Of a stretch of 64,000 nucleotides of DNA, positions 1 to 64,000 are shown in pieces. A model generated the notes under the pieces. That model made no database searches, had not been told where the DNA came from, and was given only the letters and a program-made list of their open reading frames with translations. How positions within the stretch are numbered: the first letter of the stretch is position 1; each line of letters opens with the position of its first letter. Origin of the DNA: Candidatus Gastranaerophilales bacterium (GTDB taxonomy: Bacteria; Cyanobacteriota; Vampirovibrionia; Gastranaerophilales; Gastranaerophilaceae); contig CALUWC010000004.1 of assembly GCA_944324395.1 (NCBI GenBank), forward strand, positions 1 through 64,000, given 5' to 3'. A program made the translations under genes and the position numbers.

Positions 1-74
<74 letters not shown>

Positions 75-183
75 GCATATTGCTTCTGAATCTGAAAGGC
101 TTAAATATCAACAGCCTACCTGCTATTCATCTCGCATGAATAAATGTACTATAAACATTTTTTAAAATCAACCCCAAATATAA

Positions 184-331
184 GGGACTTATGTAGCAAA
201 TTCCACTGATACTATAAAAGCCCGTCAATCTGAGGACTTTAGTCCGAAGAATCTTTTTATTGAGATACTTCGTTAACACTCAGTATGACACTGTTTTAAA
301 AATTTTTGGTGGAATTTGCTACATAAGTCCC
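184..331. repeat. MITE-like element with perfect 23-bp terminal inverted repeats (copy 1)
   Basis: The arm at 184-206 (GGGACTTATGTAGCAAATTC then CAC) is the exact reverse complement of 309-331. The 100-bp interior contains an imperfect palindrome built on TCTGAGGACTTTAGTCCGAA and ACTTCGTTAACACTCAGTA. A diverged copy in the opposite orientation lies at 39014-39158. It has no coding capacity. A clear target-site duplication is not obvious in the AT-rich flanks. A small non-autonomous transposable element or a dispersed intergenic repeat both fit. Confidence 0.75.
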
Positions 332-336
332 AATAA

Positions 337-370
337 AAAAAGACTGCTAAATTTTGTTAACAGTCTTTTT
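337..370 (-). terminator. Intrinsic terminator of the 392-832 gene
   Basis: AAAAAGACTG at 337-346 pairs with CAGTCTTTTT at 361-370. On the minus strand the stem is followed by a T run, 22 bases beyond the stop codon of the gene ending at 392. Confidence 0.7.
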
Positions 371-391
371 AATTTAAAAATCCAATTTAAA

Positions 392-832
392 CTACATATT
401 TACTTTTCTTTGGAAATTCTTTTTAATAGTTTTTTGTGCTTTTTCATTATTTTTAATCTTCTTTTCTAAGTATTTAATTTGTTTTTTAGCAGCTTTTCTT
501 TGTGCTTTTGTTGTTTCATATTTTGTATCAACTTCTGCGTATACTGATTTTGCATTCAATAATTTATTTCGCAATTCAACCTGAGCATTGTCTATTTGCA
601 AAATAGCATTTTGCATTTTTGTTCCGCCTGTAACCTGACTCGGATCAAGCATATCCGTACCTTTTGCTTCTGTTGCAGTATAAGCAGCTGATGTAGTTGT
701 ATTACTTGTTCTAATTGTTGTGCTATCATCAAAATTTAACGGTGTAAATTGAGTTGTTTCTGCCATTGCAATTCCACTTGATACAGCCATTACACTTAAC
801 GTTAGGGTAAAAAGTTTTAACAAATTTTTCAT
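392..832 (-). CDS. Small exported coiled-coil protein, unknown function
   Basis: The gene encodes 146 aa of a family I do not recognise. Residues 1-24 form a signal peptide (basic start, hydrophobic core, AMA cleavage context), so the product is probably periplasmic or surface-bound. Residues 25-75 are rich in Thr, Ser and Ala. Residues 76-146 are Lys-rich heptad-like sequence likely to form a coiled coil. A strong ribosome site, GGAGGAAG, sits just before the ATG. It is a single-gene unit with its own terminator. Nothing in the neighbours (tRNA and divergent recJ) hints at its function. Confidence 0.6.
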   Translation of the reverse strand: MKNLLKLFTLTLSVMAVSSGIAMAETTQFTPLNFDDSTTIRTSNTTTSAAYTATEAKGTDMLDPSQVTGGTKMQNAILQIDNAQVELRNKLLNAKSVYAEVDTKYETTKAQRKAAKKQIKYLEKKIKNNEKAQKTIKKNFQRKVNM

Positions 833-962
833 ATATCTTCCTCCGTATAGTTGTAAACTCCGTAATAGTATTTTAATTTATTTTCTGTTAAATAAAAAGA
901 AATTTACATAATTTAATATCAAAGATTTATATGCTATTATTTTAAATATAGGACTTGGAGAA

Positions 963-3311
963 ATGAAAAAAGATTGGATTTTAGATAACTGCAGTACAGA
1001 CGAAAAATCACTGGTAAAAAGATTATTGATATCCCGGGGGATAAAAACAGATGAAGAAATTAAGGAGTTTTTGCACCCGCTTGAAATGACTCTAACAACA
1101 CCTGATGCATTTAACGATATGACAAAGGCTGTTGAAAGATTATCCGGAGCAATTGATAATAATGAAACTATTATTATATACGGCGATTTTGATGCTGATG
1201 GAGTAACATCAACTTCTGTATTATACAAAACTTTAAAACATTTAAATGCAAATGTGCATTATTTTATTCCTGATAGAGAAAATGAAGGACACGGGTTTGA
1301 TAAAAAAGCCTTGATAAAACTTATGACTACTGTAAAGCCCAAAGTTATCATCTCTGTTGACTGCGGAATATCAGATGCAGATGCTGTAAAATTTATCAAT
1401 AGTTTTAAAATCATTGATGTTATTATAACTGATCACCACGAAGCTCCTGAAGAATTACCTCAAGCTTACGCCATCATTAACCCGAAAGCCCCTGGAGCAT
1501 TGAATGAGAATTTATCCGCAAAACAAATTGAATATTTGACATATCTTGCAGGCTGCGGTGTTGCATTTAAAGTTTCTCAGGCACTTCTGGCAAAATACGG
1601 TAAAATTGAATTTGTATATGAAATCTTGCCGTTTGTTGCAGTCGGAACCGTTGCTGATGTTGTTCCATTGCTGGGTGAAAACAGATATTTTGTCACCAAG
1701 GGTTTGGAATTGATTTCTTCCGGTAAGCATTACGGGCTGAAACGGCTTCTTGAAAGTGCCGGTTATGACATTACAAATGGAATAACTTCTGAAAATATAG
1801 CATTTGGGATTGCCCCAAGAATCAATGCCTCCGGAAGATTAGATACTGTAGATGCAGCGTTAAAAGTTTTAATATCCGATAACCCACAGGAAATAGAAAT
1901 GGCAGTGACAACCCTGAATGAATTAAATAAGGTACGCCAAACTTTATGTCAGGAAGTTTTTGAACAGGCTGACAAAATGGTTCAAAAAGAAGGAAGCAAA
2001 AATTCTGCAATCGTTTTATATAATGAAGGCTGGCATATCGGGATTATCGGAATTGTGGCTTCAAAACTTGTTGAAAAGTATTACAAACCTGTTTTCCTTA
2101 TGTCCTATGTAAAAGAAAAAGACCAATTCAGATGTTCCGCAAGAAGTATTGATGGGGTGCCTCTGTATGATGTGATAAATGCTAACGCAGAACTATTTGA
2201 CGGTTATGGCGGTCATAAATTAGCAGCAGGTCTAAGTTTTACTGGAGAAAAAACCCCATTTGAAGTTGTAAAAAGAGCTTTGTGCGAAACCGTTAAAGAA
2301 TATACTACAAATAAAGACTTAAAACCGTTTATAAAAATTGATTTACTTGTTGAACCACAGGATATTACGGTTAATTTGGTAGAAGAAATTTCACAGCTTG
2401 AACCTTTTGGAGCATCTAATCCCAGCCCTGTATTTGAAATGAACAATTTGAAAGTAAAGCAAAAACGCCTTATGGGAAATGATAATTCTCATCTTCGTTT
2501 AACTGTAACCTCCGGAGTAAATGAATTTACTGCAATATGGTGGAAAAAGGGTGATGTGACATTAAATTCCGGTGACAGTCTTGATATAGCTTTTCACCCG
2601 CAGATAAATGAGTTTAACGGGAATACTTCTGTTCAGTTGATAATTGATGATGTACATTCTGATGCTTTAATTGAAGAAACCGCAGCCAAAAACAACTACA
2701 AAATTTATGATAACCGCAATAAGACAGGGATTTTACCAAACGTTGATGATTATATCAAAAACTCAAAATGGAATATCAGGGTCTTTGCAGAAAGTAAGTA
2801 TACTTTAGATACCATAAAAAATTTCCCGTCAATAGCCTCAAAAGTCTTTACCAGACAGGATATTCCGAAATGCGATATTGTAATGTTTTTTGATTATCCG
2901 GCAGACAGATTAACTCTGGATACAATATTAGAAAAAGCACACCCGCAAGGATTGCATTTTATGAATTATGAGCCGAAAATCCTCGATGAGCAGGAGTTTT
3001 TAAAAACATTCACCGGAATGCTCAAATTTGCGGCACACAATAACGGCGGAAAAATTGAACTTATACGCTGTGCAAGCTTTTTAGGCAAATCTGTTAAAAT
3101 TTTTGAAATGCTTTTGACACTTTATGAAGAGGCAGGTTTTATAAATATAAAAGAAAAGAATTCATCATTTTATATAATAGATTTTCTGGGTATAGATGAT
3201 ATTTCCAAAGTTTTACACAGTCCGAAATATGCACAAATATTCGAAATGATACTTGAATGCGAAGAATTCCAAAAAAGCCTGCTGGAAGATGACCTATCAA
3301 CAATTGTCTAA
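963..3311 (+). CDS. recJ: Single-stranded-DNA-specific exonuclease RecJ
   Basis: RecJ degrades single-stranded DNA 5' to 3' in RecF-pathway recombination, base excision and mismatch repair. The 782-aa product has the DHH phosphoesterase motifs DFDADG (75-80), DCG (133-135) and DHH (157-159), then the DHHA1 motif GYGGHKLAAG near residue 415. All metal-binding residues appear intact. At 782 aa it is longer than E. coli RecJ (about 577 aa). The extra C-terminal part, from about residue 560, resembles the extended RecJ of Firmicutes and Cyanobacteria. TTGGAGAA precedes the ATG. recA, mutL and ruvC lie in the same window but are not co-transcribed with it. Confidence 0.95.
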   Translation: MKKDWILDNCSTDEKSLVKRLLISRGIKTDEEIKEFLHPLEMTLTTPDAFNDMTKAVERLSGAIDNNETIIIYGDFDADGVTSTSVLYKTLKHLNANVHYFIPDRENEGHGFDKKALIKLMTTVKPKVIISVDCGISDADAVKFINSFKIIDVIITDHHEAPEELPQAYAIINPKAPGALNENLSAKQIEYLTYLAGCGVAFKVSQALLAKYGKIEFVYEILPFVAVGTVADVVPLLGENRYFVTKGLELISSGKHYGLKRLLESAGYDITNGITSENIAFGIAPRINASGRLDTVDAALKVLISDNPQEIEMAVTTLNELNKVRQTLCQEVFEQADKMVQKEGSKNSAIVLYNEGWHIGIIGIVASKLVEKYYKPVFLMSYVKEKDQFRCSARSIDGVPLYDVINANAELFDGYGGHKLAAGLSFTGEKTPFEVVKRALCETVKEYTTNKDLKPFIKIDLLVEPQDITVNLVEEISQLEPFGASNPSPVFEMNNLKVKQKRLMGNDNSHLRLTVTSGVNEFTAIWWKKGDVTLNSGDSLDIAFHPQINEFNGNTSVQLIIDDVHSDALIEETAAKNNYKIYDNRNKTGILPNVDDYIKNSKWNIRVFAESKYTLDTIKNFPSIASKVFTRQDIPKCDIVMFFDYPADRLTLDTILEKAHPQGLHFMNYEPKILDEQEFLKTFTGMLKFAAHNNGGKIELIRCASFLGKSVKIFEMLLTLYEEAGFINIKEKNSSFYIIDFLGIDDISKVLHSPKYAQIFEMILECEEFQKSLLEDDLSTIV

Positions 3312-3383
3312 TGTAAAATTCTTTGTTACAGGGGTATTTTAATTATTTTATCAGAATGCTTTAAGTTTAGATAATTAATCACA

Positions 3384-4631
3384 TTATTTTTTATAATAAA
3401 AATCAAAGAAATAAAAATTCGACTTATCAGCCATATATAAATCCCTTGCTTTTTGACCGGCTTCCCTGGCTTTTACCTCCAGATAATTATTACGATAACG
3501 GGGATTATCCACAGTTACATTTTCAACCGGATAATCACTGCTTGCTTTTGAATATTTAACTGCTTCTTTTATTTCATCATATTCTATAGGCGGAAGTAAT
3601 CGTTCCGCTTCAGATTCATATCTGCTGAAACCTTTACCCAGCCTGCCAATTTGTGCATGTTGATATGCGTGTTCAACTTCATGTGCAACGGTATCAACGG
3701 CTTCTCTGGATGTCATAGACTGTAAATTTTGAGAATATCTTAATTCTCCATTTCTAAAACTGCCAAAACTTGAACCCATTTCCACAGAAGGACTAACAGA
3801 TATATGCAAAGCTTCCAAACCTTTTTGTTTTATATAATAATCGCTCAACAATCTTAATCCTTCATCACTTCTGGGATCTATAAATCTGAATTTTAAAAAT
3901 TCATCATCTAAATTTAAATCTAAATTATCAGATTTTGTAACATTCGTAAGTTCAATATTTTTCCCCTTTTTGAGAACAGTTCCGCTTATTACTTTTTTAG
4001 CAGAAGGCTTTTGAATACCCAAGTTTATAGGGTATTTTGTAAAAGTAATATTACGTGCGGAATCTTTGTCATCCGAGCCGGAATACTCTACCTTTTTGGT
4101 ATACAACCCCATAGGATTTGTATCAATATTCTTCTTATTAATACATCCTTTTAGTTGAGGATACTCTTCTACAATTTGAAGCTCAAAAATTTTATCACAC
4201 CAGCCGCCTGCAAGATTTTTCAAAAAAAAAGGAAACTCCTTTTTTAGATCAAGCTTGGGCAATACAAAATCTCTGGTACATATTGTACGAGATATACTGC
4301 CGTATGAATATTCCCTTTTCTTTACATTCAAACCATTCTGTCTGAATAATCTTGTTATAATTTTGTTATTTTCATTGTAAAAAGATAATATCTCTCTTGT
4401 AAAATCCGGATCGGATTTCTTTCCTACTTTTACATAATTAAAAGAAACAGCCTCATGCGGCACCAGCCAATCTCTCTTTCCTGTATAAGCTGCAACATCT
4501 ATATTTTCAGCTTTGTACAACAACTTATAATCCCTCATAGGCTTAAATCCTAAAGAAGTTTTGCATTTATTTAAAATTTTAAATCCTTTTGAGCGAATTT
4601 TAGGAGTAAATAAATTATTTATTTTTAACAT
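3384..4631 (-). CDS. Hypothetical protein with an HEVEH zinc-peptidase-like motif
   Basis: The gene encodes 415 aa with no family I recognise. Residues 313-324 read DTVAHEVEHAYQ, and HEVEH at 317-321 fits the HExxH zincin signature within a predicted helix. ESEAE about 20 residues downstream could supply a third metal ligand. There is no signal peptide and no membrane segment. The N-terminal 300 residues are Lys/Asn-rich and soluble-looking. AGGAAC precedes the ATG. It starts the minus-strand group of lineage-specific genes running from 7964 to 3384. Protease function is inferred from the motif only; a structural HEVEH is possible. Confidence 0.55.
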   Translation of the reverse strand: MLKINNLFTPKIRSKGFKILNKCKTSLGFKPMRDYKLLYKAENIDVAAYTGKRDWLVPHEAVSFNYVKVGKKSDPDFTREILSFYNENNKIITRLFRQNGLNVKKREYSYGSISRTICTRDFVLPKLDLKKEFPFFLKNLAGGWCDKIFELQIVEEYPQLKGCINKKNIDTNPMGLYTKKVEYSGSDDKDSARNITFTKYPINLGIQKPSAKKVISGTVLKKGKNIELTNVTKSDNLDLNLDDEFLKFRFIDPRSDEGLRLLSDYYIKQKGLEALHISVSPSVEMGSSFGSFRNGELRYSQNLQSMTSREAVDTVAHEVEHAYQHAQIGRLGKGFSRYESEAERLLPPIEYDEIKEAVKYSKASSDYPVENVTVDNPRYRNNYLEVKAREAGQKARDLYMADKSNFYFFDFYYKK

Positions 4632-4686
4632 GACTGTTCCTATAAATATTATCTATATAAAATCAGAACATAAAAAAATTTGTCAT

Positions 4687-5394
4687 TTATAATTTCTTGC
4701 CCATTGATTTTGAAATCTTTGAATGAATCATGTTTGCCTGATTTAAATATTCAGTCAACTTTTCATAATTTTGAACCTTTTCGCCGTAAGGAACATTCAT
4801 TTCAACAAGCTCATCCACACTTTTACTAATCTGGGACAGTTGTTCTAACGAATCACTTAACGTTATTACTGAATGAACTTTTTTAGATACTCTTGCCAGA
4901 ATCTGCCTTGAGATAAATGATTGAATTTTGTATATTACAGGCATTTTCTCCTTAAACTCCCGATGTGAAAATTGTTTCTTTTCACCTAAAACTCTACCGC
5001 CGTACATTTGCTGTTTTCTTAAAGTATCAAGCTCCTGCAATATTCTCTGCTTTTTTGCTTTCAGACCTAAGGCTTCATTTTGAGTACCATAGTTATCTGC
5101 AATTTTAATTTTTGAATCCAGGTCTTTTATAATAGATTCTTTTTCTTTAATTCTGTATTCAATACTCAGTTCTTCATCTTCGGCACTTTCAAAATTTGTT
5201 TTATTCAATATTGCAGAATCATAACCGTTCAAACGTTTAACAGGATTTGCAACAGGTTCTGCTTTTTGCGGCTGGACATTTTGTGAAATTTGGTCAGGGT
5301 TAAAATTTCCGCTAAAAGGATTTACCGGTGAAAAATTATATTTTTGCGAAAAAATATTTCCGCTAACCTTGTTATTATTACTACTATTGTCCAT
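4687..5394 (-). CDS. Hypothetical soluble coiled-coil protein
   Basis: The gene encodes 235 aa of unrecognised family. The first 60 residues are Asn/Pro/Gln-rich and low in order. Residues 75-125 are charged and helix-forming (EYRIKEKESIIKDLDSKI and onward), and a second helical region covers 160-230. There is no signal peptide. No clear Shine-Dalgarno sequence is seen before the ATG. It lies 55 bp upstream of the HEVEH gene on the same strand and 62 bp from the LptF/G-like gene, so co-transcription is possible. Confidence 0.5.
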   Translation of the reverse strand: MDNSSNNNKVSGNIFSQKYNFSPVNPFSGNFNPDQISQNVQPQKAEPVANPVKRLNGYDSAILNKTNFESAEDEELSIEYRIKEKESIIKDLDSKIKIADNYGTQNEALGLKAKKQRILQELDTLRKQQMYGGRVLGEKKQFSHREFKEKMPVIYKIQSFISRQILARVSKKVHSVITLSDSLEQLSQISKSVDELVEMNVPYGEKVQNYEKLTEYLNQANMIHSKISKSMGKKL

Positions 5395-5456
5395 ACAAAT
5401 ATTTTAAAACAAGAAAAAGATTTTTTTCACCATTAAAAGTATGATTTTACAAAGTA

Positions 5457-6605
5457 TTAAGAGATTGTATAGACTTTTTTGTAGTACAAGCAAGTACCCC
5501 AGATAGTAAGGATAATATTCGGAAGCCATGCTGCCAAAAATGGTGCCAAAGAGCCTGCTTCGCCGAACGATAACGACAATGCTCTGACAAGGTAATATGC
5601 AAATATTATTAAAATACTGAACAGAAAACCTCTGTTATACCTAACCCTTGGCGGTGTAATAGCCAACGGCACACCCAGCAATACAAATACAATCGTTGTT
5701 ATTGGAAGTGCAATCTTATCAAACAATTCTATTGTATAAACCTGTCTGTCTTTTGGATTTAAATCAGATTTTGTAAGAAATTTCATCAATTTGGGGAAAT
5801 TCATTTCTTTTGCAACATTTTTATTCATTTCTTTTGATAAATCCAAACCAAATTTAACAATAGATGTATCAAACAAAGTTGTATTCAATATTTGACCATC
5901 ATTTGCAATAGTATAAGCTGCACCTTTTTCAAATTCCCAGCCTTTAGGAGATGTTTTGCCTTCTCTTGCTTGAAGAACCTGAATGGTTCCGTCTTTTGAG
6001 TTATCCAAAACAGTTACATTATGGAGGGTTTTCTTCTCGCAATATCCGACATAAAATAATCTTTTTAAACTTCCGCCCTCATTCAATTCTTTGAAAACAA
6101 AATTTTGTTTGCCATCGGGGATATTTTTCTGTCCTAATGCCCACAATGCCAAGTCTTTTGCTTGTTTTGTCATAACAGGTACAATTGTTTCATTAATGAA
6201 AAAGCTTGACAGAGCCATTACTATTGCAAAAATGAAAATAGGTTTTGCAATTCTGTTCAAACCAATACCGCAGGCCCGCATAACAGTAATTTCGGAAGAC
6301 AAACTCAATCTGTTTAACGTCATAACCGTAGATAACAAAACCCCCATCGGAATTGTCATAACTATAACGGCAGGCAAGTTTAGCAAAATTATTATAAATG
6401 CCACCTTAAATGGAATACCGAATTTTGCAATCTGTTTAATCAAAGTTATAAATGTATCTGATGCAAAAATAATTGTTGTAAAAACAAATACCCCCATCAA
6501 AAACATTTCAATAACCTGCTTTAAAATATATTTATCTAAAATCTTGAGATTGTTATATTTATTTTCAATACTTGCCAGAAGATCTTTAATTTTATTTTTA
6601 AACAT
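5457..6605 (-). CDS. LptF/LptG-family permease (YjgP/YjgQ)
   Basis: LptF and LptG are the inner-membrane subunits that, with the LptB ATPase, extract lipopolysaccharide for transport to the outer membrane. The 382-aa product has the family layout. Three helices lie in the first ~120 residues, with the typical LNLPAVIVMTIPMGVLL and SEITVMRACGIG segments. A periplasmic beta domain follows (about 150-270), then three C-terminal helices starting at IALPITTIVFVLLGVPLAI. Only one such gene is present here. Cyanobacterial relatives often carry a single fused-role LptF/G protein, so I give no F or G label. Confidence 0.9.
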   Translation of the reverse strand: MFKNKIKDLLASIENKYNNLKILDKYILKQVIEMFLMGVFVFTTIIFASDTFITLIKQIAKFGIPFKVAFIIILLNLPAVIVMTIPMGVLLSTVMTLNRLSLSSEITVMRACGIGLNRIAKPIFIFAIVMALSSFFINETIVPVMTKQAKDLALWALGQKNIPDGKQNFVFKELNEGGSLKRLFYVGYCEKKTLHNVTVLDNSKDGTIQVLQAREGKTSPKGWEFEKGAAYTIANDGQILNTTLFDTSIVKFGLDLSKEMNKNVAKEMNFPKLMKFLTKSDLNPKDRQVYTIELFDKIALPITTIVFVLLGVPLAITPPRVRYNRGFLFSILIIFAYYLVRALSLSFGEAGSLAPFLAAWLPNIILTIWGTCLYYKKVYTIS

Positions 6606-6645
6606 ACACTGATTTTAATAGAAAAATAAGTTTTAAGCAAACAAA

Positions 6646-7290
6646 TTAATTAGACTCTTTTAAAAGCAAAATCGTCTGTTCAATTTCTGTTTTTAAATAC
6701 CCCAGCTGTTCTGTAATACTGTTGGGATTATAAATATACCCGGAACTGCCATAAGCAAGATACGGATTATATCTTGCTGCTTCATTCCGCAATAGGGCAA
6801 TTGACCTAGCATGCATACTGAGTTCCATAAGTCTTTTATAAGATACAAACTGACTTTCAGGTTTGTTTTTATATTTATCCCTGAAATAATCTGCCGTTTT
6901 ATTAAAATAATATACTTTTGCATTAAATATTTGTACATTACTTTCATCTTCAATTAGATCATATATTTTTTCCAAAATCGGAATAAACTCGTTCAAATCA
7001 TTTACATACTGAGAAGTTTTATCCTGTTTCAGAATAATATTAACAAATGCAGGATTATCTCTGGGTACAGGTTTTATTTCATTTTCGGAATTGAAATCTT
7101 TTGCCTTATTAACCTCCGGTGCAGACTGAGCAGGTTCGGCCGGTTCATAATCTCTGGTTAAATCAGGCAAAGTTCCGACATAGCCGCGTCCGTCAAAACT
7201 TTCAGGACGATTTTTTGCCCAACATAAAGTGCTTTGCATTACCAGCAAAACAGAAAGAAAAATAATATAAAAAAGCCGATTCTTTTTCAT
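6646..7290 (-). CDS. Exported hypothetical protein
   Basis: The gene encodes 214 aa. Residues 1-25 are a signal peptide (KKNR, a hydrophobic stretch, then LCWA before K). The mature part is Pro/Glu-rich at first (30-70) and then helical, with many Tyr and Asn residues (80-214). It lies 41 bp upstream of the LptF/G-like gene on the same strand, so an envelope role is plausible, but I recognise no domain. No clear Shine-Dalgarno sequence precedes the ATG. A shadow frame within it was discarded. Confidence 0.55.
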   Translation of the reverse strand: MKKNRLFYIIFLSVLLVMQSTLCWAKNRPESFDGRGYVGTLPDLTRDYEPAEPAQSAPEVNKAKDFNSENEIKPVPRDNPAFVNIILKQDKTSQYVNDLNEFIPILEKIYDLIEDESNVQIFNAKVYYFNKTADYFRDKYKNKPESQFVSYKRLMELSMHARSIALLRNEAARYNPYLAYGSSGYIYNPNSITEQLGYLKTEIEQTILLLKESN

Positions 7291-7343
7291 ACCATAATTA
7301 TAATAATTATCAATAAAAAATCATCCTTTATTAGGGGTAAATA

Positions 7344-7964
7344 TTATCCCTCACGACCGATAGGTTTTGGACAGCGAACAGGATTTCCAAAAGGAACCAT
7401 CTGAGGATTGGATTTGTAATAGTCTTTGCGATGTGCATCTTCTTTATAATCTCTTTCTTCAAGTTCTTTTATCAAATTATATTTTGAACGCTGCAAACTT
7501 GTTAAACACTTAATGAATTTTTCATTTTCCTGTTTTATACATTTTTCAATATCTTTTTTTATGTTTTTAATCTTCTTTTTACAACGATTAATTTCTAATT
7601 TGCCTACATTAGCACATTCTAAAGCTTTAAGTCTGAAACTTTCTTTCAAAAGTTCGTCCAGTTTCTGTTCATAATACGGTGAGTATTCTTCAATAAGTTC
7701 TTCCCGCACTTTAATCTGTTCATCAGTTAAATTTAAAGCATTATATACCGTTGCTCTATCCTGCTGAAGTTGTTTTATATAATTTTTATACTTGACAGCT
7801 TCTTTCGGATAATCAGTTTTATTACAATCTGTTTTGACTTCATTTTTTTCACATGAAGAAATGACTTTCTTGTCCAAACCATTTCCTGTAATCTGACAAT
7901 TTGCCCAAGCAGATTGTGATAATAAAAATACACATATACAAATTAAAACCAGATTTTTATTCAT
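7344..7964 (-). CDS. Exported Spy/CpxP-like helical protein
   Basis: The 206-aa product has a signal peptide (NKNLVLICICVFLLSQSAWA) and two LTxxQ-type motifs, LTDEQ and LTSLQ, separated by a long Lys/Glu/Cys helix region. The paired LTxxQ layout is that of the Spy/CpxP periplasmic chaperone fold, which helps envelope stress proteins. The Cys content (NCQ, SCEKN, DCN, ECAN, RCKK, KCIK, KCL) is high for this family. The start is set at 7964, where GAGGAA is correctly spaced; the ATG 15 bp upstream has no ribosome site. The assignment is by motif, not by full alignment. Confidence 0.5.
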   Translation of the reverse strand: MNKNLVLICICVFLLSQSAWANCQITGNGLDKKVISSCEKNEVKTDCNKTDYPKEAVKYKNYIKQLQQDRATVYNALNLTDEQIKVREELIEEYSPYYEQKLDELLKESFRLKALECANVGKLEINRCKKKIKNIKKDIEKCIKQENEKFIKCLTSLQRSKYNLIKELEERDYKEDAHRKDYYKSNPQMVPFGNPVRCPKPIGREG

Positions 7965-8028
7965 ATTTTTATTCCTCATTTATATTTATTTTTACATCAA
8001 CCGTAAAAAATAGCAAATAGTAAATCTT

Positions 8029-8034
8029 TATAGT
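8029..8034 (+). promoter_or_regulatory. -10-like TATAGT directly upstream of the mrnC start
   Basis: TATAGT ends 11 bases before the ATG at 8046, and there is no Shine-Dalgarno sequence between them. This places the likely transcript start within about 5 bases of the start codon, as for a leaderless mRNA. Confidence 0.4.
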
Positions 8035-8045
8035 AAAATCAACTT

Positions 8046-8408
8046 ATGCAGGATATAAATTTAAGAAATTATGCCTATTTAGGCGATGCCGTATGGGAAT
8101 TATATATAAGGGAAAAAACAATTCTCAAAACGAATAATGCCCAAAAATTGCACAAATTAACAACCGCCAATGTTAAAACAGAATTTCAATGTAATTTGTT
8201 ACACTATCTGGAAGAATCATTAACTGAAGAGGAATTGGAAATAGTAAAACGGGCAAGAAATCTTCCTATTCCTGTAGGACGCAGAAATATTCAGGCTCAA
8301 TACCGTCAAGCAACAGCTTTTGAAACTTTAATCGGCTGGTGGTATCTGCACAATAAAAAAAGATTTGAGGAAATGCTAAAATTATTCGAAACACAATTAA
8401 CAATTTAA
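8046..8408 (+). CDS. mrnC: Mini-ribonuclease III
   Basis: Mini-III is a dimeric RNase III catalytic domain without a double-stranded-RNA-binding domain. It matures the ends of 23S rRNA in Firmicutes and Cyanobacteria. The 120-aa product begins with the RNase III signature NYAYLGDAVWELYIRE (7-22) and contains RARNLP and QYRQATAFETLIGWWYL, where the C-terminal acidic metal ligand (E in FETLIG) lies. Length fits the family (about 120-140 aa). It is a single-gene unit followed by a terminator. Confidence 0.9.
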   Translation: MQDINLRNYAYLGDAVWELYIREKTILKTNNAQKLHKLTTANVKTEFQCNLLHYLEESLTEEELEIVKRARNLPIPVGRRNIQAQYRQATAFETLIGWWYLHNKKRFEEMLKLFETQLTI

Positions 8409-8409
8409 A

Positions 8410-8434
8410 AAAGACCTCTATAAAGAGGTCTTTC
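8410..8434 (+). terminator. Intrinsic terminator of mrnC
   Basis: AAAGACCTCT (8410-8419) pairs with AGAGGTCTTT (8424-8433) around a four-base loop, immediately after the mrnC stop codon. Confidence 0.75.
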
Positions 8435-8555
8435 AATTTCACTCGGGTTTATATAAATATTGCCTTTGTAAAAATAATTCATTTATGCACATATTAAATA
8501 TAAACATAAAATATTTTGTTAATATAAAACAAAATTATAACAAATCTTAATATAT

Positions 8556-9575
8556 TTAACGTTCAGCCAGCTTTTCACGAACAAGAGTTTCAACTTCCGC
8601 CAAAACTGCAGGATTTTGTTCTAAAAATTCTTTAGCTTTTTCTCTGCCCTGACCGAGTTTTTCTTCATTATAACTAAACCATGCACCGGCTTTCTTAACA
8701 ATATCGAGGTTAACAGCAACATCAAGAATATTACCTATTTTAGAAATACCTTTGCCGAAAATAATATCAAATTCAGCTGTTCTAAACGGCGGAGCAACTT
8801 TATTTTTAACAACTCTTACTCTAACATGGTTACCAATTTCACCATCATCCCCTTTTAGAGTTTCAGTTTTTTTAATTTCCATACGAACGGATGCATAATA
8901 TTTTAAAGCATTACCACCGGTAGTTGTTTCAGGGTTGCCGTACATTACACCGATTTTCATTCTTAACTGATTGATAAAAATAACGGTTGTATTAGTTTTT
9001 CCGATAATACCTGTTAATTTTCTTAAAGCCTTTGACATCAAACGAGCCTGCAAACCCATCTGCTGATCTTCCATTGACCCTTCAATTTCAGCTTTAGGAA
9101 CCAATGCTGCAACAGAGTCAACAACAACAATATCAACAGCACCTGAACGAACCAACTCTTCCGTAATATCCAGAGCTTGTTCACCGGTATCAGGCTGAGA
9201 GATTAACAAATCATCAACCTGAACACCCAAATTCCTTGCATATTCAGGATCAAGAGCATGCTCAGCATCAACAAACGCTGCAATACCGCCTTTCTTCTGA
9301 CATTCGGCAACTATATGCTGAGCTAAAGTTGTTTTACCAGAACTTTCAGGGCCATAAATCTCGATTATACGGCCTCTGGGAATACCGCCGATACCAAGAG
9401 CAACATCCAAAGACAAAGCACCCGTCGGGATAGCATCAACATTAACGGTAGTTTTATCACCCAGTTTCATTATTGAACCTTTGCCAAAATCTTTTTCAAT
9501 TTTTTCAATAGCTAATTTTAGTGCTTTATTTCTTTCTTCGCTAATGTTTACCGGTGCTTCTTCTTTAGCTGCCAT
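8556..9575 (-). CDS. recA: Recombinase RecA
   Basis: RecA forms filaments on single-stranded DNA, drives strand exchange, and triggers self-cleavage of LexA-type repressors. The 339-aa product carries Walker [10 protein letters not shown], the Walker B region [13 protein letters not shown], and loop L2 [20 protein letters not shown]. The core is complete; the C-terminal tail is short and ends in LAER. AGAGGATAAC sets the ATG. It lies 12 bp downstream of a HTH/coiled-coil gene, so the two probably share a transcript. No LexA-like inverted box was identified upstream. Confidence 0.97.
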
Positions 9576-9587
9576 TATGTTATCCTC

Positions 9588-10115
9588 TTATTCCCAAACG
9601 TATACTTCTTTTTTCTTATAAAATCCTAAAGCAACTGGCTTGTAGCTGTTTAATTCATTTTTCAATTGATAAACTTCTTTATTCAAATCAACAATTTTTT
9701 GCTTTAAAGTTTCATTGTCAGTTTTGCAGCGAATCAATTCAACAACAACATCATCCATACCTTCAAGTTTTTCATCAATAACCTTGGCAATTTTGTTGCT
9801 TAATTTAACTTCCAGCTCCTGTAATGTTGTCAAAATACTTCTGACAGCAGCACTGTTAGATTGAGCAGCAGATGATGAAACCATAGCCGGAGTTCTGACG
9901 GCAACAGGATCTGTTACAACACCTCTTACCTGAGCTTGAATTTTTCTCAAATTTTTCACTTCATCATAAGAAAAATAAGTATGACCTTTTGCATTTTTTC
10001 TAGGTCTTATAGCGGCTCTTTTGCACAAATCAACAATTTCTTTATTGTCTGCTTTTAAAATAGTTCTAACCTCTTGAGGCGTTAAAGTTCTCTCATTTAA
10101 TCTGTCTTTTATCAT
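9588..10115 (-). CDS. MerR-like HTH protein with C-terminal coiled coil, upstream of recA
   Basis: The gene encodes 175 aa. Residues 8-65 (LTPQEVRTILKADNKEIVDLC to YFSYDEVKNLRKI) resemble the winged-helix DNA-binding domain of MerR/excisionase-like proteins. A short linker rich in Ala, Ser and Val follows (70-100). A helical segment at 100-160 probably dimerises. No effector domain is visible. It is the first gene of a two-gene unit with recA (12-bp gap), with AGGAAAG before the ATG. It could regulate recA or act in nucleoid organisation; both are inference. Confidence 0.6.
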   Translation of the reverse strand: MIKDRLNERTLTPQEVRTILKADNKEIVDLCKRAAIRPRKNAKGHTYFSYDEVKNLRKIQAQVRGVVTDPVAVRTPAMVSSSAAQSNSAAVRSILTTLQELEVKLSNKIAKVIDEKLEGMDDVVVELIRCKTDNETLKQKIVDLNKEVYQLKNELNSYKPVALGFYKKKEVYVWE

Positions 10116-10250
10116 TCTTTCCTATCCCTTAAAAACATTCCCAACATCATTTTATTACATTCATAAAAAACTAGCAAATGATTTTTAATAATCATGAAGA
10201 AATGTAAAGGGATAAAATTCTGCTTATCGGTATCCTGTCAAATTTTCAGC

Positions 10251-10287
10251 ACAAAAAAGGAACTTGAGATTTCAAGTTCCTTTTTTC
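10251..10287 (-). terminator. Intrinsic terminator of rpmB
   Basis: AAAAAAGGAACTTGA pairs with TCAAGTTCCTTTTTT around a short loop. It lies about 26 bases beyond the rpmB stop on the minus strand and is followed by a T run in that direction. Confidence 0.75.
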
Positions 10288-10312
10288 AATCTTTTTAATT
10301 TCTAAACTTCAA

Positions 10313-10504
10313 TTACAGAGCTTTTTGAACTTTGCCTGCTTTTAAACAAGAAGTGCATACTCTGATTTTTTTTGTAGCACCGTTAACTACAGCTTTTACA
10401 GTCTGCAAATTTGGTTCTTGAGTATGAACAATTTGTTTATGAGAGAAAGTCAATTTAGCTGCTTTGATTGGAGCTTTTCCGCATATTTCACAATGTTTTG
10501 CCAT
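10313..10504 (-). CDS. rpmB: 50S ribosomal protein L28
   Basis: L28 is a small structural protein of the large ribosomal subunit. The 63-aa product begins MAKHCEICGKAP and has a second Cys pair in RVCTSCLKAGKV. It is therefore the C+ zinc-binding form of L28, with CxxC at residues 5-8 and again near 51-54. Length is normal for the short bacterial form. AAGGAAAT precedes the ATG. It is monocistronic with a strong terminator and divergent from hom. Confidence 0.95.
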   Translation of the reverse strand: MAKHCEICGKAPIKAAKLTFSHKQIVHTQEPNLQTVKAVVNGATKKIRVCTSCLKAGKVQKAL

Positions 10505-10644
10505 AATTTATTTCCTTTTCTAGCTAGTTTTATCACATGAATATAACCCAATAATATCTCAAAAATACATTTTTGCAAGTAACTTGTTAAAAATGATTTA
10601 CATACCAACCTCTTAACATTTCAGCATATAAATATTATTTATGC

Positions 10645-10650
10645 TATGAT
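10645..10650 (+). promoter_or_regulatory. -10-like TATGAT directly upstream of hom
   Basis: TATGAT ends six bases before the ATG at 10657, with no ribosome site between them. Transcription would start at or next to the start codon. Confidence 0.4.
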
Positions 10651-10656
10651 ATACGC

Positions 10657-11931
10657 ATGGAAAAGAAAATCAAAATCGGACTAATCGGGCTGGGAACTGT
10701 CGGCTCTGGAGTTTTTAAGACTCTAAAACATTTTGACAATGTGGAAATTGTAAAAATAGCAGTTCGCAATAAAAATAAAAAGCGTAACATTGAAGGATTG
10801 GATGAAAGTATTATAACAGATGATGCCTATGAAATTGTTAACAATCCTGATATAGATATAGTAGCAGAATTGGTCGGCGGTATTGAACCTGCTTTTGACC
10901 TCATAAAAACAGCAATAAAAAACGGTAAACATATTGTTACCGCAAATAAAGAACTCCTTGCCAAGCATGGTGAAGAATTATTCAAATTCGCAGAAGAAAA
11001 TAATAAGGTTATTCTTTATGAGGCTGCTATCGCAGGAGGAATACCTTTAATAATGCCGATTAAAACCATTCTTGCCGGAAATAAAATTAACAAAATCAAA
11101 GCAATTCTGAACGGAACAACCAATTACATATTAACAAAGATGGATATACAGGGAGCATCTTATGCAGATGTATTAAAAGAAGCTCAGGAATTAGGTTATG
11201 CCGAAGCTGATCCGACAGGTGATGTAGAAGGCTTTGATGCCGCTTATAAAATTACCACACTCGCAACAATTGCTTTCAGAAAAAGAATTAAAATTGAAAA
11301 TGTATATCGAGAAGGAATAACCAAAATCAGCCCTGAAGATATGAAAGCTGCAAATGAAATGGGCTACAAAATCAAACTCATTGCCTCTGCTGAACTGGAT
11401 GACGAAGGTAAAGCAGATGTAAGAGTTCACCCGATGCTGGTGCCATTGTCAAAAACTCTTGCACATATAGATTATGTAACAAATGCAGTCAACTTGTCAG
11501 GTCACCCTGTAGGAGATATAACTCTTTCTGGCCCTGGTGCCGGTGAATTTCCGACAGCAAGTTCTGTAGTAGGCGACATTTTGGCTATAGCATCAGAAAT
11601 CGGTAAAACAGATTATGTCTTGCCGATGATGAGATGTAATCACTCAGAAACAGCAACACCTATACCGATTTCAGAAACAAAAAATAAATATTATATTTCT
11701 ATAACCGCACAAAATAGTTTAGGTGTAATCGCCAGAATAGGTAAAGCTTGCGAGGAAAACAAAATAAGTCTTGCAAGTATTGTTCAAAAAGAAGTAGCAG
11801 GCGATAATGCAGCAAAAATTACTGTTATTACAGAACTTTGCAAAGAAAAAGATATGCAAAAAGTTATTGATATATTAAATAACGACTCTGCAATAACAAA
11901 AGTAAACAGTCTGATAAGAGTTCAAGTTTAG
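10657..11931 (+). CDS. hom: Homoserine dehydrogenase
   Basis: This enzyme reduces aspartate semialdehyde to homoserine with NAD(P)H, the branch point to threonine and methionine. The 424-aa product has the Rossmann motif GLIGLGTVGSGV (8-19). It also has the substrate/catalytic region TANKELLAKHG, GGIPLIMPIKT and NGTTNYIL, and the family motif EAQELGYAEADPTGDVEGFDA. A C-terminal ACT domain (about 345-424, YISITAQNSLGVIARIGKAC) suggests threonine feedback control. The supply of homoserine links it to the core methionine synthase at 27879. It is monocistronic or paired with the small membrane gene downstream. Confidence 0.96.
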   Translation: MEKKIKIGLIGLGTVGSGVFKTLKHFDNVEIVKIAVRNKNKKRNIEGLDESIITDDAYEIVNNPDIDIVAELVGGIEPAFDLIKTAIKNGKHIVTANKELLAKHGEELFKFAEENNKVILYEAAIAGGIPLIMPIKTILAGNKINKIKAILNGTTNYILTKMDIQGASYADVLKEAQELGYAEADPTGDVEGFDAAYKITTLATIAFRKRIKIENVYREGITKISPEDMKAANEMGYKIKLIASAELDDEGKADVRVHPMLVPLSKTLAHIDYVTNAVNLSGHPVGDITLSGPGAGEFPTASSVVGDILAIASEIGKTDYVLPMMRCNHSETATPIPISETKNKYYISITAQNSLGVIARIGKACEENKISLASIVQKEVAGDNAAKITVITELCKEKDMQKVIDILNNDSAITKVNSLIRVQV

Positions 11932-11963
11932 TACAATATCAAGAATTGTTAAAAAAGAGTTTT

Positions 11964-12383
11964 ATGATATTTAATTTTGGCAGCAATACAGAAAACGGAA
12001 ATTCTGATGTCAATCCGGTTCTGGAAATTATAATAGTTTCAGCTATTATAGTCTGGATAATATTTGGCGGAACTTCTAAAACTTATTTTGTATGTAAAAA
12101 TCACGTTTGCCAGATTGAATATCAAAGAAAATTCTTTAATACGAAAAAGATAGTTCCCGTTGAACTTAATACAATAAAAACTTTTAAAATAAGGTCATCT
12201 ATTCAAAGAAGTCATAAAACAATATTGAAAAAAAGATATTATGTATATGCACAAACTCTTGACGGACATGAATATAAGTTTTCGGAAATAGGTTATAATA
12301 GAAACGAAGCTTATGAATTAGCGGACAGTTTGAATGCTATATTATATATAAAACCTGCAGAATTGAATATGCCGCTGAATTAA
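11964..12383 (+). CDS. Hypothetical single-pass membrane protein
   Basis: The gene encodes 139 aa. Residues about 17-38 form one hydrophobic helix (VLEIIIVSAIIVWIIFGG). The remaining 100 residues alternate basic and hydrophobic positions (KTYFVCKNHVCQIEYQRKFF), which suggests a beta-rich PH-like cytosolic domain. I chose the ATG at 11964 over a TTG 18 bp upstream because only the ATG has a purine-rich AAAGAG upstream. It follows hom by 32 bp and may be co-transcribed. Function unknown. Confidence 0.5.
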   Translation: MIFNFGSNTENGNSDVNPVLEIIIVSAIIVWIIFGGTSKTYFVCKNHVCQIEYQRKFFNTKKIVPVELNTIKTFKIRSSIQRSHKTILKKRYYVYAQTLDGHEYKFSEIGYNRNEAYELADSLNAILYIKPAELNMPLN

Positions 12384-12422
12384 GCATATTATTAAATTAA
12401 AGGAATAATGCTTAATATCCGA

Positions 12423-12482
12423 GAACCCCTTCCCGGGAATTGTAGGAATGACGTAGTTTCCACGCACCGCAGGAAAGGGTTC
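12423..12482. other. Long-arm hairpin between convergent genes
   Basis: GAACCCCTTCC (12423-12433) pairs with GGAAAGGGTTC (12472-12482) with one mismatch around a 38-base GC-richer loop that contains AGGAATGACG. It sits between two convergent genes, so it could be a shared terminator or the remnant of a dispersed palindromic repeat. Confidence 0.4.
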
Positions 12483-12502
12483 AAACTTTATATTTATAGG
12501 CT

Positions 12503-14122
12503 TTAACCTAATTTTTCTTTTTTATAATCCTGACCGCCCACTATCCTTAAGTGTCTGCTTTCGCCTTCACCTATGGATTTGCTTTCAAGATTATGCTGTT
12601 CGACAAGTTCATGCTGCAATTTTCTTATATGCTGATTTTGTGGTTTAAGTTCAATATCATCAGCACCTGCCAAAATCTTTTCTATTGCTGATTTCGCTTC
12701 ATCTAAAGCTTTTTCTGTTCTATCGTAGAAATTCTGGCGTTCATTTACTTCCGCAATATCAAGAGCTTCTTTGATAACTTTCTGAATTTGTGCCATTGAA
12801 TTTGTCTTGACATAGAATATCTGAAGCCGTTTTTCTTCTGCCGTACTCAGAACTTTTGCTCCGCCTTTTATAAAGTTTTTGTGAGCAATTACAATATCTG
12901 CATCATCTAAATTCCTTGTAATTTCTGCATTCAAATCAAGACGCTCGATAACTTTTTCTGCAATACTCCTTGATACTGCATAAAGGTATATTTTTTTGAA
13001 TTTTTTAAGGTCTTCAACATATTTCTGTCTTGAAAAGCTGAATTTTAAGCTTTCTGGATGTTCAATTTTATCTTCCAGAGCATTAATCTTATCAAGAACA
13101 GTTGGAGCTTTTTCCTGAACCGGAGCAGGATTTTCAAAGTTATAAATTTTATCAACTTTACGAATTTCAGGTCTTATCGGCCAGCCTCTTAAGATATAAT
13201 CAACAGCTTCTGCAGTATTTTTGTATACCGCAAGAGTATTTCTGTCCAAAATTTCAATTACAATATCAAAAGTAGGCTGTTTTTCTCTTTCCAGAACGGT
13301 TTTTTGAGATGAACGGCGTTTTGCTTCATCATCACCCAGAGTTACAGACTGAATTCCGCCAACTAAATCTGATAATGTCGGGTTTTTAATCAGACTCTCA
13401 AGACTGTTACCATGAGCAGTTGCAATTAGCATTACTCCTCGTTCAGCAATTGTTCTGGCAGCCTGTGCTTCTGCTTCTGTACCGATTTCATCAACTACAA
13501 TAACTTCAGGAGTATGGTTTTCAACAGCTTCAATCATTACATCTTTCTGAAATTCGGGCTGTCTTACCTGCATTCTTCTTGCATGACCTACAGCCGGATG
13601 CGGAGTATCGCCGTCACCCGCAATTTCGTTTGATGTATCAACTATAACTACTCTTTTGCCCAGTTCATCAGCTACAAGACGTGAAATTTCTCTGAGTTTT
13701 GTAGTTTTACCTACACCGGGTCGTCCTAAGAATAATATACTTTTATTTTGCAAACAAATATCTTTTATACAAGAAATGGTCCCCGTAACTACTCTACCAA
13801 TTCTACACGTAAGACCTACAACTTTTCCTTGCCTATTCCTTATCGCACTGATTCTGTGGAGTGTTCCGGGGATCCCTGAACGATTATCTGAAGTAAATTC
13901 CTGTACTCTCGAAGTTATATGAGAAATATCTTCATACGTTATCTCGGAGGTATCAATATACTCAATCTTCCCATCCGAATGCCTTATCTCAGGGGGCCGC
14001 CCAATATCCAGAACTATCTCTATAACATCGTCCATTTTTGCATAATCGATGTGTTCTCTAATCCTGTCGGGCAGAATTTCAACCAGTTTGTCCAAGTCGT
14101 TTTGAAATTGTAAGTTGCTCAT
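12503..14122 (-). CDS. Ycf45-like AAA ATPase with C-terminal R3H domain
   Basis: The 539-aa product resembles the Ycf45 proteins of Cyanobacteria and plastids, which join a SpoIIIAA-like RecA-fold ATPase to an R3H single-stranded nucleic-acid-binding domain. Walker A is GRPGVGKTTK (about 131-140) and Walker B is PEVIVVDEIGTE. The IATAHGNSLESLIKNP segment is a family hallmark. The R3H-like end contains RKLQHELVEQHNLESKSIGE, followed by SRHLRIV. The residues between 300 and 460 are a variable linker with a second alpha/beta domain. Its biochemical role is unsettled; nucleic-acid remodelling is inference from the domains. Confidence 0.88.
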   Translation of the reverse strand: MSNLQFQNDLDKLVEILPDRIREHIDYAKMDDVIEIVLDIGRPPEIRHSDGKIEYIDTSEITYEDISHITSRVQEFTSDNRSGIPGTLHRISAIRNRQGKVVGLTCRIGRVVTGTISCIKDICLQNKSILFLGRPGVGKTTKLREISRLVADELGKRVVIVDTSNEIAGDGDTPHPAVGHARRMQVRQPEFQKDVMIEAVENHTPEVIVVDEIGTEAEAQAARTIAERGVMLIATAHGNSLESLIKNPTLSDLVGGIQSVTLGDDEAKRRSSQKTVLEREKQPTFDIVIEILDRNTLAVYKNTAEAVDYILRGWPIRPEIRKVDKIYNFENPAPVQEKAPTVLDKINALEDKIEHPESLKFSFSRQKYVEDLKKFKKIYLYAVSRSIAEKVIERLDLNAEITRNLDDADIVIAHKNFIKGGAKVLSTAEEKRLQIFYVKTNSMAQIQKVIKEALDIAEVNERQNFYDRTEKALDEAKSAIEKILAGADDIELKPQNQHIRKLQHELVEQHNLESKSIGEGESRHLRIVGGQDYKKEKLG

Positions 14123-14295
14123 ATATTCGCTGCCTTTCTATTTTGATTATAACAAAATATTCTTTGGCTATTAATTGCGATTAGTATGTTTTATATCTTC
14201 TATATATATTATACTACATGTAACGTCAATTTTTCTATTTTTCTTTACTATAATTGTAATAATTTTAACAAAACTTTACATTTCTAAATAGGGTC

Positions 14296-14318
14296 AAAGT
14301 GTGTCATAGTCACACTTT
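14296..14318. promoter_or_regulatory. Inverted repeat AAAGTGTG-N7-CACACTTT
   Basis: The perfect 8-bp arms are separated by TCATAGT. There is no gene 3' end nearby on either strand, so it is not a terminator of an annotated gene. An operator for one of the divergent genes, or an attenuating hairpin, is more likely. Confidence 0.4.
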
Positions 14319-14474
14319 TCATTTTAAAAAATAGAAAAAAAATAAAATCGTCAATCCAAAGATTGAACTTTAATTTTCTACTTTACATTCTGAAATACAT
14401 CTAAAATTTGTATTACAATTTGTTTACAAATCATAATTTAATATCATATTTATAATTTTTTAATAAAAGAAATT

Positions 14475-14480
14475 TATGAT
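14475..14480 (+). promoter_or_regulatory. -10-like TATGAT directly upstream of nudF
   Basis: TATGAT ends 11 bases before the ATG at 14492. No Shine-Dalgarno sequence is visible, so the mRNA may be leaderless or nearly so. Confidence 0.35.
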
Positions 14481-14491
14481 ATTATTTTTGT

Positions 14492-15031
14492 ATGAATTAC
14501 GAAGAAAAAACATTAGATTCAACTGTTGCATATAACGGAAAAGTTATAACTGTTATTAAAGATAATATTGTAACTGCAAACGGTCACAAATCATTTAGAG
14601 AAGTTGTTTTACATAACGGCGGAGTTGTGATAGCTGCAATGAAAGATGATGATACAATTCTTTTAGTTAAGCAATACAGATATCCGCTAAAACAGGTAAA
14701 TTTGGAACTTCCTGCCGGTAAACTTGAACAAGGCGAAAATCCTGATGATGCCTGCAAAAGAGAACTGGAAGAAGAAACCGGTTACCAAGCTGAAGTTTGG
14801 AAATCTTTAGGTTTTATAAATACAACCCCCGGTATTTGCACAGAAAAATTATATTTATATCTGGCAAAGAATTTAAAATTTGTCGGAGAACATCCTGATG
14901 AAGGCGAAGTAATAAAATGTTTTGAATATAAGTTATCTGATGTTTTTGAAATGATAAATAACGGGCAAATAAACGATTCAAAAACTATTTGTGCGTTGTC
15001 AAGAGCATTTTGCAAGGGGTTTAGCTTATGA
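14492..15031 (+). CDS. nudF: Nudix hydrolase, ADP-ribose pyrophosphatase type
   Basis: The 179-aa product carries the Nudix box GKLEQGENPDDACKRELEEE followed by TGY (about 76-98), with all conserved Gly, Arg and Glu residues. The upstream strand ILLVKQYRYPLKQVNLELPA is the substrate-side signature of the ADP-ribose pyrophosphatase group. Proline in GFINTTPGICTEKLYLYLA fits the same group, which carries a conserved Pro near there. It would cleave ADP-ribose to AMP and ribose 5-phosphate. Its stop overlaps the start of the HAD gene (ATGA), so the two are translationally coupled. Confidence 0.88.
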   Translation: MNYEEKTLDSTVAYNGKVITVIKDNIVTANGHKSFREVVLHNGGVVIAAMKDDDTILLVKQYRYPLKQVNLELPAGKLEQGENPDDACKRELEEETGYQAEVWKSLGFINTTPGICTEKLYLYLAKNLKFVGEHPDEGEVIKCFEYKLSDVFEMINNGQINDSKTICALSRAFCKGFSL

Positions 15032-15828
15032 TAAAAATGATTGCAACCGATATTGACGGAACAATTTTAAAATGGGGGCTGGATTTTAGTCCGAAACTTT
15101 TGAAATGTGTACAGGAACTGAAAGAAAACGGGATAAAATTGGTGCTTGTTACAGGCAGAATGCATTGTGCAACAATTCCTGTTGCAAAAAAACTTGGAAT
15201 AGATACCCCTATAATTTCTTATCAAGGCGGACTTATTAAAGATTTTAATAACAAAACTCTTTACCAAAGAAATTTGCCTAATAATTACGCAAAAGAAATT
15301 ATCAAATGGGCAAGAAAAAATAATATTCATATAAACTTATGTCTTGATGACAAGTTATACGTCGAACACGATAATGATATCGTCAAAAGTTATACTGACG
15401 GCAAATTTATAGATTACACCGTTTGTTCATTTGATGATTTGTCAATAGATAATGTTAATAAAATCCTCGCAATAGATCCGCAAGATCCTGACAGGGTAAC
15501 CGGCTGGGTTGAAGAATTAAAACAAAAATATCCTGATTTATATATAGTAAAATCAACCCCGTATTTTTGCGAAATCGGTTCAGGAGAAGCGAAAAAATCA
15601 CTGGGAGTTGAATTTTTACGCAATATGTGGGGAATAAAAAAAGAAGAAGTCCTGACAATCGGCGATCAAAATAATGATATTGATCTTGTTCAAGCAGGCG
15701 GAATCGGCGTTGCAATGGGCAATGGAACTCCTGAACTAAAAGCCTGTGCCGACTTCATAACCGATACTGTTGAAAATGACGGATTTGTCAAAGCCGTTGA
15801 AAAATTTGTTAATTTCAAAGTCAGATAA
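15028..15828 (+). CDS. Cof-type HAD phosphatase
   Basis: The 266-aa product belongs to the Cof/YidA HAD subfamily of sugar-phosphate and nucleotide phosphatases. Motif I is DIDGTIL (8-14), motif II is VLVTGRM, and motifs III and IV appear as GEAKKSLG and IGDQNNDIDLVQAG. The C2 cap domain lies between residues 80 and 185. The substrate cannot be read from sequence. It overlaps nudF by 4 bp, so a housekeeping role in clearing phosphorylated by-products would fit, but that is inference. Confidence 0.88.
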   Translation: MIKMIATDIDGTILKWGLDFSPKLLKCVQELKENGIKLVLVTGRMHCATIPVAKKLGIDTPIISYQGGLIKDFNNKTLYQRNLPNNYAKEIIKWARKNNIHINLCLDDKLYVEHDNDIVKSYTDGKFIDYTVCSFDDLSIDNVNKILAIDPQDPDRVTGWVEELKQKYPDLYIVKSTPYFCEIGSGEAKKSLGVEFLRNMWGIKKEEVLTIGDQNNDIDLVQAGGIGVAMGNGTPELKACADFITDTVENDGFVKAVEKFVNFKVR

Positions 15829-15853
15829 TATTTTTGTACCTTACACCGGAATA

Positions 15854-16726
15854 TTAAACCTTCTGGAATACAAAAATGTATTCGTGGGTAAAAATACTGA
15901 AACCGCCGGCTAAAGCTCTATAACGCCATAAGTTTGCAGTTTTGCCTTTGCCGCGTTCATTACCTTGAATATCTTTTACTATTGTTGATTTTAAAACAAA
16001 GCCAAGTTTTCTCATTCTGTTCATGCATTCAAATCCTAAAGGCTGCACTTCGGAATTTTTATAGCTGTCACCGATAATTAAGCACGCAAAACGTCCTTTT
16101 TCAAGCAAATCATATCCGTTTTTTGCGACTTTTTCAAACATATCATAAAATTCTTCTGTTGTTGCACAATTTGATAAATCTTCTTTTTTATCTGAAAATT
16201 TAATAATATCGTCATACGGCGGGTGAAGCATTAAAAACTGTGCTTTTTCTTCTCCCATAATTTCAAGTCTTGCCTTAACTTTTTCAACAGCAAGTTCACT
16301 TGTTGAATCAGCACAGATAATATTTACATCTGTAACCAATTGTTTTGGTGTAAATTTTTCTGAAACACTTTCAGCTAAATCTTCCTTTAACTCAACTCCG
16401 ATACAGCGTCTATTCATATTTATCGCTTCAATTCCTGAAGTTCCGGAACCGAAGAACAAATCAAGCACAACATCATTTTTCTTTGTATATCTTTCATACA
16501 TCTGCTGGGCAATCTGCGGAATATAATTGCCATGGTACTCATTAGAATGTCCATGCTGCTTCAATCTTGACGGAAACTGCCATAATGTTCCGGTTAAGAT
16601 ATGTCCGTAATCTCTCCATTTTTTCAAATTGATATCACTGTATTTGGTTGTTTTAACCTCAGATTCTTTAACAATTTGTAAATTAGCTTTCTTCGGTTGT
16701 AGTTTTAATGTTGAGTTTTTTGCCAA
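15854..16726 (-). CDS. Orphan DNA methyltransferase (N4/N6-type)
   Basis: The 290-aa product has the SAM-binding motif LDLFFGSGTSGIEA (about 88-101) and a catalytic motif HPPYDD (168-173), the [DNSH]PPY signature of amino methylases. The motif order (I before IV) is that of the alpha or gamma class. No restriction or specificity subunit is next to it, so it appears solitary. It starts with TTG at 16726, supported by GAGGGGA six bases upstream. It is convergent with the HAD gene and divergent from mutL. It could instead modify RNA, but the FxGSGT/PPY combination favours DNA. Confidence 0.75.
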   Translation of the reverse strand: MAKNSTLKLQPKKANLQIVKESEVKTTKYSDINLKKWRDYGHILTGTLWQFPSRLKQHGHSNEYHGNYIPQIAQQMYERYTKKNDVVLDLFFGSGTSGIEAINMNRRCIGVELKEDLAESVSEKFTPKQLVTDVNIICADSTSELAVEKVKARLEIMGEEKAQFLMLHPPYDDIIKFSDKKEDLSNCATTEEFYDMFEKVAKNGYDLLEKGRFACLIIGDSYKNSEVQPLGFECMNRMRKLGFVLKSTIVKDIQGNERGKGKTANLWRYRALAGGFSIFTHEYIFVFQKV

Positions 16727-16872
16727 AATGTCCCCTCAATCTTTCAATAAATTATAATTGTCCAAGTCTTAATATATTACTTTGCTATCTTATAAAATTG
16801 TTTCAAATTTGTAATCAAACATTTAGATGATTTTGTGTTTGATGTAGATTGAGATTAAGGATTAGGAGATAT

Positions 16873-18696
16873 ATGGGCAGAATTAAACAGTTATCAAAAA
16901 ATTTAATTAACCAGATTGCTGCAGGAGAAGTCATAGAGCGTCCGGCATCAGTTGTAAAAGAACTTATGGAAAATTCCGTCGATGCAGGTGCTTCAAGAAT
17001 AAGTGTTGAAATCAATAACGACTGTCGAGATATAAGAGTTGCGGATAACGGCTCCGGAATTCACCCTGATGACATTATGCTTGCATTCTCAAAACACGCA
17101 ACAAGTAAACTGCAAGAAGATGAGGATTTATTTGATATTCACACTCTCGGATTCAGAGGAGAAGCTTTAGCCAGCATTATATCTATTTCAAAACTAACCT
17201 GTACAACAAGAACAAAAGATTTTGATACCGGTACAAAAGTCAAATGTGAAAATTCTGAAGTTATTAAAGCTGAAACAGGTTGTGCCATTGGAACAATTAT
17301 GGACATTAAGGATTTATTTTACAATGTTCCCGTCCGTTTAAAATTCTTAAAAAATGCAAATACTGAATTTTCATATATTCAAGAAGTAGTTCAATCTATA
17401 GCATTATCGTATCCTGAGATTTCGATTGAACTGAAAAAATTCGGTAAAACTGTTTTGAAAACTACCGGTCAAAATAATCTTACTCAAACTATTAAAGAAG
17501 TTTTTTCAGCAGATGTAACCAATAATCTCAAAGAAGTTTTAAAAACTGATGAATTAGCAGGTTTAAAAATCAGCGGTTTTGTAAGTACTCCTGATTATAC
17601 CCGTTCAAGTAAGAAGAATTATCATATTTATATAAATTCCCGCAGTGTCAAATGTCCTATATTTCAAAAAGCAATAGATATGGTTTATAAACATTTGACT
17701 GCCAACAACAAATATCCGTTTATTGTCTTAAATCTTGAAATACCGCCGCATGATGTTGATGTGAATGTCCACCCGACCAAAAAAGAAGTGCGTTATAAAA
17801 ATCCTAACCAGATTTTTAATTTCATATATTCGGCCGTTCAAGCCGGACTTTCCAATTATGTTGAACGAAATTACAACTTAAATAATGAAACAATGAAATT
17901 TGCTCAAGCTAAAAATGAAATGGAACAAACAAAATCTTCTGTTGATGTTATTCCATTTCCGTCAAAGCGAGATAGTGATTTTTATGTCGATAAAGGCACT
18001 GATACAATGTTTATTTCCGATACGGATATGCAAAAACTTGAACAGCAAAACTCAGATGCTTTTTCTTTACAAAATTCCAATTTACAGAACTTTAAGCAAC
18101 ATCAAATTTTTTCTAATGAAGAAACCAAACCTGTTCTAGAACCATCAGAGAAAATTATAGGACAATATCACGATACTTATATTCTTATTGATACTGATGA
18201 AGGGTTAGAAATTGTCGATCAACATATTGCAGAAGAACGCTATATTTATGAAAAACTAAGTTCCGAAAAAAATATTGTTTCGCAGATGCTATTCGTTTCT
18301 GATGTTATTGAAATTTCTGCAACAGAGGCTGAATTGATAAAAGAACATCTCGATAAATTCGAAAAATTCGGATATGGTATTGAATTTCTAAGCGATAAAG
18401 AAATAATTTTTAGGAAAATACCGCAATTGCTGGCAAAAGTTAATCCCAAAGACATACTGGCAGATATTTTAGATAACATAGAAGGCGATATTGATAATCT
18501 TGAAGAAAAAATTCTTATAACAACAGCTTGCAAAGCCTCTGTAAAAGCAAACACAAAACTTACAATCTGGCAGATGGAAGACATTATCAAAAAATGGCAT
18601 ACGACAAAAATGCCGTATACCTGTCCGCATGGCAGACCAATATCAAAAATAATTTCACATAAAGAACTGGCAGGATTTTTCCAACGTTCAAAATAA
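16873..18696 (+). CDS. mutL: DNA mismatch repair protein MutL with endonuclease motifs
   Basis: MutL couples mismatch recognition by MutS to strand incision. The GHKL ATPase part has NQIAAGEVIERPASVVKELM, DNGSG and GFRGEALASI. The C-terminal part has DQHIAEERYIYE (449-460), matching the metal-binding DQHA(X)2E(X)4E except Ile for Ala. It also has ACKAS and CPHGRP (584-589). This indicates an endonuclease-active MutL, as in bacteria lacking MutH. I set the start at 16873 because AGGAG precedes that ATG; the TTG 24 bp upstream has no such site. The product is 607 aa. Confidence 0.95.
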   Translation: MGRIKQLSKNLINQIAAGEVIERPASVVKELMENSVDAGASRISVEINNDCRDIRVADNGSGIHPDDIMLAFSKHATSKLQEDEDLFDIHTLGFRGEALASIISISKLTCTTRTKDFDTGTKVKCENSEVIKAETGCAIGTIMDIKDLFYNVPVRLKFLKNANTEFSYIQEVVQSIALSYPEISIELKKFGKTVLKTTGQNNLTQTIKEVFSADVTNNLKEVLKTDELAGLKISGFVSTPDYTRSSKKNYHIYINSRSVKCPIFQKAIDMVYKHLTANNKYPFIVLNLEIPPHDVDVNVHPTKKEVRYKNPNQIFNFIYSAVQAGLSNYVERNYNLNNETMKFAQAKNEMEQTKSSVDVIPFPSKRDSDFYVDKGTDTMFISDTDMQKLEQQNSDAFSLQNSNLQNFKQHQIFSNEETKPVLEPSEKIIGQYHDTYILIDTDEGLEIVDQHIAEERYIYEKLSSEKNIVSQMLFVSDVIEISATEAELIKEHLDKFEKFGYGIEFLSDKEIIFRKIPQLLAKVNPKDILADILDNIEGDIDNLEEKILITTACKASVKANTKLTIWQMEDIIKKWHTTKMPYTCPHGRPISKIISHKELAGFFQRSK

Positions 18697-18772
18697 TAAT
18701 AAATAAACATTCCGGAACTTTTTTTGTTTATCCTGCGTCTTAATCTGCAGAATAGAGAAAAAGAGGATTATT

Positions 18773-19084
18773 ATGGAATTGTTTAAAAATTTGCTTTACG
18801 AATACAAAAAAGGAATGAGAGATTTGTCACTGCATACCTGCCCGAAAACAGAACTTCCAAAATATATCAATCTGCTTAACAGATTTGATACCAAATATCT
18901 GCTCGTACCGGTTACAAAAGATAAATTCAATATTTTCTTCGGAAATCAGAATTGCTTAAACATTTTGAAAAAATTTTCCAATAAAGAATTAAATAAAATT
19001 TCGCCATACGAAGATTTTATACTTGGAATAATGCTCGGATATTCCAGAGATGAACAATACAAAAGGATTTTAGGCAAAATATAA
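18773..19084 (+). CDS. DUF2023-like small protein
   Basis: The gene encodes 103 aa. The opening LLYEYKKGMRDLSLHTC and the internal DKFNIFFGNQNCL look like the DUF2023 family, small proteins of unknown function found in anaerobes and epsilonproteobacteria. There is no signal peptide or membrane helix. GAGGATTATT precedes the ATG. It stands alone downstream of mutL, with a 76-bp gap. I assigned the family from memory of its signature, so confidence is limited. Confidence 0.55.
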   Translation: MELFKNLLYEYKKGMRDLSLHTCPKTELPKYINLLNRFDTKYLLVPVTKDKFNIFFGNQNCLNILKKFSNKELNKISPYEDFILGIMLGYSRDEQYKRILGKI

Positions 19085-19390
19085 ATATAAAACATAAACA
19101 TTACTTTTTGTAAAAATAATATAATCTGCGACCACTTGGATTTAACAATTAGAAAAAGGCATGCTTTTCATATATCAAAAGGATTTAAGACATATAACCA
19201 CAGCCTATTGTTAAGATATGTAAACACTTATATTCAAACTCCTTAAAAGCTGAAATCATGTCAGCGACATGGTTTCAGCCATGTTTATTATCACAGTACA
19301 GTTAACAGAAATAAATATTTTGGACATGCCAGAAAGATAGAGTACAATTAAATTATGCTCAGGTTAAGAGCATGTTCTTGTAGAGGTGAA
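19085..19390. other. Intergenic region of 306 bp with one strong hairpin
   Basis: The region between the DUF2023-like gene and yggS has no credible gene. Its only clear structure is the hairpin at 19249-19279. The sequence just before yggS (19340-19390) provides the ribosome site AGAGGTG. Confidence 0.5.
19249..19279 (+). terminator. 14-bp hairpin, terminator-like
   Basis: GCTGAAATCATGTC (19249-19262) pairs with GACATGGTTTCAGC (19266-19279) with one G-T pair around a 3-base loop. The following CATGTTTATTAT is only moderately T-rich, so it may be a weak terminator of the upstream gene or a structured leader of yggS. Confidence 0.45.
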
Positions 19391-20056
19391 ATGATGTACG
19401 AAACAGTCAAGAGAAATCTTTTACGGATACAAGACGAAATCGCACCTTGTAAACCCAGAATAATTGCAGTTACAAAGTATTTTGACGAAGAAGCAATGAT
19501 TGCGGCATACAAAGCAGGTTTGCGTGACTTCGGGGAATCAAGAGCAATTGAAGCTGTTGAAAAAATTCATAATCTGCCTGAAGAAGTCAGAAAAAACTCA
19601 ACTTTTCATTTTATAGGTCATTTGCAGACAAATAAAGTGAAACAGGCTGTTAAAGATTTTGATTATATTCATTCGGTTGATTCAATCAAACTTGCACAAT
19701 GCATAGACCAGCACGCTTCTGAAATCGACAAAGTTCAAAAAATACTAATTCAGATAAACAATGCAAACGAAGAACAAAAATTCGGATTTTCAAAGCAAAA
19801 AGTGTTTGAAGATTTTGAACAAATACAAAAGCTTGAATATCTTGAAATAGCAGGAGTTATGAATATGGCTCCGTTCGGAATTTCAGAAGATATAATTGGG
19901 AATTTATTTTCAGAAATTGTACAAATAAGAGATGAGCTTGAAAAAGAATTTAACTGTAAATTAAGAGAAATTTCAATGGGAATGAGCCAGGATTACAAAA
20001 TTGCGGCTCAAAAAGGGGCAACAATGCTCAGGATAGGTAGAAAATTATTTGAATAA
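19391..20056 (+). CDS. yggS: PLP homeostasis protein (YggS/PROSC family)
   Basis: This family binds pyridoxal 5'-phosphate and buffers its free level, without known catalysis. The 221-aa product keeps the PLP lysine in IIAVTKYF. It also keeps the family motifs FGESRAIEA, HFIGHLQTNKVKQAV, MNMAPF and the phosphate-binding SMGMSQDYKIAAQKGATMLRIG (split over the last helix). The start at 19391 is chosen because AGAGGTGAA lies directly upstream; an ATG 36 bp earlier lacks one. It sits 18 bp before sepF, the arrangement common in Cyanobacteria and Firmicutes. Confidence 0.93.
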   Translation: MMYETVKRNLLRIQDEIAPCKPRIIAVTKYFDEEAMIAAYKAGLRDFGESRAIEAVEKIHNLPEEVRKNSTFHFIGHLQTNKVKQAVKDFDYIHSVDSIKLAQCIDQHASEIDKVQKILIQINNANEEQKFGFSKQKVFEDFEQIQKLEYLEIAGVMNMAPFGISEDIIGNLFSEIVQIRDELEKEFNCKLREISMGMSQDYKIAAQKGATMLRIGRKLFE

Positions 20057-20074
20057 TAAACGGAGGAAATAGCG

Positions 20075-20599
20075 GTGGCAGCAATAACAGATAGTTTCAA
20101 AAAAGTTGTAGATTTTGTAATGGACGGTTTCCGTGGAGAAAATCCATTTGTTGATATAAATGACGAAGATGATTACGATGATGATGGTTATGATTACATT
20201 GAAGACGGTAATGCAGTAAGAGAGGTAGCACCATCTTACACTCCTATTCCTGCTATGGAAAAACGCAGCGAAACTAAAGTTCTCAGCCATCCGAGCATAA
20301 ACAGAGGCGGAAGTGAAGTTATTGTTGTTGAACCTCGTTCTTTTGACGATGCTGCCACAATTGTTCAACACTTAAAAGACAGAAAAATTGTTATGCTGAA
20401 CCTTCATCTGTTAGACAAAGAACAATCTCAAAGAACAATTGACTTTGTCTGCGGTGCTTCTCAAGCTCTTAACGGTAATCCTAAAAAAGTTGGCGACCTT
20501 GTATTTGTATTTGCACCGAGCAATGTTACATTATCTGCAGATACAAGCACACAACAAAGTAAATTTAATGATTCTTTGTGGAGAACATCTCTGCAATAG
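20075..20599 (+). CDS. sepF: Cell division protein SepF
   Basis: SepF binds FtsZ and the membrane and aligns FtsZ bundles at the division septum. The 174-aa product has an amphipathic N-terminal helix, an Asp-rich linker (25-45) and the SepF core at about 85-165. The core motifs are EPRSFDDAATIVQHLKDRKI, MLNLHLLDKEQSQRTIDFVCG and the terminal KVGDLVFVFAPSNV. It begins with GTG, supported by GGAGGAAAT. The pairing with yggS is typical. The gene ends in a strong terminator, so yggS-sepF forms a two-gene unit. Confidence 0.94.
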   Translation: MAAITDSFKKVVDFVMDGFRGENPFVDINDEDDYDDDGYDYIEDGNAVREVAPSYTPIPAMEKRSETKVLSHPSINRGGSEVIVVEPRSFDDAATIVQHLKDRKIVMLNLHLLDKEQSQRTIDFVCGASQALNGNPKKVGDLVFVFAPSNVTLSADTSTQQSKFNDSLWRTSLQ

Positions 20600-20640
20600 A
20601 ATAATTTTGGTATGAGAAGAGAGATAGTTTAGATAAAGAC

Positions 20641-20668
20641 AGGCGGCTTATAAGCTGCCTTTTTTTTA
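20641..20668 (+). terminator. Intrinsic terminator of yggS-sepF
   Basis: AGGCGGCTTA pairs with TAAGCTGCCT and is followed by eight T residues. Confidence 0.85.
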
Positions 20669-20727
20669 TTTATATTATTTGCAAAAAACAGGCTGCAATA
20701 TAAATACTACAGCCTTTTGCTTATAAA

Positions 20728-21228
20728 TTATTTTGATTTAGTATTTTGCTCTACAACATTATAATCAAATGTAAACTGAACATCTATATCATCCCCGCTG
20801 TAACTCTTTGGCAGAGGTTCAAATGGAGCAGATTTTTTTAATGCTTTAACAGCCGAATCATCAAGTTGTTGTGAGCCTGAAGATTTCAAAATTTGAAAGC
20901 TTTTAAGATTTCCGTTTTTATCAATTTTATAACTCATTACAACACTTGCAGATTTATCGGCAGTTTTATCCGGTTCCCAGTTGCTTTTAATTTTCACCTG
21001 AATATTTTTCATATATGTTTGGAATTCAGATGCTGCAGCTTTATCGCCGGAAACTTTTACTATTGTTGGTGTAGTTGTTTTAATTTCTGTTTTTACTTCT
21101 TTTTTGTCAAATTTTTTAATATCATCTTGATATTTGTTAATCAAATATCCTCCGCCAACAGCCGTACAAATTGCAATAACGACTACTATGACTGATACTG
21201 TGAGTGTTAAACATTTATCTTTGTTCAT
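20728..21228 (-). CDS. TonB-C-domain-like membrane-anchored protein
   Basis: The 166-aa product has one N-terminal membrane helix (8-30), a Lys/Thr linker (35-70) and a C-terminal TonB/TolA-like domain. The signature is YKIDKNGNLKSFQILKSSGS, QLDDSAVKALKKSAPFEPLP and a final beta strand VQFTFDY. TonB proteins transmit proton-motive force to outer-membrane receptors. Here the periplasmic linker is too short to span a normal periplasm and no ExbB/ExbD is adjacent. It may be a generic TonB-fold adaptor. It lies 16 bp upstream of... the mtnA gene start side on the same strand, so one transcript is possible. Confidence 0.75.
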   Translation of the reverse strand: MNKDKCLTLTVSVIVVVIAICTAVGGGYLINKYQDDIKKFDKKEVKTEIKTTTPTIVKVSGDKAAASEFQTYMKNIQVKIKSNWEPDKTADKSASVVMSYKIDKNGNLKSFQILKSSGSQQLDDSAVKALKKSAPFEPLPKSYSGDDIDVQFTFDYNVVEQNTKSK

Positions 21229-21243
21229 TCCCGATGCCTCCGT

Positions 21244-22302
21244 TTATAATTTAAATGCTTCCATTATTGATTTGTTATAATCAGGTTTTAAAATACCTTT
21301 TTCTGTTATTATTCCCGTAATTAGTTCATGCGGAGTAACATCAAATCCAGGATTAAGAACTTTAACCCCTTCTGCACAAACAGGCTTACCGTTAATATGC
21401 GTAACTTCATCATGAGAACGCTCCTCTATTACAATATCATCTCCTGATTTTATTGTTGTATCTATTGTTGATAATGGTGCCGCAACATAAAACGGTATAT
21501 TATGATATTTTGCAGCAATTGCAACTGTATATGTTCCTATTTTATTTGCAGCATCACCATTTGCAGCAATTCTGTCAGCCCCGACACAAACCATATCAAT
21601 CATACCTTTTTTCATAAAATATGAACACATACCATCTGTTATTAAAGTGACGGGAATACCATCCATAGTCAATTCAAGGGTAGTAATTCTTGCCCCCTGC
21701 TGGCGTGGACGGGTTTCATCCGCAAATACCTGAACAGAAGGATCTTTCGCAAATGCAGAACGAACAACACCCAATGCTGTTCCGTACCCTACTGTTGCCA
21801 ATGCACCCGCATTACAGTGAGTAAGGATTGTTGCACCTTTAGGAACTACCGAGGCACCGTAATCTCCTATTTTTTTATTTATTTCTATATCCTCAAGCTC
21901 AAGTTTTTTACCATTTGCTTTCAATTCTTCTATCAAAGTCTTTATATCTGATGTTGAATTTCTGATAATTTCTTTTTGTTTTTCTACAGCCCACATAAGA
22001 TTTACTGCTGTAGGTCTTGCACTGGCCATATAATCTGCTTTTTCAAGAAGTTGTTTAATAAAATCATTATGCGGCAGATTTTGTTTTTCAAGCTCCTGAG
22101 CATATAAAATTACCCCATGAGCACCTGCAATTCCTATTGCCGGAGCTCCTCTTACTATCATTGTCTTGATTGCATTATACATATCCTGTCCGGTAGTAAT
22201 ATCTATATATTCAAAATGTTCCGGGAATTTTGTTTGATCTACCATTCTTGAATATGTATCAATCCATTCAATTGTTCTTATTTTTGAAGTAAATTCAGCC
22301 AT
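21244..22302 (-). CDS. mtnA: S-methyl-5-thioribose-1-phosphate isomerase
   Basis: MtnA converts methylthioribose 1-phosphate to methylthioribulose 1-phosphate in methionine salvage. The 352-aa product has RTIEWID, MIVRGAPAIGIAGA, the catalytic Cys region ILTHCNAGALATVGYGTALG and DETRPRQQGARITTLE, then the catalytic Asp in VGADRIAANGDAANKIGTY. GGAAG is correctly spaced for the ATG at 22302 rather than the one at 22308. No other salvage gene is in the window. The family also includes eIF2B-like isomerases, but the motifs fit MtnA. Confidence 0.92.
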   Translation of the reverse strand: MAEFTSKIRTIEWIDTYSRMVDQTKFPEHFEYIDITTGQDMYNAIKTMIVRGAPAIGIAGAHGVILYAQELEKQNLPHNDFIKQLLEKADYMASARPTAVNLMWAVEKQKEIIRNSTSDIKTLIEELKANGKKLELEDIEINKKIGDYGASVVPKGATILTHCNAGALATVGYGTALGVVRSAFAKDPSVQVFADETRPRQQGARITTLELTMDGIPVTLITDGMCSYFMKKGMIDMVCVGADRIAANGDAANKIGTYTVAIAAKYHNIPFYVAAPLSTIDTTIKSGDDIVIEERSHDEVTHINGKPVCAEGVKVLNPGFDVTPHELITGIITEKGILKPDYNKSIMEAFKL

Positions 22303-22317
22303 TTTCATCTTCCTTTT

Positions 22318-22812
22318 CTATTTATATTCAGCATAATTGTTATTTTGTTTTGAAACTTCAGGGTGCTGTTTTTCGTACATATCTCTTATAAAATTTATTA
22401 TATAAAATGTTGCAAATCCTGAAAAGGCATTTGTTGTTGCACATAACACACCCAAAAACAATATAAACAACAACACAAGCCATACCGGCGAATGCGTAAG
22501 CATTGCAGTCAGGAAAAAATTCGGAGTATAATGAAACCCTTGAGCCAGTATAACCATAACGATAGAATAACACAGTGCAAAAGTTAAGTCAGAACAAAAG
22601 CCTATCAATGCACCGGTTATAATACTATCTTTGGGAGTTGTCAAATCAAGCTTGCTGTCCATTATTAAATACAAAACAACTATAGGTGCCGCAAGTACAA
22701 GAACAGCAAATAACATAACACCGCCAACATACGGGATTGGAGCCAAAAGCCCCAGAATTGCACCCAATATAAGACTCAGCATTATAATATTTTTAATAAT
22801 AAATTTATCCAT
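22318..22812 (-). CDS. Hypothetical multi-pass membrane protein
   Basis: The 164-aa product has four or five predicted membrane helices, at roughly residues 8-28, 30-50, 65-95, 105-130 and 125-140, and a hydrophilic C-terminus. A PxPYVGG loop after helix 1 is reminiscent of small integral membrane proteins of unknown function. I do not recognise the family. It lies between ruvC and mtnA on the same strand, 15 bp before mtnA, so co-transcription with mtnA is likely. Confidence 0.6.
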   Translation of the reverse strand: MDKFIIKNIIMLSLILGAILGLLAPIPYVGGVMLFAVLVLAAPIVVLYLIMDSKLDLTTPKDSIITGALIGFCSDLTFALCYSIVMVILAQGFHYTPNFFLTAMLTHSPVWLVLLFILFLGVLCATTNAFSGFATFYIINFIRDMYEKQHPEVSKQNNNYAEYK

Positions 22813-22845
22813 TATGTCTTATATTAGCATTTATCAGGTTAAAAC

Positions 22846-23340
22846 TCAAATTTTTTTCAAATCTTCCAGAACATCAGCACTTCTGGTATAAGAAATCGCA
22901 ATAGCAATTGAGTCAACAGTATCATCAAGTTTTGGAAGATATTCACAGCCAAGAGCAATCTTAACCATTTGTTCAACTTCTTTTTTATTTGCTCTGCCGT
23001 ATCCGGTAAGTATTTGCTTAACTTCCATCGGTGTATATTCATAAACAGGAATATTATGCTGTTCCAGAACCGTTAAAATAACTCCTCTTGCATGAGCAAC
23101 AGGCATAACTGTAGTTTGATTACGGAAGAAAAACAATTTTTCAATTGCACAAATATCAGGCTGGTATTTTTCAACGATAGATGACATATCATTAAAAATT
23201 TCCAGTAACCTTGCTGGTTCTTTTTTATTTTTAGGAGTTTGAATAGAACCTGAATGTTGTAAAACAAGGTTTTTACCGTCAAATTCAACGATACAATAAC
23301 CAACTATAGCCATTCCCGGATCAATTCCTAAAATCTTCAT
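22846..23340 (-). CDS. ruvC: Holliday junction endonuclease RuvC
   Basis: RuvC resolves four-way junctions by paired incisions together with RuvAB. The 164-aa product has the catalytic acidic residues in GIDPGMAIVGY (D7), AIEKLFFFRNQTT (Glu) and the C-terminal DDTVDSIAIAI. The length is standard. ruvA and ruvB are not in the window. It lacks a Shine-Dalgarno sequence but has TAAAAT six bases before the ATG. Confidence 0.95.
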   Translation of the reverse strand: MKILGIDPGMAIVGYCIVEFDGKNLVLQHSGSIQTPKNKKEPARLLEIFNDMSSIVEKYQPDICAIEKLFFFRNQTTVMPVAHARGVILTVLEQHNIPVYEYTPMEVKQILTGYGRANKKEVEQMVKIALGCEYLPKLDDTVDSIAIAISYTRSADVLEDLKKI

Positions 23341-23346
23341 AAGTCT

Positions 23347-23352
23347 ATTTTA
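23347..23352 (-). promoter_or_regulatory. -10-like TAAAAT directly upstream of ruvC
   Basis: On the minus strand TAAAAT ends six bases before the ATG at 23340, without a ribosome site. This suggests a leaderless transcript. Confidence 0.3.
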
Positions 23353-23393
23353 TCAAAAAACCATCTAAAAATAAATTACTCTTCAAATAAAAA

Positions 23394-23436
23394 ATGTCGT
23401 GTTTAGATTCTAAAATTAAACACGACACTTTTTATA
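23394..23436 (-). terminator. Terminator of the ROK kinase gene
   Basis: GTCGTGTTTA and TAAACACGAC form a 10-bp stem flanked by A and T runs on both sides. It lies about 25 bases beyond the stop of the gene ending at 23460 and could also work in the reverse direction. Confidence 0.75.
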
Positions 23437-23459
23437 CAATTTCTTATTTATAACAATAA

Positions 23460-24413
23460 CTATTCCGCAATCAACATACTGGCACCGATAACACCTGCAG
23501 TATTGCCCAGCTGTGCTGGAACAATTTCAACAGATTCTCTTGCTACAACCATAGCCCTTTCCTGAATAGTTTTTCTGACAGGAGCTAAAAGAAGTTCGCC
23601 TGCTTCTGCAACTCCGCCGCCTATAATTACCTTTTCAGGATTTAATAAGTTTATAACACTTGTTAAACCCAAACCCAGGTAAGTTCCGATAATTTCAAAA
23701 ATTCGTTTTGCAACAGGATCACCAGCTTCTGCAGCTTTAGCAACCAAATATGGTGTAATTTCGCCTTCTGCACCCGCAAGTTCTCTAAATTTAGTTGATT
23801 TACCGCTTTTCAAATAATCTTGAGCCATTGCAACAATACTCGGCCCTGAAGCAAAAGCTTCCAAACACCCTGTATCACCGCATCCGCAAATCGGGCCGTC
23901 ATTCATCTGCAATTTAATATGGCCGATTTCACCGGCAGCATTAGCTGCACCTCTGACAAGCTTTCCGTTAACAACCAAACCTGAACCTACACCTGTGCCG
24001 ACAGTTATACATACAAAATTTTCACAGCCTTTGCCTGCACCAAAATTCAATTCACCAAGTGCCGCACATCTGACATCGTTATCAATTTTTACAGGTATAT
24101 GAAATTCATCTTCAATCATCTGAGCAATAGGAACGTTAACCCAGCCGGGAATATTAGGAGCCAGCTTAACAATACCTTTTTTATAATCAACCTGACCAGG
24201 AAAATCAAATCCAATTCCCTGAATACTTTTTGAATCGCTGTTTGTTTCTTTTAACAAATCTCTAATAGCCTGCTTAATATTATTTACAGTATATTCATAA
24301 CCCATATTAGCGTATGTAGGAACACTGTTTGAGTATATAATTTTGCCTTTATCATCAACTAATGCAATCTTAACATTTGTTCCGCCGACATCTATACCTA
24401 TTCTTTTTACCAT
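23460..24413 (-). CDS. glk: ROK-family glucokinase
   Basis: The 317-aa product is a ROK sugar kinase that most likely phosphorylates glucose. It has the ATP-phosphate motif GIDVGGTNVKIALVD (5-19) and DNDVRCAALGE with the catalytic Asp. It also has the glycine loop VTVGTGVGSGLVVNG and the zinc motif GHIKLQ, PICGCGDTGCLEAF (CxCGxxGCxE). No HTH domain is present, so it is an enzyme and not a NagC-type repressor. GGGGAG precedes the ATG. It is a single-gene unit. Confidence 0.9.
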   Translation of the reverse strand: MVKRIGIDVGGTNVKIALVDDKGKIIYSNSVPTYANMGYEYTVNNIKQAIRDLLKETNSDSKSIQGIGFDFPGQVDYKKGIVKLAPNIPGWVNVPIAQMIEDEFHIPVKIDNDVRCAALGELNFGAGKGCENFVCITVGTGVGSGLVVNGKLVRGAANAAGEIGHIKLQMNDGPICGCGDTGCLEAFASGPSIVAMAQDYLKSGKSTKFRELAGAEGEITPYLVAKAAEAGDPVAKRIFEIIGTYLGLGLTSVINLLNPEKVIIGGGVAEAGELLLAPVRKTIQERAMVVARESVEIVPAQLGNTAGVIGASMLIAE

Positions 24414-24597
24414 TGTTCTCCCCTTTTTACTATTTAACAGTCATATAAATATGATATGACAAATATTTTATTTTAAAAATTGTTAATTTTTGTTACAAAA
24501 TCTGCCTGTATTTTTAAAGTTTAGAGGCCAAAATTCCGTAATACTACATGAATAAACAGAAAAGTTACGGCAAGTAAAAAATAACGAAAGGAAATCA

Positions 24598-26328
24598 ATG
24601 GGCTTAGCAGCATCACAAGCTAGATTATTAACAATAACAGCCAGAAAAGCTGACTGCGAGTTTCAATCTATGAGCTTATCTCATCAGAAACTTGCACTTG
24701 CTCGTGACATGGAAAAAGTTTCTAACGACTACCAGACAGCTCTGAATACTACAAAACTTGTCTATGATTATTACGGCTCAGGCGATAGTGATATGGATTT
24801 GACCTATGACTTATTGATGAGTCCGTCAATTTATAACGATTATTATCCAAAACTTGTAACTGACGCTAAAAACAGAGTTATATTAAATTCCGCATACGCA
24901 TCAGCTGCCAGAGCTGCAGGAATTCCTGCAGAAGGTTTATTAGGAACACCATCTTCTGATGTTCGTAACAAATTTATCGAAGCTCTTGTCGGTGAAAATA
25001 TTATCACTTCAACTCAAGCGGCATCAATTGAAGGAGTAACTTACGGTAATACTCTCGGTCTTGGTGATACTGTATCCGTAACACAAGGAACTACTGAAAT
25101 AACTTATGATGAGTTAGTAGATATGCTGAAAGCAAGCAGTGTTGATACAAGTACTAAAGGTATTACATTAGGTTCAACTACAGATACCGGCGGATTTGGA
25201 GATGAATATTTCGGCTACAGTACAAATGGCGGCAGCTGGCAAAATGATACTAACCTTACTATAGAAAAATTATTATCTGATGATACTGAATACTATTTAA
25301 GTATGTTATCAAGACAAGGTGAAGAAATTCCATTTGTTCAAGCTGATATGCTGCAACAAAAGATTGTTAATAAAATTCTCCCTTGGATACAAGAAGCTTT
25401 TACTTCAATTTTAGGCGGGACCGCAGCTAGTAATACAGCTTTGCAGTATGCATATAATGCTGTTTATGATTTGATTGTCCCGAATAACAATATCCAGGAT
25501 TGGATAGAAGATAACCAAGGCAAAGTTAGCGAAGGCGACAAAGGCGAACGTCAGAAGACATTTGGTGCAGAAGAAAACCCTACATTAAAAGGATACTTAG
25601 ATGATATAGGTCAATGCGAAGGCACCAAAGGTAAAAGAGGTCATGATACAAACCAGGCTATGAAAGCCGGAGATTATCTTGGATTCTATTATACAAGTGA
25701 TAAAAACCAGTGGTTTATGCACAAAGACAGAAAAGATAAATCTCAAATCAGTATCAGTTTGAATAATGTTATGGATGTATTCTTAACAGCTTACGTCCAA
25801 TATATGGAAGGCATTGAAGAATCAGAATATTACTGGCAGAAAGGCAGCTTATCAGATTCCAATTTATATGACCCGAAAGACAGTGATTTTACATTCACTA
25901 TCGTAGCAGACTCATCAACAAGTGATGAGGACAGTTTAATACAAGCAAATTACTACGACACATTGTTCAATATGATTTGTCTTAACGGCTGGACTGAAAA
26001 TGCTCAGATTGATGATTCCGAATACTTAAGTGAAATGTTAAAAAGCGGTATGGCATTTATTTCTTCAATAAGTGATGACGGATATTATTATCAGGGTAAC
26101 TATTCAACTGATAAATATATTCTTGAAGTTACTGATGATGAAGCTATTTCAAAGGCAGAAGCTAAATATAATACCGAAAAAACTAAAATTGAAAACAAAG
26201 AAGATACAATTGATTTAAAGATGAAAAACCTCGATACTGAGATATCATCTTTGACAACGGAATATGATACAACAAAATCAATAATTTCAAAATCCATAGA
26301 AAAATCATTTAAACGATATGATGCATAA
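24598..26328 (+). CDS. Large lineage-specific protein with an N-terminal ASQARLL motif
   Basis: The gene encodes 576 aa of no family I recognise. It begins MGLAASQARLLTITARKADC and continues as a Gln/Leu-rich helix to about residue 55, without a signal peptide. The middle (60-480) is rich in Asp, Tyr, Gly, Thr and Ser. The C-terminal 70 residues form a coiled coil. The N-terminal helix, the lack of a Sec signal and the helical end recall flagellar and type III secreted proteins, but no homology is claimed. A related start occurs in the 108-aa protein at 30562. AAAGGAAA precedes the ATG. Confidence 0.6.
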   Translation: MGLAASQARLLTITARKADCEFQSMSLSHQKLALARDMEKVSNDYQTALNTTKLVYDYYGSGDSDMDLTYDLLMSPSIYNDYYPKLVTDAKNRVILNSAYASAARAAGIPAEGLLGTPSSDVRNKFIEALVGENIITSTQAASIEGVTYGNTLGLGDTVSVTQGTTEITYDELVDMLKASSVDTSTKGITLGSTTDTGGFGDEYFGYSTNGGSWQNDTNLTIEKLLSDDTEYYLSMLSRQGEEIPFVQADMLQQKIVNKILPWIQEAFTSILGGTAASNTALQYAYNAVYDLIVPNNNIQDWIEDNQGKVSEGDKGERQKTFGAEENPTLKGYLDDIGQCEGTKGKRGHDTNQAMKAGDYLGFYYTSDKNQWFMHKDRKDKSQISISLNNVMDVFLTAYVQYMEGIEESEYYWQKGSLSDSNLYDPKDSDFTFTIVADSSTSDEDSLIQANYYDTLFNMICLNGWTENAQIDDSEYLSEMLKSGMAFISSISDDGYYYQGNYSTDKYILEVTDDEAISKAEAKYNTEKTKIENKEDTIDLKMKNLDTEISSLTTEYDTTKSIISKSIEKSFKRYDA

Positions 26329-26368
26329 ATAATATTGATTATCTGCTGTAATTATTTAGTTTTATCAT

Positions 26369-27175
26369 TTACCCCAGCATTATAAGACTTAGCCATATAA
26401 ATAAAATTCCGGACATAATTCCGACAATTGACAGGTGCCAGTTGCCATATTCTTTGGCAAGCGGAAGCAGTGTATCAAAAGATATATATGTCATAATTCC
26501 CGCAACTGCAGCCATCAATACTCCAACAAGAATCTGCGGAATAAATAATCCGAATATAAACATTCCGACTAAAGCTCCTATTGGTTCAGTTATTCCGGAT
26601 AAAGATGCATACAGCATTGCATAACGTTTTTTGCCGGTTACATGATATATCGGTAAAGCCACTGCTATACCTTCGGGGATATTATGTATCGCTATTGCAA
26701 ATGCTACGGATAAACCTAATGTAATATCCTGCGTTGTGGTTAAGAATGTAGCCATACCCTCAGGAAAATTGTGAATACATATAGCAATAGCCGTTAAAAA
26801 TCCGGCACGTTTCAATTTATAAAATTTATGTTCTTCCAACGCAGGAGCATCAGGATTTAAAAGCTCTTCCGTATCAACGTGGTCAGGTAAAAAATAGTCT
26901 ATTAAAATTGAAATCAGCAATCCTACAATAAATCCTGCAAATACAAGCCACTGATACATATGCGGGAAATTAACTTTTAAAAGTCCCTCTGAACTTGGTA
27001 TTATATCTACTAATGATATAAATATCATTACACCGGCAGAAAAACCTAATCCAACAGACAAAGCCTTAAGATTATCCTTTTTGGTAACAAATGCTATAGC
27101 ACCGCCTATTGCTGTTGTTAAACCTGCCAGCATAGTAAGACAAAAAGCCAGTGTAAAATTGTTGTGTAAATTCAT
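26369..27175 (-). CDS. ZIP-family divalent metal transporter (ZupT-like)
   Basis: The 268-aa product has eight predicted membrane helices and the two ZIP metal-site motifs HNFPEGMA (in helix 4) and HNIPEGIA (in helix 5). The first helices carry the ZupT-type GLTTAIGGAIA and SLVDIIP. It would import Zn2+ and possibly Fe2+ or Mn2+ across the inner membrane. The His-rich cytosolic loop seen in some ZIPs is replaced by a short acidic segment (PDHVDTEELLNPDAPALEEH). It is convergent with the preceding gene. No Zur-type box is evident. Confidence 0.9.
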   Translation of the reverse strand: MNLHNNFTLAFCLTMLAGLTTAIGGAIAFVTKKDNLKALSVGLGFSAGVMIFISLVDIIPSSEGLLKVNFPHMYQWLVFAGFIVGLLISILIDYFLPDHVDTEELLNPDAPALEEHKFYKLKRAGFLTAIAICIHNFPEGMATFLTTTQDITLGLSVAFAIAIHNIPEGIAVALPIYHVTGKKRYAMLYASLSGITEPIGALVGMFIFGLFIPQILVGVLMAAVAGIMTYISFDTLLPLAKEYGNWHLSIVGIMSGILFIWLSLIMLG

Positions 27176-27269
27176 AAAAATTATATCCTTTTTGCAAATT
27201 TAATATTATCACAAAAATTTTTCATACGTTACTTTTTCTTTTAAATACGGCTTTATCTCAAATGTGTTA

Positions 27270-27289
27270 CAATAGTACAAAAACTATTG
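27270..27289. promoter_or_regulatory. Inverted repeat overlapping the rplI -35
   Basis: CAATAGT (27270-27276) and ACTATTG (27283-27289) are perfect 7-bp arms. The right arm overlaps the -35 hexamer TTGGCA, the position expected for a repressor site. Confidence 0.4.
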
Positions 27290-27315
27290 GCAATTTATTA
27301 TTTTTGTTGTATGTT
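27287..27315 (+). promoter_or_regulatory. Promoter of the rplI-mesB-cooC-folD unit
   Basis: TTGGCA (27287-27292) and TATGTT (27310-27315) are separated by 17 bp. The leader to the rplI ATG is about 38 bases and contains AAAGGAGA. Confidence 0.45.
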
Positions 27316-27358
27316 AGGGCTACATGCAGAAATATAAATACAAAAGGAGAATTGTAAA

Positions 27359-27859
27359 ATGCAAGTTATATTGAAAAAAGAAGTTCAAAATTTAGGCGAA
27401 GTAGGCGATATCGTTAATGTTAAGGACGGTTATGCAAGAAACTTTTTACTTCCGCAAGGTGCAGCTGAAATTGCTACAGCAGGTGCTTTAGAAAACAGAG
27501 AAAAAAATATAGCAAGAATTAAAGCTAAACAAGAAAAATTACATAAAGAAGCTTTAGAAAAAGCTGAAGCTATCGAAAAATTCGGTAAATTGGAATTATC
27601 TGCAAAAGCAGGAGAATCAGGAAAATTATTCGGTACAATTACAACTAAGAAATTAACTGAAGAATTAGCTGCTCAAGCAGGTATTGAAGTTGACAGAAAA
27701 GCTGTTTCTTTGAATGCTCCAATCAATAGAATCGGTAACTACGTTATGTTAATCAAATTAACTTCTAAAGTTAAATGCGAATTAAATATTTCAGTTACAG
27801 CTTCTGAAGTTATTAAAGAATCTATTGAAGAAGTTGAAGAAGAAAAAGCAGCTGAATAG
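27359..27859 (+). CDS. rplI: 50S ribosomal protein L9
   Basis: L9 binds 23S rRNA near the L1 stalk. The 166-aa product has the N-terminal domain with the L9 signature GDIVNVKDGYARNFLLPQG, then the long connecting helix (about 40-80) and the C-terminal domain with SGKLFGTIT. The last residues form an acidic tail EEVEEEKAAE, which makes it somewhat longer than E. coli L9 (149 aa). It is the first gene of a four-gene run; gaps are 19 bp to the core methionine synthase, then 2 and 7 bp. Confidence 0.96.
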   Translation: MQVILKKEVQNLGEVGDIVNVKDGYARNFLLPQGAAEIATAGALENREKNIARIKAKQEKLHKEALEKAEAIEKFGKLELSAKAGESGKLFGTITTKKLTEELAAQAGIEVDRKAVSLNAPINRIGNYVMLIKLTSKVKCELNISVTASEVIKESIEEVEEEKAAE

Positions 27860-27878
27860 TTAACTGACAGGAGTGTAA

Positions 27879-28955
27879 ATGAATCAATATTCTAATTTAA
27901 AACTGCAAGCTCTTGCAATTGGTTCTTTACCTCACAACAATCTTGAAAATGCTATGAATGTGGTAAAAAAGGATTTTTCGGATATTCCGTTTTTTCCGCA
28001 ATTAGCCAATTTTAACAAAAACGAAGACATGATTATCCAATTTTTGGAAGGATTGCCTTCGTTTTTGCCTTCAAATGCCGATAATTTTTTTATTGACTCC
28101 GAAAGTGATAATTTTTTTGAGGATTTGGAAGAATTTTATGCAGATTATGAAGAAATCATTGAAAATCCAAATTCCGATAAACTGGAGAAATATGGAATAA
28201 GCAAAAGTTTTTCATCTACATTTCCTGAATTAGAAAAACTGGTAGCACAAACTATGCCGCCTTTTGCAAAAGGACAGATAACAGGTCCGTTTACTCTTGC
28301 TGCTGCAATAAATGATCAAAACGGTAAAAGTGCAGTATATGATGAAACCTTAAAAGAAATTATAGTAAAATTGTTAAGTCTAAAAGCTTTATGGCAGATA
28401 AAACGAATTAAAAAAGCCTGTCCGCAGACAGTTCCGATAATTTTCATGGACGAACCCACTATTTCACAACTGGGGACTTCCGCTTACTTAACGATTTCGG
28501 AAGATGATGTGATAAATATGCTTAAAGAAATCAGAAATATTATTAAATCAAACGGCGGATTATGTGCAATTCATTGCTGCGGCAAATGTGACTGGACAAT
28601 TCCTGTTAAAGCGGAAGTCGATATTATAAATTTTGATGCCTATGCTTTTGCTCAAAATTTCAGTGTTTACTCATCTACAATTGAAGATTTTTTGAAAAGC
28701 GGAGGTAAGATTGCCTGGGGCTTGATTCCTACACTTGACAGCGGAGCTTTGGAAAGAATTACACTTGAAGATTTAATGAAAATTTTTGAAAAATCCGTAA
28801 AGTATTTGACTAAAAAAGGCATTGATGAGAAACTTGTTATAGATAATTCTTTAATAACATCATCCTGCGGTGCAGGTTCATTAACTATTGATTTAGCTGA
28901 AAAAGCAATGGATTTAGTTCATACATTATCAAAAGAATTGAAAAAGAGGTTTTAA
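27879..28955 (+). CDS. Core (MetE-type) methionine synthase, MesB-like
   Basis: The 358-aa product aligns with the catalytic C-terminal half of MetE and lacks the N-terminal folate-binding half. Zn ligands are visible as H232 and C234 (HCCGKC) and C330 (SSCGAG). MDEPTISQLG resembles the MetE acidic motif. Core methionine synthases use a methyl-corrinoid protein or methylcobalamin rather than methylfolate. The MesB group occurs in anaerobes with the Wood-Ljungdahl pathway. The downstream CooC-like and folD genes and acsE in the window support this. Uroporphyrinogen decarboxylase-type methyltransferases share the fold and are the alternative. Confidence 0.72.
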   Translation: MNQYSNLKLQALAIGSLPHNNLENAMNVVKKDFSDIPFFPQLANFNKNEDMIIQFLEGLPSFLPSNADNFFIDSESDNFFEDLEEFYADYEEIIENPNSDKLEKYGISKSFSSTFPELEKLVAQTMPPFAKGQITGPFTLAAAINDQNGKSAVYDETLKEIIVKLLSLKALWQIKRIKKACPQTVPIIFMDEPTISQLGTSAYLTISEDDVINMLKEIRNIIKSNGGLCAIHCCGKCDWTIPVKAEVDIINFDAYAFAQNFSVYSSTIEDFLKSGGKIAWGLIPTLDSGALERITLEDLMKIFEKSVKYLTKKGIDEKLVIDNSLITSSCGAGSLTIDLAEKAMDLVHTLSKELKKRF

Positions 28956-28957
28956 AT

Positions 28958-29710
28958 TTGACTGTTAAACTTGCAATTACAGGAAAAAGCGGAAGCGGAA
29001 AAACTACAATAGTAAAAGCTTTTATGCAAATTTTGAAGAAAATGTTCCCTGAAAAATCAATTTTATTATTTGACAACGATTTATCAAGCGAACTGGGACA
29101 CAGTTTCGGGCTTGATATACGAAATACAATATATGGTATCAGAAGCGGAAAACACGAATATAAAACAGGAATTCCCGAAGATATGACTAAACAAGAATAT
29201 ATCGAATGGGCAATGGAAGATATTCTGGTTTCACTTGATGAGAATGTAGACATTATTGTTTCATGGTTTGTTGGCTCAAAAGACTGCAGATGCCCGATTA
29301 CAAAACAAATAAATGATGCTGTTAATAAATTGCTAAATAGATATGACATAGTAATATTTGATTGCGAATTTGATTTAAAGTATCTAAACCAGCTCGTTGA
29401 TACGGAAATAGATTCTACCATTATTGTTGCTACTCCGAGCGAAGAATCGGCACATTTAGCAAACCGTATTGAAGAATTCAGTGCAAAATATGCAGCAGGC
29501 AACCAGTTGGGTGTTGTTATCAATAAAGTTGATAATAATAACCTTGCATCTGTATATGAACTTTTGAATAAGTATAATCTTGATGTACTGGGTGTAATCC
29601 CGTTTGATGAAGATTTAAAAAACCACCCTATGACAAGAGATTCAAAAATCGTACAAAATGCAATTAAAGAATTTTATTTCAGATTAAATCTTCCGCAGAT
29701 AAAACAGTAG
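28958..29710 (+). CDS. CooC/AcsF-like Ni-insertion ATPase
   Basis: The 250-aa product is a MinD/SIMIBI-class ATPase. Walker A is ITGKSGSGKTT (7-17) and the DxD-like region is LLFDNDLSSELGHSFG. C110 and C112 form a CXC motif (KDCRCP) as in CooC1 (C112 and C114), where it binds nickel. CooC and AcsF mature carbon monoxide dehydrogenase or acetyl-CoA synthase. TTG is the start codon, with AGAGGT in the end of the upstream gene. The two-base gap shows translational coupling with the methionine synthase gene. No CODH gene is in the window, so the target is unknown. Confidence 0.75.
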   Translation: MTVKLAITGKSGSGKTTIVKAFMQILKKMFPEKSILLFDNDLSSELGHSFGLDIRNTIYGIRSGKHEYKTGIPEDMTKQEYIEWAMEDILVSLDENVDIIVSWFVGSKDCRCPITKQINDAVNKLLNRYDIVIFDCEFDLKYLNQLVDTEIDSTIIVATPSEESAHLANRIEEFSAKYAAGNQLGVVINKVDNNNLASVYELLNKYNLDVLGVIPFDEDLKNHPMTRDSKIVQNAIKEFYFRLNLPQIKQ

Positions 29711-29717
29711 AGGTTCT

Positions 29718-30557
29718 ATGGCAATAATACTTGACGGAAAAAAATTAAAAGAAAAAATTTTAGCAGAGTTAAAAACAAAAATTGATAGATTCAAAACAAA
29801 ACCAACTCTGGTAGTAATTCTTGTCGGAGAAAATCCGGCAAGCAAAATATATGTTAATAACAAAAAGAAAACCGCAGAAAAATTAGGTATAAATTCAAAA
29901 ATTATAAATTATCCGTCAAACATTTCAGAAAAAGAACTTTTGGAAAAAATTGAAGAACTAAACAATGATAAAGATGTTACGGCAATTCTTGTTCAATTAC
30001 CTTTGCCGGAACATATTTCAAAGGAAAATATAATAAATGCAATTTCACCTCTAAAAGATGTTGACGGATTTACTCCCTATAATTTCGGTAAGCTTTTTTC
30101 CGGAGAAAACCCTAATGTATATCCATGTACACCAAAAGGTATTTTACTGTTACTAAAAGAATATAATATAGAACTTGAAGGTAAACATGCGGTAATAATA
30201 GGGCGTTCTAATATTGTCGGAAAACCTTTGGCACAAATACTGTTAAATGAAAATGCAACAGTGACAATCTGCCACAGTCATACAAAAAATCTTCCACAAA
30301 TAACAAAAACTGCAGATATATTGATTTCTGCAGTGGGAAAAAACATTATAAAAGGGGAAATTATAAAACCTGGTTGTGTAGTTGTAGATGTAGGAATATT
30401 TAAAGATGCTGACGGGAAAACCCGCGGAGACGTAGATTTTGAAAGCACCTCTAAAGCTGCATCATACATCTCGCCCGTTCCGGGCGGCGTTGGACCAATG
30501 ACAATTACATCATTGATGCTCAACACCGTGGAATTGTTCGAAAAAAATCTTCTATAA
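29718..30557 (+). CDS. folD: Bifunctional methylene-tetrahydrofolate dehydrogenase/cyclohydrolase
   Basis: FolD interconverts 5,10-methylene-, methenyl- and 10-formyl-tetrahydrofolate. The 279-aa product has the catalytic Lys in YVNNKKKTAEKLGI and the motifs ILVQLPLPEHI and KDVDGFTPYN. The Rossmann motif is VIIGRSNIVGKPLAQ, and PGGVGPMTITSLMLNT lies near the end. It fits the usual 280-300 aa. It closes the rplI run (7-bp gap), placing folate one-carbon supply beside the core methionine synthase and CooC-like gene. Confidence 0.96.
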   Translation: MAIILDGKKLKEKILAELKTKIDRFKTKPTLVVILVGENPASKIYVNNKKKTAEKLGINSKIINYPSNISEKELLEKIEELNNDKDVTAILVQLPLPEHISKENIINAISPLKDVDGFTPYNFGKLFSGENPNVYPCTPKGILLLLKEYNIELEGKHAVIIGRSNIVGKPLAQILLNENATVTICHSHTKNLPQITKTADILISAVGKNIIKGEIIKPGCVVVDVGIFKDADGKTRGDVDFESTSKAASYISPVPGGVGPMTITSLMLNTVELFEKNLL

Positions 30558-30561
30558 TTTA

Positions 30562-30888
30562 CTATGAACTTATCAAGTTCAATGTACAACTTGATTTGAT
30601 GTTGTTGTTTACCAGTGTCTTTAAACCTGAAATTTCGTTTTCAATCGCTGTTAATTGAGAATCAATTGAATCTTTTTCGGTTTCCAAAGAATCACTTAAA
30701 TCTGAATAGTAAATGTAATCCGCATCGTCAGTACAATCACCTTCAACACTTGCATATTCTCTTTCAATAGCTGTCATTTGAGATGTTGCATATTGAATCT
30801 GGTTCTGAATTGAAATGTACTGAAATTGATAAAAATTTTTCTGCAAAGTCAATAAACTTTTTTGACTTGCCAATGCTAAAAATGCCAT
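30562..30888 (-). CDS. Small lineage-specific helical protein (ASQ start)
   Basis: The gene encodes 108 aa. Residues 1-45 form a Gln-rich helix starting MAFLALASQKSLLTLQKNFY. Residues 50-95 form a second acidic helix. There is no signal peptide. The start shares the ASQ-x-x-LLT pattern and the Gln/Ser helical spacing of the 576-aa protein at 24598. AAGGAGA precedes the ATG. It is convergent with folD. Function unknown. Confidence 0.55.
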   Translation of the reverse strand: MAFLALASQKSLLTLQKNFYQFQYISIQNQIQYATSQMTAIEREYASVEGDCTDDADYIYYSDLSDSLETEKDSIDSQLTAIENEISGLKTLVNNNIKSSCTLNLISS

Positions 30889-31058
30889 ATCTCTCGTCTC
30901 CTTATTTTATATTCTGTTCTCTCATGTATATAAAGTTTTTTGAGGTTTTCGAATTTCAGAAAGTATCATATTTGTAACATTTGTTTACATTTACCGTATA
31001 ACACCTTAACAGCATGGCTTTTGAACCGAATCCAATGTAAAGATTCAGTGTAAAAAAC

Positions 31059-31087
31059 TTGCCAGTATACTTCAATTAAAGTATTAT
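31059..31087 (+). promoter_or_regulatory. Promoter of the serine hydrolase-ldpA-PPTase group
   Basis: TTGCCA (31059-31064) and TATTAT (31082-31087) are spaced by 17 bp. The following leader contains GGGGAGGA before the ATG at 31119. Confidence 0.45.
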
Positions 31088-31118
31088 AAATATATTATTG
31101 GGGAGGATTTAGGTAAGA

Positions 31119-32309
31119 ATGCCGAAATTAGCAAGACAGTATGATAGCAGAGTATATTCTGAATATCGTATTTCTTCTGATTATACAAGGAGTTCATACG
31201 TACGCAGAGAGCATCACGCAGACTTTGTAGAATTAAGGCAGGCAAATAGACCGCATAAAAAGAAACACAAAAAAAGAAATATATTTCACTTTTTAGTTTC
31301 TTGCTCTTTTTTATTTTTCTTAATGTTTTATGCTATGCCATATTCATTCAACAGTATTACAAAGGCAATGTTTGTTCCTACCCCGTATAAAGAAATTTCT
31401 ATAGATTTAAATGAAATAAGTTTTCCGACACATAAATATTTAGCAAACAATTGGTTTTTAGGTAAACGTTCATTTAGTTTTTCTGCAGATGAAAAATCCG
31501 CACAAATGGTACCATTAAAAGAAAATGTTAACATGCCAGTACTCCAAAGTGAGCTGACAAACCTTATGCAAGCTTATCCTACAATTAAGCCTGCCGTATT
31601 TGTATGGGATTACGAAACTCAGAATTATGTTGATATAAATGCCTCTGAAATTTTCTCGACTGCAAGTATCATCAAAATTCCTGTTTTAATAGATGTATTC
31701 AAAACAATAGAATCAGGACAGTTATCATTATCTGACAAAATACCGCTAACAGAATATTTCAGAACGGAAGGTTCCGGCAGTCTTCAATTCAAGGCCAGAA
31801 ACTCCGAATACACAATAGACGAACTCGCAAGACGAATGATTACAGAATCAGATAATTCCGCAACAAATATGCTTATGGCAAAAATCGGTTCAATGACTGA
31901 TGTTAACCAATCTATGAGAGCATGGGGAATAAAACATACACAGGTTAATACCTGGCTTCCTGATCTTAAAGGTACAAATTATACAACAGCCAGAGATATG
32001 GCTACAATGCTTTATAATATTGACGAAAATACAGAATTTCTATCAGAAGATTCAAGAACAAGAATGCTGAATTATATGGGACATGTTCATAATAACAGAC
32101 TTCTGAAAGCCGGACTCGGAGAAGGGGCCGTATTACTCCATAAAACCGGGGATATAGGCACAATGCTTGGAGATGCAGGAATTGTTATTGCTCCCAACGG
32201 TAAAAAATATATTGTTGTAATTCTGGCTAATCGTCCTCACAATGCTGCAGCCGGAAAAGATTTTATTGTACAGGCATCTAAAATTATTTATAACTATATG
32301 GTGAAATAA
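31119..32309 (+). CDS. Membrane-anchored class A beta-lactamase-fold serine hydrolase
   Basis: The 396-aa product has a Lys/Arg-rich cytosolic start and one membrane helix (about 57-78). A periplasmic domain follows with S183-x-x-K186, S244-D245-N246 and K342-T343-G344. These are the SxxK, SDN and KTG motifs of class A enzymes. The place of the ExELN loop reads LPDLKGTN, so the deacylating Glu166 appears missing. A cell-wall or penicillin-binding role therefore fits better than antibiotic hydrolysis. Its last base overlaps the start of ldpA. Confidence 0.78.
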   Translation: MPKLARQYDSRVYSEYRISSDYTRSSYVRREHHADFVELRQANRPHKKKHKKRNIFHFLVSCSFLFFLMFYAMPYSFNSITKAMFVPTPYKEISIDLNEISFPTHKYLANNWFLGKRSFSFSADEKSAQMVPLKENVNMPVLQSELTNLMQAYPTIKPAVFVWDYETQNYVDINASEIFSTASIIKIPVLIDVFKTIESGQLSLSDKIPLTEYFRTEGSGSLQFKARNSEYTIDELARRMITESDNSATNMLMAKIGSMTDVNQSMRAWGIKHTQVNTWLPDLKGTNYTTARDMATMLYNIDENTEFLSEDSRTRMLNYMGHVHNNRLLKAGLGEGAVLLHKTGDIGTMLGDAGIVIAPNGKKYIVVILANRPHNAAAGKDFIVQASKIIYNYMVK

Positions 32310-33253
32310 TGCTAAAAGAATTGTTAGATACAAATCACTGTTTCAAATTGGTTTGCGGAGCAGGCAACGAAGATGTTGAAGAGATAAAAAGACTTGTTTA
32401 TGTTTACGCAATAGCAGGCTGCAGATTTTTTGATTTATCCGCAAATGAAGAAATTATTACCGCAGCAAGAGAAGCTTTGGATTTGGCAAAGGTATATGAT
32501 GCGTATTTATGTATAAGTGTCGGCATAAAAAGTGATCCGCATGTTCACAAAGCCGTAATTGATTCTGACAAATGCGTAAACTGCGGTTCTTGCGAAGAAA
32601 TTTGTCCGCAGGGTGCAATTCATTACGGGAAAGTAAAAAAAGAAAAATGCATTGGCTGCGGCAGATGCTGGAAGGTGTGTTCAAGAGCTGCAATATCTTA
32701 CATTTCAGAAGAAAAAAATCTTGATGAAGTCCTTCCGCCTATTGTGGAAAAAGGAATTGATTGCATTGAATTTCACGCAATGGGACCTGATGAAGAAGAA
32801 ATATTTTCAAAATGGAAATATTTAAATGACAATTACGAAGGAATTTTAAGCATCTGCACAAGCAGAGGTCAATTGAGCGATGAAGCTCTGGTTGACAGAG
32901 TTAAACGCATGACAGAACACAGGGAACCCTATACCACGATAATTCAAACAGACGGATTTCCTATGAGCGGCGGAGATGACAATTACAAATCAACTTTGCA
33001 GGCTGTAGCAACGGCAGAAATCATTCAGAATGCAAAACTTCCTGTATATATTATGCTTTCAGGCGGAACCAATTCTAAAACAAATGAACTTGCCAAAATG
33101 TGCGAAATTTCGAATTGCGGAGTTGCAGTAGGTTCTTATGCCAGAAAAATAGTTAAACGATATATTGAAAGAAGTGACTTCTGGACAAATCCAAATGTAT
33201 TGAATGATGCATTATCTATGGCTAAACCGCTTGTTGATTCTGTAATAGCTTAG
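32309..33253 (+). CDS. ldpA: LdpA-like iron-sulfur protein
   Basis: LdpA (light-dependent period A) is a cyanobacterial protein that senses redox state and feeds into the circadian clock. The 314-aa product has two ferredoxin-type [4Fe-4S] motifs, C89-x2-C92-x2-C95-x3-C99-P and C114-x2-C117-x2-C120-x3-C124. The rest resembles the cyanobacterial LdpA TIM-barrel-like part, with GPDEEEIFSKWKYLN and PMSGGDDNYKSTLQA. It overlaps the serine hydrolase gene by 1 bp and precedes a PPTase gene by 8 bp. No photosynthesis or Kai gene is seen, so its job here must differ or be more basic. Confidence 0.82.
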   Translation: MLKELLDTNHCFKLVCGAGNEDVEEIKRLVYVYAIAGCRFFDLSANEEIITAAREALDLAKVYDAYLCISVGIKSDPHVHKAVIDSDKCVNCGSCEEICPQGAIHYGKVKKEKCIGCGRCWKVCSRAAISYISEEKNLDEVLPPIVEKGIDCIEFHAMGPDEEEIFSKWKYLNDNYEGILSICTSRGQLSDEALVDRVKRMTEHREPYTTIIQTDGFPMSGGDDNYKSTLQAVATAEIIQNAKLPVYIMLSGGTNSKTNELAKMCEISNCGVAVGSYARKIVKRYIERSDFWTNPNVLNDALSMAKPLVDSVIA

Positions 33254-33261
33254 GTTGAGAA

Positions 33262-33864
33262 ATGGAAATATTTTATTTAAAAAAACAAGAAATACTAGAT
33301 GCTATAGATAAAAAAAGTCTTGAAAGTTTTTGGGACGGACGGGAATATGCCTGTGAGAACAAATATTTTGAACATGTATTAGGTTTATTTTTAACAAAAT
33401 TCATAGCAAAACATATTTACGGAATTAAAAATCTCAATATAGAATACAGAAATAAAAAACCTTATTTTATGTCAGACGGAATTTATTTCAGCATATCACA
33501 TTCTAATGATATTGTTCTTGTGGCATTTAATAATGCGGAAATCGGCACTGACGTTGAATATATGTGTCAGAGAAACTACAAAGGAATAATGAAACGTTAC
33601 GGAGAAAAAAATGAAAATCCGACACGAATAGAGTTTTACAAATTCTGGACAATGCACGAAGCTGAAATTAAATTAAATAAAAATGTCCGGTCTTTATTTT
33701 CAACATTTTTAGAAAATGATTATATAGTATCATGTGTATCTTCAAATGTTCTTGTAACAAACTTCTGTATAAAACAACTTGTAATAAATCAGACTGCACA
33801 AAATATCAATTTATTAGATGAATTTACCCGCCCGAAAAATATAAAAGTTATAACAACAAATTGA
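33262..33864 (+). CDS. 4'-phosphopantetheinyl transferase (Sfp type)
   Basis: This enzyme loads phosphopantetheine onto acyl- or peptidyl-carrier proteins. The 200-aa product has YFSISHSND, the Mg-binding GTDVEYM and the catalytic WTMHEAEIKLN, matching GxDVE and WTxKEAxxK (His for Lys at one non-catalytic place). Sfp-type proteins usually have 210-240 aa, so it is slightly short. It is the third gene of the run from 31119. No polyketide or peptide synthetase is in the window, so it may serve fatty-acid synthesis. Confidence 0.85.
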   Translation: MEIFYLKKQEILDAIDKKSLESFWDGREYACENKYFEHVLGLFLTKFIAKHIYGIKNLNIEYRNKKPYFMSDGIYFSISHSNDIVLVAFNNAEIGTDVEYMCQRNYKGIMKRYGEKNENPTRIEFYKFWTMHEAEIKLNKNVRSLFSTFLENDYIVSCVSSNVLVTNFCIKQLVINQTAQNINLLDEFTRPKNIKVITTN

Positions 33865-33935
33865 TAAAAGTTGCACAATGAATGTATTTTTGCAATATTA
33901 AAAACAAAGTTACTTTATTAAATAAGGAGAATAAA

Positions 33936-35219
33936 ATGGATATAAAAGCAGTAATTCTTGCAGCCGGAAAAGGAACAAGAATGAAATCAGAAACAACACC
34001 GAAAGTTTTGCATCAGATTATGGGTAAAACCTTGCTGGGATATGTTCTAGACAGTGTTAAAAATTTTGCATCAGAAGAATTTGTAATTGTCGGACACCAC
34101 GCAGATAAAGTTGAAAAATTTGTAAAAGAAAACTATAAATGTGCTAAAACTGTTCTGCAATCTCCGCAGTTAGGAACAGGACATGCCGTATCTATGGTTT
34201 GCCCCGAGTTGGAAAATTATAATGGAACAGTCTTAATACTATGCGGTGATACTCCGCTCATAAAAGAAAAAACATTGAAAAAGTTTGTTGAATTTCACCA
34301 AATCCAAAACTCTGATATAACTGTTATGAGTACCATTTTCGACAATCCTGCAAACTACGGACGAATAATCCGGGAAACTGACAATTCTTTAAAATGTATT
34401 GTCGAAGAAAAAGATGCAACACCTGAACAAAAATCTGTAAAAGAAGTTAATGCAGGGATTTATTGTCTTGACTGGACAAAAGTTAAATCTGCATTCGGTC
34501 AGTTAAAAAGTAACAATGCACAGGGAGAATACTATTTAACAGATATTATTTCCTGGGGTAAAACTCAAAATCTAAATGTTAATGCATATATTCTTGAAGA
34601 CAGCAGCGAAATTTACGGAATAAATTCCAGAATTAACCTTGCACAAGCTGCAAAAATGATGAATAAACGTAATCTTGAAAAATATATGGAAAACGGAGTA
34701 ACAATTGTTGATCCGGATTCTACATGGATTAGCGAAGATACAATAATCGGACAAGATACTATTATTTATCCCGCAACATATATTGAAGGGAAAAATACTA
34801 TCGGTAAAAACTGTAAAATTGGACCATGTGCACATTTAAGAGGCGGGGTAGAAGTTTGTGACAATGTTAAGGTTGGAAATTTTGTCGAGGTAAAAAAATC
34901 AAAAATATCTTCCAATACAAATGTCGGACATCTATCCTACATAGGTGATTCAGAACTCGGAGAACACGTAAATATAGGTGCCGGTACAATTACAGCCAAC
35001 TTCAATCCTTTGACAAATGAAAAATCCAGAACTATTTTAAAAGATAACGTTAAAATCGGTTCAAATTCAGTACTTGTCGCACCTGTAACAATTGAAGAGG
35101 GTGCGAATATTGGTGCAGGAGGAATTATAACAAAAAATATACCGTCATGGGCTCTTGCAATTACCAGAACTCCGCTAAGAATTATTGCAGACTGGGTTAA
35201 GATAAAATTATCAAAGTAA
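33936..35219 (+). CDS. glmU: Bifunctional UDP-N-acetylglucosamine pyrophosphorylase / GlcN-1-P acetyltransferase
   Basis: GlmU makes UDP-GlcNAc for peptidoglycan and lipid A. The 427-aa product has the uridyltransferase signature VILAAGKGTRM (6-16) and SPQLGTGHAV. The C-terminal left-handed beta-helix hexapeptide domain carries GPCAHLRGGV, EVKKSKI and YIGDSELGEHVNIGAGTI. I set the start at 33936, behind AAGGAG; an ATG 54 bp earlier gives an extension with no homology. It is in the envelope-synthesis theme with the serine hydrolase gene upstream. Confidence 0.95.
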   Translation: MDIKAVILAAGKGTRMKSETTPKVLHQIMGKTLLGYVLDSVKNFASEEFVIVGHHADKVEKFVKENYKCAKTVLQSPQLGTGHAVSMVCPELENYNGTVLILCGDTPLIKEKTLKKFVEFHQIQNSDITVMSTIFDNPANYGRIIRETDNSLKCIVEEKDATPEQKSVKEVNAGIYCLDWTKVKSAFGQLKSNNAQGEYYLTDIISWGKTQNLNVNAYILEDSSEIYGINSRINLAQAAKMMNKRNLEKYMENGVTIVDPDSTWISEDTIIGQDTIIYPATYIEGKNTIGKNCKIGPCAHLRGGVEVCDNVKVGNFVEVKKSKISSNTNVGHLSYIGDSELGEHVNIGAGTITANFNPLTNEKSRTILKDNVKIGSNSVLVAPVTIEEGANIGAGGIITKNIPSWALAITRTPLRIIADWVKIKLSK

Positions 35220-35315
35220 ACTTATGTTACAAAATTTTCATAATCTAATTCAAAAAGGCAAATTTTTTTATTTTGGACATTATTAGATATATGTTAAAAG
35301 TAGTAGGAGAAATTT

Positions 35316-36005
35316 ATGCTTAGCAGTGTACAAAATTATCAAACAGCACCCAGCAGGGTTGCATTTAAAGCAGGAAATAATGTTCAAACAAACGAACATT
35401 CAAAAGAAAAACAACCTTACAAAACTCATGCCGGGTTAAAAACAGGTATCGGTTACGGAGTTATTGAAGGTGGATTAGCTGCACTTTTGGGTTCCGGCAC
35501 TAAAGCTCTTCAAAATATCATTAAGCGAAATTCAGATGAACTTGGTGAGGAAGCTGTACAAACTGTAAAAACATTAGGTAAATCAAGCAAAACTTTGTTT
35601 ATATATGTTCCAATTGCAATTTTAACTTCTATAGGATGCGGAGCACTTGTTGACAAGAAAATTAACGATAAACATGCTCAATTTGCAGATAAGTTGGAAA
35701 AAGAAGGGAAAAAAGAAGTTCTTAAAAACGATGATAATGCAGAAATAACTAAACAAGAACAAGTTTACTGTAAAACAAACACAGGTAAAAAACTGGGTGT
35801 GCTTTTAGGTGCCGTTGTATCACCTTTACTTGGAATCTTAAATACAAAAGTTGCAGGCAATAAAATAAGTATGCTGAAAGTAGCGTCAGGAGTAATCACA
35901 GGTGCATTAGGCGGTTTAATCCTTGGTTCAATTACCGATAAAATTGCTAATAAAGGTGCTGCTAAATTTGCTGATAAACAGGCAGCAATAAATGATGCTA
36001 AATAA
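35316..36005 (+). CDS. Hypothetical membrane-associated protein
   Basis: The gene encodes 229 aa of unrecognised family. Hydrophobic, glycine-rich segments occur at about 47-65 (GYGVIEGGLAALLG), 95-112 (FIYVPIAILTSIGCGAL), 160-180 and 190-215. The rest is Lys-rich. It starts MLSSVQNYQTAPSRVAFKAG. The repeated Gly-zipper-like GALGGLILGSI suggests membrane packing. GTAGGAGAAA precedes the ATG and a terminator follows, so it is a single-gene unit. Confidence 0.55.
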   Translation: MLSSVQNYQTAPSRVAFKAGNNVQTNEHSKEKQPYKTHAGLKTGIGYGVIEGGLAALLGSGTKALQNIIKRNSDELGEEAVQTVKTLGKSSKTLFIYVPIAILTSIGCGALVDKKINDKHAQFADKLEKEGKKEVLKNDDNAEITKQEQVYCKTNTGKKLGVLLGAVVSPLLGILNTKVAGNKISMLKVASGVITGALGGLILGSITDKIANKGAAKFADKQAAINDAK

Positions 36006-36023
36006 TAAGTTATAAATTCAGAA

Positions 36024-36054
36024 AGAAAGACCGCCTCAAACAGGCGGTCTTTCT
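36024..36054 (+). terminator. Strong intrinsic terminator
   Basis: AGAAAGACCGCCT (36024-36036) pairs perfectly with AGGCGGTCTTTCT (36042-36054) around a 5-base loop. Confidence 0.85.
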
Positions 36055-36112
36055 TGTTTACATAACAATACTTATTTTTTTGCAGCAGTTCTATCCACCC
36101 CTATCCTTCCAC

Positions 36113-36141
36113 TTGAAAAAACTTGAAAAAAGTTGTATAAT
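36113..36141 (+). promoter_or_regulatory. Promoter of the pilin-like gene array
   Basis: TTGAAA (36113-36118) and TATAAT (36136-36141) are spaced by exactly 17 bp. The 10-mer ACTTGAAAAA is present twice in tandem (36111-36130), so two overlapping -35 candidates exist. The predicted leader to the ATG at 36172 is about 24 bases. Confidence 0.65.
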
Positions 36142-36171
36142 TTGTATATACACAAAAATAGGATTAAGAGT

Positions 36172-36801
36172 ATGAGGAAAGCCTTAACCATTGGTGAATT
36201 ATTGGTCACTATGACAATTATCGGAGTTATTGCAGCTCTTGTTCTGCCCGGTTTCTTGAAAGATTATCATAAAAGAATATATACAACCAAACTCAAAAAA
36301 ACGTATGAAATACTTGATAATGCAATCAATCAAGCTTGTACGGATAATAATGTTTCATATTTTTACCAAACTCCATATGCAACATATAAAACTGGAGGTG
36401 CTAATCAACAAGAATTTTTAAACAAATATTTTAAAACAGCTAATAGACAAAACAGTAATCCTTTCTCTTCTAAATATAAAATTTTAGCAAGTGGTAAAGA
36501 ATCATCTATAAATTTAGCAAACAGTGGTTGGGCAAAATTAGCTAGTGGCGAGGCTGTTTCATTTTTTTGCGATTACACAAAAACCAGATGCGTAATAAGA
36601 GTCGATGTCAACTCAACTGACGGTCCCAACATTGGAGGAAGAGATCTTTTTGCAATAGCTATAGATATCAAAACCAATAAACTCGGAGACGTATACAATG
36701 CAAAAGGAGATAAATACTCTCCTGACACATGTGGAACCGAAATTTATGGTTACGGATGTCTTGAAAAAATCTTGGAAAACAACTGGGAAATGGATTACTA
36801 A
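36172..36801 (+). CDS. Type IV pilin-like protein 1
   Basis: The 209-aa product begins MRKALTIGELLVTMTIIGVI, a class III (prepilin) signal with the conserved Glu at position +5 and a long hydrophobic helix. The residue before the cleavage point is Ala, not Gly. The C-terminal domain has two Cys pairs and the shared ending GCLEKILENNWEMDY. The motif VDVNSTDGPNIGGRDLF resembles the D-x-N-G-x-x-x-P-N calcium-site sequence in pseudopilins. I set the start at 36172; the upstream 39 bases are non-homologous. It is the first of four tandem genes. Confidence 0.85.
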   Translation: MRKALTIGELLVTMTIIGVIAALVLPGFLKDYHKRIYTTKLKKTYEILDNAINQACTDNNVSYFYQTPYATYKTGGANQQEFLNKYFKTANRQNSNPFSSKYKILASGKESSINLANSGWAKLASGEAVSFFCDYTKTRCVIRVDVNSTDGPNIGGRDLFAIAIDIKTNKLGDVYNAKGDKYSPDTCGTEIYGYGCLEKILENNWEMDY

Positions 36802-36818
36802 ATAACAGAAGGATAAAT

Positions 36819-37526
36819 ATGAAAAAAGGTTTTACTTTAGCAGAAGTTTTAATAACGTTAGGTATAGTCGGTATCGTTGCGGTTCTGACAATTCCTTCAG
36901 TTATGAAAAATTATAAAAACAGATTATATACAGCTCAATTAGAAAAAGTCTATGCTCAACTGAACGAAGCTACTCTGGCAATTATGAATGATGAAAGAGT
37001 AGATAGTTTCTATGAAACTAAAGCAAACGGAACCGACAAATGTACTGATAATAATAAACAAAACTGTACCGGCGGTTTACCTTATTTTTTGTCTACTTAT
37101 CTTGAACCGGTCAAGAAAAACTGTGCAAAAGGTGATAATGATGAAATATGTGTAGCCGGCGGAACAACTTCATCATACAAATATATTGACGGATCTGATG
37201 CAGGTGGTATAGGCAGCGGAACATATTGTATTCAACTTGCAAGCGGAGCTGCAATATGCGGTTTTCATAATCCGGGAAACAAATGTACAAGTCTTGTAGT
37301 TGATGTAAACGGGCAGGCTGCACCTAATATTGTTGGACGTGATGTATTTTCTATGGATATTCACAAAAACGGTTCAATCTCTGACTATTCCAGCGGTTGT
37401 GCTGATAATAATTTTGGATGTACAGCTGACAGATGTAATGCAGGCGGAGCCGGCGACGGAATTTACGGAAGTGCTTGCGGATGTTTGACTGCCGTAATGG
37501 AAGCCGGTTGGAAAATGGAATATTAG
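36819..37526 (+). CDS. Type IV pilin-like protein 2
   Basis: The 235-aa product has a canonical prepilin leader MKKG followed by FTLAEVLITLGIVGIVAVL, with cleavage after Gly and Glu at +5. The globular part is Cys-rich (about 10 Cys) and contains VVDVNGQAAPNIVGRDVFSM and the ending GCLTAVMEAGWKMEY. The signal and the first 115 bases of the gene are almost identical in DNA to those of gene 3. AGAAGGATAA precedes the ATG and the gap to gene 1 is 17 bp. Confidence 0.88.
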   Translation: MKKGFTLAEVLITLGIVGIVAVLTIPSVMKNYKNRLYTAQLEKVYAQLNEATLAIMNDERVDSFYETKANGTDKCTDNNKQNCTGGLPYFLSTYLEPVKKNCAKGDNDEICVAGGTTSSYKYIDGSDAGGIGSGTYCIQLASGAAICGFHNPGNKCTSLVVDVNGQAAPNIVGRDVFSMDIHKNGSISDYSSGCADNNFGCTADRCNAGGAGDGIYGSACGCLTAVMEAGWKMEY

Positions 37527-37539
37527 AGGTTATATATAA

Positions 37540-38238
37540 ATGAAAAAAGGTTTTACTTTAGCAGAAGTTTTAATAACGTTAGGTATAGTCGGTATTGTTG
37601 CGGTTCTGACAATCCCTTCAGTTATGAAAAATTATAAAAACAGATTATATACTTCTCAATTAGAAAAAGTTTATGCTCAAATAGTTGACGCAACTAAATC
37701 AATTATGAGCGATGAGCATGTAGATAATTTTTATGAAACTAAAGTTGTTGGAACTTGCGGTCAGGGAATTACGGATAAATCAAAATGTACCGGAGGTCCG
37801 GAATACTTTTTAAATACCTATTTTAAAACGGTTAAAACAGACTGTGCCGGTGGTGATGATGATGAAAAATGTGTACCGACATCAACATACAAATATATTG
37901 ATGGAACTGATGCTACTACTATTCCAACAAATTATTATTGCGTACAATTAGTCAGCGGTGCTGTTATTTGTGCAAATAATACTATCGCCAAATGCACAAG
38001 TGTACTTGTTGATGTAAACGGACAGGCAGAACCTAATATTGTTGGTCGTGATTTATTTTCTATGGATATACATAAAAACGGCTCTTTATCAGATTATGAC
38101 AGCGGTTGCGGCGATAATAGCATCGGTTGTGCAGCTGACAGATGTAATGCAGGCGGAGGATCCGGAAACGGGATTTTCAGCAGTGCCTGCGGGTGCCTTA
38201 ATGCTGTAGTTCAAGCCGGTTGGAAAATGAAATATTAG
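37540..38238 (+). CDS. Type IV pilin-like protein 3
   Basis: The 232-aa product is the closest paralogue of gene 2. It has the same prepilin leader, the same Cys pattern and the same DVNGQAEPNIVGRDLFSMD segment. It ends in GCLNAVVQAGWKMKY. The 5' ends of genes 2 and 3 match almost base for base. Downstream they diverge in the loops, which suggests recent duplication and gene conversion. The gap to gene 2 is 13 bp, with AGAGGTTATA before the ATG. It is probably a minor pilin or competence/secretion pseudopilin. Confidence 0.88.
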   Translation: MKKGFTLAEVLITLGIVGIVAVLTIPSVMKNYKNRLYTSQLEKVYAQIVDATKSIMSDEHVDNFYETKVVGTCGQGITDKSKCTGGPEYFLNTYFKTVKTDCAGGDDDEKCVPTSTYKYIDGTDATTIPTNYYCVQLVSGAVICANNTIAKCTSVLVDVNGQAEPNIVGRDLFSMDIHKNGSLSDYDSGCGDNSIGCAADRCNAGGGSGNGIFSSACGCLNAVVQAGWKMKY

Positions 38239-38249
38239 AGGTTGAATAT

Positions 38250-38930
38250 ATGAAAAAAGGATTTACTTTATCAGAAGTTTTAATAACACTCGGTATTATA
38301 GGTGTCATTGCCGCTTTGACTATTCCTGCCATTGTTACAAACTACAGGAATAAAATATATGTTGCTCAATTGAAAAGGGTTTACGGTCAGATAACAGAAG
38401 CTGCCCAGACTATTATGACAGAAGAACAAACAGATAACTTCTATACAACATCTGCAGGTATTCCGCAGGATAACACCGGCGAGAATTGTAAAACAGGAGC
38501 TTGTTATTTTCTAAGAAACTATTTTAAAACCATGAATGAAAACTGTGCAACAGGCGATCATCCATGCGTAGGTGACTCCTATAAAGGTTTAAATGGGACT
38601 GCTTTGACTGTAAAACCGGGAGGCTCTTTCTGTGCTCAAACAACTAATGGTGCAACTATTTGTGCCACACACAACACAAATAATCAGGTTACAAGTATAA
38701 CTGTTGATGTAAACGGTAAAGATGACCCGAATACTGCAGGTCGTGATGTATTTTCTATGGATATGAAAACAGACGGCACATTATCTGACTATGAAAGCGG
38801 TTCCAATGTTCCCGGTTCTGAAGGTGCTCCTGCTGAACGATGCGGGAATGGTAGTACTTCAAGTATAAATGCTGCCGCCGCAGGGTGTTTGACAAGAATT
38901 ATTGAAGACGGCTGGGTTATGAAATACTAG
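38250..38930 (+). CDS. Type IV pilin-like protein 4
   Basis: The 226-aa product starts MKKGFTLSEVLITLGIIGVI with the class III prepilin signal. It shares with the others the Cys-rich globular domain, VDVNGKDDPNTAGRDVFSMD and the ending GCLTRIIEDGWVMKY. It is more diverged than 2 and 3. AGAGGTTGAA at the end of gene 3 serves as ribosome site, so I prefer 38250 over a start 30 bp upstream that overlaps gene 3. No prepilin peptidase or PilB-type ATPase gene is in the window. Confidence 0.87.
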   Translation: MKKGFTLSEVLITLGIIGVIAALTIPAIVTNYRNKIYVAQLKRVYGQITEAAQTIMTEEQTDNFYTTSAGIPQDNTGENCKTGACYFLRNYFKTMNENCATGDHPCVGDSYKGLNGTALTVKPGGSFCAQTTNGATICATHNTNNQVTSITVDVNGKDDPNTAGRDVFSMDMKTDGTLSDYESGSNVPGSEGAPAERCGNGSTSSINAAAAGCLTRIIEDGWVMKY

Positions 38931-39013
38931 CCAGGTTCCTGTGCCATTTTAAGTCCTGCAAGTTTACGCTTTCAGGATAACATTATTGTTTACAAAATCT
39001 TAAATAATAATTG

Positions 39014-39158
39014 GTACACAAAGCAAATTTCACCAAAATTTTTTAAAACAGCGTCATACTGAGCGTTAGCGAAGTATCTCAATAAAAGGTTTCTTCGGAC
39101 TATATTCCTCAGAATGATGGGCTTTTATAGTACCAGTGGAATTTGCTATATAAGTTCC
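39014..39158. repeat. MITE-like element, diverged copy 2 (inverted orientation)
   Basis: It is the reverse complement of the element at 184-331. The right arm GTGGAATTTGCTATATAAGT, then TCC, differs from the 23-bp arm of copy 1 at two places. The left arm is more decayed. The interior retains GTCATACTGAGCGTTAGCGA and TCTTCGGACTATATTCCTCA. One copy lies upstream of recJ and one upstream of tpiA; neither has coding capacity. Confidence 0.7.
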
Positions 39159-39196
39159 GACAATGTCATATTGCATTGAAAATTTGTTTAATATAA

Positions 39197-39218
39197 AATA
39201 CCACGTGTAAATGGTATT
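39197..39218. promoter_or_regulatory. Palindrome in the tpiA leader
   Basis: AATACCA (39197-39203) and TGGTATT (39212-39218) are perfect arms around an 8-base loop. The left arm begins at the last base of a TATAAA -10 candidate (39192-39197), and the right arm ends just before AAAGGAG. The location fits an operator or an RNA hairpin near the ribosome site. Confidence 0.4.
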
Positions 39219-39236
39219 ATTAAAGGAGATTGTATT

Positions 39237-40034
39237 ATGTCAAGAAAACCAATTATTGCAGGAAACTGGAAAATGAACCTTCTTCAAAGCGAAGCTAAAG
39301 CTTTATATGAAGGTATTAAATCTTTTGTAGATAAATTTAATGCACCGCAGTTACCTACAGTTGTAATTGCTCCTGTATTCACATCATTAAATCAAGTTGC
39401 AGAAATTCCTTGTGATTGCGGCTGCGGAGGTTCTAAATTATATGTTGCCGGACAAAATTGCCACTGGGAATCTTCAGGAGCATACACAGGCGAAATTTCT
39501 GTTGAAATGTTAAAAGATGCAGGCTGCTCTTTTGTTATTATCGGACACTCTGAAAGAAGACAATATTTCTCAGAAACTGATGAAATGATTAACAAAAAAG
39601 CAAAAGCTATCTTAGCAGGCGGATTGATTCCGATTATTTGCTGCGGTGAAACATTAGAACAAAGAGAAGCAGGAGTTACTGATTCTCATATAGCTTCTCA
39701 AATCAGAGCGGCATTATCAGGAATTTCTTCTGAAGACGTTGCTAAATCAGTTATTGCGTATGAACCAATCTGGGCTATCGGAACAGGTAAATCTTGTGAT
39801 GCTGATGAAGCTAACAGAGTTATTAAAATGATTAGAGGCGTTGTTGCTGAAGTTGCAGGAGCTCAAGCTGCTGATTCTATAAGAATTCTCTACGGCGGTT
39901 CTGTTAAACCTTCCACAATTGAAGAACAAATGTCTAAATCTGATATTGACGGTGCTTTAATCGGCGGAGCTTCTTTAAAAGCTGAAAGCTTCAATGATAT
40001 TATTGAAAAAACTATGAAAGTTGCCGTAAAATAA
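39237..40034 (+). CDS. tpiA: Triosephosphate isomerase
   Basis: TpiA interconverts dihydroxyacetone phosphate and glyceraldehyde 3-phosphate. The 265-aa product has the substrate Lys in AGNWKMN, the catalytic His in IIGHSERR, the catalytic Glu in AYEPIWAIGTG, and the phosphate loop YGGSV. It carries a short Cys-rich insert CDCGCGG (59-65) plus C75 before the usual GQN-HWE segment. Most TpiA proteins have no such Cys cluster. AAAGGAG precedes the ATG. It is a single-gene unit. Confidence 0.96.
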   Translation: MSRKPIIAGNWKMNLLQSEAKALYEGIKSFVDKFNAPQLPTVVIAPVFTSLNQVAEIPCDCGCGGSKLYVAGQNCHWESSGAYTGEISVEMLKDAGCSFVIIGHSERRQYFSETDEMINKKAKAILAGGLIPIICCGETLEQREAGVTDSHIASQIRAALSGISSEDVAKSVIAYEPIWAIGTGKSCDADEANRVIKMIRGVVAEVAGAQAADSIRILYGGSVKPSTIEEQMSKSDIDGALIGGASLKAESFNDIIEKTMKVAVK

Positions 40035-40059
40035 TTTTGATTGACAGTCGAAAAGAAAA

Positions 40060-40089
40060 AGATCTGGAATATAAATTTCAGGTCTTTTT
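40060..40089 (+). terminator. Intrinsic terminator of tpiA
   Basis: AAAAAGATCTG pairs with CAGGTCTTTTT (one G-T pair) with a short loop and a T run, about 25 bases after the tpiA stop. Confidence 0.6.
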
Positions 40090-40103
40090 TCATGCGAAAT
40101 TTT

Positions 40104-40109
40104 CATGAT
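40104..40109 (+). promoter_or_regulatory. -10-like CATGAT upstream of rsmD
   Basis: CATGAT ends 11 bases before the ATG at 40121 and there is no ribosome site. A leaderless or nearly leaderless transcript is possible. Confidence 0.25.
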
Positions 40110-40120
40110 AAATTATATTT

Positions 40121-40648
40121 ATGAATATTACAGCAGGAAAATACAAGGGACAAAAAATCATTGCTCCGGATGAAAATATTACCCGCCCTACACTGTCAAA
40201 AGTCAGAATGAGTGTTTTCAATACTTTACAGGCAATGATAGATTTTGATAGAGCAAACTTCCTTGATATGTTTGCAGGTTCCGGAATTATGGGACTTGAA
40301 GCACTTTCAAGAGGATTTTATAAAGTAGTATCAATAGAAAAAAACAAAAAAGTTTTTAATGTCATTAAATCCAATTTTAAAAAATATGAAAATGGTGATA
40401 ATTTAAAATTGATTTCAGGTGACAGTATAAAAATTTGTCAAAATTTAACAGAAAAATTTGATGTAATCTATATTGACCCGCCGTATTTTTCAGGGATTTA
40501 CGAAAGTTCACTCAAAGCCGTTCGGAAAATCAGCAGTGGAATTATTATTCTGGAACATGTAACAGAAGTTGATTTCTCAGACTTAATCATTTTGAAACAA
40601 AAAAAATACGGAGATAAATATATCACTTATTTACAAAATGACAAATAA
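40121..40648 (+). CDS. rsmD: 16S rRNA (guanine-966-N2)-methyltransferase RsmD
   Basis: The 175-aa product begins with ITAGKYKGQKI and has RPTLSKVRMSVFNTL, the SAM motif FLDMFAGSGIMGLEALSRG and the catalytic IYIDPPYFSGIY. These are the RsmD signature, and the length is standard for the family. Methylation is of G966 (E. coli numbering) in 16S rRNA. It is followed by a GT9 gene after 48 bp on the same strand. Confidence 0.9.
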   Translation: MNITAGKYKGQKIIAPDENITRPTLSKVRMSVFNTLQAMIDFDRANFLDMFAGSGIMGLEALSRGFYKVVSIEKNKKVFNVIKSNFKKYENGDNLKLISGDSIKICQNLTEKFDVIYIDPPYFSGIYESSLKAVRKISSGIIILEHVTEVDFSDLIILKQKKYGDKYITYLQNDK

Positions 40649-40696
40649 AATTTTTGAAATATAATTGAAATATATTGATTTATTCAGGAATAATAA

Positions 40697-41743
40697 ATGG
40701 AAGAAAAAAAACAAAAAGTTCTGCTTATAAAACTCTCATCACTAGGTGATGTAATTTTTAATATTCCATTAGCAAATGCCCTGAAAGATGCAGGATATGA
40801 AGTTACATGGCTTGTATCTGAAAAAGGAATACAGGTTGTTCAAAACAACCCTTGCGTCGACAGAGCAATATTAGTTCCCGTACAAAAATGGAAAAAAAGA
40901 GGATTTTCAATAGAGAGTTTTAAAGAATATATTGCAATATTAAAAGAATTAAGAGCTGAGAAATTTGATATAGCAATTGATTCTCAAATGATGCTCAAAA
41001 GTTTATACTGGATGCTGTTTTGCGGAGCAAAAAGAAGAATTATTTCAAAAGAAGCAAGAGAAATGGCAATTTTAGGCGGAAACGAATGGATTGATGACAT
41101 TTCTTATGCTCCGGATTCTCCGATTGTACTGAACTATTTAAAATATGCAGAACATCTCGGAATAAAACCCGAAAATATAAAAGTAACACTTCCTGCAAGA
41201 AATGAAGAACAAATAAGAAAAATCGACGAATTACTTTTAAATACCGATAAACAAAAACCTCTTGTTATCATTGCTCCTGCAACTACCTGGAAAAATAAAC
41301 ACTGGAACAAAGATAATTGGAAAAGTATTGTTGACAGCATCTATGATAAATGTAATTTGGTTTTCACCGGCGGTCCGAATGACAATGAACTTATCAATTA
41401 TATAAGCAGCGGAAGATTTTTAAACCTTGCAGGCAAAACCGATATCATAGAACTTATGGAATTATTTTCACGTGCAGACCTTGTTATAGCACCTGACAGC
41501 GGAAGCGCCCATCTTGCCTGGGCTGCAAGAAAACCTGCTGTTATAACAATATTTACCTGCACACCGAAAGATGTTCTGGCTCCTTATGGAAATAATTCAA
41601 AATACATAGCTTTAGGCGGTGAAGGATTGTCATGCCAGCCTTGTTTTAAAAGAAAATGTCATCTGAGAAAAAATATTGATGCCTGCACCAATTTTCCGAG
41701 CCCCAGTGAAGTTCTGAAAGTGATAGACAGCTTGATATTTTAG
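40697..41743 (+). CDS. Glycosyltransferase family 9 (heptosyltransferase-like)
   Basis: The 348-aa product opens with KVLLIKLSSLGDVIFNIPLA, the GT9 N-terminal signature. It has LVIAPDSGSAHLAWAARKPA near the C-terminus, which forms the nucleotide-sugar site. GT9 enzymes include WaaC and WaaF, which build the lipopolysaccharide inner core from ADP-heptose. The donor cannot be fixed from sequence. AGGAATAA precedes the ATG. Together with LptF/G-like, BamA and the Skp-like gene it supports a Gram-negative outer membrane. Confidence 0.87.
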   Translation: MEEKKQKVLLIKLSSLGDVIFNIPLANALKDAGYEVTWLVSEKGIQVVQNNPCVDRAILVPVQKWKKRGFSIESFKEYIAILKELRAEKFDIAIDSQMMLKSLYWMLFCGAKRRIISKEAREMAILGGNEWIDDISYAPDSPIVLNYLKYAEHLGIKPENIKVTLPARNEEQIRKIDELLLNTDKQKPLVIIAPATTWKNKHWNKDNWKSIVDSIYDKCNLVFTGGPNDNELINYISSGRFLNLAGKTDIIELMELFSRADLVIAPDSGSAHLAWAARKPAVITIFTCTPKDVLAPYGNNSKYIALGGEGLSCQPCFKRKCHLRKNIDACTNFPSPSEVLKVIDSLIF

Positions 41744-41760
41744 CCAGAAAGTTGTATAAT
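41732..41760 (+). promoter_or_regulatory. Promoter of the GGDEF/HD-GYP gene
   Basis: TTGATA (41732-41737) and TATAAT (41755-41760) have a 17-bp spacer. The palindrome ATTATA-CC-TATAAT (41762-41775) covers the expected transcription start. Confidence 0.6.
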
Positions 41761-41761
41761 T

Positions 41762-41775
41762 ATTATACCTATAAT
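41762..41775. promoter_or_regulatory. Perfect 14-bp palindrome at the start of transcription
   Basis: ATTATA, CC, TATAAT is a perfect palindrome directly downstream of the -10 box of the diguanylate cyclase gene. It is a candidate repressor site, although it is AT-rich and could be chance. Confidence 0.3.
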
Positions 41776-41794
41776 AGGATTATAAAGGGTTTTT

Positions 41795-43699
41795 ATGGGG
41801 TTATTCGACAAATTTAAAGAAGTTACACGAAAAGTTTCTGAGGTAGAAAATAATATCTACCATGAAAAACGTGACTATCTTGAAATTTATGAAAGAAACC
41901 TTGAATTAGAAAAAGAAATTGCCGAACGCACAGAAGAATTAAATGATGCAAACAAACGTATGTTTACCCTTCAGCATATCTGGGATATGATGAACTCTTC
42001 AACACCTCTGGAAAATGTTCTGGAAGCAATAGTAAACAGTACACAGGGTGAACTTGGATATATGCATTGTGTAATTATTAAGAAATGCTCTGATGAAGAT
42101 GGCGATTATATGCATATTATAGCCCAGTCAAATGATGTACTGATAGATAGATTAAATAATCTAATAGGCCCACCGGGAATACAAACCCGGCGTCTGCATT
42201 ACTCTAACGAAAGCGTTTTTGCAGATACAATGAGGCAGAGAACAATTGTTCAAACAAAATCCATAGACCTTTCTTTAAAAGCAGTATTGCCGGAATTACC
42301 ACCTGATACGGTTGAAAAAATCCTAACAAATCAGCCCATAAAATCAGTTATAGTAGTTCCCTTAGTAGCTCAAAAAAAAGAATTCGGCTGGTTTTGCGTA
42401 TTTTCCGCAAGAGAAGAACTTGCAAGTGCCGAGATGGATTTTTTAGGATTGTTCGCCAAACAAATTGAAATGGCTATAACAATTGCCGACTTATTCCAGG
42501 CTGTCAGAGAACAAGCTGTAACAGATGCTTTGACAGGTCTGTATAACAGAAGATATTTTGAAGAAGCTTTAGAAAAAGAAGTTCAACGTGCAAAACGTCA
42601 AAAACAACCCTTTTCTGTTATTGGAATAGATCTAGATTTCCTGAAAAAAATAAATGATACTTATGGTCATACTTATGGAGATTTAGCCATAAAAACTATT
42701 GCTGATGTTTTAAAATCAAATGCCCGTTCTGTCGATGTACCTGCACGTATCGGAGGAGAAGAATTTAATGTATTATTACCCGGTATCAATTCAGAAGGTG
42801 CAATGGCAGCAGCAGAAAGAATTCGTAAGTCAATAGAAAAAGCCGAAATTGATACTGTTGGGCATATTACGGGAAGTTTAGGGGTTGCAACTTATTTTGA
42901 ACATAGCGAAAACCCTGAAGAACTTCTGGAATTAACAGATCAAGCTATGTACACATCAAAAAGAGAAGGACGAAATAGAGTTACACTTGCTAAACCAATC
43001 TCTGAAACATACTGGCAGGAAATTGCTGTTAACACATTTCTTGATATTCTTTCTAAAAACAGAATTCCAAAAGCTAAACATCTATCAAAAGAATTATGCC
43101 AAAAGCTTAAAGAAGCCAATAAAAATGAAACTTCAAAAGAAGGATTATACACAGTTGCTGATATGCTTACAAAATTATATAATCCTATGCACACCCCCGG
43201 AATTATTAAACAAAAAGTTCAAATGGCTGTCAGTCTTGCAAAAAGGTTTGATTTGCCGAAAGAAGATATTGATAACTTGAGAGTTGCTATACTTTTATAT
43301 GATATAGGCAATCTCATGCTGCCGTCTGAATTATTACAAAAGGCCACTCCGCTTACTGATGAGGAACGTGAAACTATTAAAAATCATCCCGTCATTGCAG
43401 CAAGAGAAATTTTAAAACCAATTTCTTATATCCAAGACGTTTTACCTATTATTGAACATCATCATGAAAACTGGGACGGTACAGGTTATCCTAATAAAAT
43501 ATCAAAAGATGAAATACCTCTAACATCTCAGATTATTCTTATTATAGATGAATATTTTGCATTAACAGAACAACGCCCTTATCGAGCAAAGCTTTCAGGT
43601 CAAGATGCGCTTGAAATTATTAAAGCCGATACCGGTAAAAAATGGAATGAAAATCTTGTAAAAGAATTTATTTCCCTTATTGAACACGATATTGCATAA
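41795..43699 (+). CDS. GAF-GGDEF-HD-GYP cyclic di-GMP protein
   Basis: The 634-aa product has an N-terminal coiled coil (20-60), a GAF-like sensor (about 65-235), an active GGDEF domain and an HD-GYP-like domain. GGEEF is at 320-324, and the inhibitory site RSVD at 311-314 is exactly five residues upstream, so product feedback is likely. In the HD-GYP part HHHENWDGTGYP (555-566) is intact, but the HD dyad reads YDIGN (502-506) instead of HDIGK. That domain is probably not a normal phosphodiesterase. It could sense c-di-GMP instead. Confidence 0.88.
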   Translation: MGLFDKFKEVTRKVSEVENNIYHEKRDYLEIYERNLELEKEIAERTEELNDANKRMFTLQHIWDMMNSSTPLENVLEAIVNSTQGELGYMHCVIIKKCSDEDGDYMHIIAQSNDVLIDRLNNLIGPPGIQTRRLHYSNESVFADTMRQRTIVQTKSIDLSLKAVLPELPPDTVEKILTNQPIKSVIVVPLVAQKKEFGWFCVFSAREELASAEMDFLGLFAKQIEMAITIADLFQAVREQAVTDALTGLYNRRYFEEALEKEVQRAKRQKQPFSVIGIDLDFLKKINDTYGHTYGDLAIKTIADVLKSNARSVDVPARIGGEEFNVLLPGINSEGAMAAAERIRKSIEKAEIDTVGHITGSLGVATYFEHSENPEELLELTDQAMYTSKREGRNRVTLAKPISETYWQEIAVNTFLDILSKNRIPKAKHLSKELCQKLKEANKNETSKEGLYTVADMLTKLYNPMHTPGIIKQKVQMAVSLAKRFDLPKEDIDNLRVAILLYDIGNLMLPSELLQKATPLTDEERETIKNHPVIAAREILKPISYIQDVLPIIEHHHENWDGTGYPNKISKDEIPLTSQIILIIDEYFALTEQRPYRAKLSGQDALEIIKADTGKKWNENLVKEFISLIEHDIA

Positions 43700-43731
43700 A
43701 AATTTTCATTTCAATTCATATACAGATGTGA

Positions 43732-43737
43732 TATAGT
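43732..43737 (+). promoter_or_regulatory. -10-like TATAGT directly upstream of thiL
   Basis: TATAGT ends six bases before the ATG at 43744, with no Shine-Dalgarno sequence. The transcript would begin at the start codon. Confidence 0.4.
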
Positions 43738-43743
43738 TCTTTT

Positions 43744-44676
43744 ATGAAGGAAAAAGATTTTATAACCATAATAAAACAGATTACAAATTCTAAATACATC
43801 GGAGATGATTGTGCATACCTCAAAGAAATGGGAATTGTTATAACTCAAGACAGTCTTGTTGAAGGAGTGCATTTTTCACTTGACTACATAACTCCGGAAC
43901 AATTAGGGTACAAATCTGTAATGGTTAATCTTTCCGATATTGCTGCAAGCGGAGCGGAACCCAAATATATAACAGTATCTCTATCCATGCCTGCTTGTAT
44001 TGAATCTAAATTCGTTGAAAAACTCTATACAGGAATGCAGAAAGCATGCCGGCAGTATAACCCTCAGGTAAAAATTGCAGGAGGAGATATAACAGGAGGA
44101 GATAAAGTTTTTATTTCAATCTGTGCAATAGGTTCAGCTATAAATCGCCGTATTTCGTCAAGAAAAAATGCTAAACCCGGCTATAAAATTATCGTTTCCG
44201 GAAATCATGGTTCTTCTGCTGCAGGATTATACTTATTACTAAACGGAAAAAATACCCCCGAAAAATTTATTAAATCACATTTAGAACCCAAAGCACAAAT
44301 TTTTTTCGGGGAAAAAATAGCCGAAACTATTATGCAGGATTATGCAATGATGGACACATCAGACGGACTTATGGATACGTTATCAGCAATAGCTTATGAA
44401 AGCGGAGTTTCTGTTGAGGTAGATTTTGATAAAATCCCTTATGATAAAGATATTAAACAATTTGAAAACTGGCAGGATTTAATTTTATACGGCGGAGAAG
44501 ATTACCAGCTTATTGCAGCTGTTCCGCAGGATTTTGAAACATCCGCTGCCGTAATCGGAAAAATTAAAAAAGGTTCGGGAATTGATATTATTACAGCAGA
44601 TAAAAAAATTCATCTTGAAAAAACTGATATTGAAAACAAATTGTTCAATCATTTTGATACGGAGAAAAATATATGA
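43744..44676 (+). CDS. thiL: Thiamine-monophosphate kinase
   Basis: ThiL makes thiamine diphosphate, the active cofactor. The 310-aa product has the N-terminal IGDDCAYL, the Mg/ATP-binding VNLSDIAASGAEPKY, the GGDITGGD loop and the C-terminal MDTSDGLMDTLSAIAYES and GGEDYQL. These fit the PurM/ThiL family. Its stop overlaps the ispD start (ATGA), so thiL and ispD are coupled. Confidence 0.92.
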   Translation: MKEKDFITIIKQITNSKYIGDDCAYLKEMGIVITQDSLVEGVHFSLDYITPEQLGYKSVMVNLSDIAASGAEPKYITVSLSMPACIESKFVEKLYTGMQKACRQYNPQVKIAGGDITGGDKVFISICAIGSAINRRISSRKNAKPGYKIIVSGNHGSSAAGLYLLLNGKNTPEKFIKSHLEPKAQIFFGEKIAETIMQDYAMMDTSDGLMDTLSAIAYESGVSVEVDFDKIPYDKDIKQFENWQDLILYGGEDYQLIAAVPQDFETSAAVIGKIKKGSGIDIITADKKIHLEKTDIENKLFNHFDTEKNI

Positions 44677-45335
44677 AAATAGGAGTTATAATCACAGCAG
44701 GCGGAGCATCATCAAGGTTCGGAAACACAAATAAACTGCTTGAAAAAATAAATAATCAGGAAATTATTAAATATACTGTTGAGGCTTTTCTATTAGAGTC
44801 TATTTCTCAAATTATTATCTGTGCCAATAAAACTATCATAAGTGAGCTTTTAAAAATTTTTAAAAATAATAACAGAATAAAAATTATTGAAGGCAGTTCA
44901 ACCCGTCAGGAATCAGTTTATAACGGTCTAAATGCCATAAATTGTGATTATGTTCTTATACATGATGGAGCAAGACCCATTATTACAAAAGAAGTTATAC
45001 AAAATACAATTCAATCAGTTATTGAAAAAAAAGCGGTATCCGTTATGACCAAAACCGTTGACACAATAAAAGAAGTTGACCAAAACGGCAAAATCATAAA
45101 AACACTTGATCGTCAAAAATTATACAACACCCAAACCCCGCAGGCTTTTGAATATAATTTAATAAAAGCCGCTCATGAAAAATTTAAAAATCAGAATTTT
45201 ACTGATGATGCCGGATTAGTTGAAACATACGGACATGAAGTTTATACAGTTCAAGGCGACTACCGCAATATAAAAGTTACAACAAAATCTGACCTTGCTC
45301 TTGCTGAAATTTATCTGGGAGAAATATATGGATAA
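44673..45335 (+). CDS. ispD: 2-C-methyl-D-erythritol 4-phosphate cytidylyltransferase
   Basis: IspD is the third step of the MEP isoprenoid pathway. The 220-aa product has the CTP loop ITAGGASSRFGNTNKLL (8-24) and VLIHDGARPIIT. The RQ(K)LYNTQTPQAF segment is the family hallmark, and TDDAGLVETYG and VQGDYRNIKVTT close the fold. It overlaps thiL by 4 bp and the next gene by 8 bp. The polyprenyl synthase at 47274 is a later consumer of the same pathway. Confidence 0.94.
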   Translation: MKIGVIITAGGASSRFGNTNKLLEKINNQEIIKYTVEAFLLESISQIIICANKTIISELLKIFKNNNRIKIIEGSSTRQESVYNGLNAINCDYVLIHDGARPIITKEVIQNTIQSVIEKKAVSVMTKTVDTIKEVDQNGKIIKTLDRQKLYNTQTPQAFEYNLIKAAHEKFKNQNFTDDAGLVETYGHEVYTVQGDYRNIKVTTKSDLALAEIYLGEIYG

Positions 45336-46110
45336 TGAAAATTTTGACAAAATTATTGAACAATATAAAAGCCTTGACGAAGTTAAAGCTATTGCCATCG
45401 GCGGTTCTTCTTCCGCAAAGACTGCTGATTCTGTTTCAGATATTGATGTTTATATATTTTGTACAAAAAATATACCTGTTGAAAAAAGAAATAAAATTGT
45501 TAAACCTATATCTTCCAAATACGAAACAGGCTGTGAATATTTCGGTTCAGGTGATGAGTATTTTGTTGATAATCTGAATAAGCAGCTGGATATAATGTTC
45601 TGGAATATAAACTGGTTTGAAAATACTGTTGAAAATATCTGGGTAAAACATTATCCATCTAATGGTTATACAACATGTTTTTTATACACACTGCAGAATT
45701 TTGAAATCCTGTATGACACAAACAACTGGTTAAAAAATCTGCAAAATAAAATCAATACAACATATCCGCAGAAATTAAAAGCTAATATTATTAAAAGAAA
45801 CTTAATGCTGCTAAAAGATAAACCTTTTGCTTCATATTATGAACAGATAGAAAAAGCAATAGCAAGAAATGATATGGTCAGCATAAACCACCGTATATCA
45901 GCATTTTTGGCAAGTTATTTTGATATTATTTTTGCCCAAAATGAACTCCTTCACCCGGGAGAAAAGAGGCTTATACAATTTGCAAAAACTAACTGCAAAA
46001 TCCTTCCAAAAAACTTCGAAAAAAATATTAACGACCTTCTGGTTCAACCTAATCCTGAAACATTAAATATTCTAAATGTCATGGTGAAAAATTTAAAAAA
46101 TATCTTGTAA
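45328..46110 (+). CDS. Nucleotidyltransferase-fold protein
   Basis: The 260-aa product has an N-terminal minimal nucleotidyltransferase motif, AIGGSSSAKTADSVSDIDVY (GS followed by DxD), and a helical C-terminal half (about 150-260). Family members include aminoglycoside- and protein-modifying transferases as well as unknown groups. I chose the start at 45328 because GGGAG is correctly spaced before it; the earlier ATG lies in ispD. It overlaps the ispD end by 8 bp. The substrate is not readable from sequence. Confidence 0.65.
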   Translation: MDNENFDKIIEQYKSLDEVKAIAIGGSSSAKTADSVSDIDVYIFCTKNIPVEKRNKIVKPISSKYETGCEYFGSGDEYFVDNLNKQLDIMFWNINWFENTVENIWVKHYPSNGYTTCFLYTLQNFEILYDTNNWLKNLQNKINTTYPQKLKANIIKRNLMLLKDKPFASYYEQIEKAIARNDMVSINHRISAFLASYFDIIFAQNELLHPGEKRLIQFAKTNCKILPKNFEKNINDLLVQPNPETLNILNVMVKNLKNIL

Positions 46111-46212
46111 GAAATTATTAAAATTTGTTACAAAAAATTCTATTGTTGAAATCAGCCGAAAAATTTAACCTTTATATTTGTAGATAAATATAAAAAATAA
46201 GGAGAGATAATA

Positions 46213-46596
46213 ATGGCAGACGTAGAAGATATTAAATCCGTAGACGAACTGAGAAAAGCACAAGCAGCAGCACAGGCTCAAGGCGCAAATATTACCAATT
46301 ATTCACAATGGGAACAAATTCTTGAAGACTTTGAAACCGCAGGTATTCAATCCACCGGAACTTTTGACGGTGATGTAAAACTTCATGAACAGGTTATGGA
46401 AAAAATTGAAGCTTTTATTGAACAGGCTCAGGAAATTCAAAAACAACAAGAATTAAACCCTAAAAATGATGAAACATCGAAAATGGATAATCAAACTGCA
46501 CAGGATAAAGATCAAGTTGTAAAAGCTAACGTTGCAAATGGTACAAGTTCCGCAATTTTAGCTGATTATATGAAATATTATCACATGCTTAGTTAG
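46213..46596 (+). CDS. Hypothetical small acidic, Gln-rich protein
   Basis: The gene encodes 127 aa of unrecognised family. It starts MADVEDIKSVDELRKAQAAA and is helix-forming and rich in Gln, Ala and Glu up to residue 90, without signal peptide or membrane segment. The end is low in charge (NGTSSAILADYMKYYHMLS). AAGGAGAGA precedes the ATG. The 3' end overlaps the convergent lepB gene by 8 bp. Function unknown. Confidence 0.55.
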   Translation: MADVEDIKSVDELRKAQAAAQAQGANITNYSQWEQILEDFETAGIQSTGTFDGDVKLHEQVMEKIEAFIEQAQEIQKQQELNPKNDETSKMDNQTAQDKDQVVKANVANGTSSAILADYMKYYHMLS

Positions 46597-47281
46597 ACAT
46601 TTTATCATCAAGTCTGTGAAGGATTTTCATTCTTTTAGGCGGCCAGAAAACAGTAACAGCACGACCTACAAATCTGTCACGTTTTAAAGTTCCCCAGTAT
46701 CTGCTGTCTTGAGAATCGCCTCTGTTATCACCCATCATAAAATAACTGTCCTCAGGCACTTTAAACGGACCGCATTTAACTTGCTGCGGGTTTGCAAGCA
46801 TCTCATCAGTTATTTCACCTTTAGGACAAGGAGTGTATTCATACGCACTTTTTATATAATCTTCTTCGTATTTTTTATCGTTTATATAAACGTATGCTTT
46901 GCCGTCTTTTTCTTCTTTAATTTCAATTTTATCACCAGGCAGCCCAACTACACGTTTGATATATGCAACATCTTTACAAAATATACCGGTCAACCTTGCC
47001 AGAAGCGGAAGAGGTTTTCTTGATAATTGAGTTGACGGAGGATAAAATACCATAATATCACCACGTTTTGGACCGGTAAAAAATCTTGAAAATCTTTCTA
47101 CAATAATTCTATCCCCTTCAATCAAGGTAGGTTTCATAGAACCTGAAGGAATCCAACGGATTTCTCCGACAAAAAATCTTATTATTATAACCATTACAAT
47201 AACGAATACAATAGTTTCAATTGTTTCTCCCCAGGCAGTTTCTCTGAATTTTTTATAACGCTCAATATATTCTTTAAACAT
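46589..47281 (-). CDS. lepB: Signal peptidase I
   Basis: LepB removes signal peptides from exported proteins. The 230-aa product has one N-terminal membrane helix (20-38), the catalytic Ser48 in PSGSMKPT and the general-base Lys108 in YIKRVVGLPGD. The later motif MGDNRGDSQDSRYWG is also present. Its start overlaps the prenyl synthase end by 8 bp, so it is the last gene of the murC-to-lepB unit. Confidence 0.94.
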   Translation of the reverse strand: MFKEYIERYKKFRETAWGETIETIVFVIVMVIIIRFFVGEIRWIPSGSMKPTLIEGDRIIVERFSRFFTGPKRGDIMVFYPPSTQLSRKPLPLLARLTGIFCKDVAYIKRVVGLPGDKIEIKEEKDGKAYVYINDKKYEEDYIKSAYEYTPCPKGEITDEMLANPQQVKCGPFKVPEDSYFMMGDNRGDSQDSRYWGTLKRDRFVGRAVTVFWPPKRMKILHRLDDKMSN

Positions 47282-48155
47282 CGCTCAAAAGCTCCAAAAA
47301 CTCTTCCAGTGCCTCTTTGTATTTGTTATCAGGTAATTTTGCAATTTGGCTTGCGGCACTTTTTATATAATTATTCAACAAATCTTTAGTTTTTTCAATC
47401 CCTGATAAATATTTATCAACACTACCGCCGTATATCACCGGAGCATTATAAATACCCTCGGCAATATCACTATTTACCGGTTTAGAATTATCTGTTTTTA
47501 AGACGTTTAATAAATCATCCCTTATTTGGAAAGCTATACCGGAATTCAAACCAAATTCCGCAGAAATTTTTACATCATATCTGTTTTCATCAAGTAAAAG
47601 AGGAGTTATTAATGCAGTTTCAAAAAGATATGCCGTTTTGTTTTTAGTTTTTTCAATATAATTTTCTATTGATACGATTTTAAATCTGTCAAAATTCTGA
47701 TTGATTTCTCCAATACACATCTGTTTTATTGTTTTTGAAAACTGTTCTAAAATTTTCATATTCCCAAATTTTGTCAATTTATCCATTGCAATTGCAAGAA
47801 CATAATCTCCCGATATAACAGCAAGTTTATTGTCAAACTCGGCAGACAGAGTCTTATGTCCGCGTCTTAAGCTGCTTTCATCAATAATATCATCATGGAT
47901 TAAAGATGCATTATGTACTAATTCAACAACTGTTAAAATTTCAAGAATATTATCAGATACAGTTATATTATTAGCTTTTAGATATAACAAAGCTAATAAT
48001 GAACGAACACGCTTGGAAGGAAAAGTTAAAAAATCTGAAAGATACGAATTTAAAGGTTCTCGAACATGAATTGCACCGGTCATTTTTTTTTCAATTATAT
48101 CCAGATCCGGTTTGACAATTTGTTTTATATTATTGTATCTTTCATTAAAGTTCAT
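47274..48155 (-). CDS. trans-Polyprenyl diphosphate synthase
   Basis: The 293-aa product is an IspB/HepT-type chain-elongating prenyl synthase. The first Asp-rich motif is in LIHDDIIDESSLRRG and the second in FQIRDDLLNV, with KTAYLFETA between them. Both metal-binding clusters are present, although the second is DD, not DDxxD, as in several long-chain enzymes. The product chain length cannot be read from sequence; a quinone side chain is likely. It sits between ftsQ and lepB. Confidence 0.9.
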   Translation of the reverse strand: MNFNERYNNIKQIVKPDLDIIEKKMTGAIHVREPLNSYLSDFLTFPSKRVRSLLALLYLKANNITVSDNILEILTVVELVHNASLIHDDIIDESSLRRGHKTLSAEFDNKLAVISGDYVLAIAMDKLTKFGNMKILEQFSKTIKQMCIGEINQNFDRFKIVSIENYIEKTKNKTAYLFETALITPLLLDENRYDVKISAEFGLNSGIAFQIRDDLLNVLKTDNSKPVNSDIAEGIYNAPVIYGGSVDKYLSGIEKTKDLLNNYIKSAASQIAKLPDNKYKEALEEFLELLSDV

Positions 48156-48160
48156 ATTTA

Positions 48161-49051
48161 TTATTTAGATTTTTTTAATTTTAAATAATTTACATTATCC
48201 CAGCTCAAATCAATATATCTGATCTGGCCGTCTACATCAGAAATTTGCGGCAAAATTGTATAAATTCTTTTAATTCTTTCAAATACCGAACTGTCTAATG
48301 TTCCGAGTCTTATGCTTGTTGTTTGAATTTTGACATAAACATCATTTTTATTACGCATATCAATATATTCAACTTTTTCATTAGAATAAGTTTCAACAGC
48401 TTTTACAATTTTTTCAATATACCGGATTTTTTCAACCGAAATATCTTTATTTAAATTGGCATAAGTAGTTAAAATCTTAAGAACCGGCTCAGATTCTGCA
48501 AGATTCATATAATGTTTGTTTGTAATTAAAATACCATCCGATGTAAAAAATGCAACAGGTTTAGCTTTCAAATCTGTTTTGATAACCGCAATAGGAGTCC
48601 TTTCTCTTACAATAATCTGTATTCTTGCAGGAAAACCATAACGTCTTACATACATATTCCTAATAACGGGAATTTTAAATATTTCTTTTTTTACCGGCTC
48701 AACTTTCATTAAAAATATAGGCAGTTTAGGAGAAGCCAATTTCTTTAATGAATTTTTTATAACATAATCAGGTACAATTTTATTATTAATAATTTCAATT
48801 CTGTTATCCGGTGCTTTTTGGAAAGTATCTTCAGGCATATACCAGCCGGATAAAGTAAAAAATTTATATATTAAAAAGAGCAATATAAGAAGAACAATAA
48901 ATCTTAACAAACCTTTTATACGATTAATCTTTTTACGTTTTTTTCGTATTTTTCTTTCGGTTTGTTTATGTTTAACAGAATGTTTTACAAGTGAAAATTC
49001 ATCTTGTAATTCTTCATTACTATCAAGATTGTTCAATTCATCTTCTGTCAT
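48161..49051 (-). CDS. ftsQ: Cell division protein FtsQ
   Basis: FtsQ is the POTRA-domain membrane protein that links FtsA/FtsK to FtsL/FtsB in the divisome. The 296-aa product has a charged N-terminus, a Lys/Arg-rich segment, one membrane helix (about 49-70) and a POTRA-like domain. The signature regions are IFKIPVIRNMYVRRYGFPARI (without the last residues in one run) and VRERTPIAVI. The ATG overlaps the ddl stop by 1 bp. The gene order murC-murB-ddl-ftsQ is the classical division/cell-wall cluster. Confidence 0.85.
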   Translation of the reverse strand: MTEDELNNLDSNEELQDEFSLVKHSVKHKQTERKIRKKRKKINRIKGLLRFIVLLILLFLIYKFFTLSGWYMPEDTFQKAPDNRIEIINNKIVPDYVIKNSLKKLASPKLPIFLMKVEPVKKEIFKIPVIRNMYVRRYGFPARIQIIVRERTPIAVIKTDLKAKPVAFFTSDGILITNKHYMNLAESEPVLKILTTYANLNKDISVEKIRYIEKIVKAVETYSNEKVEYIDMRNKNDVYVKIQTTSIRLGTLDSSVFERIKRIYTILPQISDVDGQIRYIDLSWDNVNYLKLKKSK

Positions 49052-50004
49052 TATTTATTTAACCCTGCACCGTTCAAAATAATCTGAACAAGATTATCAT
49101 AATTTATACCCATAACTTTTGCCTGAGCCGGCAGATCACTTGTTGTTGTCATTCCAGGAGAAGTATTGATCTCAATTACATAAGGAATGCCATCTTTGCT
49201 TATCATAAAATCAACTCTTGATACTCCGCTGCAGCCTGCAATTTTATGAGCTTTAACCGCAATTTCTTTTGTCTTGCGGGTTAAATCTTCATCTAATTCC
49301 GCAGGTAAAATGAATTTTGACATTCCCGGAGTATATTTTGATTCATAATCATACCATTCATTTTTCGGTATAATTTCAAGAATTTCCGTAGCAAAAGCTT
49401 CGCCATCCTGTTCAAGAACACCTACTGTTACAAAAACACCGTCAATAAATTCTTCAATTAAAACATCATCATTATATTTAACAGCTTCTTTATATGCTTC
49501 AGGCAGTTCTTCACGTGAATTTACTTTAGTCATACCAAAACTTGAACCTTCTGAAACAGGTTTGGTAAATACAGGAAAAGTTAAATCTTTCGTCTTTTCC
49601 ATAACATCTTCCCCTTTTTGCACAAATACGGATTTAGCAAGCGGGATTTCAGGACAAGCTGCCAGAACTCTTTTGGTAAATTCTTTGTTCATACAAATAG
49701 CACATGACATAACCCCGCAGCCGGTATAAGGAATATGCAGAATTTCTAATATCCCTTGAATACAGCCATCTTCACCGTATTTGCCATGTAAAGCATTATA
49801 CGCATAATCATATTTGCCGTCTTTTAATTTTTGTGCAATATTTTCATCAACTTCAACAAGTTCGGCATTTTTATAACCCAATCTTTGCAAAGCATCAAAA
49901 CAACCTTTGCCTGAACGTCTGGAAATTTCAGCCTCTGATGACATTCCTCCGCATAATACAGCAATTTTAGCATTTTTATCTATTTTTTGTACAATATTTT
50001 GCAT
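49051..50004 (-). CDS. ddl: D-alanine--D-alanine ligase
   Basis: Ddl joins two D-Ala for the peptidoglycan stem peptide. The 317-aa product has the ATP-grasp pattern: AVLCGGMSSEAEISRRSG, NALHGKYGEDG, the substrate-binding SEGSSFGMTKV and the C-terminal EINTSPGMTTTSDLPAQA with YDNLV. The ligand residues specific for D-Ala (not D-lactate) fall in the region after GKYGEDG with the usual Y. It overlaps murB by 25 bp. Confidence 0.95.
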   Translation of the reverse strand: MQNIVQKIDKNAKIAVLCGGMSSEAEISRRSGKGCFDALQRLGYKNAELVEVDENIAQKLKDGKYDYAYNALHGKYGEDGCIQGILEILHIPYTGCGVMSCAICMNKEFTKRVLAACPEIPLAKSVFVQKGEDVMEKTKDLTFPVFTKPVSEGSSFGMTKVNSREELPEAYKEAVKYNDDVLIEEFIDGVFVTVGVLEQDGEAFATEILEIIPKNEWYDYESKYTPGMSKFILPAELDEDLTRKTKEIAVKAHKIAGCSGVSRVDFMISKDGIPYVIEINTSPGMTTTSDLPAQAKVMGINYDNLVQIILNGAGLNK

Positions 50005-50882
50005 AATTCATTTTCCTTTTTATTATTACCGCCTAAAAATCTTATTTCAGGCTCTAATTCTATACCATAATTTTCCTTTACTTTTGAGTACATTTCAAAC
50101 ATCAAATTCAAAACATCAAGTGAAGACCCGGCTCTGTCATTAACTATAAAATTAGCATGATGTTCCCATACTCTGACCCCGCCGGATATCATATTCTTTG
50201 CTCCTACAGAATCCAGAAGCCTGCCGGCAGAATCACCCGCAGGATTTTTAAAAATACTCCCGCAATTAGGCAATACTAAAGACGGCTGATGTACTTTTCT
50301 GAAATTCAAATTCTCATTCATTCTTTTTTGAATAGCAAATCTGTCAGAATATTCAAGTTCAAAACATGCCTGAAGCACAACCAAATTCTCTTTCTGACAG
50401 CGAGAAGAACGGTACTGAAACTCCATTTCCTTATTATAAAGTTTCATAATTCCTTCATTTTTTGAATAGCAAATTGCATAATTTAATCTGTCACTAATTG
50501 CCTGAGAATTTGCAGAAGCATTCATATAGACTTCTCCGCCTACAGACCCCGGAAAACCTATCATAAATTCCAGACCCGCAAGATTGTTTTCACAAGCGGT
50601 TTGTGATAATTGAGGACCTTTAACTCCACAATCTGCAATAATCGAATTATTTTCGATTCTAATCGAATTCATATTCTTAGTGAGTATTATTTTCCCGCTG
50701 TAACCATCATCAGAAATAAGAGTGTTGGACAAATTGCCAAAAACTTTTATATCAGGATTTTCATCTAAAATCTGACTAAACTCATCTATATTTTCAGGCA
50801 AAAATACTTCATTAATTCTGCCCCCTATTTTAAATGAAGTCAATTTTTTGATATCAAAGTTTTTTTCACAATTAATTACCAA
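49980..50882 (-). CDS. murB: UDP-N-acetylmuramate dehydrogenase
   Basis: MurB reduces UDP-GlcNAc-enolpyruvate to UDP-MurNAc with NADPH and FAD. The 300-aa product has the FAD motifs SFKIGGRINEVFLP and GLEFMIGFPGSVGGEVYMNA. The catalytic Ser is in PNCGSIFKNP, with the later AGRLLDSVGAK and HANFIVN. The length matches the short class of MurB. It overlaps murC by 11 bp and ddl by 25 bp, which implies coupled translation. Confidence 0.94.
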   Translation of the reverse strand: MVINCEKNFDIKKLTSFKIGGRINEVFLPENIDEFSQILDENPDIKVFGNLSNTLISDDGYSGKIILTKNMNSIRIENNSIIADCGVKGPQLSQTACENNLAGLEFMIGFPGSVGGEVYMNASANSQAISDRLNYAICYSKNEGIMKLYNKEMEFQYRSSRCQKENLVVLQACFELEYSDRFAIQKRMNENLNFRKVHQPSLVLPNCGSIFKNPAGDSAGRLLDSVGAKNMISGGVRVWEHHANFIVNDRAGSSLDVLNLMFEMYSKVKENYGIELEPEIRFLGGNNKKENELCKILYKK

Positions 50883-52281
50883 CTCCTATTTTCTCCTTGC
50901 TCAAAGCTAACAATTCTTTGCCTAAGTTAGTAATGGTTCCGGCACCTAAACCAATCACAATATCGCCGGATTTTAATTCAGGATACAATTTGCGGGCAAC
51001 TTCTTTCATATCACCTGATATATGTTCGCATGGTATATCTATTTTTTCTTTTAATTCACTGGTAAATGCTGTTGAATTAACTCCCTCTATTGGATCCTCA
51101 CTTGCCGCATAAACATCAGTTACAATAACTCTATCAACATCATTGAAGGCTTTCATAAAATCATTCCACAAATTCTGAAGCCTTGTATATCTGTGAGGCT
51201 GAAAAACCGCAATAACATTTTTATCCTTAAAAGATTTTGAAGATGAAAGTGTAGCTTTAATTTCAGTGGGATGATGTGCATAATCATCATATACAGCAAT
51301 TCCGTTAAATTCTCCGACTTTTTGAAATCTTCTGCCCATACCGCAGAAAGTTGCGAAATGAGAATTAACCAAACTCATATCAACACCTGCCTGATGTAAA
51401 CTTGCCCATACCGCAAGAGAATTATATACGTTATGAACCCCTTTCAAACATATTTTCAAAGTTGTTTGTAATTCGCCTTTGTATAAAATATCAAATGTAG
51501 TAAAATCTTCAGCATAGTTAATATTTTTGGCACAGTAATCAGTATTACCGCCTATAGAATATGTCACAAATCTTGCATTATGAGCCAGAGGTGCTTCCGA
51601 AAAATATTTAACCAGTCGTTTAACACCTTCGTTATCCGTATTTGCAAGAACAATACCCTTTTCTCTCAAATTTGAAAGAAATATTTCAAAAGTTTCCAGA
51701 ATAGACTCTAAACCGTTCTTGTAAAAATCGAGATGATCAGGTTCTAAATTATTCACAACAACAAGATTTGGCGAATATTTAACAATAGTACCGTCACTTT
51801 CGTCAAGTTCGGCAATAAAAAATTTATCATGAGCCGCATTGGCATTTGTATCAAGTTCCGGAATCATTCCGCCAACAACATATGATGGTTTTAAACCGGC
51901 TTTTTCCATAACATAAGAACATAATCCGCTTGTTGTGGTTTTTCCATGAGTTCCTGAAAATCCGATAAAATATTCTTCATCTTTTGCAATTTCCGCTAAT
52001 AAATCAGAACGATGCCATATCGGCAACCCTAATCTTTTAGCTTTCATAATTTCCGGATTGTTATCACGTATTGCAGTACTTGCAACAACAACGCAATCAT
52101 CAGGAACATTATTCTCATCATGTCCTATATAAACTTTTGCTCCAAGTTCTCTTACTTTTTGTACATATTTACTATCGTTTATATCAGAGCCTGATACTTC
52201 ATATCCTTTTTGAAGAAGATATTTAGCTAATCCGCTCATACCTACACCGCCAATGGCTATAAAATGATATTTCTTTTTCAA
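50872..52281 (-). CDS. murC: UDP-N-acetylmuramate--L-alanine ligase
   Basis: MurC adds L-Ala to UDP-MurNAc. The 469-aa product has the N-terminal UDP-binding GGVGMSGLAKYLLQ and the ATP P-loop GFSGTHGKTTTSGL. The EPDHLDFYKNG, HNVYNSLAVWASL and DDYAHHPTEIKATL motifs are standard for the Mur ligase family. It is the first gene of the minus-strand envelope unit, which runs to lepB. No ribosome site of note was seen before its ATG. Confidence 0.96.
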   Translation of the reverse strand: MKKKYHFIAIGGVGMSGLAKYLLQKGYEVSGSDINDSKYVQKVRELGAKVYIGHDENNVPDDCVVVASTAIRDNNPEIMKAKRLGLPIWHRSDLLAEIAKDEEYFIGFSGTHGKTTTSGLCSYVMEKAGLKPSYVVGGMIPELDTNANAAHDKFFIAELDESDGTIVKYSPNLVVVNNLEPDHLDFYKNGLESILETFEIFLSNLREKGIVLANTDNEGVKRLVKYFSEAPLAHNARFVTYSIGGNTDYCAKNINYAEDFTTFDILYKGELQTTLKICLKGVHNVYNSLAVWASLHQAGVDMSLVNSHFATFCGMGRRFQKVGEFNGIAVYDDYAHHPTEIKATLSSSKSFKDKNVIAVFQPHRYTRLQNLWNDFMKAFNDVDRVIVTDVYAASEDPIEGVNSTAFTSELKEKIDIPCEHISGDMKEVARKLYPELKSGDIVIGLGAGTITNLGKELLALSKEKIGVGN

Positions 52282-52411
52282 AATTATTATCCCTACTATT
52301 TATATCTACTCTTCTTTTACTAATTATAATACTAAAATAATAATTATGATTGATTTTTATTATTTTTTAACAATAAAAATAATCTGGCAAAAAATGTTCT
52401 TGAGAAGTTTT

Positions 52412-52417
52412 TATACT
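52412..52417 (+). promoter_or_regulatory. -10-like TATACT directly upstream of the first GNAT-like gene
   Basis: TATACT ends seven bases before the ATG at 52425, and there is no Shine-Dalgarno sequence. It fits a leaderless transcript. Confidence 0.4.
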
Positions 52418-52424
52418 TGAAATT

Positions 52425-52985
52425 ATGTTAAAATTTCCGCCGATAAAACAACCAAAAATCTCAAATTATTTCGTCTATAAGATAAAATCTAAAAACACCG
52501 GTGCATTTATATATAAAATGTTCAACCGGCAGGGAAATTTCGTAGGTGAAATGACTGCATATCCGGAAACTATTCATGATCTAAACCGCCAATTCTCACC
52601 TAATGCAGATTCATACAGATCATTTTATATCAAACGTTTGAATGTATTTGACCGCCATAAAGGAGCAGGCAGAGCATTCATAAATATTGCCCGAAAAGAA
52701 AGTTTGAGAAATTTTTGCCTAGGAAATATCCACCTGATATCATCGGCCAGAATGGATATGGAAAATCCTCCGCATATTTTTTATAGAAAAATGGGATTTT
52801 TATGCAGCAAATACTTTAAACTCATAGAAAAATATCTAGATGAATGTATACAAAATCATACCCGGATTGAAAAAGGAAAATGTCCGCTGGATATTCCAAT
52901 GTATATCGAAAAGGATGTCGATTTATCCGGAAAAAAACAGGCGGCATTTTACGAAATGAAAATTAAATTTCACTATCTTTTTTAA
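52425..52985 (+). CDS. GNAT-like acetyltransferase, tandem copy 1
   Basis: The 186-aa product has a GNAT-type acetyl-CoA segment RHKGAGRAFINIARKES (motif A, R/Q-x-x-G-x-G/A), then the shared ENPPHIFYRKMGF motif B and the ending DIPMYIEKDVDL. Substrate-contacting N-terminal residues differ strongly among the three copies. It has no signal peptide. It is the first of three tandem paralogues (52425, 53045 and 53630) convergent with a FlhA-C-like gene. The acetyl acceptor is unknown. Confidence 0.68.
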   Translation: MLKFPPIKQPKISNYFVYKIKSKNTGAFIYKMFNRQGNFVGEMTAYPETIHDLNRQFSPNADSYRSFYIKRLNVFDRHKGAGRAFINIARKESLRNFCLGNIHLISSARMDMENPPHIFYRKMGFLCSKYFKLIEKYLDECIQNHTRIEKGKCPLDIPMYIEKDVDLSGKKQAAFYEMKIKFHYLF

Positions 52986-53044
52986 TATATGTAAAAAATA
53001 TTAATAAACTATCAAAAATAATCTTTATCAGTTTTAATACAAAT

Positions 53045-53617
53045 ATGAATATTTCACATTTAAAATATCCGCCATTAAAATCTAATATACTTAAAAAATT
53101 TCCGGATAAACTTGTATACAAATATAATACCGAAAGTAAAATAGATAAATTTATTATATTTTCCACCCAAAAAGGCTCTCATGACCATGCCAGAATGACC
53201 TGTTCTCCGGAATTGATAAAACGTGACGGAAAAGAAAATGTCCCGTCTTTATATATATGGTTTTTAAGCTCAAATTGTTCAGGCAAAGGTTTTGGAACTG
53301 CAATGCTTGATTTTGCAATACAATACAGTAAAAAACTTGGTTGTAACGGAAATCTACATTTATCTGCCGATGGAAGTTTTATGCCAAACAGAATTCCTCA
53401 TATTTTTTACAGAAAATTCGGAATGAGTACAAAAAAAACTTCCATTGACAAGCGTCTTGATCAATTTATCGCCAAGGGCAAAAATGCAACGTACCAAGAT
53501 TTTGATGATGTAGATATGTTCTATCCGCCGATTGAACATCCGAAAGATAAAATACAATCTGCAATCTATAAAGGATTTTTATTCGGACTAAAATCTATTT
53601 TTGGACTAAAAGATTAG
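53045..53617 (+). CDS. GNAT-like acetyltransferase, tandem copy 2
   Basis: The 190-aa product shares GKGFGTAMLDFAIQYSKKLG, IPHIFYRKFGMSTKK and VDMFYPPIEHPKDK with the neighbours. The motif A glycines are intact. The N-terminal half lacks the SYRSFYI segment seen in copies 1 and 3 and instead has SLYIWFLSSNCSG. The gap to copy 1 is 59 bp and to copy 3 is 12 bp. Function as for copy 1, by family. Confidence 0.66.
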   Translation: MNISHLKYPPLKSNILKKFPDKLVYKYNTESKIDKFIIFSTQKGSHDHARMTCSPELIKRDGKENVPSLYIWFLSSNCSGKGFGTAMLDFAIQYSKKLGCNGNLHLSADGSFMPNRIPHIFYRKFGMSTKKTSIDKRLDQFIAKGKNATYQDFDDVDMFYPPIEHPKDKIQSAIYKGFLFGLKSIFGLKD

Positions 53618-53629
53618 AAAAGAGGAATT

Positions 53630-54223
53630 ATGCAATCACTACTTTCAATAAAACCGTTAAAAACTGTTCCTGACAAGTTATTTTATAAAGTTGAAACAAC
53701 TATTACAGATTCCATGCACGATAAAAATTCTGAAACACGCACATATCCTGCATTTCAGTACACAGGAATAAACACAAAAACAGGAGAAGCCGGAGGGAAA
53801 ATGATTGCCGCTCCTATGTTATATGAAAATCCTGTCCAATACTTTTATCCTTATAATAAACCATACAGATCCTTTTATATTCACTATTTGAGATCTGAAG
53901 AAAAATATCAGGGATTCGGTACTGCATTTATTAACCTTGCAAAAGCCGAAAGCAGGAAATATAACTGTAATGGAAAAATTCATCTTATCGCAAGCAGAAT
54001 TTATGATAGAGAAAATCCTCCGCATATATTCTACAAAAAACAAGGTTTTATCTGCCAATCCAAAAGTATAAACAAATATTTAGACAGCTGCATAAGACTT
54101 AATAAAAAAATAAGTCTTTATATGTCCCAAAATCTGGATATGTTTCTGCCAATAAAAGAAACAGTTAAAAAAGCACCGTCATTACTAACCGCAATATTTA
54201 ATTACTTAAAAAATATAACTTAA
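53630..54223 (+). CDS. GNAT-like acetyltransferase, tandem copy 3
   Basis: The 197-aa product has EKYQGFGTAFINLAKAESRK, ENPPHIFYKKQGF and LDMFLPIKETV, and the N-terminal PYRSFYIHYLR. It is closest to copy 1. AGAGGAATT precedes the ATG. The stop lies 3 bp from the convergent end of the FlhA-C-like gene. The triplet looks like a locally amplified, lineage-specific family. Confidence 0.67.
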   Translation: MQSLLSIKPLKTVPDKLFYKVETTITDSMHDKNSETRTYPAFQYTGINTKTGEAGGKMIAAPMLYENPVQYFYPYNKPYRSFYIHYLRSEEKYQGFGTAFINLAKAESRKYNCNGKIHLIASRIYDRENPPHIFYKKQGFICQSKSINKYLDSCIRLNKKISLYMSQNLDMFLPIKETVKKAPSLLTAIFNYLKNIT

Positions 54224-54226
54224 AAA

Positions 54227-55708
54227 CTATATGTCGCCAAGACTGTCAATTTTAAAATTACAGCCGATTTCTTCCTGTGATAATACAGTAATATTATTTA
54301 AATACAGCGATAATATAGTAAAGAATATTTGTCTATAATCCATAGGAACAATAAGTTTCGGATTATATATTTTTAATTTCTTGGATTTTCTGATAATTTT
54401 ATTAGCAAGTTTTTCAGCAAGCTCTCCGTCAATTTTTATCAAAGAATCATCACTTTCATCACAGCTTAAAACAATATCAGAATACGTTTTGTCAGACAAT
54501 TCAAATGCACTGATAGTTTCTCCGTCATCATTGACATAATTTCTGCAAATTTGTCTTGATAAAGATAATCTGATTTTGTTCAATATATCTGATTTACTTC
54601 CTTCTTCTGCAAAATCATTAATCTTTTCAAATATATAAGTAATATTCTTAATAGAAACTTTTTCCTTTATCAAACTTGTTAAAAGATACTTAACATCAGC
54701 ATAAGTAAGCAAATCCGGAATAAGATTTTCAACCAGGAATTCATTTTCCTTTTCTACAACTTCCAAATACTTATCTATATCATCATAATCCAAAAGATCA
54801 TCAACATATTTCACAGCAATATATTCCAGAGCTTTTGCAATGTATTCAGATGGTGTAATTCCTTTTTGCCAGAAATCTTTTGTTTTATCCTTCTCTATCC
54901 AGATAACTTTTCTATCCGTTATTTCATCAACAGCTGAAACAGTATTTTTTATCTTACTGCCAAGGTGTATTTCATCTGCATAAAACATTAAATACCCGGG
55001 ACAAACTCCTGCTCTGAAAACCTCCATCCCGCGAATTCTTATACTAAACTCGCATGAATTTAAGTTTTCATCATCTTTGAATACAACTTTCGGAATTACA
55101 TATCCGCTTTCTTCTGTCAATTTTAAACGGGATTTAACAGTTTCCGCTATTAACTCTTCACCTGTATTGTTTCTGTCAGAATCAACAAAACCTAAAAGTT
55201 CCTCGCTAAGGTATATTGTAAGTTTTTCTTCGTGCAATTTTGAATACATTAAATCAGGAGAAGTAGCTTTATTTAATTGAGCTTTTAAATCTTCCAATTC
55301 TTTCAAACCTGCGGAAATTCTGTCATTTAATTTCTTCCTTGAAACAGAAGCAGGAGCCTCGCCTTCCAGCTCAGCTTTAATTTTGTTTATCTTATCTTTT
55401 TCTCTTCTTATTTTCGATTGAATTTCCAGACATTGTTCATATTCTGTCATTTTTGGAGAAAGCATTTTTTCCATCTGGCTTTTAAAATCGGATATGCTGA
55501 TTATATCACTTTCTGTACTATTTTCGGATTTTGCTTCACGCATAAAAATACAATTTAATTGAGAGCCGGTTTCTTCATCTCCGACATCGTGCATACTGTA
55601 CAAATCCCATCCGTTCATAGACATTTCATTGAGAAGATTTTGCAACTCTTGTGCATCATCTCCAGAACATGTTTTTATAACGTATTCCATTCTGTTTTTT
55701 CTGTACAT
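54227..55708 (-). CDS. Soluble protein with FlhA/SctV cytoplasmic (export-gate) domain
   Basis: The 493-aa product has no membrane helix. Residues 8-58 resemble a DUF4177-like beta fold (YVIKT to LNCIFMRE). Residues 75-150 are a coiled coil. Residues 160-490 match FlhA-C: LTIYLSEELLGFVD, SGYVIPKVVFKDDENLNSCE, FSIRIRGMEVFRAG, VIWIEKDK, the helical IPDLLTYADVKYLLTSLIKE, then KVSIKNITYIFEKIN, ILNKIRLSLSRQICRNYV and the end TVLSQEEIG. In flagellar and injectisome export, FlhA-C binds chaperone-substrate complexes. AAGGAT in the end of udp sets the ATG; the genes are 2 bp apart. Confidence 0.8.
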   Translation of the reverse strand: MYRKNRMEYVIKTCSGDDAQELQNLLNEMSMNGWDLYSMHDVGDEETGSQLNCIFMREAKSENSTESDIISISDFKSQMEKMLSPKMTEYEQCLEIQSKIRREKDKINKIKAELEGEAPASVSRKKLNDRISAGLKELEDLKAQLNKATSPDLMYSKLHEEKLTIYLSEELLGFVDSDRNNTGEELIAETVKSRLKLTEESGYVIPKVVFKDDENLNSCEFSIRIRGMEVFRAGVCPGYLMFYADEIHLGSKIKNTVSAVDEITDRKVIWIEKDKTKDFWQKGITPSEYIAKALEYIAVKYVDDLLDYDDIDKYLEVVEKENEFLVENLIPDLLTYADVKYLLTSLIKEKVSIKNITYIFEKINDFAEEGSKSDILNKIRLSLSRQICRNYVNDDGETISAFELSDKTYSDIVLSCDESDDSLIKIDGELAEKLANKIIRKSKKLKIYNPKLIVPMDYRQIFFTILSLYLNNITVLSQEEIGCNFKIDSLGDI

Positions 55709-55710
55709 AA

Positions 55711-56475
55711 TTATTTATCCTTTTTCAAAATTTTTATTGCTTCAATAGCAGTTTTGATAGCCTTTTCGGTATCATGTTCAACAGGATTTTCCAAACTTTG
55801 TTTTTCTCTTTCCTGATTAGCCACAGTTAAAAATACCGAACCAGCTTTAACCTTCAAATAACTGGCAACAACAAATAATGCTGCGGATTCCATTTCAGAA
55901 GCTAAACATCCTAATCGTTTCCATGCTTCCCATTTATTTTGCAATTCGTAACTCACAGGCATATTTTCAGCATTATGCTGTCCGTAAAATGAATCCTTAC
56001 ATTGAACAATCCCGGTATGATAAGTATATCCAAGATTTTTAGCCGCATTAACCAGAGCATTTGTAATGTCCAAATCCGCTACAGCAGGGAATTCAATCGG
56101 AGCATATTCTTTACTGGTACCCTCCATACGGATTGCCCCTGTTGCAATTACAACATCGCCGCCTTGGACATCTAAAGACATTCCGCCGCATGTTCCTACT
56201 CTTATAAAAACTTCAGCTCCTACTTTTACTAATTCTTCCATAGCAATAGATGCAGACGGTCCGCCAATGCCTGTTGAAGTTACACTAACTTTTTCTCCGT
56301 CAAGATAACCTGTATATGTGACAAATTCTCTCCTGTCTGCAACAAGTTTTGCATCATCCAGGTATTGTGCAATTTTTACACATCTTTTAGGATCACCCGG
56401 AAGTATAACATATTTTCCGGCATCACCTTCTTTTAAACCTATATGATATTGTGTACCGTCCTGTGAATAGTTCAT
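55711..56475 (-). CDS. udp: Uridine phosphorylase (nucleoside phosphorylase family)
   Basis: The 254-aa product is a PNP/UDP-family phosphorylase. It has [29 protein letters not shown] and [20 protein letters not shown]. The residues CKDSFYGQH and [11 protein letters not shown] are close to uridine phosphorylase rather than purine types. It cleaves uridine with phosphate to uracil and ribose 1-phosphate. It is translated just ahead of the FlhA-C-like gene (2-bp gap), an odd pairing. Confidence 0.87.
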
Positions 56476-56496
56476 AAATGCCTCTTTTGAAACATA

Positions 56497-56525
56497 AAAG
56501 TGATTAAATTTAATTTAATCACTTT
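56497..56525 (-). terminator. Intrinsic terminator of the skp-like gene
   Basis: AAAAGTGATTAAA and TTTAATCACTTTT form a long AT-rich stem between udp and the Skp-like gene. It lies 17 bases beyond the latter's stop on the minus strand. Confidence 0.6.
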
Positions 56526-56541
56526 TATCTCTTATTTAAAA

Positions 56542-56991
56542 TTATTGTCCTTTTAATTTTTGGATAACTAAATCAGTGATATCAACACCACCTACAAAAA
56601 TTACCTGATCAGATAATACAGCATCTAATTTCTGAGCAACCATGACGGCTTTTGCTGCTGCTTGAACCTGATTTAAAATTTGAGTTTCTTTAGCATTTCT
56701 CAATTTAAACAAAGCTTCTTGTTTTGAATTAAACTCAGCAGCAGTTTGTGTTTCAAAATTCTGTTTTTTTAACGGAGTATCCAATGCCTTATACTGTTTT
56801 TCTTTATCAACCATATACTGCTGTAATTCAAGACTTTTAGCATCAATTTCTTTTACAGCTTGTTGTGCGGCAGGATAATTATCCAAAATCTTCTGGTAAT
56901 TCAAATAACCGACTTCGGCATTTGCTTGAGTTCCAATAGAAACAGTAACTCCCGCGGCTAAAAGCAGTGCCATTAATTTCAATTTTTTCAT
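56542..56991 (-). CDS. OmpH/Skp-family periplasmic chaperone
   Basis: The 149-aa product has a signal peptide ending in ANA and a mature part that is almost entirely helical and Gln/Lys-rich (30-130). It begins EVGYLNYQKILDNYPAAQQA, which is the Skp/OmpH N-terminal signature. It ends VIFVGGVDITDLVIQKLKG, the usual hydrophobic C-terminal motif. Skp holds unfolded outer-membrane proteins for BamA. It lies 21 bp downstream of bamA on the same strand, as is common. Confidence 0.88.
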   Translation of the reverse strand: MKKLKLMALLLAAGVTVSIGTQANAEVGYLNYQKILDNYPAAQQAVKEIDAKSLELQQYMVDKEKQYKALDTPLKKQNFETQTAAEFNSKQEALFKLRNAKETQILNQVQAAAKAVMVAQKLDAVLSDQVIFVGGVDITDLVIQKLKGQ

Positions 56992-57012
56992 AATACCTCC
57001 TATGTTCTTATA

Positions 57013-59028
57013 CTAATATAATAAATCTCCTACACCAAAAGTAAAGTAACCGTTTGAAGAACCGTTATCACCCGGATTTGTAAGCGGAATACCATAATCG
57101 ATAGACAACGGACCCATACCCGGAATATATACTTTCAAACCAACACCTGCAGCCACAGCATACATAGGTCTGTCATACAACGTATTGGAAACTGTTCCGT
57201 CGAATACTTTACCTGCATCAACCCATACAGTAAATCTCAGGTTATTAAGGAATGCAATTCTTGTTCTGTCAAGGAACGGAATTGGAGTTGCAAACTCAGC
57301 AGAACCCATAATGAAGGCATTACCTGTACCAACACCGCTCATCTTGAAACCTCTGACTGTATAAGGACCGCCTAAACGGTATGCCATAACTTCAGGAATA
57401 TCACCATGGATTGCTCCGCCGCCTTTTGCGGTAAATGATAATGAAGATTTCTTACCGACAGGGATATATTGTTTAATCATACCTGTCAACTTACCATTCG
57501 TCTTATCAAATCCGTCAAGACCCAAGTTCTCATCAAATCTTAAACTTGCCATTGTACCATGTCTTGTAACAGTAGCAGAATCTCTTGTATCGTAAATTAA
57601 TGCAGGGCTTAATGACAAGAATAATCCGCCTTCTAACTGTTTAGCACGTTCTGAAATCGGAACATTGTATCTTTGATACAGTTTGTAAATACCGTTGAAA
57701 TCTCCTTCTTTAACATCAATATTTTCAACACCTAAGCTGAAAGATGCTGTTGCATGACGGTTTTTCTTCAACCTATGAGCTACAGTAGCTTCTATACCGT
57801 ATCTTCTTTCAATTGCCAGCGGAACTTGATAAGAACCGAAATCTCTAAAGAATATTCTGTTATTTAATGAAGTATCCGCATTAAAGAAATACGGTTTGAA
57901 ATAACTCAATTCAGCCTGAATATTCATGTGATCCTTAACTGAAGAGTCGTTAAGAATTACACCTGTACCAACTAAACCGGTCAAAGATAATCTTTCGCAT
58001 CTGCCCCTGAAGTTATTTTCTGAAATTCCAAGAGATCCGAATAAACCTGTAACTGTATCAATACCGCCGCCGACTGAAATACTTGCAGTTCTTTGTTCTT
58101 GAATTTTAATAGTAATATCATAAGCATCAGGAACTTCGTCACTAGGCTCAATTTCTCTTGTAACATCTTTAAAAGCCTGAGTAGCATATAATCTGACCAA
58201 ATCTTCTTTAATCAAATTTTCGTTATAAATCATGCCGGGTTCGGTTAAAATATTACGTGCGACAATATAATCTTTGGTTTTTTCGTTACCTTCGATCATA
58301 ATTTTATCAATAATACCTTCTTTAATACTGATATTGATTGTACCGTCAGGATCATCAGTAACAGAATCAACTCTTGCCAGAATATAACCTTTGGAATTGT
58401 AAAGTTCTTGAATTTGTGCAATTGCAGCATTTAATTTTGTAATATTCTGCGGCTTGCCTTTCATATCATTCAAAGCAGCCAGAATATCTTCAATAGGAAC
58501 AACCGTATTGCCTTCAACAGTAAAATCTTTTACAGGGATATTTTCTTCAACAACAATTTTCACCGTAACAGTACCATCATCATTTTTAGATGGAATAGCT
58601 TTCATTTTTTCCGTAAAATATCCTGTTTCATAGATTGCTTTTAAATCAGATTGCAGAAGTTCTCTGGAGTATTCAACCCCTTCTTTCATCTGCATTTTGT
58701 CGGTTAATTCCTGCGGAGAAATAGAATTAAGCCCATAAAATTCAATATTTTTAATAGTCCGCTTTTCATTGTCAGCAGACTCGGATGGGGGCTTTTTAGA
58801 ACTTAAGTTTGTAGGATATTGACCTTTAGAATATTCAGGAGTATTAGAGTTTGAATAGTCAGTATATTTATCAAAAACCGTATTAGCATAATCACTGTTA
58901 TATTGTACAGCTTCATCGGATAAGCCCATTCCTCCCCATACATCATCAACAGCTAAACTGACGGTTTGTGTCATCATAACTAATATTACTGACAACACCA
59001 GTTGTTTTGTGATTTTATTAAATTTCAA
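57013..59028 (-). CDS. bamA: Outer membrane protein assembly factor BamA (Omp85)
   Basis: BamA folds beta-barrel proteins into the outer membrane. The 671-aa product has a signal peptide (1-27), three POTRA domains (about 85-315; FTVEGNTVVP and KIMIEGNEKTKD mark two of them) and a C-terminal barrel with the conserved YTVRGFKMS and the end YFTFGVGDLLY. E. coli BamA has five POTRA domains and about 810 aa; three is typical of Cyanobacteria and relatives. It is followed by the Skp-like gene. Strong evidence for a diderm envelope. Confidence 0.94.
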   Translation of the reverse strand: MKFNKITKQLVLSVILVMMTQTVSLAVDDVWGGMGLSDEAVQYNSDYANTVFDKYTDYSNSNTPEYSKGQYPTNLSSKKPPSESADNEKRTIKNIEFYGLNSISPQELTDKMQMKEGVEYSRELLQSDLKAIYETGYFTEKMKAIPSKNDDGTVTVKIVVEENIPVKDFTVEGNTVVPIEDILAALNDMKGKPQNITKLNAAIAQIQELYNSKGYILARVDSVTDDPDGTINISIKEGIIDKIMIEGNEKTKDYIVARNILTEPGMIYNENLIKEDLVRLYATQAFKDVTREIEPSDEVPDAYDITIKIQEQRTASISVGGGIDTVTGLFGSLGISENNFRGRCERLSLTGLVGTGVILNDSSVKDHMNIQAELSYFKPYFFNADTSLNNRIFFRDFGSYQVPLAIERRYGIEATVAHRLKKNRHATASFSLGVENIDVKEGDFNGIYKLYQRYNVPISERAKQLEGGLFLSLSPALIYDTRDSATVTRHGTMASLRFDENLGLDGFDKTNGKLTGMIKQYIPVGKKSSLSFTAKGGGAIHGDIPEVMAYRLGGPYTVRGFKMSGVGTGNAFIMGSAEFATPIPFLDRTRIAFLNNLRFTVWVDAGKVFDGTVSNTLYDRPMYAVAAGVGLKVYIPGMGPLSIDYGIPLTNPGDNGSSNGYFTFGVGDLLY

Positions 59029-59110
59029 GAATTATGTTCCTTACAAACTCTCACTATTCTCCTGCCAAAATTGTAGCATAAATTAAAAAAAAAGTACAAA
59101 AATTTTACAA

Positions 59111-59923
59111 CTATTTACCAACTGTAACTTTATAAATTTTATTTTTATTTATTCCATATAATTCGGATAAAATTACAGAAATATCTTTTGCACTAAAACC
59201 CTTATTCTGCAAGAGTTTTATCTTATCCTCGATGTCAATATTTTCATTAGCTGCTTCATCTTTAAAAATCATTCCGGCAAATTCACCTTTTGAAACATTA
59301 TTTTCCAGATGACTTATTACATTTTCAATTTTGTCAACAATAACTTCTTCAAATACCTTTGTTAATTCCCTGCCAAGTGCAACCGTAACACTACCTCTGA
59401 CATTATTGATAATCCTTAAAGTCTGAATAATTCTATTCGGAGATTCATAAAAAACCATATCTTCAGATTTGTAACGAAGAACAATATCTTCAATTTGCTT
59501 TTGAGTTTTTGGTAAAAAACCTACAAATGAAAAAACTTCACTGCTTCTGGAAATCTGAGAAAGAAAAGTAGTAACAGCACACGCTCCCGGCAAAGCAGTA
59601 ATTGAAAATCCATTTTGTCTAAGTTCTCTAACAATCACAGAACCGGGATCACAAACCAAAGGGGTTCCGGCATCAGAAACCAGTGCCATTTTTTTCCCGC
59701 TATTTAAAACATTCAAAATCTGAGAAATACGTTCTTTTTCATTATATTTGTGATAAGAAACACATTTTGTCTTGATATCGAAATGATTAAGAAGTTTTTG
59801 AGTAACTCTGCTGTCTTCACAGGCAATTAAATCGACAGACTTAAGAACCTCGATTGCTCTTAAAGTTATGTCGCCAAGATTTCCGATAGGAGTCGGAACA
59901 ATGTAAAAATCAAATTCTTTCAT
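59111..59923 (-). CDS. rsmI: 16S rRNA (cytidine-1402-2'-O)-methyltransferase RsmI
   Basis: The 270-aa product has YIVPTPIGNLGDITLRA, DLIACEDSRVTQKLL, ALVSDAGTPLVCDPGS and ALPGACAVTTFLS. FYESPNRIIQTL and ALGRELTKVFEE complete the SAM-dependent tetrapyrrole-methylase-fold signature of RsmI. It modifies C1402 of 16S rRNA near the decoding site. The final 50 residues form the usual helical C-terminal extension. It is a single gene with an unmarked promoter. Confidence 0.94.
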   Translation of the reverse strand: MKEFDFYIVPTPIGNLGDITLRAIEVLKSVDLIACEDSRVTQKLLNHFDIKTKCVSYHKYNEKERISQILNVLNSGKKMALVSDAGTPLVCDPGSVIVRELRQNGFSITALPGACAVTTFLSQISRSSEVFSFVGFLPKTQKQIEDIVLRYKSEDMVFYESPNRIIQTLRIINNVRGSVTVALGRELTKVFEEVIVDKIENVISHLENNVSKGEFAGMIFKDEAANENIDIEDKIKLLQNKGFSAKDISVILSELYGINKNKIYKVTVGK

Positions 59924-59947
59924 ACGAAAATTTTATCACAAAATAAA

Positions 59948-59971
59948 AGGTCAGCCTGAAAAGACTGACCT
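59948..59971 (-). terminator. Terminator of the 60004 gene
   Basis: AGGTCAG (59948-59954) pairs with CTGACCT (59965-59971) around an AAAAGA-containing loop, 33 bases beyond the stop of the gene ending at 60004, with a T run on the minus strand. Confidence 0.55.
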
Positions 59972-60003
59972 CAAATATAATATGTGAGTAATAACATTTT
60001 CGA

Positions 60004-60465
60004 CTAAGCTACTGAAAATAAATCTAAGAATTCACCTGTAAATGCTCTCGGATTTTCATTTCTCTGGCTGAAACCTGCAATAACTTGTTCCTGTCTTTCT
60101 GGAGATAATGTTCTTAATACAATTGCATTTGCATCAAATTCAGCAGCTGCAGATTCAGCATTCTTTCTAACTTCAGGAGAAGCATATTTCTGAGCAAATG
60201 CTATCGGATCTTTTGCAAATTCCGCATCAGCTTTAGCATAATTATTTTCTACATCCGGATTTGATTTTACAAAACCGAGTGCTTTATTCATTTCAGCCTT
60301 AATTTCTAATTCACTTGAATCAACTGTAAATTTTGTTTCAGGTTTTTGAGCCTGCTGTGTGTGTTCAGCTTGTTGTAAATGTTGTGTGCCTTCTTGTTTT
60401 TTAGGTCCTGTAACTTTTCCTGCCTGTGAAGGGAAAAAAGCATTTAAATTGTCTAAGTAACCCAT
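60004..60465 (-). CDS. Hypothetical Gln/His-rich protein
   Basis: The gene encodes 153 aa of unrecognised family. Residues 15-45 are Gln/His/Thr-rich and disordered-looking. From 55 on it is helical (SELEIKAEMNKALGFVKSN) and acidic, ending in AFTGEFLDLFSVA. There is no signal or membrane segment. AAAGGAGATT precedes the ATG. Single-gene unit with its own terminator; function unknown. Confidence 0.55.
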   Translation of the reverse strand: MGYLDNLNAFFPSQAGKVTGPKKQEGTQHLQQAEHTQQAQKPETKFTVDSSELEIKAEMNKALGFVKSNPDVENNYAKADAEFAKDPIAFAQKYASPEVRKNAESAAAEFDANAIVLRTLSPERQEQVIAGFSQRNENPRAFTGEFLDLFSVA

Positions 60466-60715
60466 TGTCGAATCTCCTTTTTACTCACATTCTCTCAATG
60501 ATTTTCTATTATTTATTTTTCAATAATCAATCCTATCATCAGATTTTCCATCTCGTATATATATAAAGTATTTCACTTTTAAATAATTGCGTAATTGGAA
60601 TAAAATGTTACAATCTCTTAACAAAATATACCCGCCCGGGTAATTAATTAGCCATGAGACTAATGGTAAAACGGGCTACTATGATTATATAATACCTTTA
60701 AGAATAGAAGGATAG
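60466..60715. other. Divergent promoter region with a GC palindrome
   Basis: The 250-bp gap has no gene. TACCCG-CC-CGGGTA (60629-60642) is a perfect 14-bp palindrome in otherwise AT-rich DNA, followed by ATTAG and CTAAT arms around 60648-60663. It lies about 75 bp before the LuxR-type HTH gene. Confidence 0.5.
60629..60642. promoter_or_regulatory. GC-rich palindrome TACCCGCCCGGGTA
   Basis: The 6-bp arms TACCCG and CGGGTA are perfect inverted repeats around CC. Its base composition stands out from the flanks, which are mostly A and T. It may be an autoregulatory operator of the small HTH gene at 60716. Confidence 0.4.
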
Positions 60716-60928
60716 ATGAAAAGCAGAAATATGAAAAAAGATTTAACAGAAAGAGAACAAGAAGTATTGCAATATGTAATGCAAGGTCTGACCAATAAAG
60801 AAATAGCAGATATTTTAATGATTACACACCATACGGTAAAAGCTCATGTTGCAGCAATAATACGCAAACTCGGGGTAAGAAACAGACTTGATGCAGCAAT
60901 GTTAGCAAAAGATAAAATTTTATTTTAG
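60716..60928 (+). CDS. Small LuxR-type (GerE) HTH regulator
   Basis: The 70-aa product is just a GerE/LuxR DNA-binding domain: [20 protein letters not shown] (10-29), [20 protein letters not shown] (30-49, recognition helix) and [14 protein letters not shown]. It has no receiver or sensor domain. Stand-alone forms occur in Cyanobacteria, for example the PedR type, but I cannot claim orthology. GAAGGATAG sets the first ATG. The 3' end overlaps lepA by 4 bp, convergently. Confidence 0.85.
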
Positions 60929-62727
60929 TCCTCATCAAGACTCAATACTGCCATAAAAGCTTCTTGCGGAACCTCAACGCTACCGACTGATTTCATACGT
61001 TTTTTACCTTTTTTCTGTTTTTCAAGAAGTTTTCTTTTTCTTGAAATATCACCGCCGTAACATTTTGCAAGTACATTTTTACGCATTGCTTTAATTGTTG
61101 TTCTGGCAATAACCCTGCCGCCAATTGCTGCCTGAACAGGAACTTCAAACAACTGGCGAGGAATAATATCTTTTAATTTTGCGGTCAATTTCTGCCCGAT
61201 GTGAAAAGCACTATCCTCATGGCAAATTACAGACAAGGCATCAACAACTTCTCCGGCAAGCATTATATCTAATTTAACAAGTTTTGAACGCTTATATTCA
61301 CTGAATTCATAATCCAAACTTGCATAACCTTTTGTACGAGATTTTAATTGGTCATAAAAATCAGTAATAACTTCACTCAGCGGAATTTCGTAAGCTAAAT
61401 CAACACGTACTTTATCCAAATAAGTCATGTTGATAAAAATGCCGCGTTTAGTTTGTGCCAAATCCATTAAGGTGCCAACATAGTCATTAGGAGTAATTAT
61501 TTGAACTTTTACATACGGCTCTTCAATATAATCTCTGTACTGTGCCGGAGGAAGATTAGCAGGGTTGTCAATTTCTACAATTTCACCATTTGTTTTGTGA
61601 ACCTTGTAAACAACAGAAGGAGCCGTTGTCACAAGAGATAAATTATATTCACGCTCAAGCCTTTCCTGAGCAATCTCCATATGCAGCATTCCCAAAAATC
61701 CGCATCTGAAACCAAAGCCCAATGCACTTGAGGTTTCCGGCTCAAAAGTAATACTGCTGTCGTTCAGCTTCAATTTTTCAAGAGCTTCTTTCAAATCGCC
61801 GTAATCTTCATTATCAACAGGATACATTCCTGAAAAAACCATCGGTAAAGCTTCTTTGTATCCCGGCAAAGGTTCTGCTGCAGGTTTTTCAACATTTGTA
61901 ATTGTATCGCCCACAAAACGCGTCAACTCTTTTATTGAACCGGCAAAATATCCGACATCACCGCAAGTAAGATTTTTAACAGGAACTCTCGCAGGAGTTT
62001 GATACCCGAGTTCAACAACCTCATATTCTTTACCTGAAGCCATAAACCTAACTTTGTCACCAATTGAAATACTTCCATCAACAACTTTGAAATAGCAGAC
62101 AGTTCCAAGATACTGGTCATATACACTATCAAAAACTAAAGCCCTTAGAGGTTTCTCCGAATTATCAGCAGGAGCCGGAATATAATTCACAACAGCTTCC
62201 AAAACATCTTCAATCCCTTCACCTGTCTTTGCACTGACGGGAATTGCCATTGAAGCATCTATCCCCAAAATTTCTTCAATTTCCTGTCTAACCCGCTCAA
62301 CATCAGCAGAGGGCAAATCAATTTTATTTATAACCGGAATAATTTCCAAATTTTGTTCAATTGCAAGATAAACATTTGCCAGAGTCTGTGCTTCAACACC
62401 CTGTGTGGCATCAACAATCAGCAAAGCACCTTCACAAGCTGCCAGAGATCTTGAAACTTCGTAAGAAAAATCGACATGGCCGGGGGTATCAATCAGATTT
62501 AATTCATAATCCTTTCCGTCAGATGCTTTATATTTCATTCTGGCAGCATTGAGTTTTATTGTAATACCACGTTCACGCTCAATATCCATAGAATCAAGCA
62601 ATTGATCCTGCATATCTCTCTGAGCGACAGTACCTGTTTTTTCAAGTAATCTATCAGCAAGGGTAGATTTCCCATGGTCAATGTGTGCTATTATACAAAA
62701 ATTTCTTACATTATCTCTGGTTCTCAT
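60925..62727 (-). CDS. lepA: Elongation factor 4 (LepA)
   Basis: LepA is a ribosome-binding GTPase that can back-translocate the ribosome and acts in biogenesis. The 600-aa product from the ATG at 62727 starts [20 protein letters not shown], where the P-loop HIDHGKST lies. It continues with switch [24 protein letters not shown] and NKIDLP. The LepA C-terminal domain ends in [24 protein letters not shown] 39 bp upstream is open in frame but unnecessary. TATAAT ends seven bases before this ATG. Confidence 0.96.
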
Positions 62728-62734
62728 ACCTAAG

Positions 62735-62740
62735 ATTATA
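62735..62740 (-). promoter_or_regulatory. -10 box TATAAT directly upstream of lepA
   Basis: TATAAT on the minus strand ends seven bases before the ATG at 62727, with no ribosome site in the gap. The mRNA would be leaderless. Confidence 0.4.
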
Positions 62741-62791
62741 TATAAAAAATTTCTATTGTAAAACAACCGGGTACATAAAAGTTCTCACTAC

Positions 62792-62820
62792 AAAAAACCG
62801 ACCTAACCTCCGAAGGCCGG
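62792..62820 (-). terminator. Terminator of the 52-aa gene
   Basis: On the minus strand CCGGCCT (62820-62814) pairs with AGGTCGG (62804-62798), with one G-T pair, and is followed by TTTTTTG. It lies 34 bases beyond the stop of the small gene at 62854-63012. Confidence 0.7.
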
Positions 62821-62853
62821 ATAGTTTGAAAGTGAGGATAATACCCTGTGTAA

Positions 62854-63012
62854 TTACACAAGCCCAAGAACTTTTTTATACCAAGAGAATGATTCTAACT
62901 CGGTACCGTTAAAAGTTGTTTTTGCACATTGATTTTTTAAATAGTTTTCAAATTCATCGTTGAATTTGGATTTTACTTTTTGTGTTTCCTTTTCTGTGAT
63001 TGATGTTGACAT
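62854..63012 (-). CDS. Small 52-aa protein, unannotated type
   Basis: ATG at 63012 begins MSTSITEKETQKVKSKFNDE and the frame ends in SWYKKVLGLV with TAA at 62856-62854. AAGGAG is ideally placed nine bases upstream, an extended -10 (TGTTATAAT) lies 52 bases upstream, and a terminator follows, so it has all parts of an expressed gene. The sequence is charged and helical, without signal or membrane segment, with a single Cys. No family recognised. Confidence 0.65.
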   Translation of the reverse strand: MSTSITEKETQKVKSKFNDEFENYLKNQCAKTTFNGTELESFSWYKKVLGLV

Positions 63013-63063
63013 AGAACCTACTCCTTTTACACTTATAATATTTAAAACTAGAACCCCATTTTA

Positions 63064-63072
63064 ATTATAACA
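63064..63072 (-). promoter_or_regulatory. Extended -10 promoter element of the 52-aa gene
   Basis: TGTTATAAT on the minus strand is a TG-extended -10 box. The predicted leader is about 45 bases and contains the AAGGAG ribosome site. Confidence 0.5.
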
Positions 63073-63239
63073 CATTTTCCATGGTTTTACCAGCTATAAA
63101 TCCCGGCAATAAAATTTTTTGTTAGCAGTCTAGGAAAATTTTATGTAAAATTTTATGAAGCAATTTTGTTTTTATAAATATTTATGTAATTAAATAAAAT
63201 TTTGTTTAAATTTTAGCATTTTTGTGTTAATCTTTTTTT

Positions 63240-64000
63240 ATGCTATTGATAGGTGAAAATATACATATAATCTCAAAAACAGTCCGTAAAGCTCTGGAAA
63301 ATAAAGACGAAAATTTTATCAAAAATTTGATTAAAATTCAAGAAAAAATGGACTGCATAGATTTAAATATCGGTCCGGCAAGAGGAAAACTTGACAAGAT
63401 TTTTGAATGGCTTGTTCCGCTTACAAACGGGAAAAATATTTCTTTTGATTCTACCAATGCAGAAGCAATCGTACAGGGGTTAAAACTCGTTCAAAATTCG
63501 GAAAACTGTTTTATTAACAGCACGTCAAATGATTTGGAACGATTGGAAACACTTACGGACTGTGCATTATCAAGCAAATGTAATCTTATAGCATTAACCA
63601 TGTCCAATCAAACAGGTATCCCTAAAACTGCCGATGAAAGATTAGAAATTGTATTTGAAATATACGAAAAATGTATGGAAAAAGGGATTGAAAATAATAA
63701 AATCTTTTTTGATCCGCTTATTCTGCCTGTACAGGCAGATCAATTACAGAGTTTGGAGGCTTTAAATACCATAAAAATGATTAAAGAAAGCTTTGAACCT
63801 CAGGTAAATACAATTATAGGTTTATCCAATATTTCAAACGGGTCGCCGAAACATTTGCGTCCGTTGATAAACAGAGTTTTTGGAGTTTTAGCATACGGTG
63901 CGGGATTAGATGCTGTTATTATGGATGCCAAAGACGAAGAATTAATCAGAACTTTTAAAATACTTGATAAAAAGTCGCCGGAGTCAAAAATTGATGAATT
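63240..64000 (+). CDS. acsE: Methyltetrahydrofolate:corrinoid/iron-sulfur protein methyltransferase (partial)
   Basis: The frame is open from ATG at 63240 to the window end (253 residues, 3' end missing). It matches the AcsE TIM barrel: IGENIHIISKTVRKAL, IDLNIGPARG, FDSTNAEAI, INSTSND, LIALTMSNQTGIPKTADERL, FDPLILPVQ, IIGLSNIS and RPLINRVFG with GAGLDAVIMDA. AcsE moves the methyl group of methyl-H4folate to the cobalt of the corrinoid iron-sulfur protein. Dihydropteroate synthase shares the fold, but these motifs are those of AcsE. No Shine-Dalgarno sequence is visible at the ATG. Confidence 0.85.
   Translation, partial: MLLIGENIHIISKTVRKALENKDENFIKNLIKIQEKMDCIDLNIGPARGKLDKIFEWLVPLTNGKNISFDSTNAEAIVQGLKLVQNSENCFINSTSNDLERLETLTDCALSSKCNLIALTMSNQTGIPKTADERLEIVFEIYEKCMEKGIENNKIFFDPLILPVQADQLQSLEALNTIKMIKESFEPQVNTIIGLSNISNGSPKHLRPLINRVFGVLAYGAGLDAVIMDAKDEELIRTFKILDKKSPESKIDE

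Follow-up and report, generated by a model that had tools for sequence, protein, structure and literature searches.

A conserved soluble paralogue of the FlhA cytoplasmic domain in Gastranaerophilales and its proposed link to a second flagellar-type export apparatus

The SOL gene and the architecture of its product

The window analysed here, the first 64,000 nucleotides of contig CALUWC010000004.1 of a Candidatus Gastranaerophilales bacterium (assembly GCA_944324395.1), carries on its minus strand a single and intact open reading frame that begins with an ATG at 55708 and ends with a stop codon closing at 54227 (Table 1). FlhA and SctV are membrane-anchored nonamers in which docking is done by the soluble half, and the protein encoded at this locus is a soluble paralogue of that half (FlhA-C), for which we use the name SOL. 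The frame upstream, at 55711-56475(-), is a separate gene with its own ATG that resembles nucleoside phosphorylases when read by eye, and three tandem GNAT-like acetyltransferase genes at 52425-54223(+), one of which passes the Pfam cut-off, are convergent with SOL. In addition, tandem genes at 36133-38930(+) have type IV prepilin-like N-termini (KKGFTLAEVLITLGIVG).

Table 1. Coordinates of SOL, its regions and a candidate export substrate in the window
Feature	Coordinates	Strand	Extent	Basis or description
SOL, soluble FlhA-C paralogue	54227..55708	(-)	493 aa	Profile, structure and family comparisons
N-terminal beta-alpha-beta-beta domain, DUF4177-like	55535..55690	(-)	residues ~7-58	Family alignment, AlphaFold2, sub-cut-off Pfam match
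Helical hairpin / coiled coil	55265..55495	(-)	residues ~72-148	AlphaFold2 secondary structure
FlhA linker end and cytoplasmic domains D1-D4	54230..55294	(-)	residues ~139-493	Profile and structure matches
Candidate type-B export substrate	24598..26328	(+)	576 aa	N-terminus MGLAASQARLLTITARK, C-terminal helix ...ISKSIEKSFKRYDA, variable middle

The Pfam family FHIPEP matches SOL with an E-value of 6.4e-48, and aligns residues 139-483 with profile positions 309-654 of 657, which correspond to the end of the linker and the entire cytoplasmic domain and leave out the membrane half. Among the NCBIfam models, SOL is matched by FlhA (2.6e-44, 151.6 bits) and SctV (9.6e-26, 90.4 bits), in both cases far under the curated cut-offs for full-length equivalogs (772.1 and 692.25, respectively). 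The closest solved structures are those of FlhA-C, with 3mix at 1.2e-21 for the single sequence, and the match to solved FlhA-C rises to 3.5e-51 when the family profile of SOL serves as the query. Every one of the best 50 Foldseek matches to the AlphaFold2 model (mean pLDDT 78, pTM 0.64, 44-sequence alignment) is an FlhA-C or SctV-C chain, the top one being 6ch2 (E 6.6e-21, TM 0.78 by target length). The initial annotation had read the protein by eye as a stand-alone FlhA-C with a replaced N-terminus and no membrane part, and Pfam, NCBIfam, solved structures and Foldseek agree in confirming this; among the ORFs of the window, no frame for FHIPEP membrane helices is found within SOL or upstream of it. 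The same annotation was right to assign the whole cytoplasmic domain to the protein and wrong to place its start at residue 160, as the homology begins at ~139 within the FlhA linker, and a linker motif, (N/S)PxxMYxxL, lies at residues ~150-158.

The predicted model places the N-terminal beta-alpha-beta-beta domain first, followed by two long helices (89-115 and 122-148) and then by FlhA-C. Within the N-terminal domain, L26, N27, M29, W34, Y37 and F55 are invariant across the SOL family. The proposed resemblance of this domain to DUF4177 (PF13783) holds for its size, its strand-helix-strand-strand order and the GW(E/D)LYS motif; the protein of the window itself remains below the Pfam cut-off (13.2 versus 25 bits, E 0.11), while 20 of 28 SOL family members match at E<=1, the best at 3e-4. 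No function for DUF4177 was found in the literature searched.

Conservation, ancestry and the cargo dock

The whole architecture of ~490 residues is present, at 33-100% identity, in 144 of the 146 genomes sampled from the order Gastranaerophilales (40 genera, 7 families), which supplies the phylogenetic profile that the initial annotation had called for. The N-terminal domain is conserved to the same degree as the remainder of the protein, and comparison with close orthologues gives a dN/dS of ~0.03, of which only the direction, purifying selection, is safe because dS is saturated. Such near-universal conservation and purifying selection speak against SOL being an idle remnant. Beyond the order, the matches of a class-wide profile search all had scores typical of the C-domain of a full-length FlhA, and in 15 of these genomes that were followed up, full-length FlhA and a few short pieces were present and the SOL architecture absent. 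The large genomes of family f8 have essentially no FlhA.

A search for FHIPEP over the order separates three classes, with E-values of about 1e-260 for the canonical full-length FlhA of some genera (class A), 1e-216 for a divergent full-length FlhA found in nearly all genomes (class B), and 1e-48 for SOL. Each of the three classes is separated from the rest by a single branch in a maximum-likelihood tree built on the C-domain (99/95 for A, 97/87 for B and 100/100 for SOL). An origin of SOL from the order's own B form is not rejected (AU p=0.105), and the tree test neither supports nor rejects a placement inside the B clade. The closest relative of SOL is the type-B FlhA of Vampirovibrionia, with 27-29% identity over residues ~127-490.

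This relationship is distributed unevenly over the four domains, whose boundaries we take to be the Salmonella FlhA domain limits. The SOL consensus agrees with that of B at 38% (D1), 24% (D2), 41% (D3) and 21% (D4) of positions, and with that of A at 29%, 14%, 30% and 21%, respectively. Conservation is highest in the linker motif, D1 and D3, and lowest in D4, the binding site of FliJ homologues; moreover, the (S/N)PxxMYxxL motif is common to SOL and to the B and C forms and is absent from A forms. In FlhA of Salmonella, the ring is stabilised by the linker, which contacts D1 and D3 of the adjacent subunit; FliJ attaches both to the linker and to the cleft of D4, and the GYXLI motif, in which Gly-368 lies, is required for domain motion (PMC8166844, PMC10965912). 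Gly-368 is a glycine in all A, B and C rows and a serine in 18 of 20 SOL rows. In the chaperone-binding dimple of FlhA (Asp-456, Phe-459 and Thr-490), only Asp-456 is retained, in 19 of 20 SOL sequences; most rows have F459 changed to T/S, L461 to K/R and T490 to K/R. W465 is kept. The hydrophobic dock has been turned polar and charged across the family, which suggests that SOL probably does not use the canonical cargo dock as FlhA does, although the elements of ring contact are kept. This change also speaks against SOL acting as a simple second chaperone dock.

The type-B export apparatus and its candidate substrates

We use the name type B for a second flagellar-type export apparatus of Gastranaerophilales, which comprises FliE, FliF, FliH, FlhA, FliI, FlhB, FliMN-O-P-Q-R and rod proteins. 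It persists in unflagellated species, and some members of the order also have canonical flagella; full-length FHIPEP proteins, present in 144 of 146 genomes, are of the B form in unflagellated and of both forms in flagellated members. In an operon of a congener (locus L067), FliE (1.6e-17), FliF (3e-30), a protein in the FliG position and FliH (3e-26) are followed by the type-B FlhA gene in last place (example at L067:9396-11492). The protein in the FliG position (L067:7666-8673) is not significantly matched by any Pfam or NCBIfam model, and represents either a FliG that has diverged strongly or a protein that has replaced it.

The initial annotation had treated SOL as a stand-alone domain with no other flagellar or injectisome gene in the window, a setting that does not extend to the genome as a whole, where the greater part of a type III export apparatus is encoded. 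The genome search it proposed for FliI, FlhB and FliP/Q/R recovered FliO, FliP, FliQ and FliR together with a FliMN-domain protein (position and sequence served to assign Q and R), a single FlhB and a single FliI above the curated cut-offs, and rod-type proteins at 141-143 kb on the contig of the window, which also occur in unflagellated genomes. These genes are spread over contigs C9, C2, C8 and C4. FlhB and FliI are found above cut-off once each in the unflagellated genomes tested and twice each in the two flagellated ones, which, together with the operons and the rod genes, identifies type B as a second export apparatus, nearly complete and equipped with rod proteins, that is retained when flagella are lost. 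Earlier papers took the genes of this second machine for leftover flagellum genes. The conserved list of Di Rienzi et al. 2013 contains flgG, flgC, fliF, fliH, flhA, fliI, flgE, fliP/Q/R, flhB and a second flhA (PMC3787301), and one of the two flhA genes may be SOL. No description of a non-flagellar type III system was found for these organisms in the literature searched, and to the extent of that search, reading their flagellar gene set as a separate system is new.

SOL and type-B FlhA co-occur in nearly all of the 146 genomes, which within one order is weak evidence of partnership because both may simply be core genes. SOL is absent from G134, which has a full-length FlhA, and is present without one in G121 and in the genome studied here (G000), where assembly gaps are possible. 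In our genome, searches by protein family, by the DNA of the congener operon and for FliF found neither type-B FlhA nor FliF, in an assembly that is 99.36% complete in 25 contigs. FliF was found in 16 of 16 congeners searched. As the remaining genes of type B are intact, the absence more probably reflects a gap in the assembly than a loss. Type-B FlhA also occurs in neighbouring orders (f9, f14 and f15), and because type B occurs without SOL in related orders, SOL is not required for type B as such.

The statement that the window holds no other flagellar gene stands for canonical genes by ORF reading, and needs to be qualified for the candidate substrate in Table 1. This protein belongs to a group beginning with MG[LM]AASQAR, whose members have N- and C-terminal helices in common around a variable middle, measure 109 to 738 residues and carry no family name. 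Axial proteins of export systems likewise share terminal helices around a variable middle, so that the group can be regarded as candidate axial proteins or type-B substrates, which would be exported. Further members lie at L067:462-1523, where the motif was first met at the head of the region, and at L259-L268, L246 and L247, and a minimal 109-residue form occurs in other orders (L200-L202). Searched as a DNA pattern, MG(L/M)AASQ gave 2-9 matches in each of the type-B genomes searched. Three f12 genomes whose only FlhA is of the C type gave none, and the backward control gave two matches in 21 genomes; the pattern alone is not fully specific, since the four f8 genomes give 1-3 unlike matches each. 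The ORF at 30562-30888 of the window (108 aa) aligns poorly with the family and was dropped.

Other soluble FlhA-C pieces are found as well. A B-like one of 296 residues in our genome (L066:9645-10535, equivalent to C7:90145-91035) is 39% identical to type-B FlhA, lacks most of D2 and D4 and has an N-terminal extension of its own. In a different order, a short stand-alone FlhA-C gene (L242:8998-9867 in G182, Pfam 3e-16) adjoins type-B FlhA. Soluble pieces of FlhA-C thus appear to have originated repeatedly in connection with type B.

Possible roles of SOL and comparison with known systems

The best explanation for SOL, which we favour tentatively and which may well be correct, is that it serves as a dedicated soluble subunit of the filament-less type-B apparatus, as an adaptor or regulator of its gate. 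The partnership is supported by distribution and sequence. As to its origin, the gene for type-B FlhA was most likely duplicated, and the copy would have lost its membrane half, the place of which was taken by the DUF4177-like domain and the helical hairpin. SOL could then join or cap the type-B gate ring through its linker, D1 and D3, the surfaces that hold FlhA neighbours together, and its N-terminal module, instead of the F459/T490 dimple, would receive cargo or a component of the ATPase complex. This reading is favoured by the near-universal presence of SOL with type-B FlhA, its B-like D1-D3, the common linker motif, and the separate short FlhA-C pieces beside type B. It is also favoured by the only direct genomic tie of SOL to export genes: in two genomes of family f7 (G007 and G013), SOL stands first in a co-directional row with FliJ (2e-17), FliK (2e-18), FlgD (9e-21) and FlgE, ~14 kb from FliH-FlhA_B-FliI. 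Against it count type B without SOL elsewhere, the scarcity of export neighbours, the mismatches in G000, G121 and G134, and the weak D4. A bolder and somewhat unlikely proposal is that Gastranaerophilales run an unrecognised filament-less secretion machine that exports the MG[LM]AASQAR axial-like proteins, with SOL as a detachable, cytosolic second gate element. Such a machine would be separate from flagella and kept when these are lost, and SOL would load or gate its substrates, in what would be the first export gate to include a soluble FlhA among its subunits.

SOL might instead be a cytosolic decoy or brake, comparable to a dominant-negative export-gate domain, that, by binding type-B FlhA, FliJ or substrate complexes, would delay export until it is required. 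We consider this unlikely, although it fits nearly as well as a partner of the gate, and sequence does not separate it from an adaptor: a protein that keeps linker, D1 and D3 and alters the dimple could occupy a slot of the ring without cargo, and its gene lies outside export operons in most families, whereas no regulatory linkage is seen and strong conservation of the N-terminal module points to an active partner of SOL's own. Similarly unlikely is the recruitment of the FlhA-C fold as a platform for a non-export process, in which case its association with type B within one order would be coincidental. The loss of the dimple and of the GYXLI glycine would agree with this, as would family f1, where SOL commonly follows BamA-, OmpH/Skp- and nucleoside-phosphorylase-like genes, is also adjoined by an RsmI-like one, and has no export genes nearby. 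However, the neighbourhood varies between families, most of which show other genes and no conserved export-gene neighbour, SOL heads an export row in f7, and its sequence remains closest to type-B FlhA.

It is very unlikely that SOL is a soluble FlhA for the export of the canonical, type-A flagellum. The f7 row may belong to the canonical flagellum of its species, and G013, the one of the two genomes examined for it, has a type-A FlhA, but SOL is no less conserved in the many genomes that lack type-A FlhA, including unflagellated genera, and is nearer to B in sequence. Finally, a decaying FlhA fragment or an assembly artefact, in favour of which the missing FliF-FlhA_B operon of our assembly could be cited, is ruled out by the same intact architecture in 144 genomes and by the dN/dS against close orthologues.

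The FlhA-C fold is known and SOL is a paralogue of a known family, while neither a conserved free-standing FlhA-C with a rebuilt dock nor a soluble FlhA was found in the literature searched. A lineage that encodes the soluble half of FlhA again, free and with a rebuilt dock, represents a natural separation of both halves, and SOL thereby offers a way to test the function of an FlhA-C ring by itself.

Compared with FlhA-C (the C-terminal part of PF00771; 3mix, 6ch2, 3a5i), SOL has the same linker end and D1-D4 fold at full length, with D456 and W465 in common. The injectisome C-domains of SctV, HrcV, InvA and MxiA share the fold by profile and structure, although their match is weaker than that of FlhA and they belong to proteins with a membrane half. 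Type-B FlhA shares both the PxxMYxxL linker motif and an FE(R/K)xxD(Y/F) stretch; unlike SOL, it is full-length, membrane half included, and has the conserved equivalent of Gly-368 and a dimple of the D/Y/T type. In relation to FlhA as a whole, F459, L461, T490 and G368 are replaced and a new N-terminal domain and helical hairpin are added. Without the membrane half, the GYXLI glycine and the dimple, SOL is therefore not filed as FlhA, but it may nevertheless work as part of the gate.
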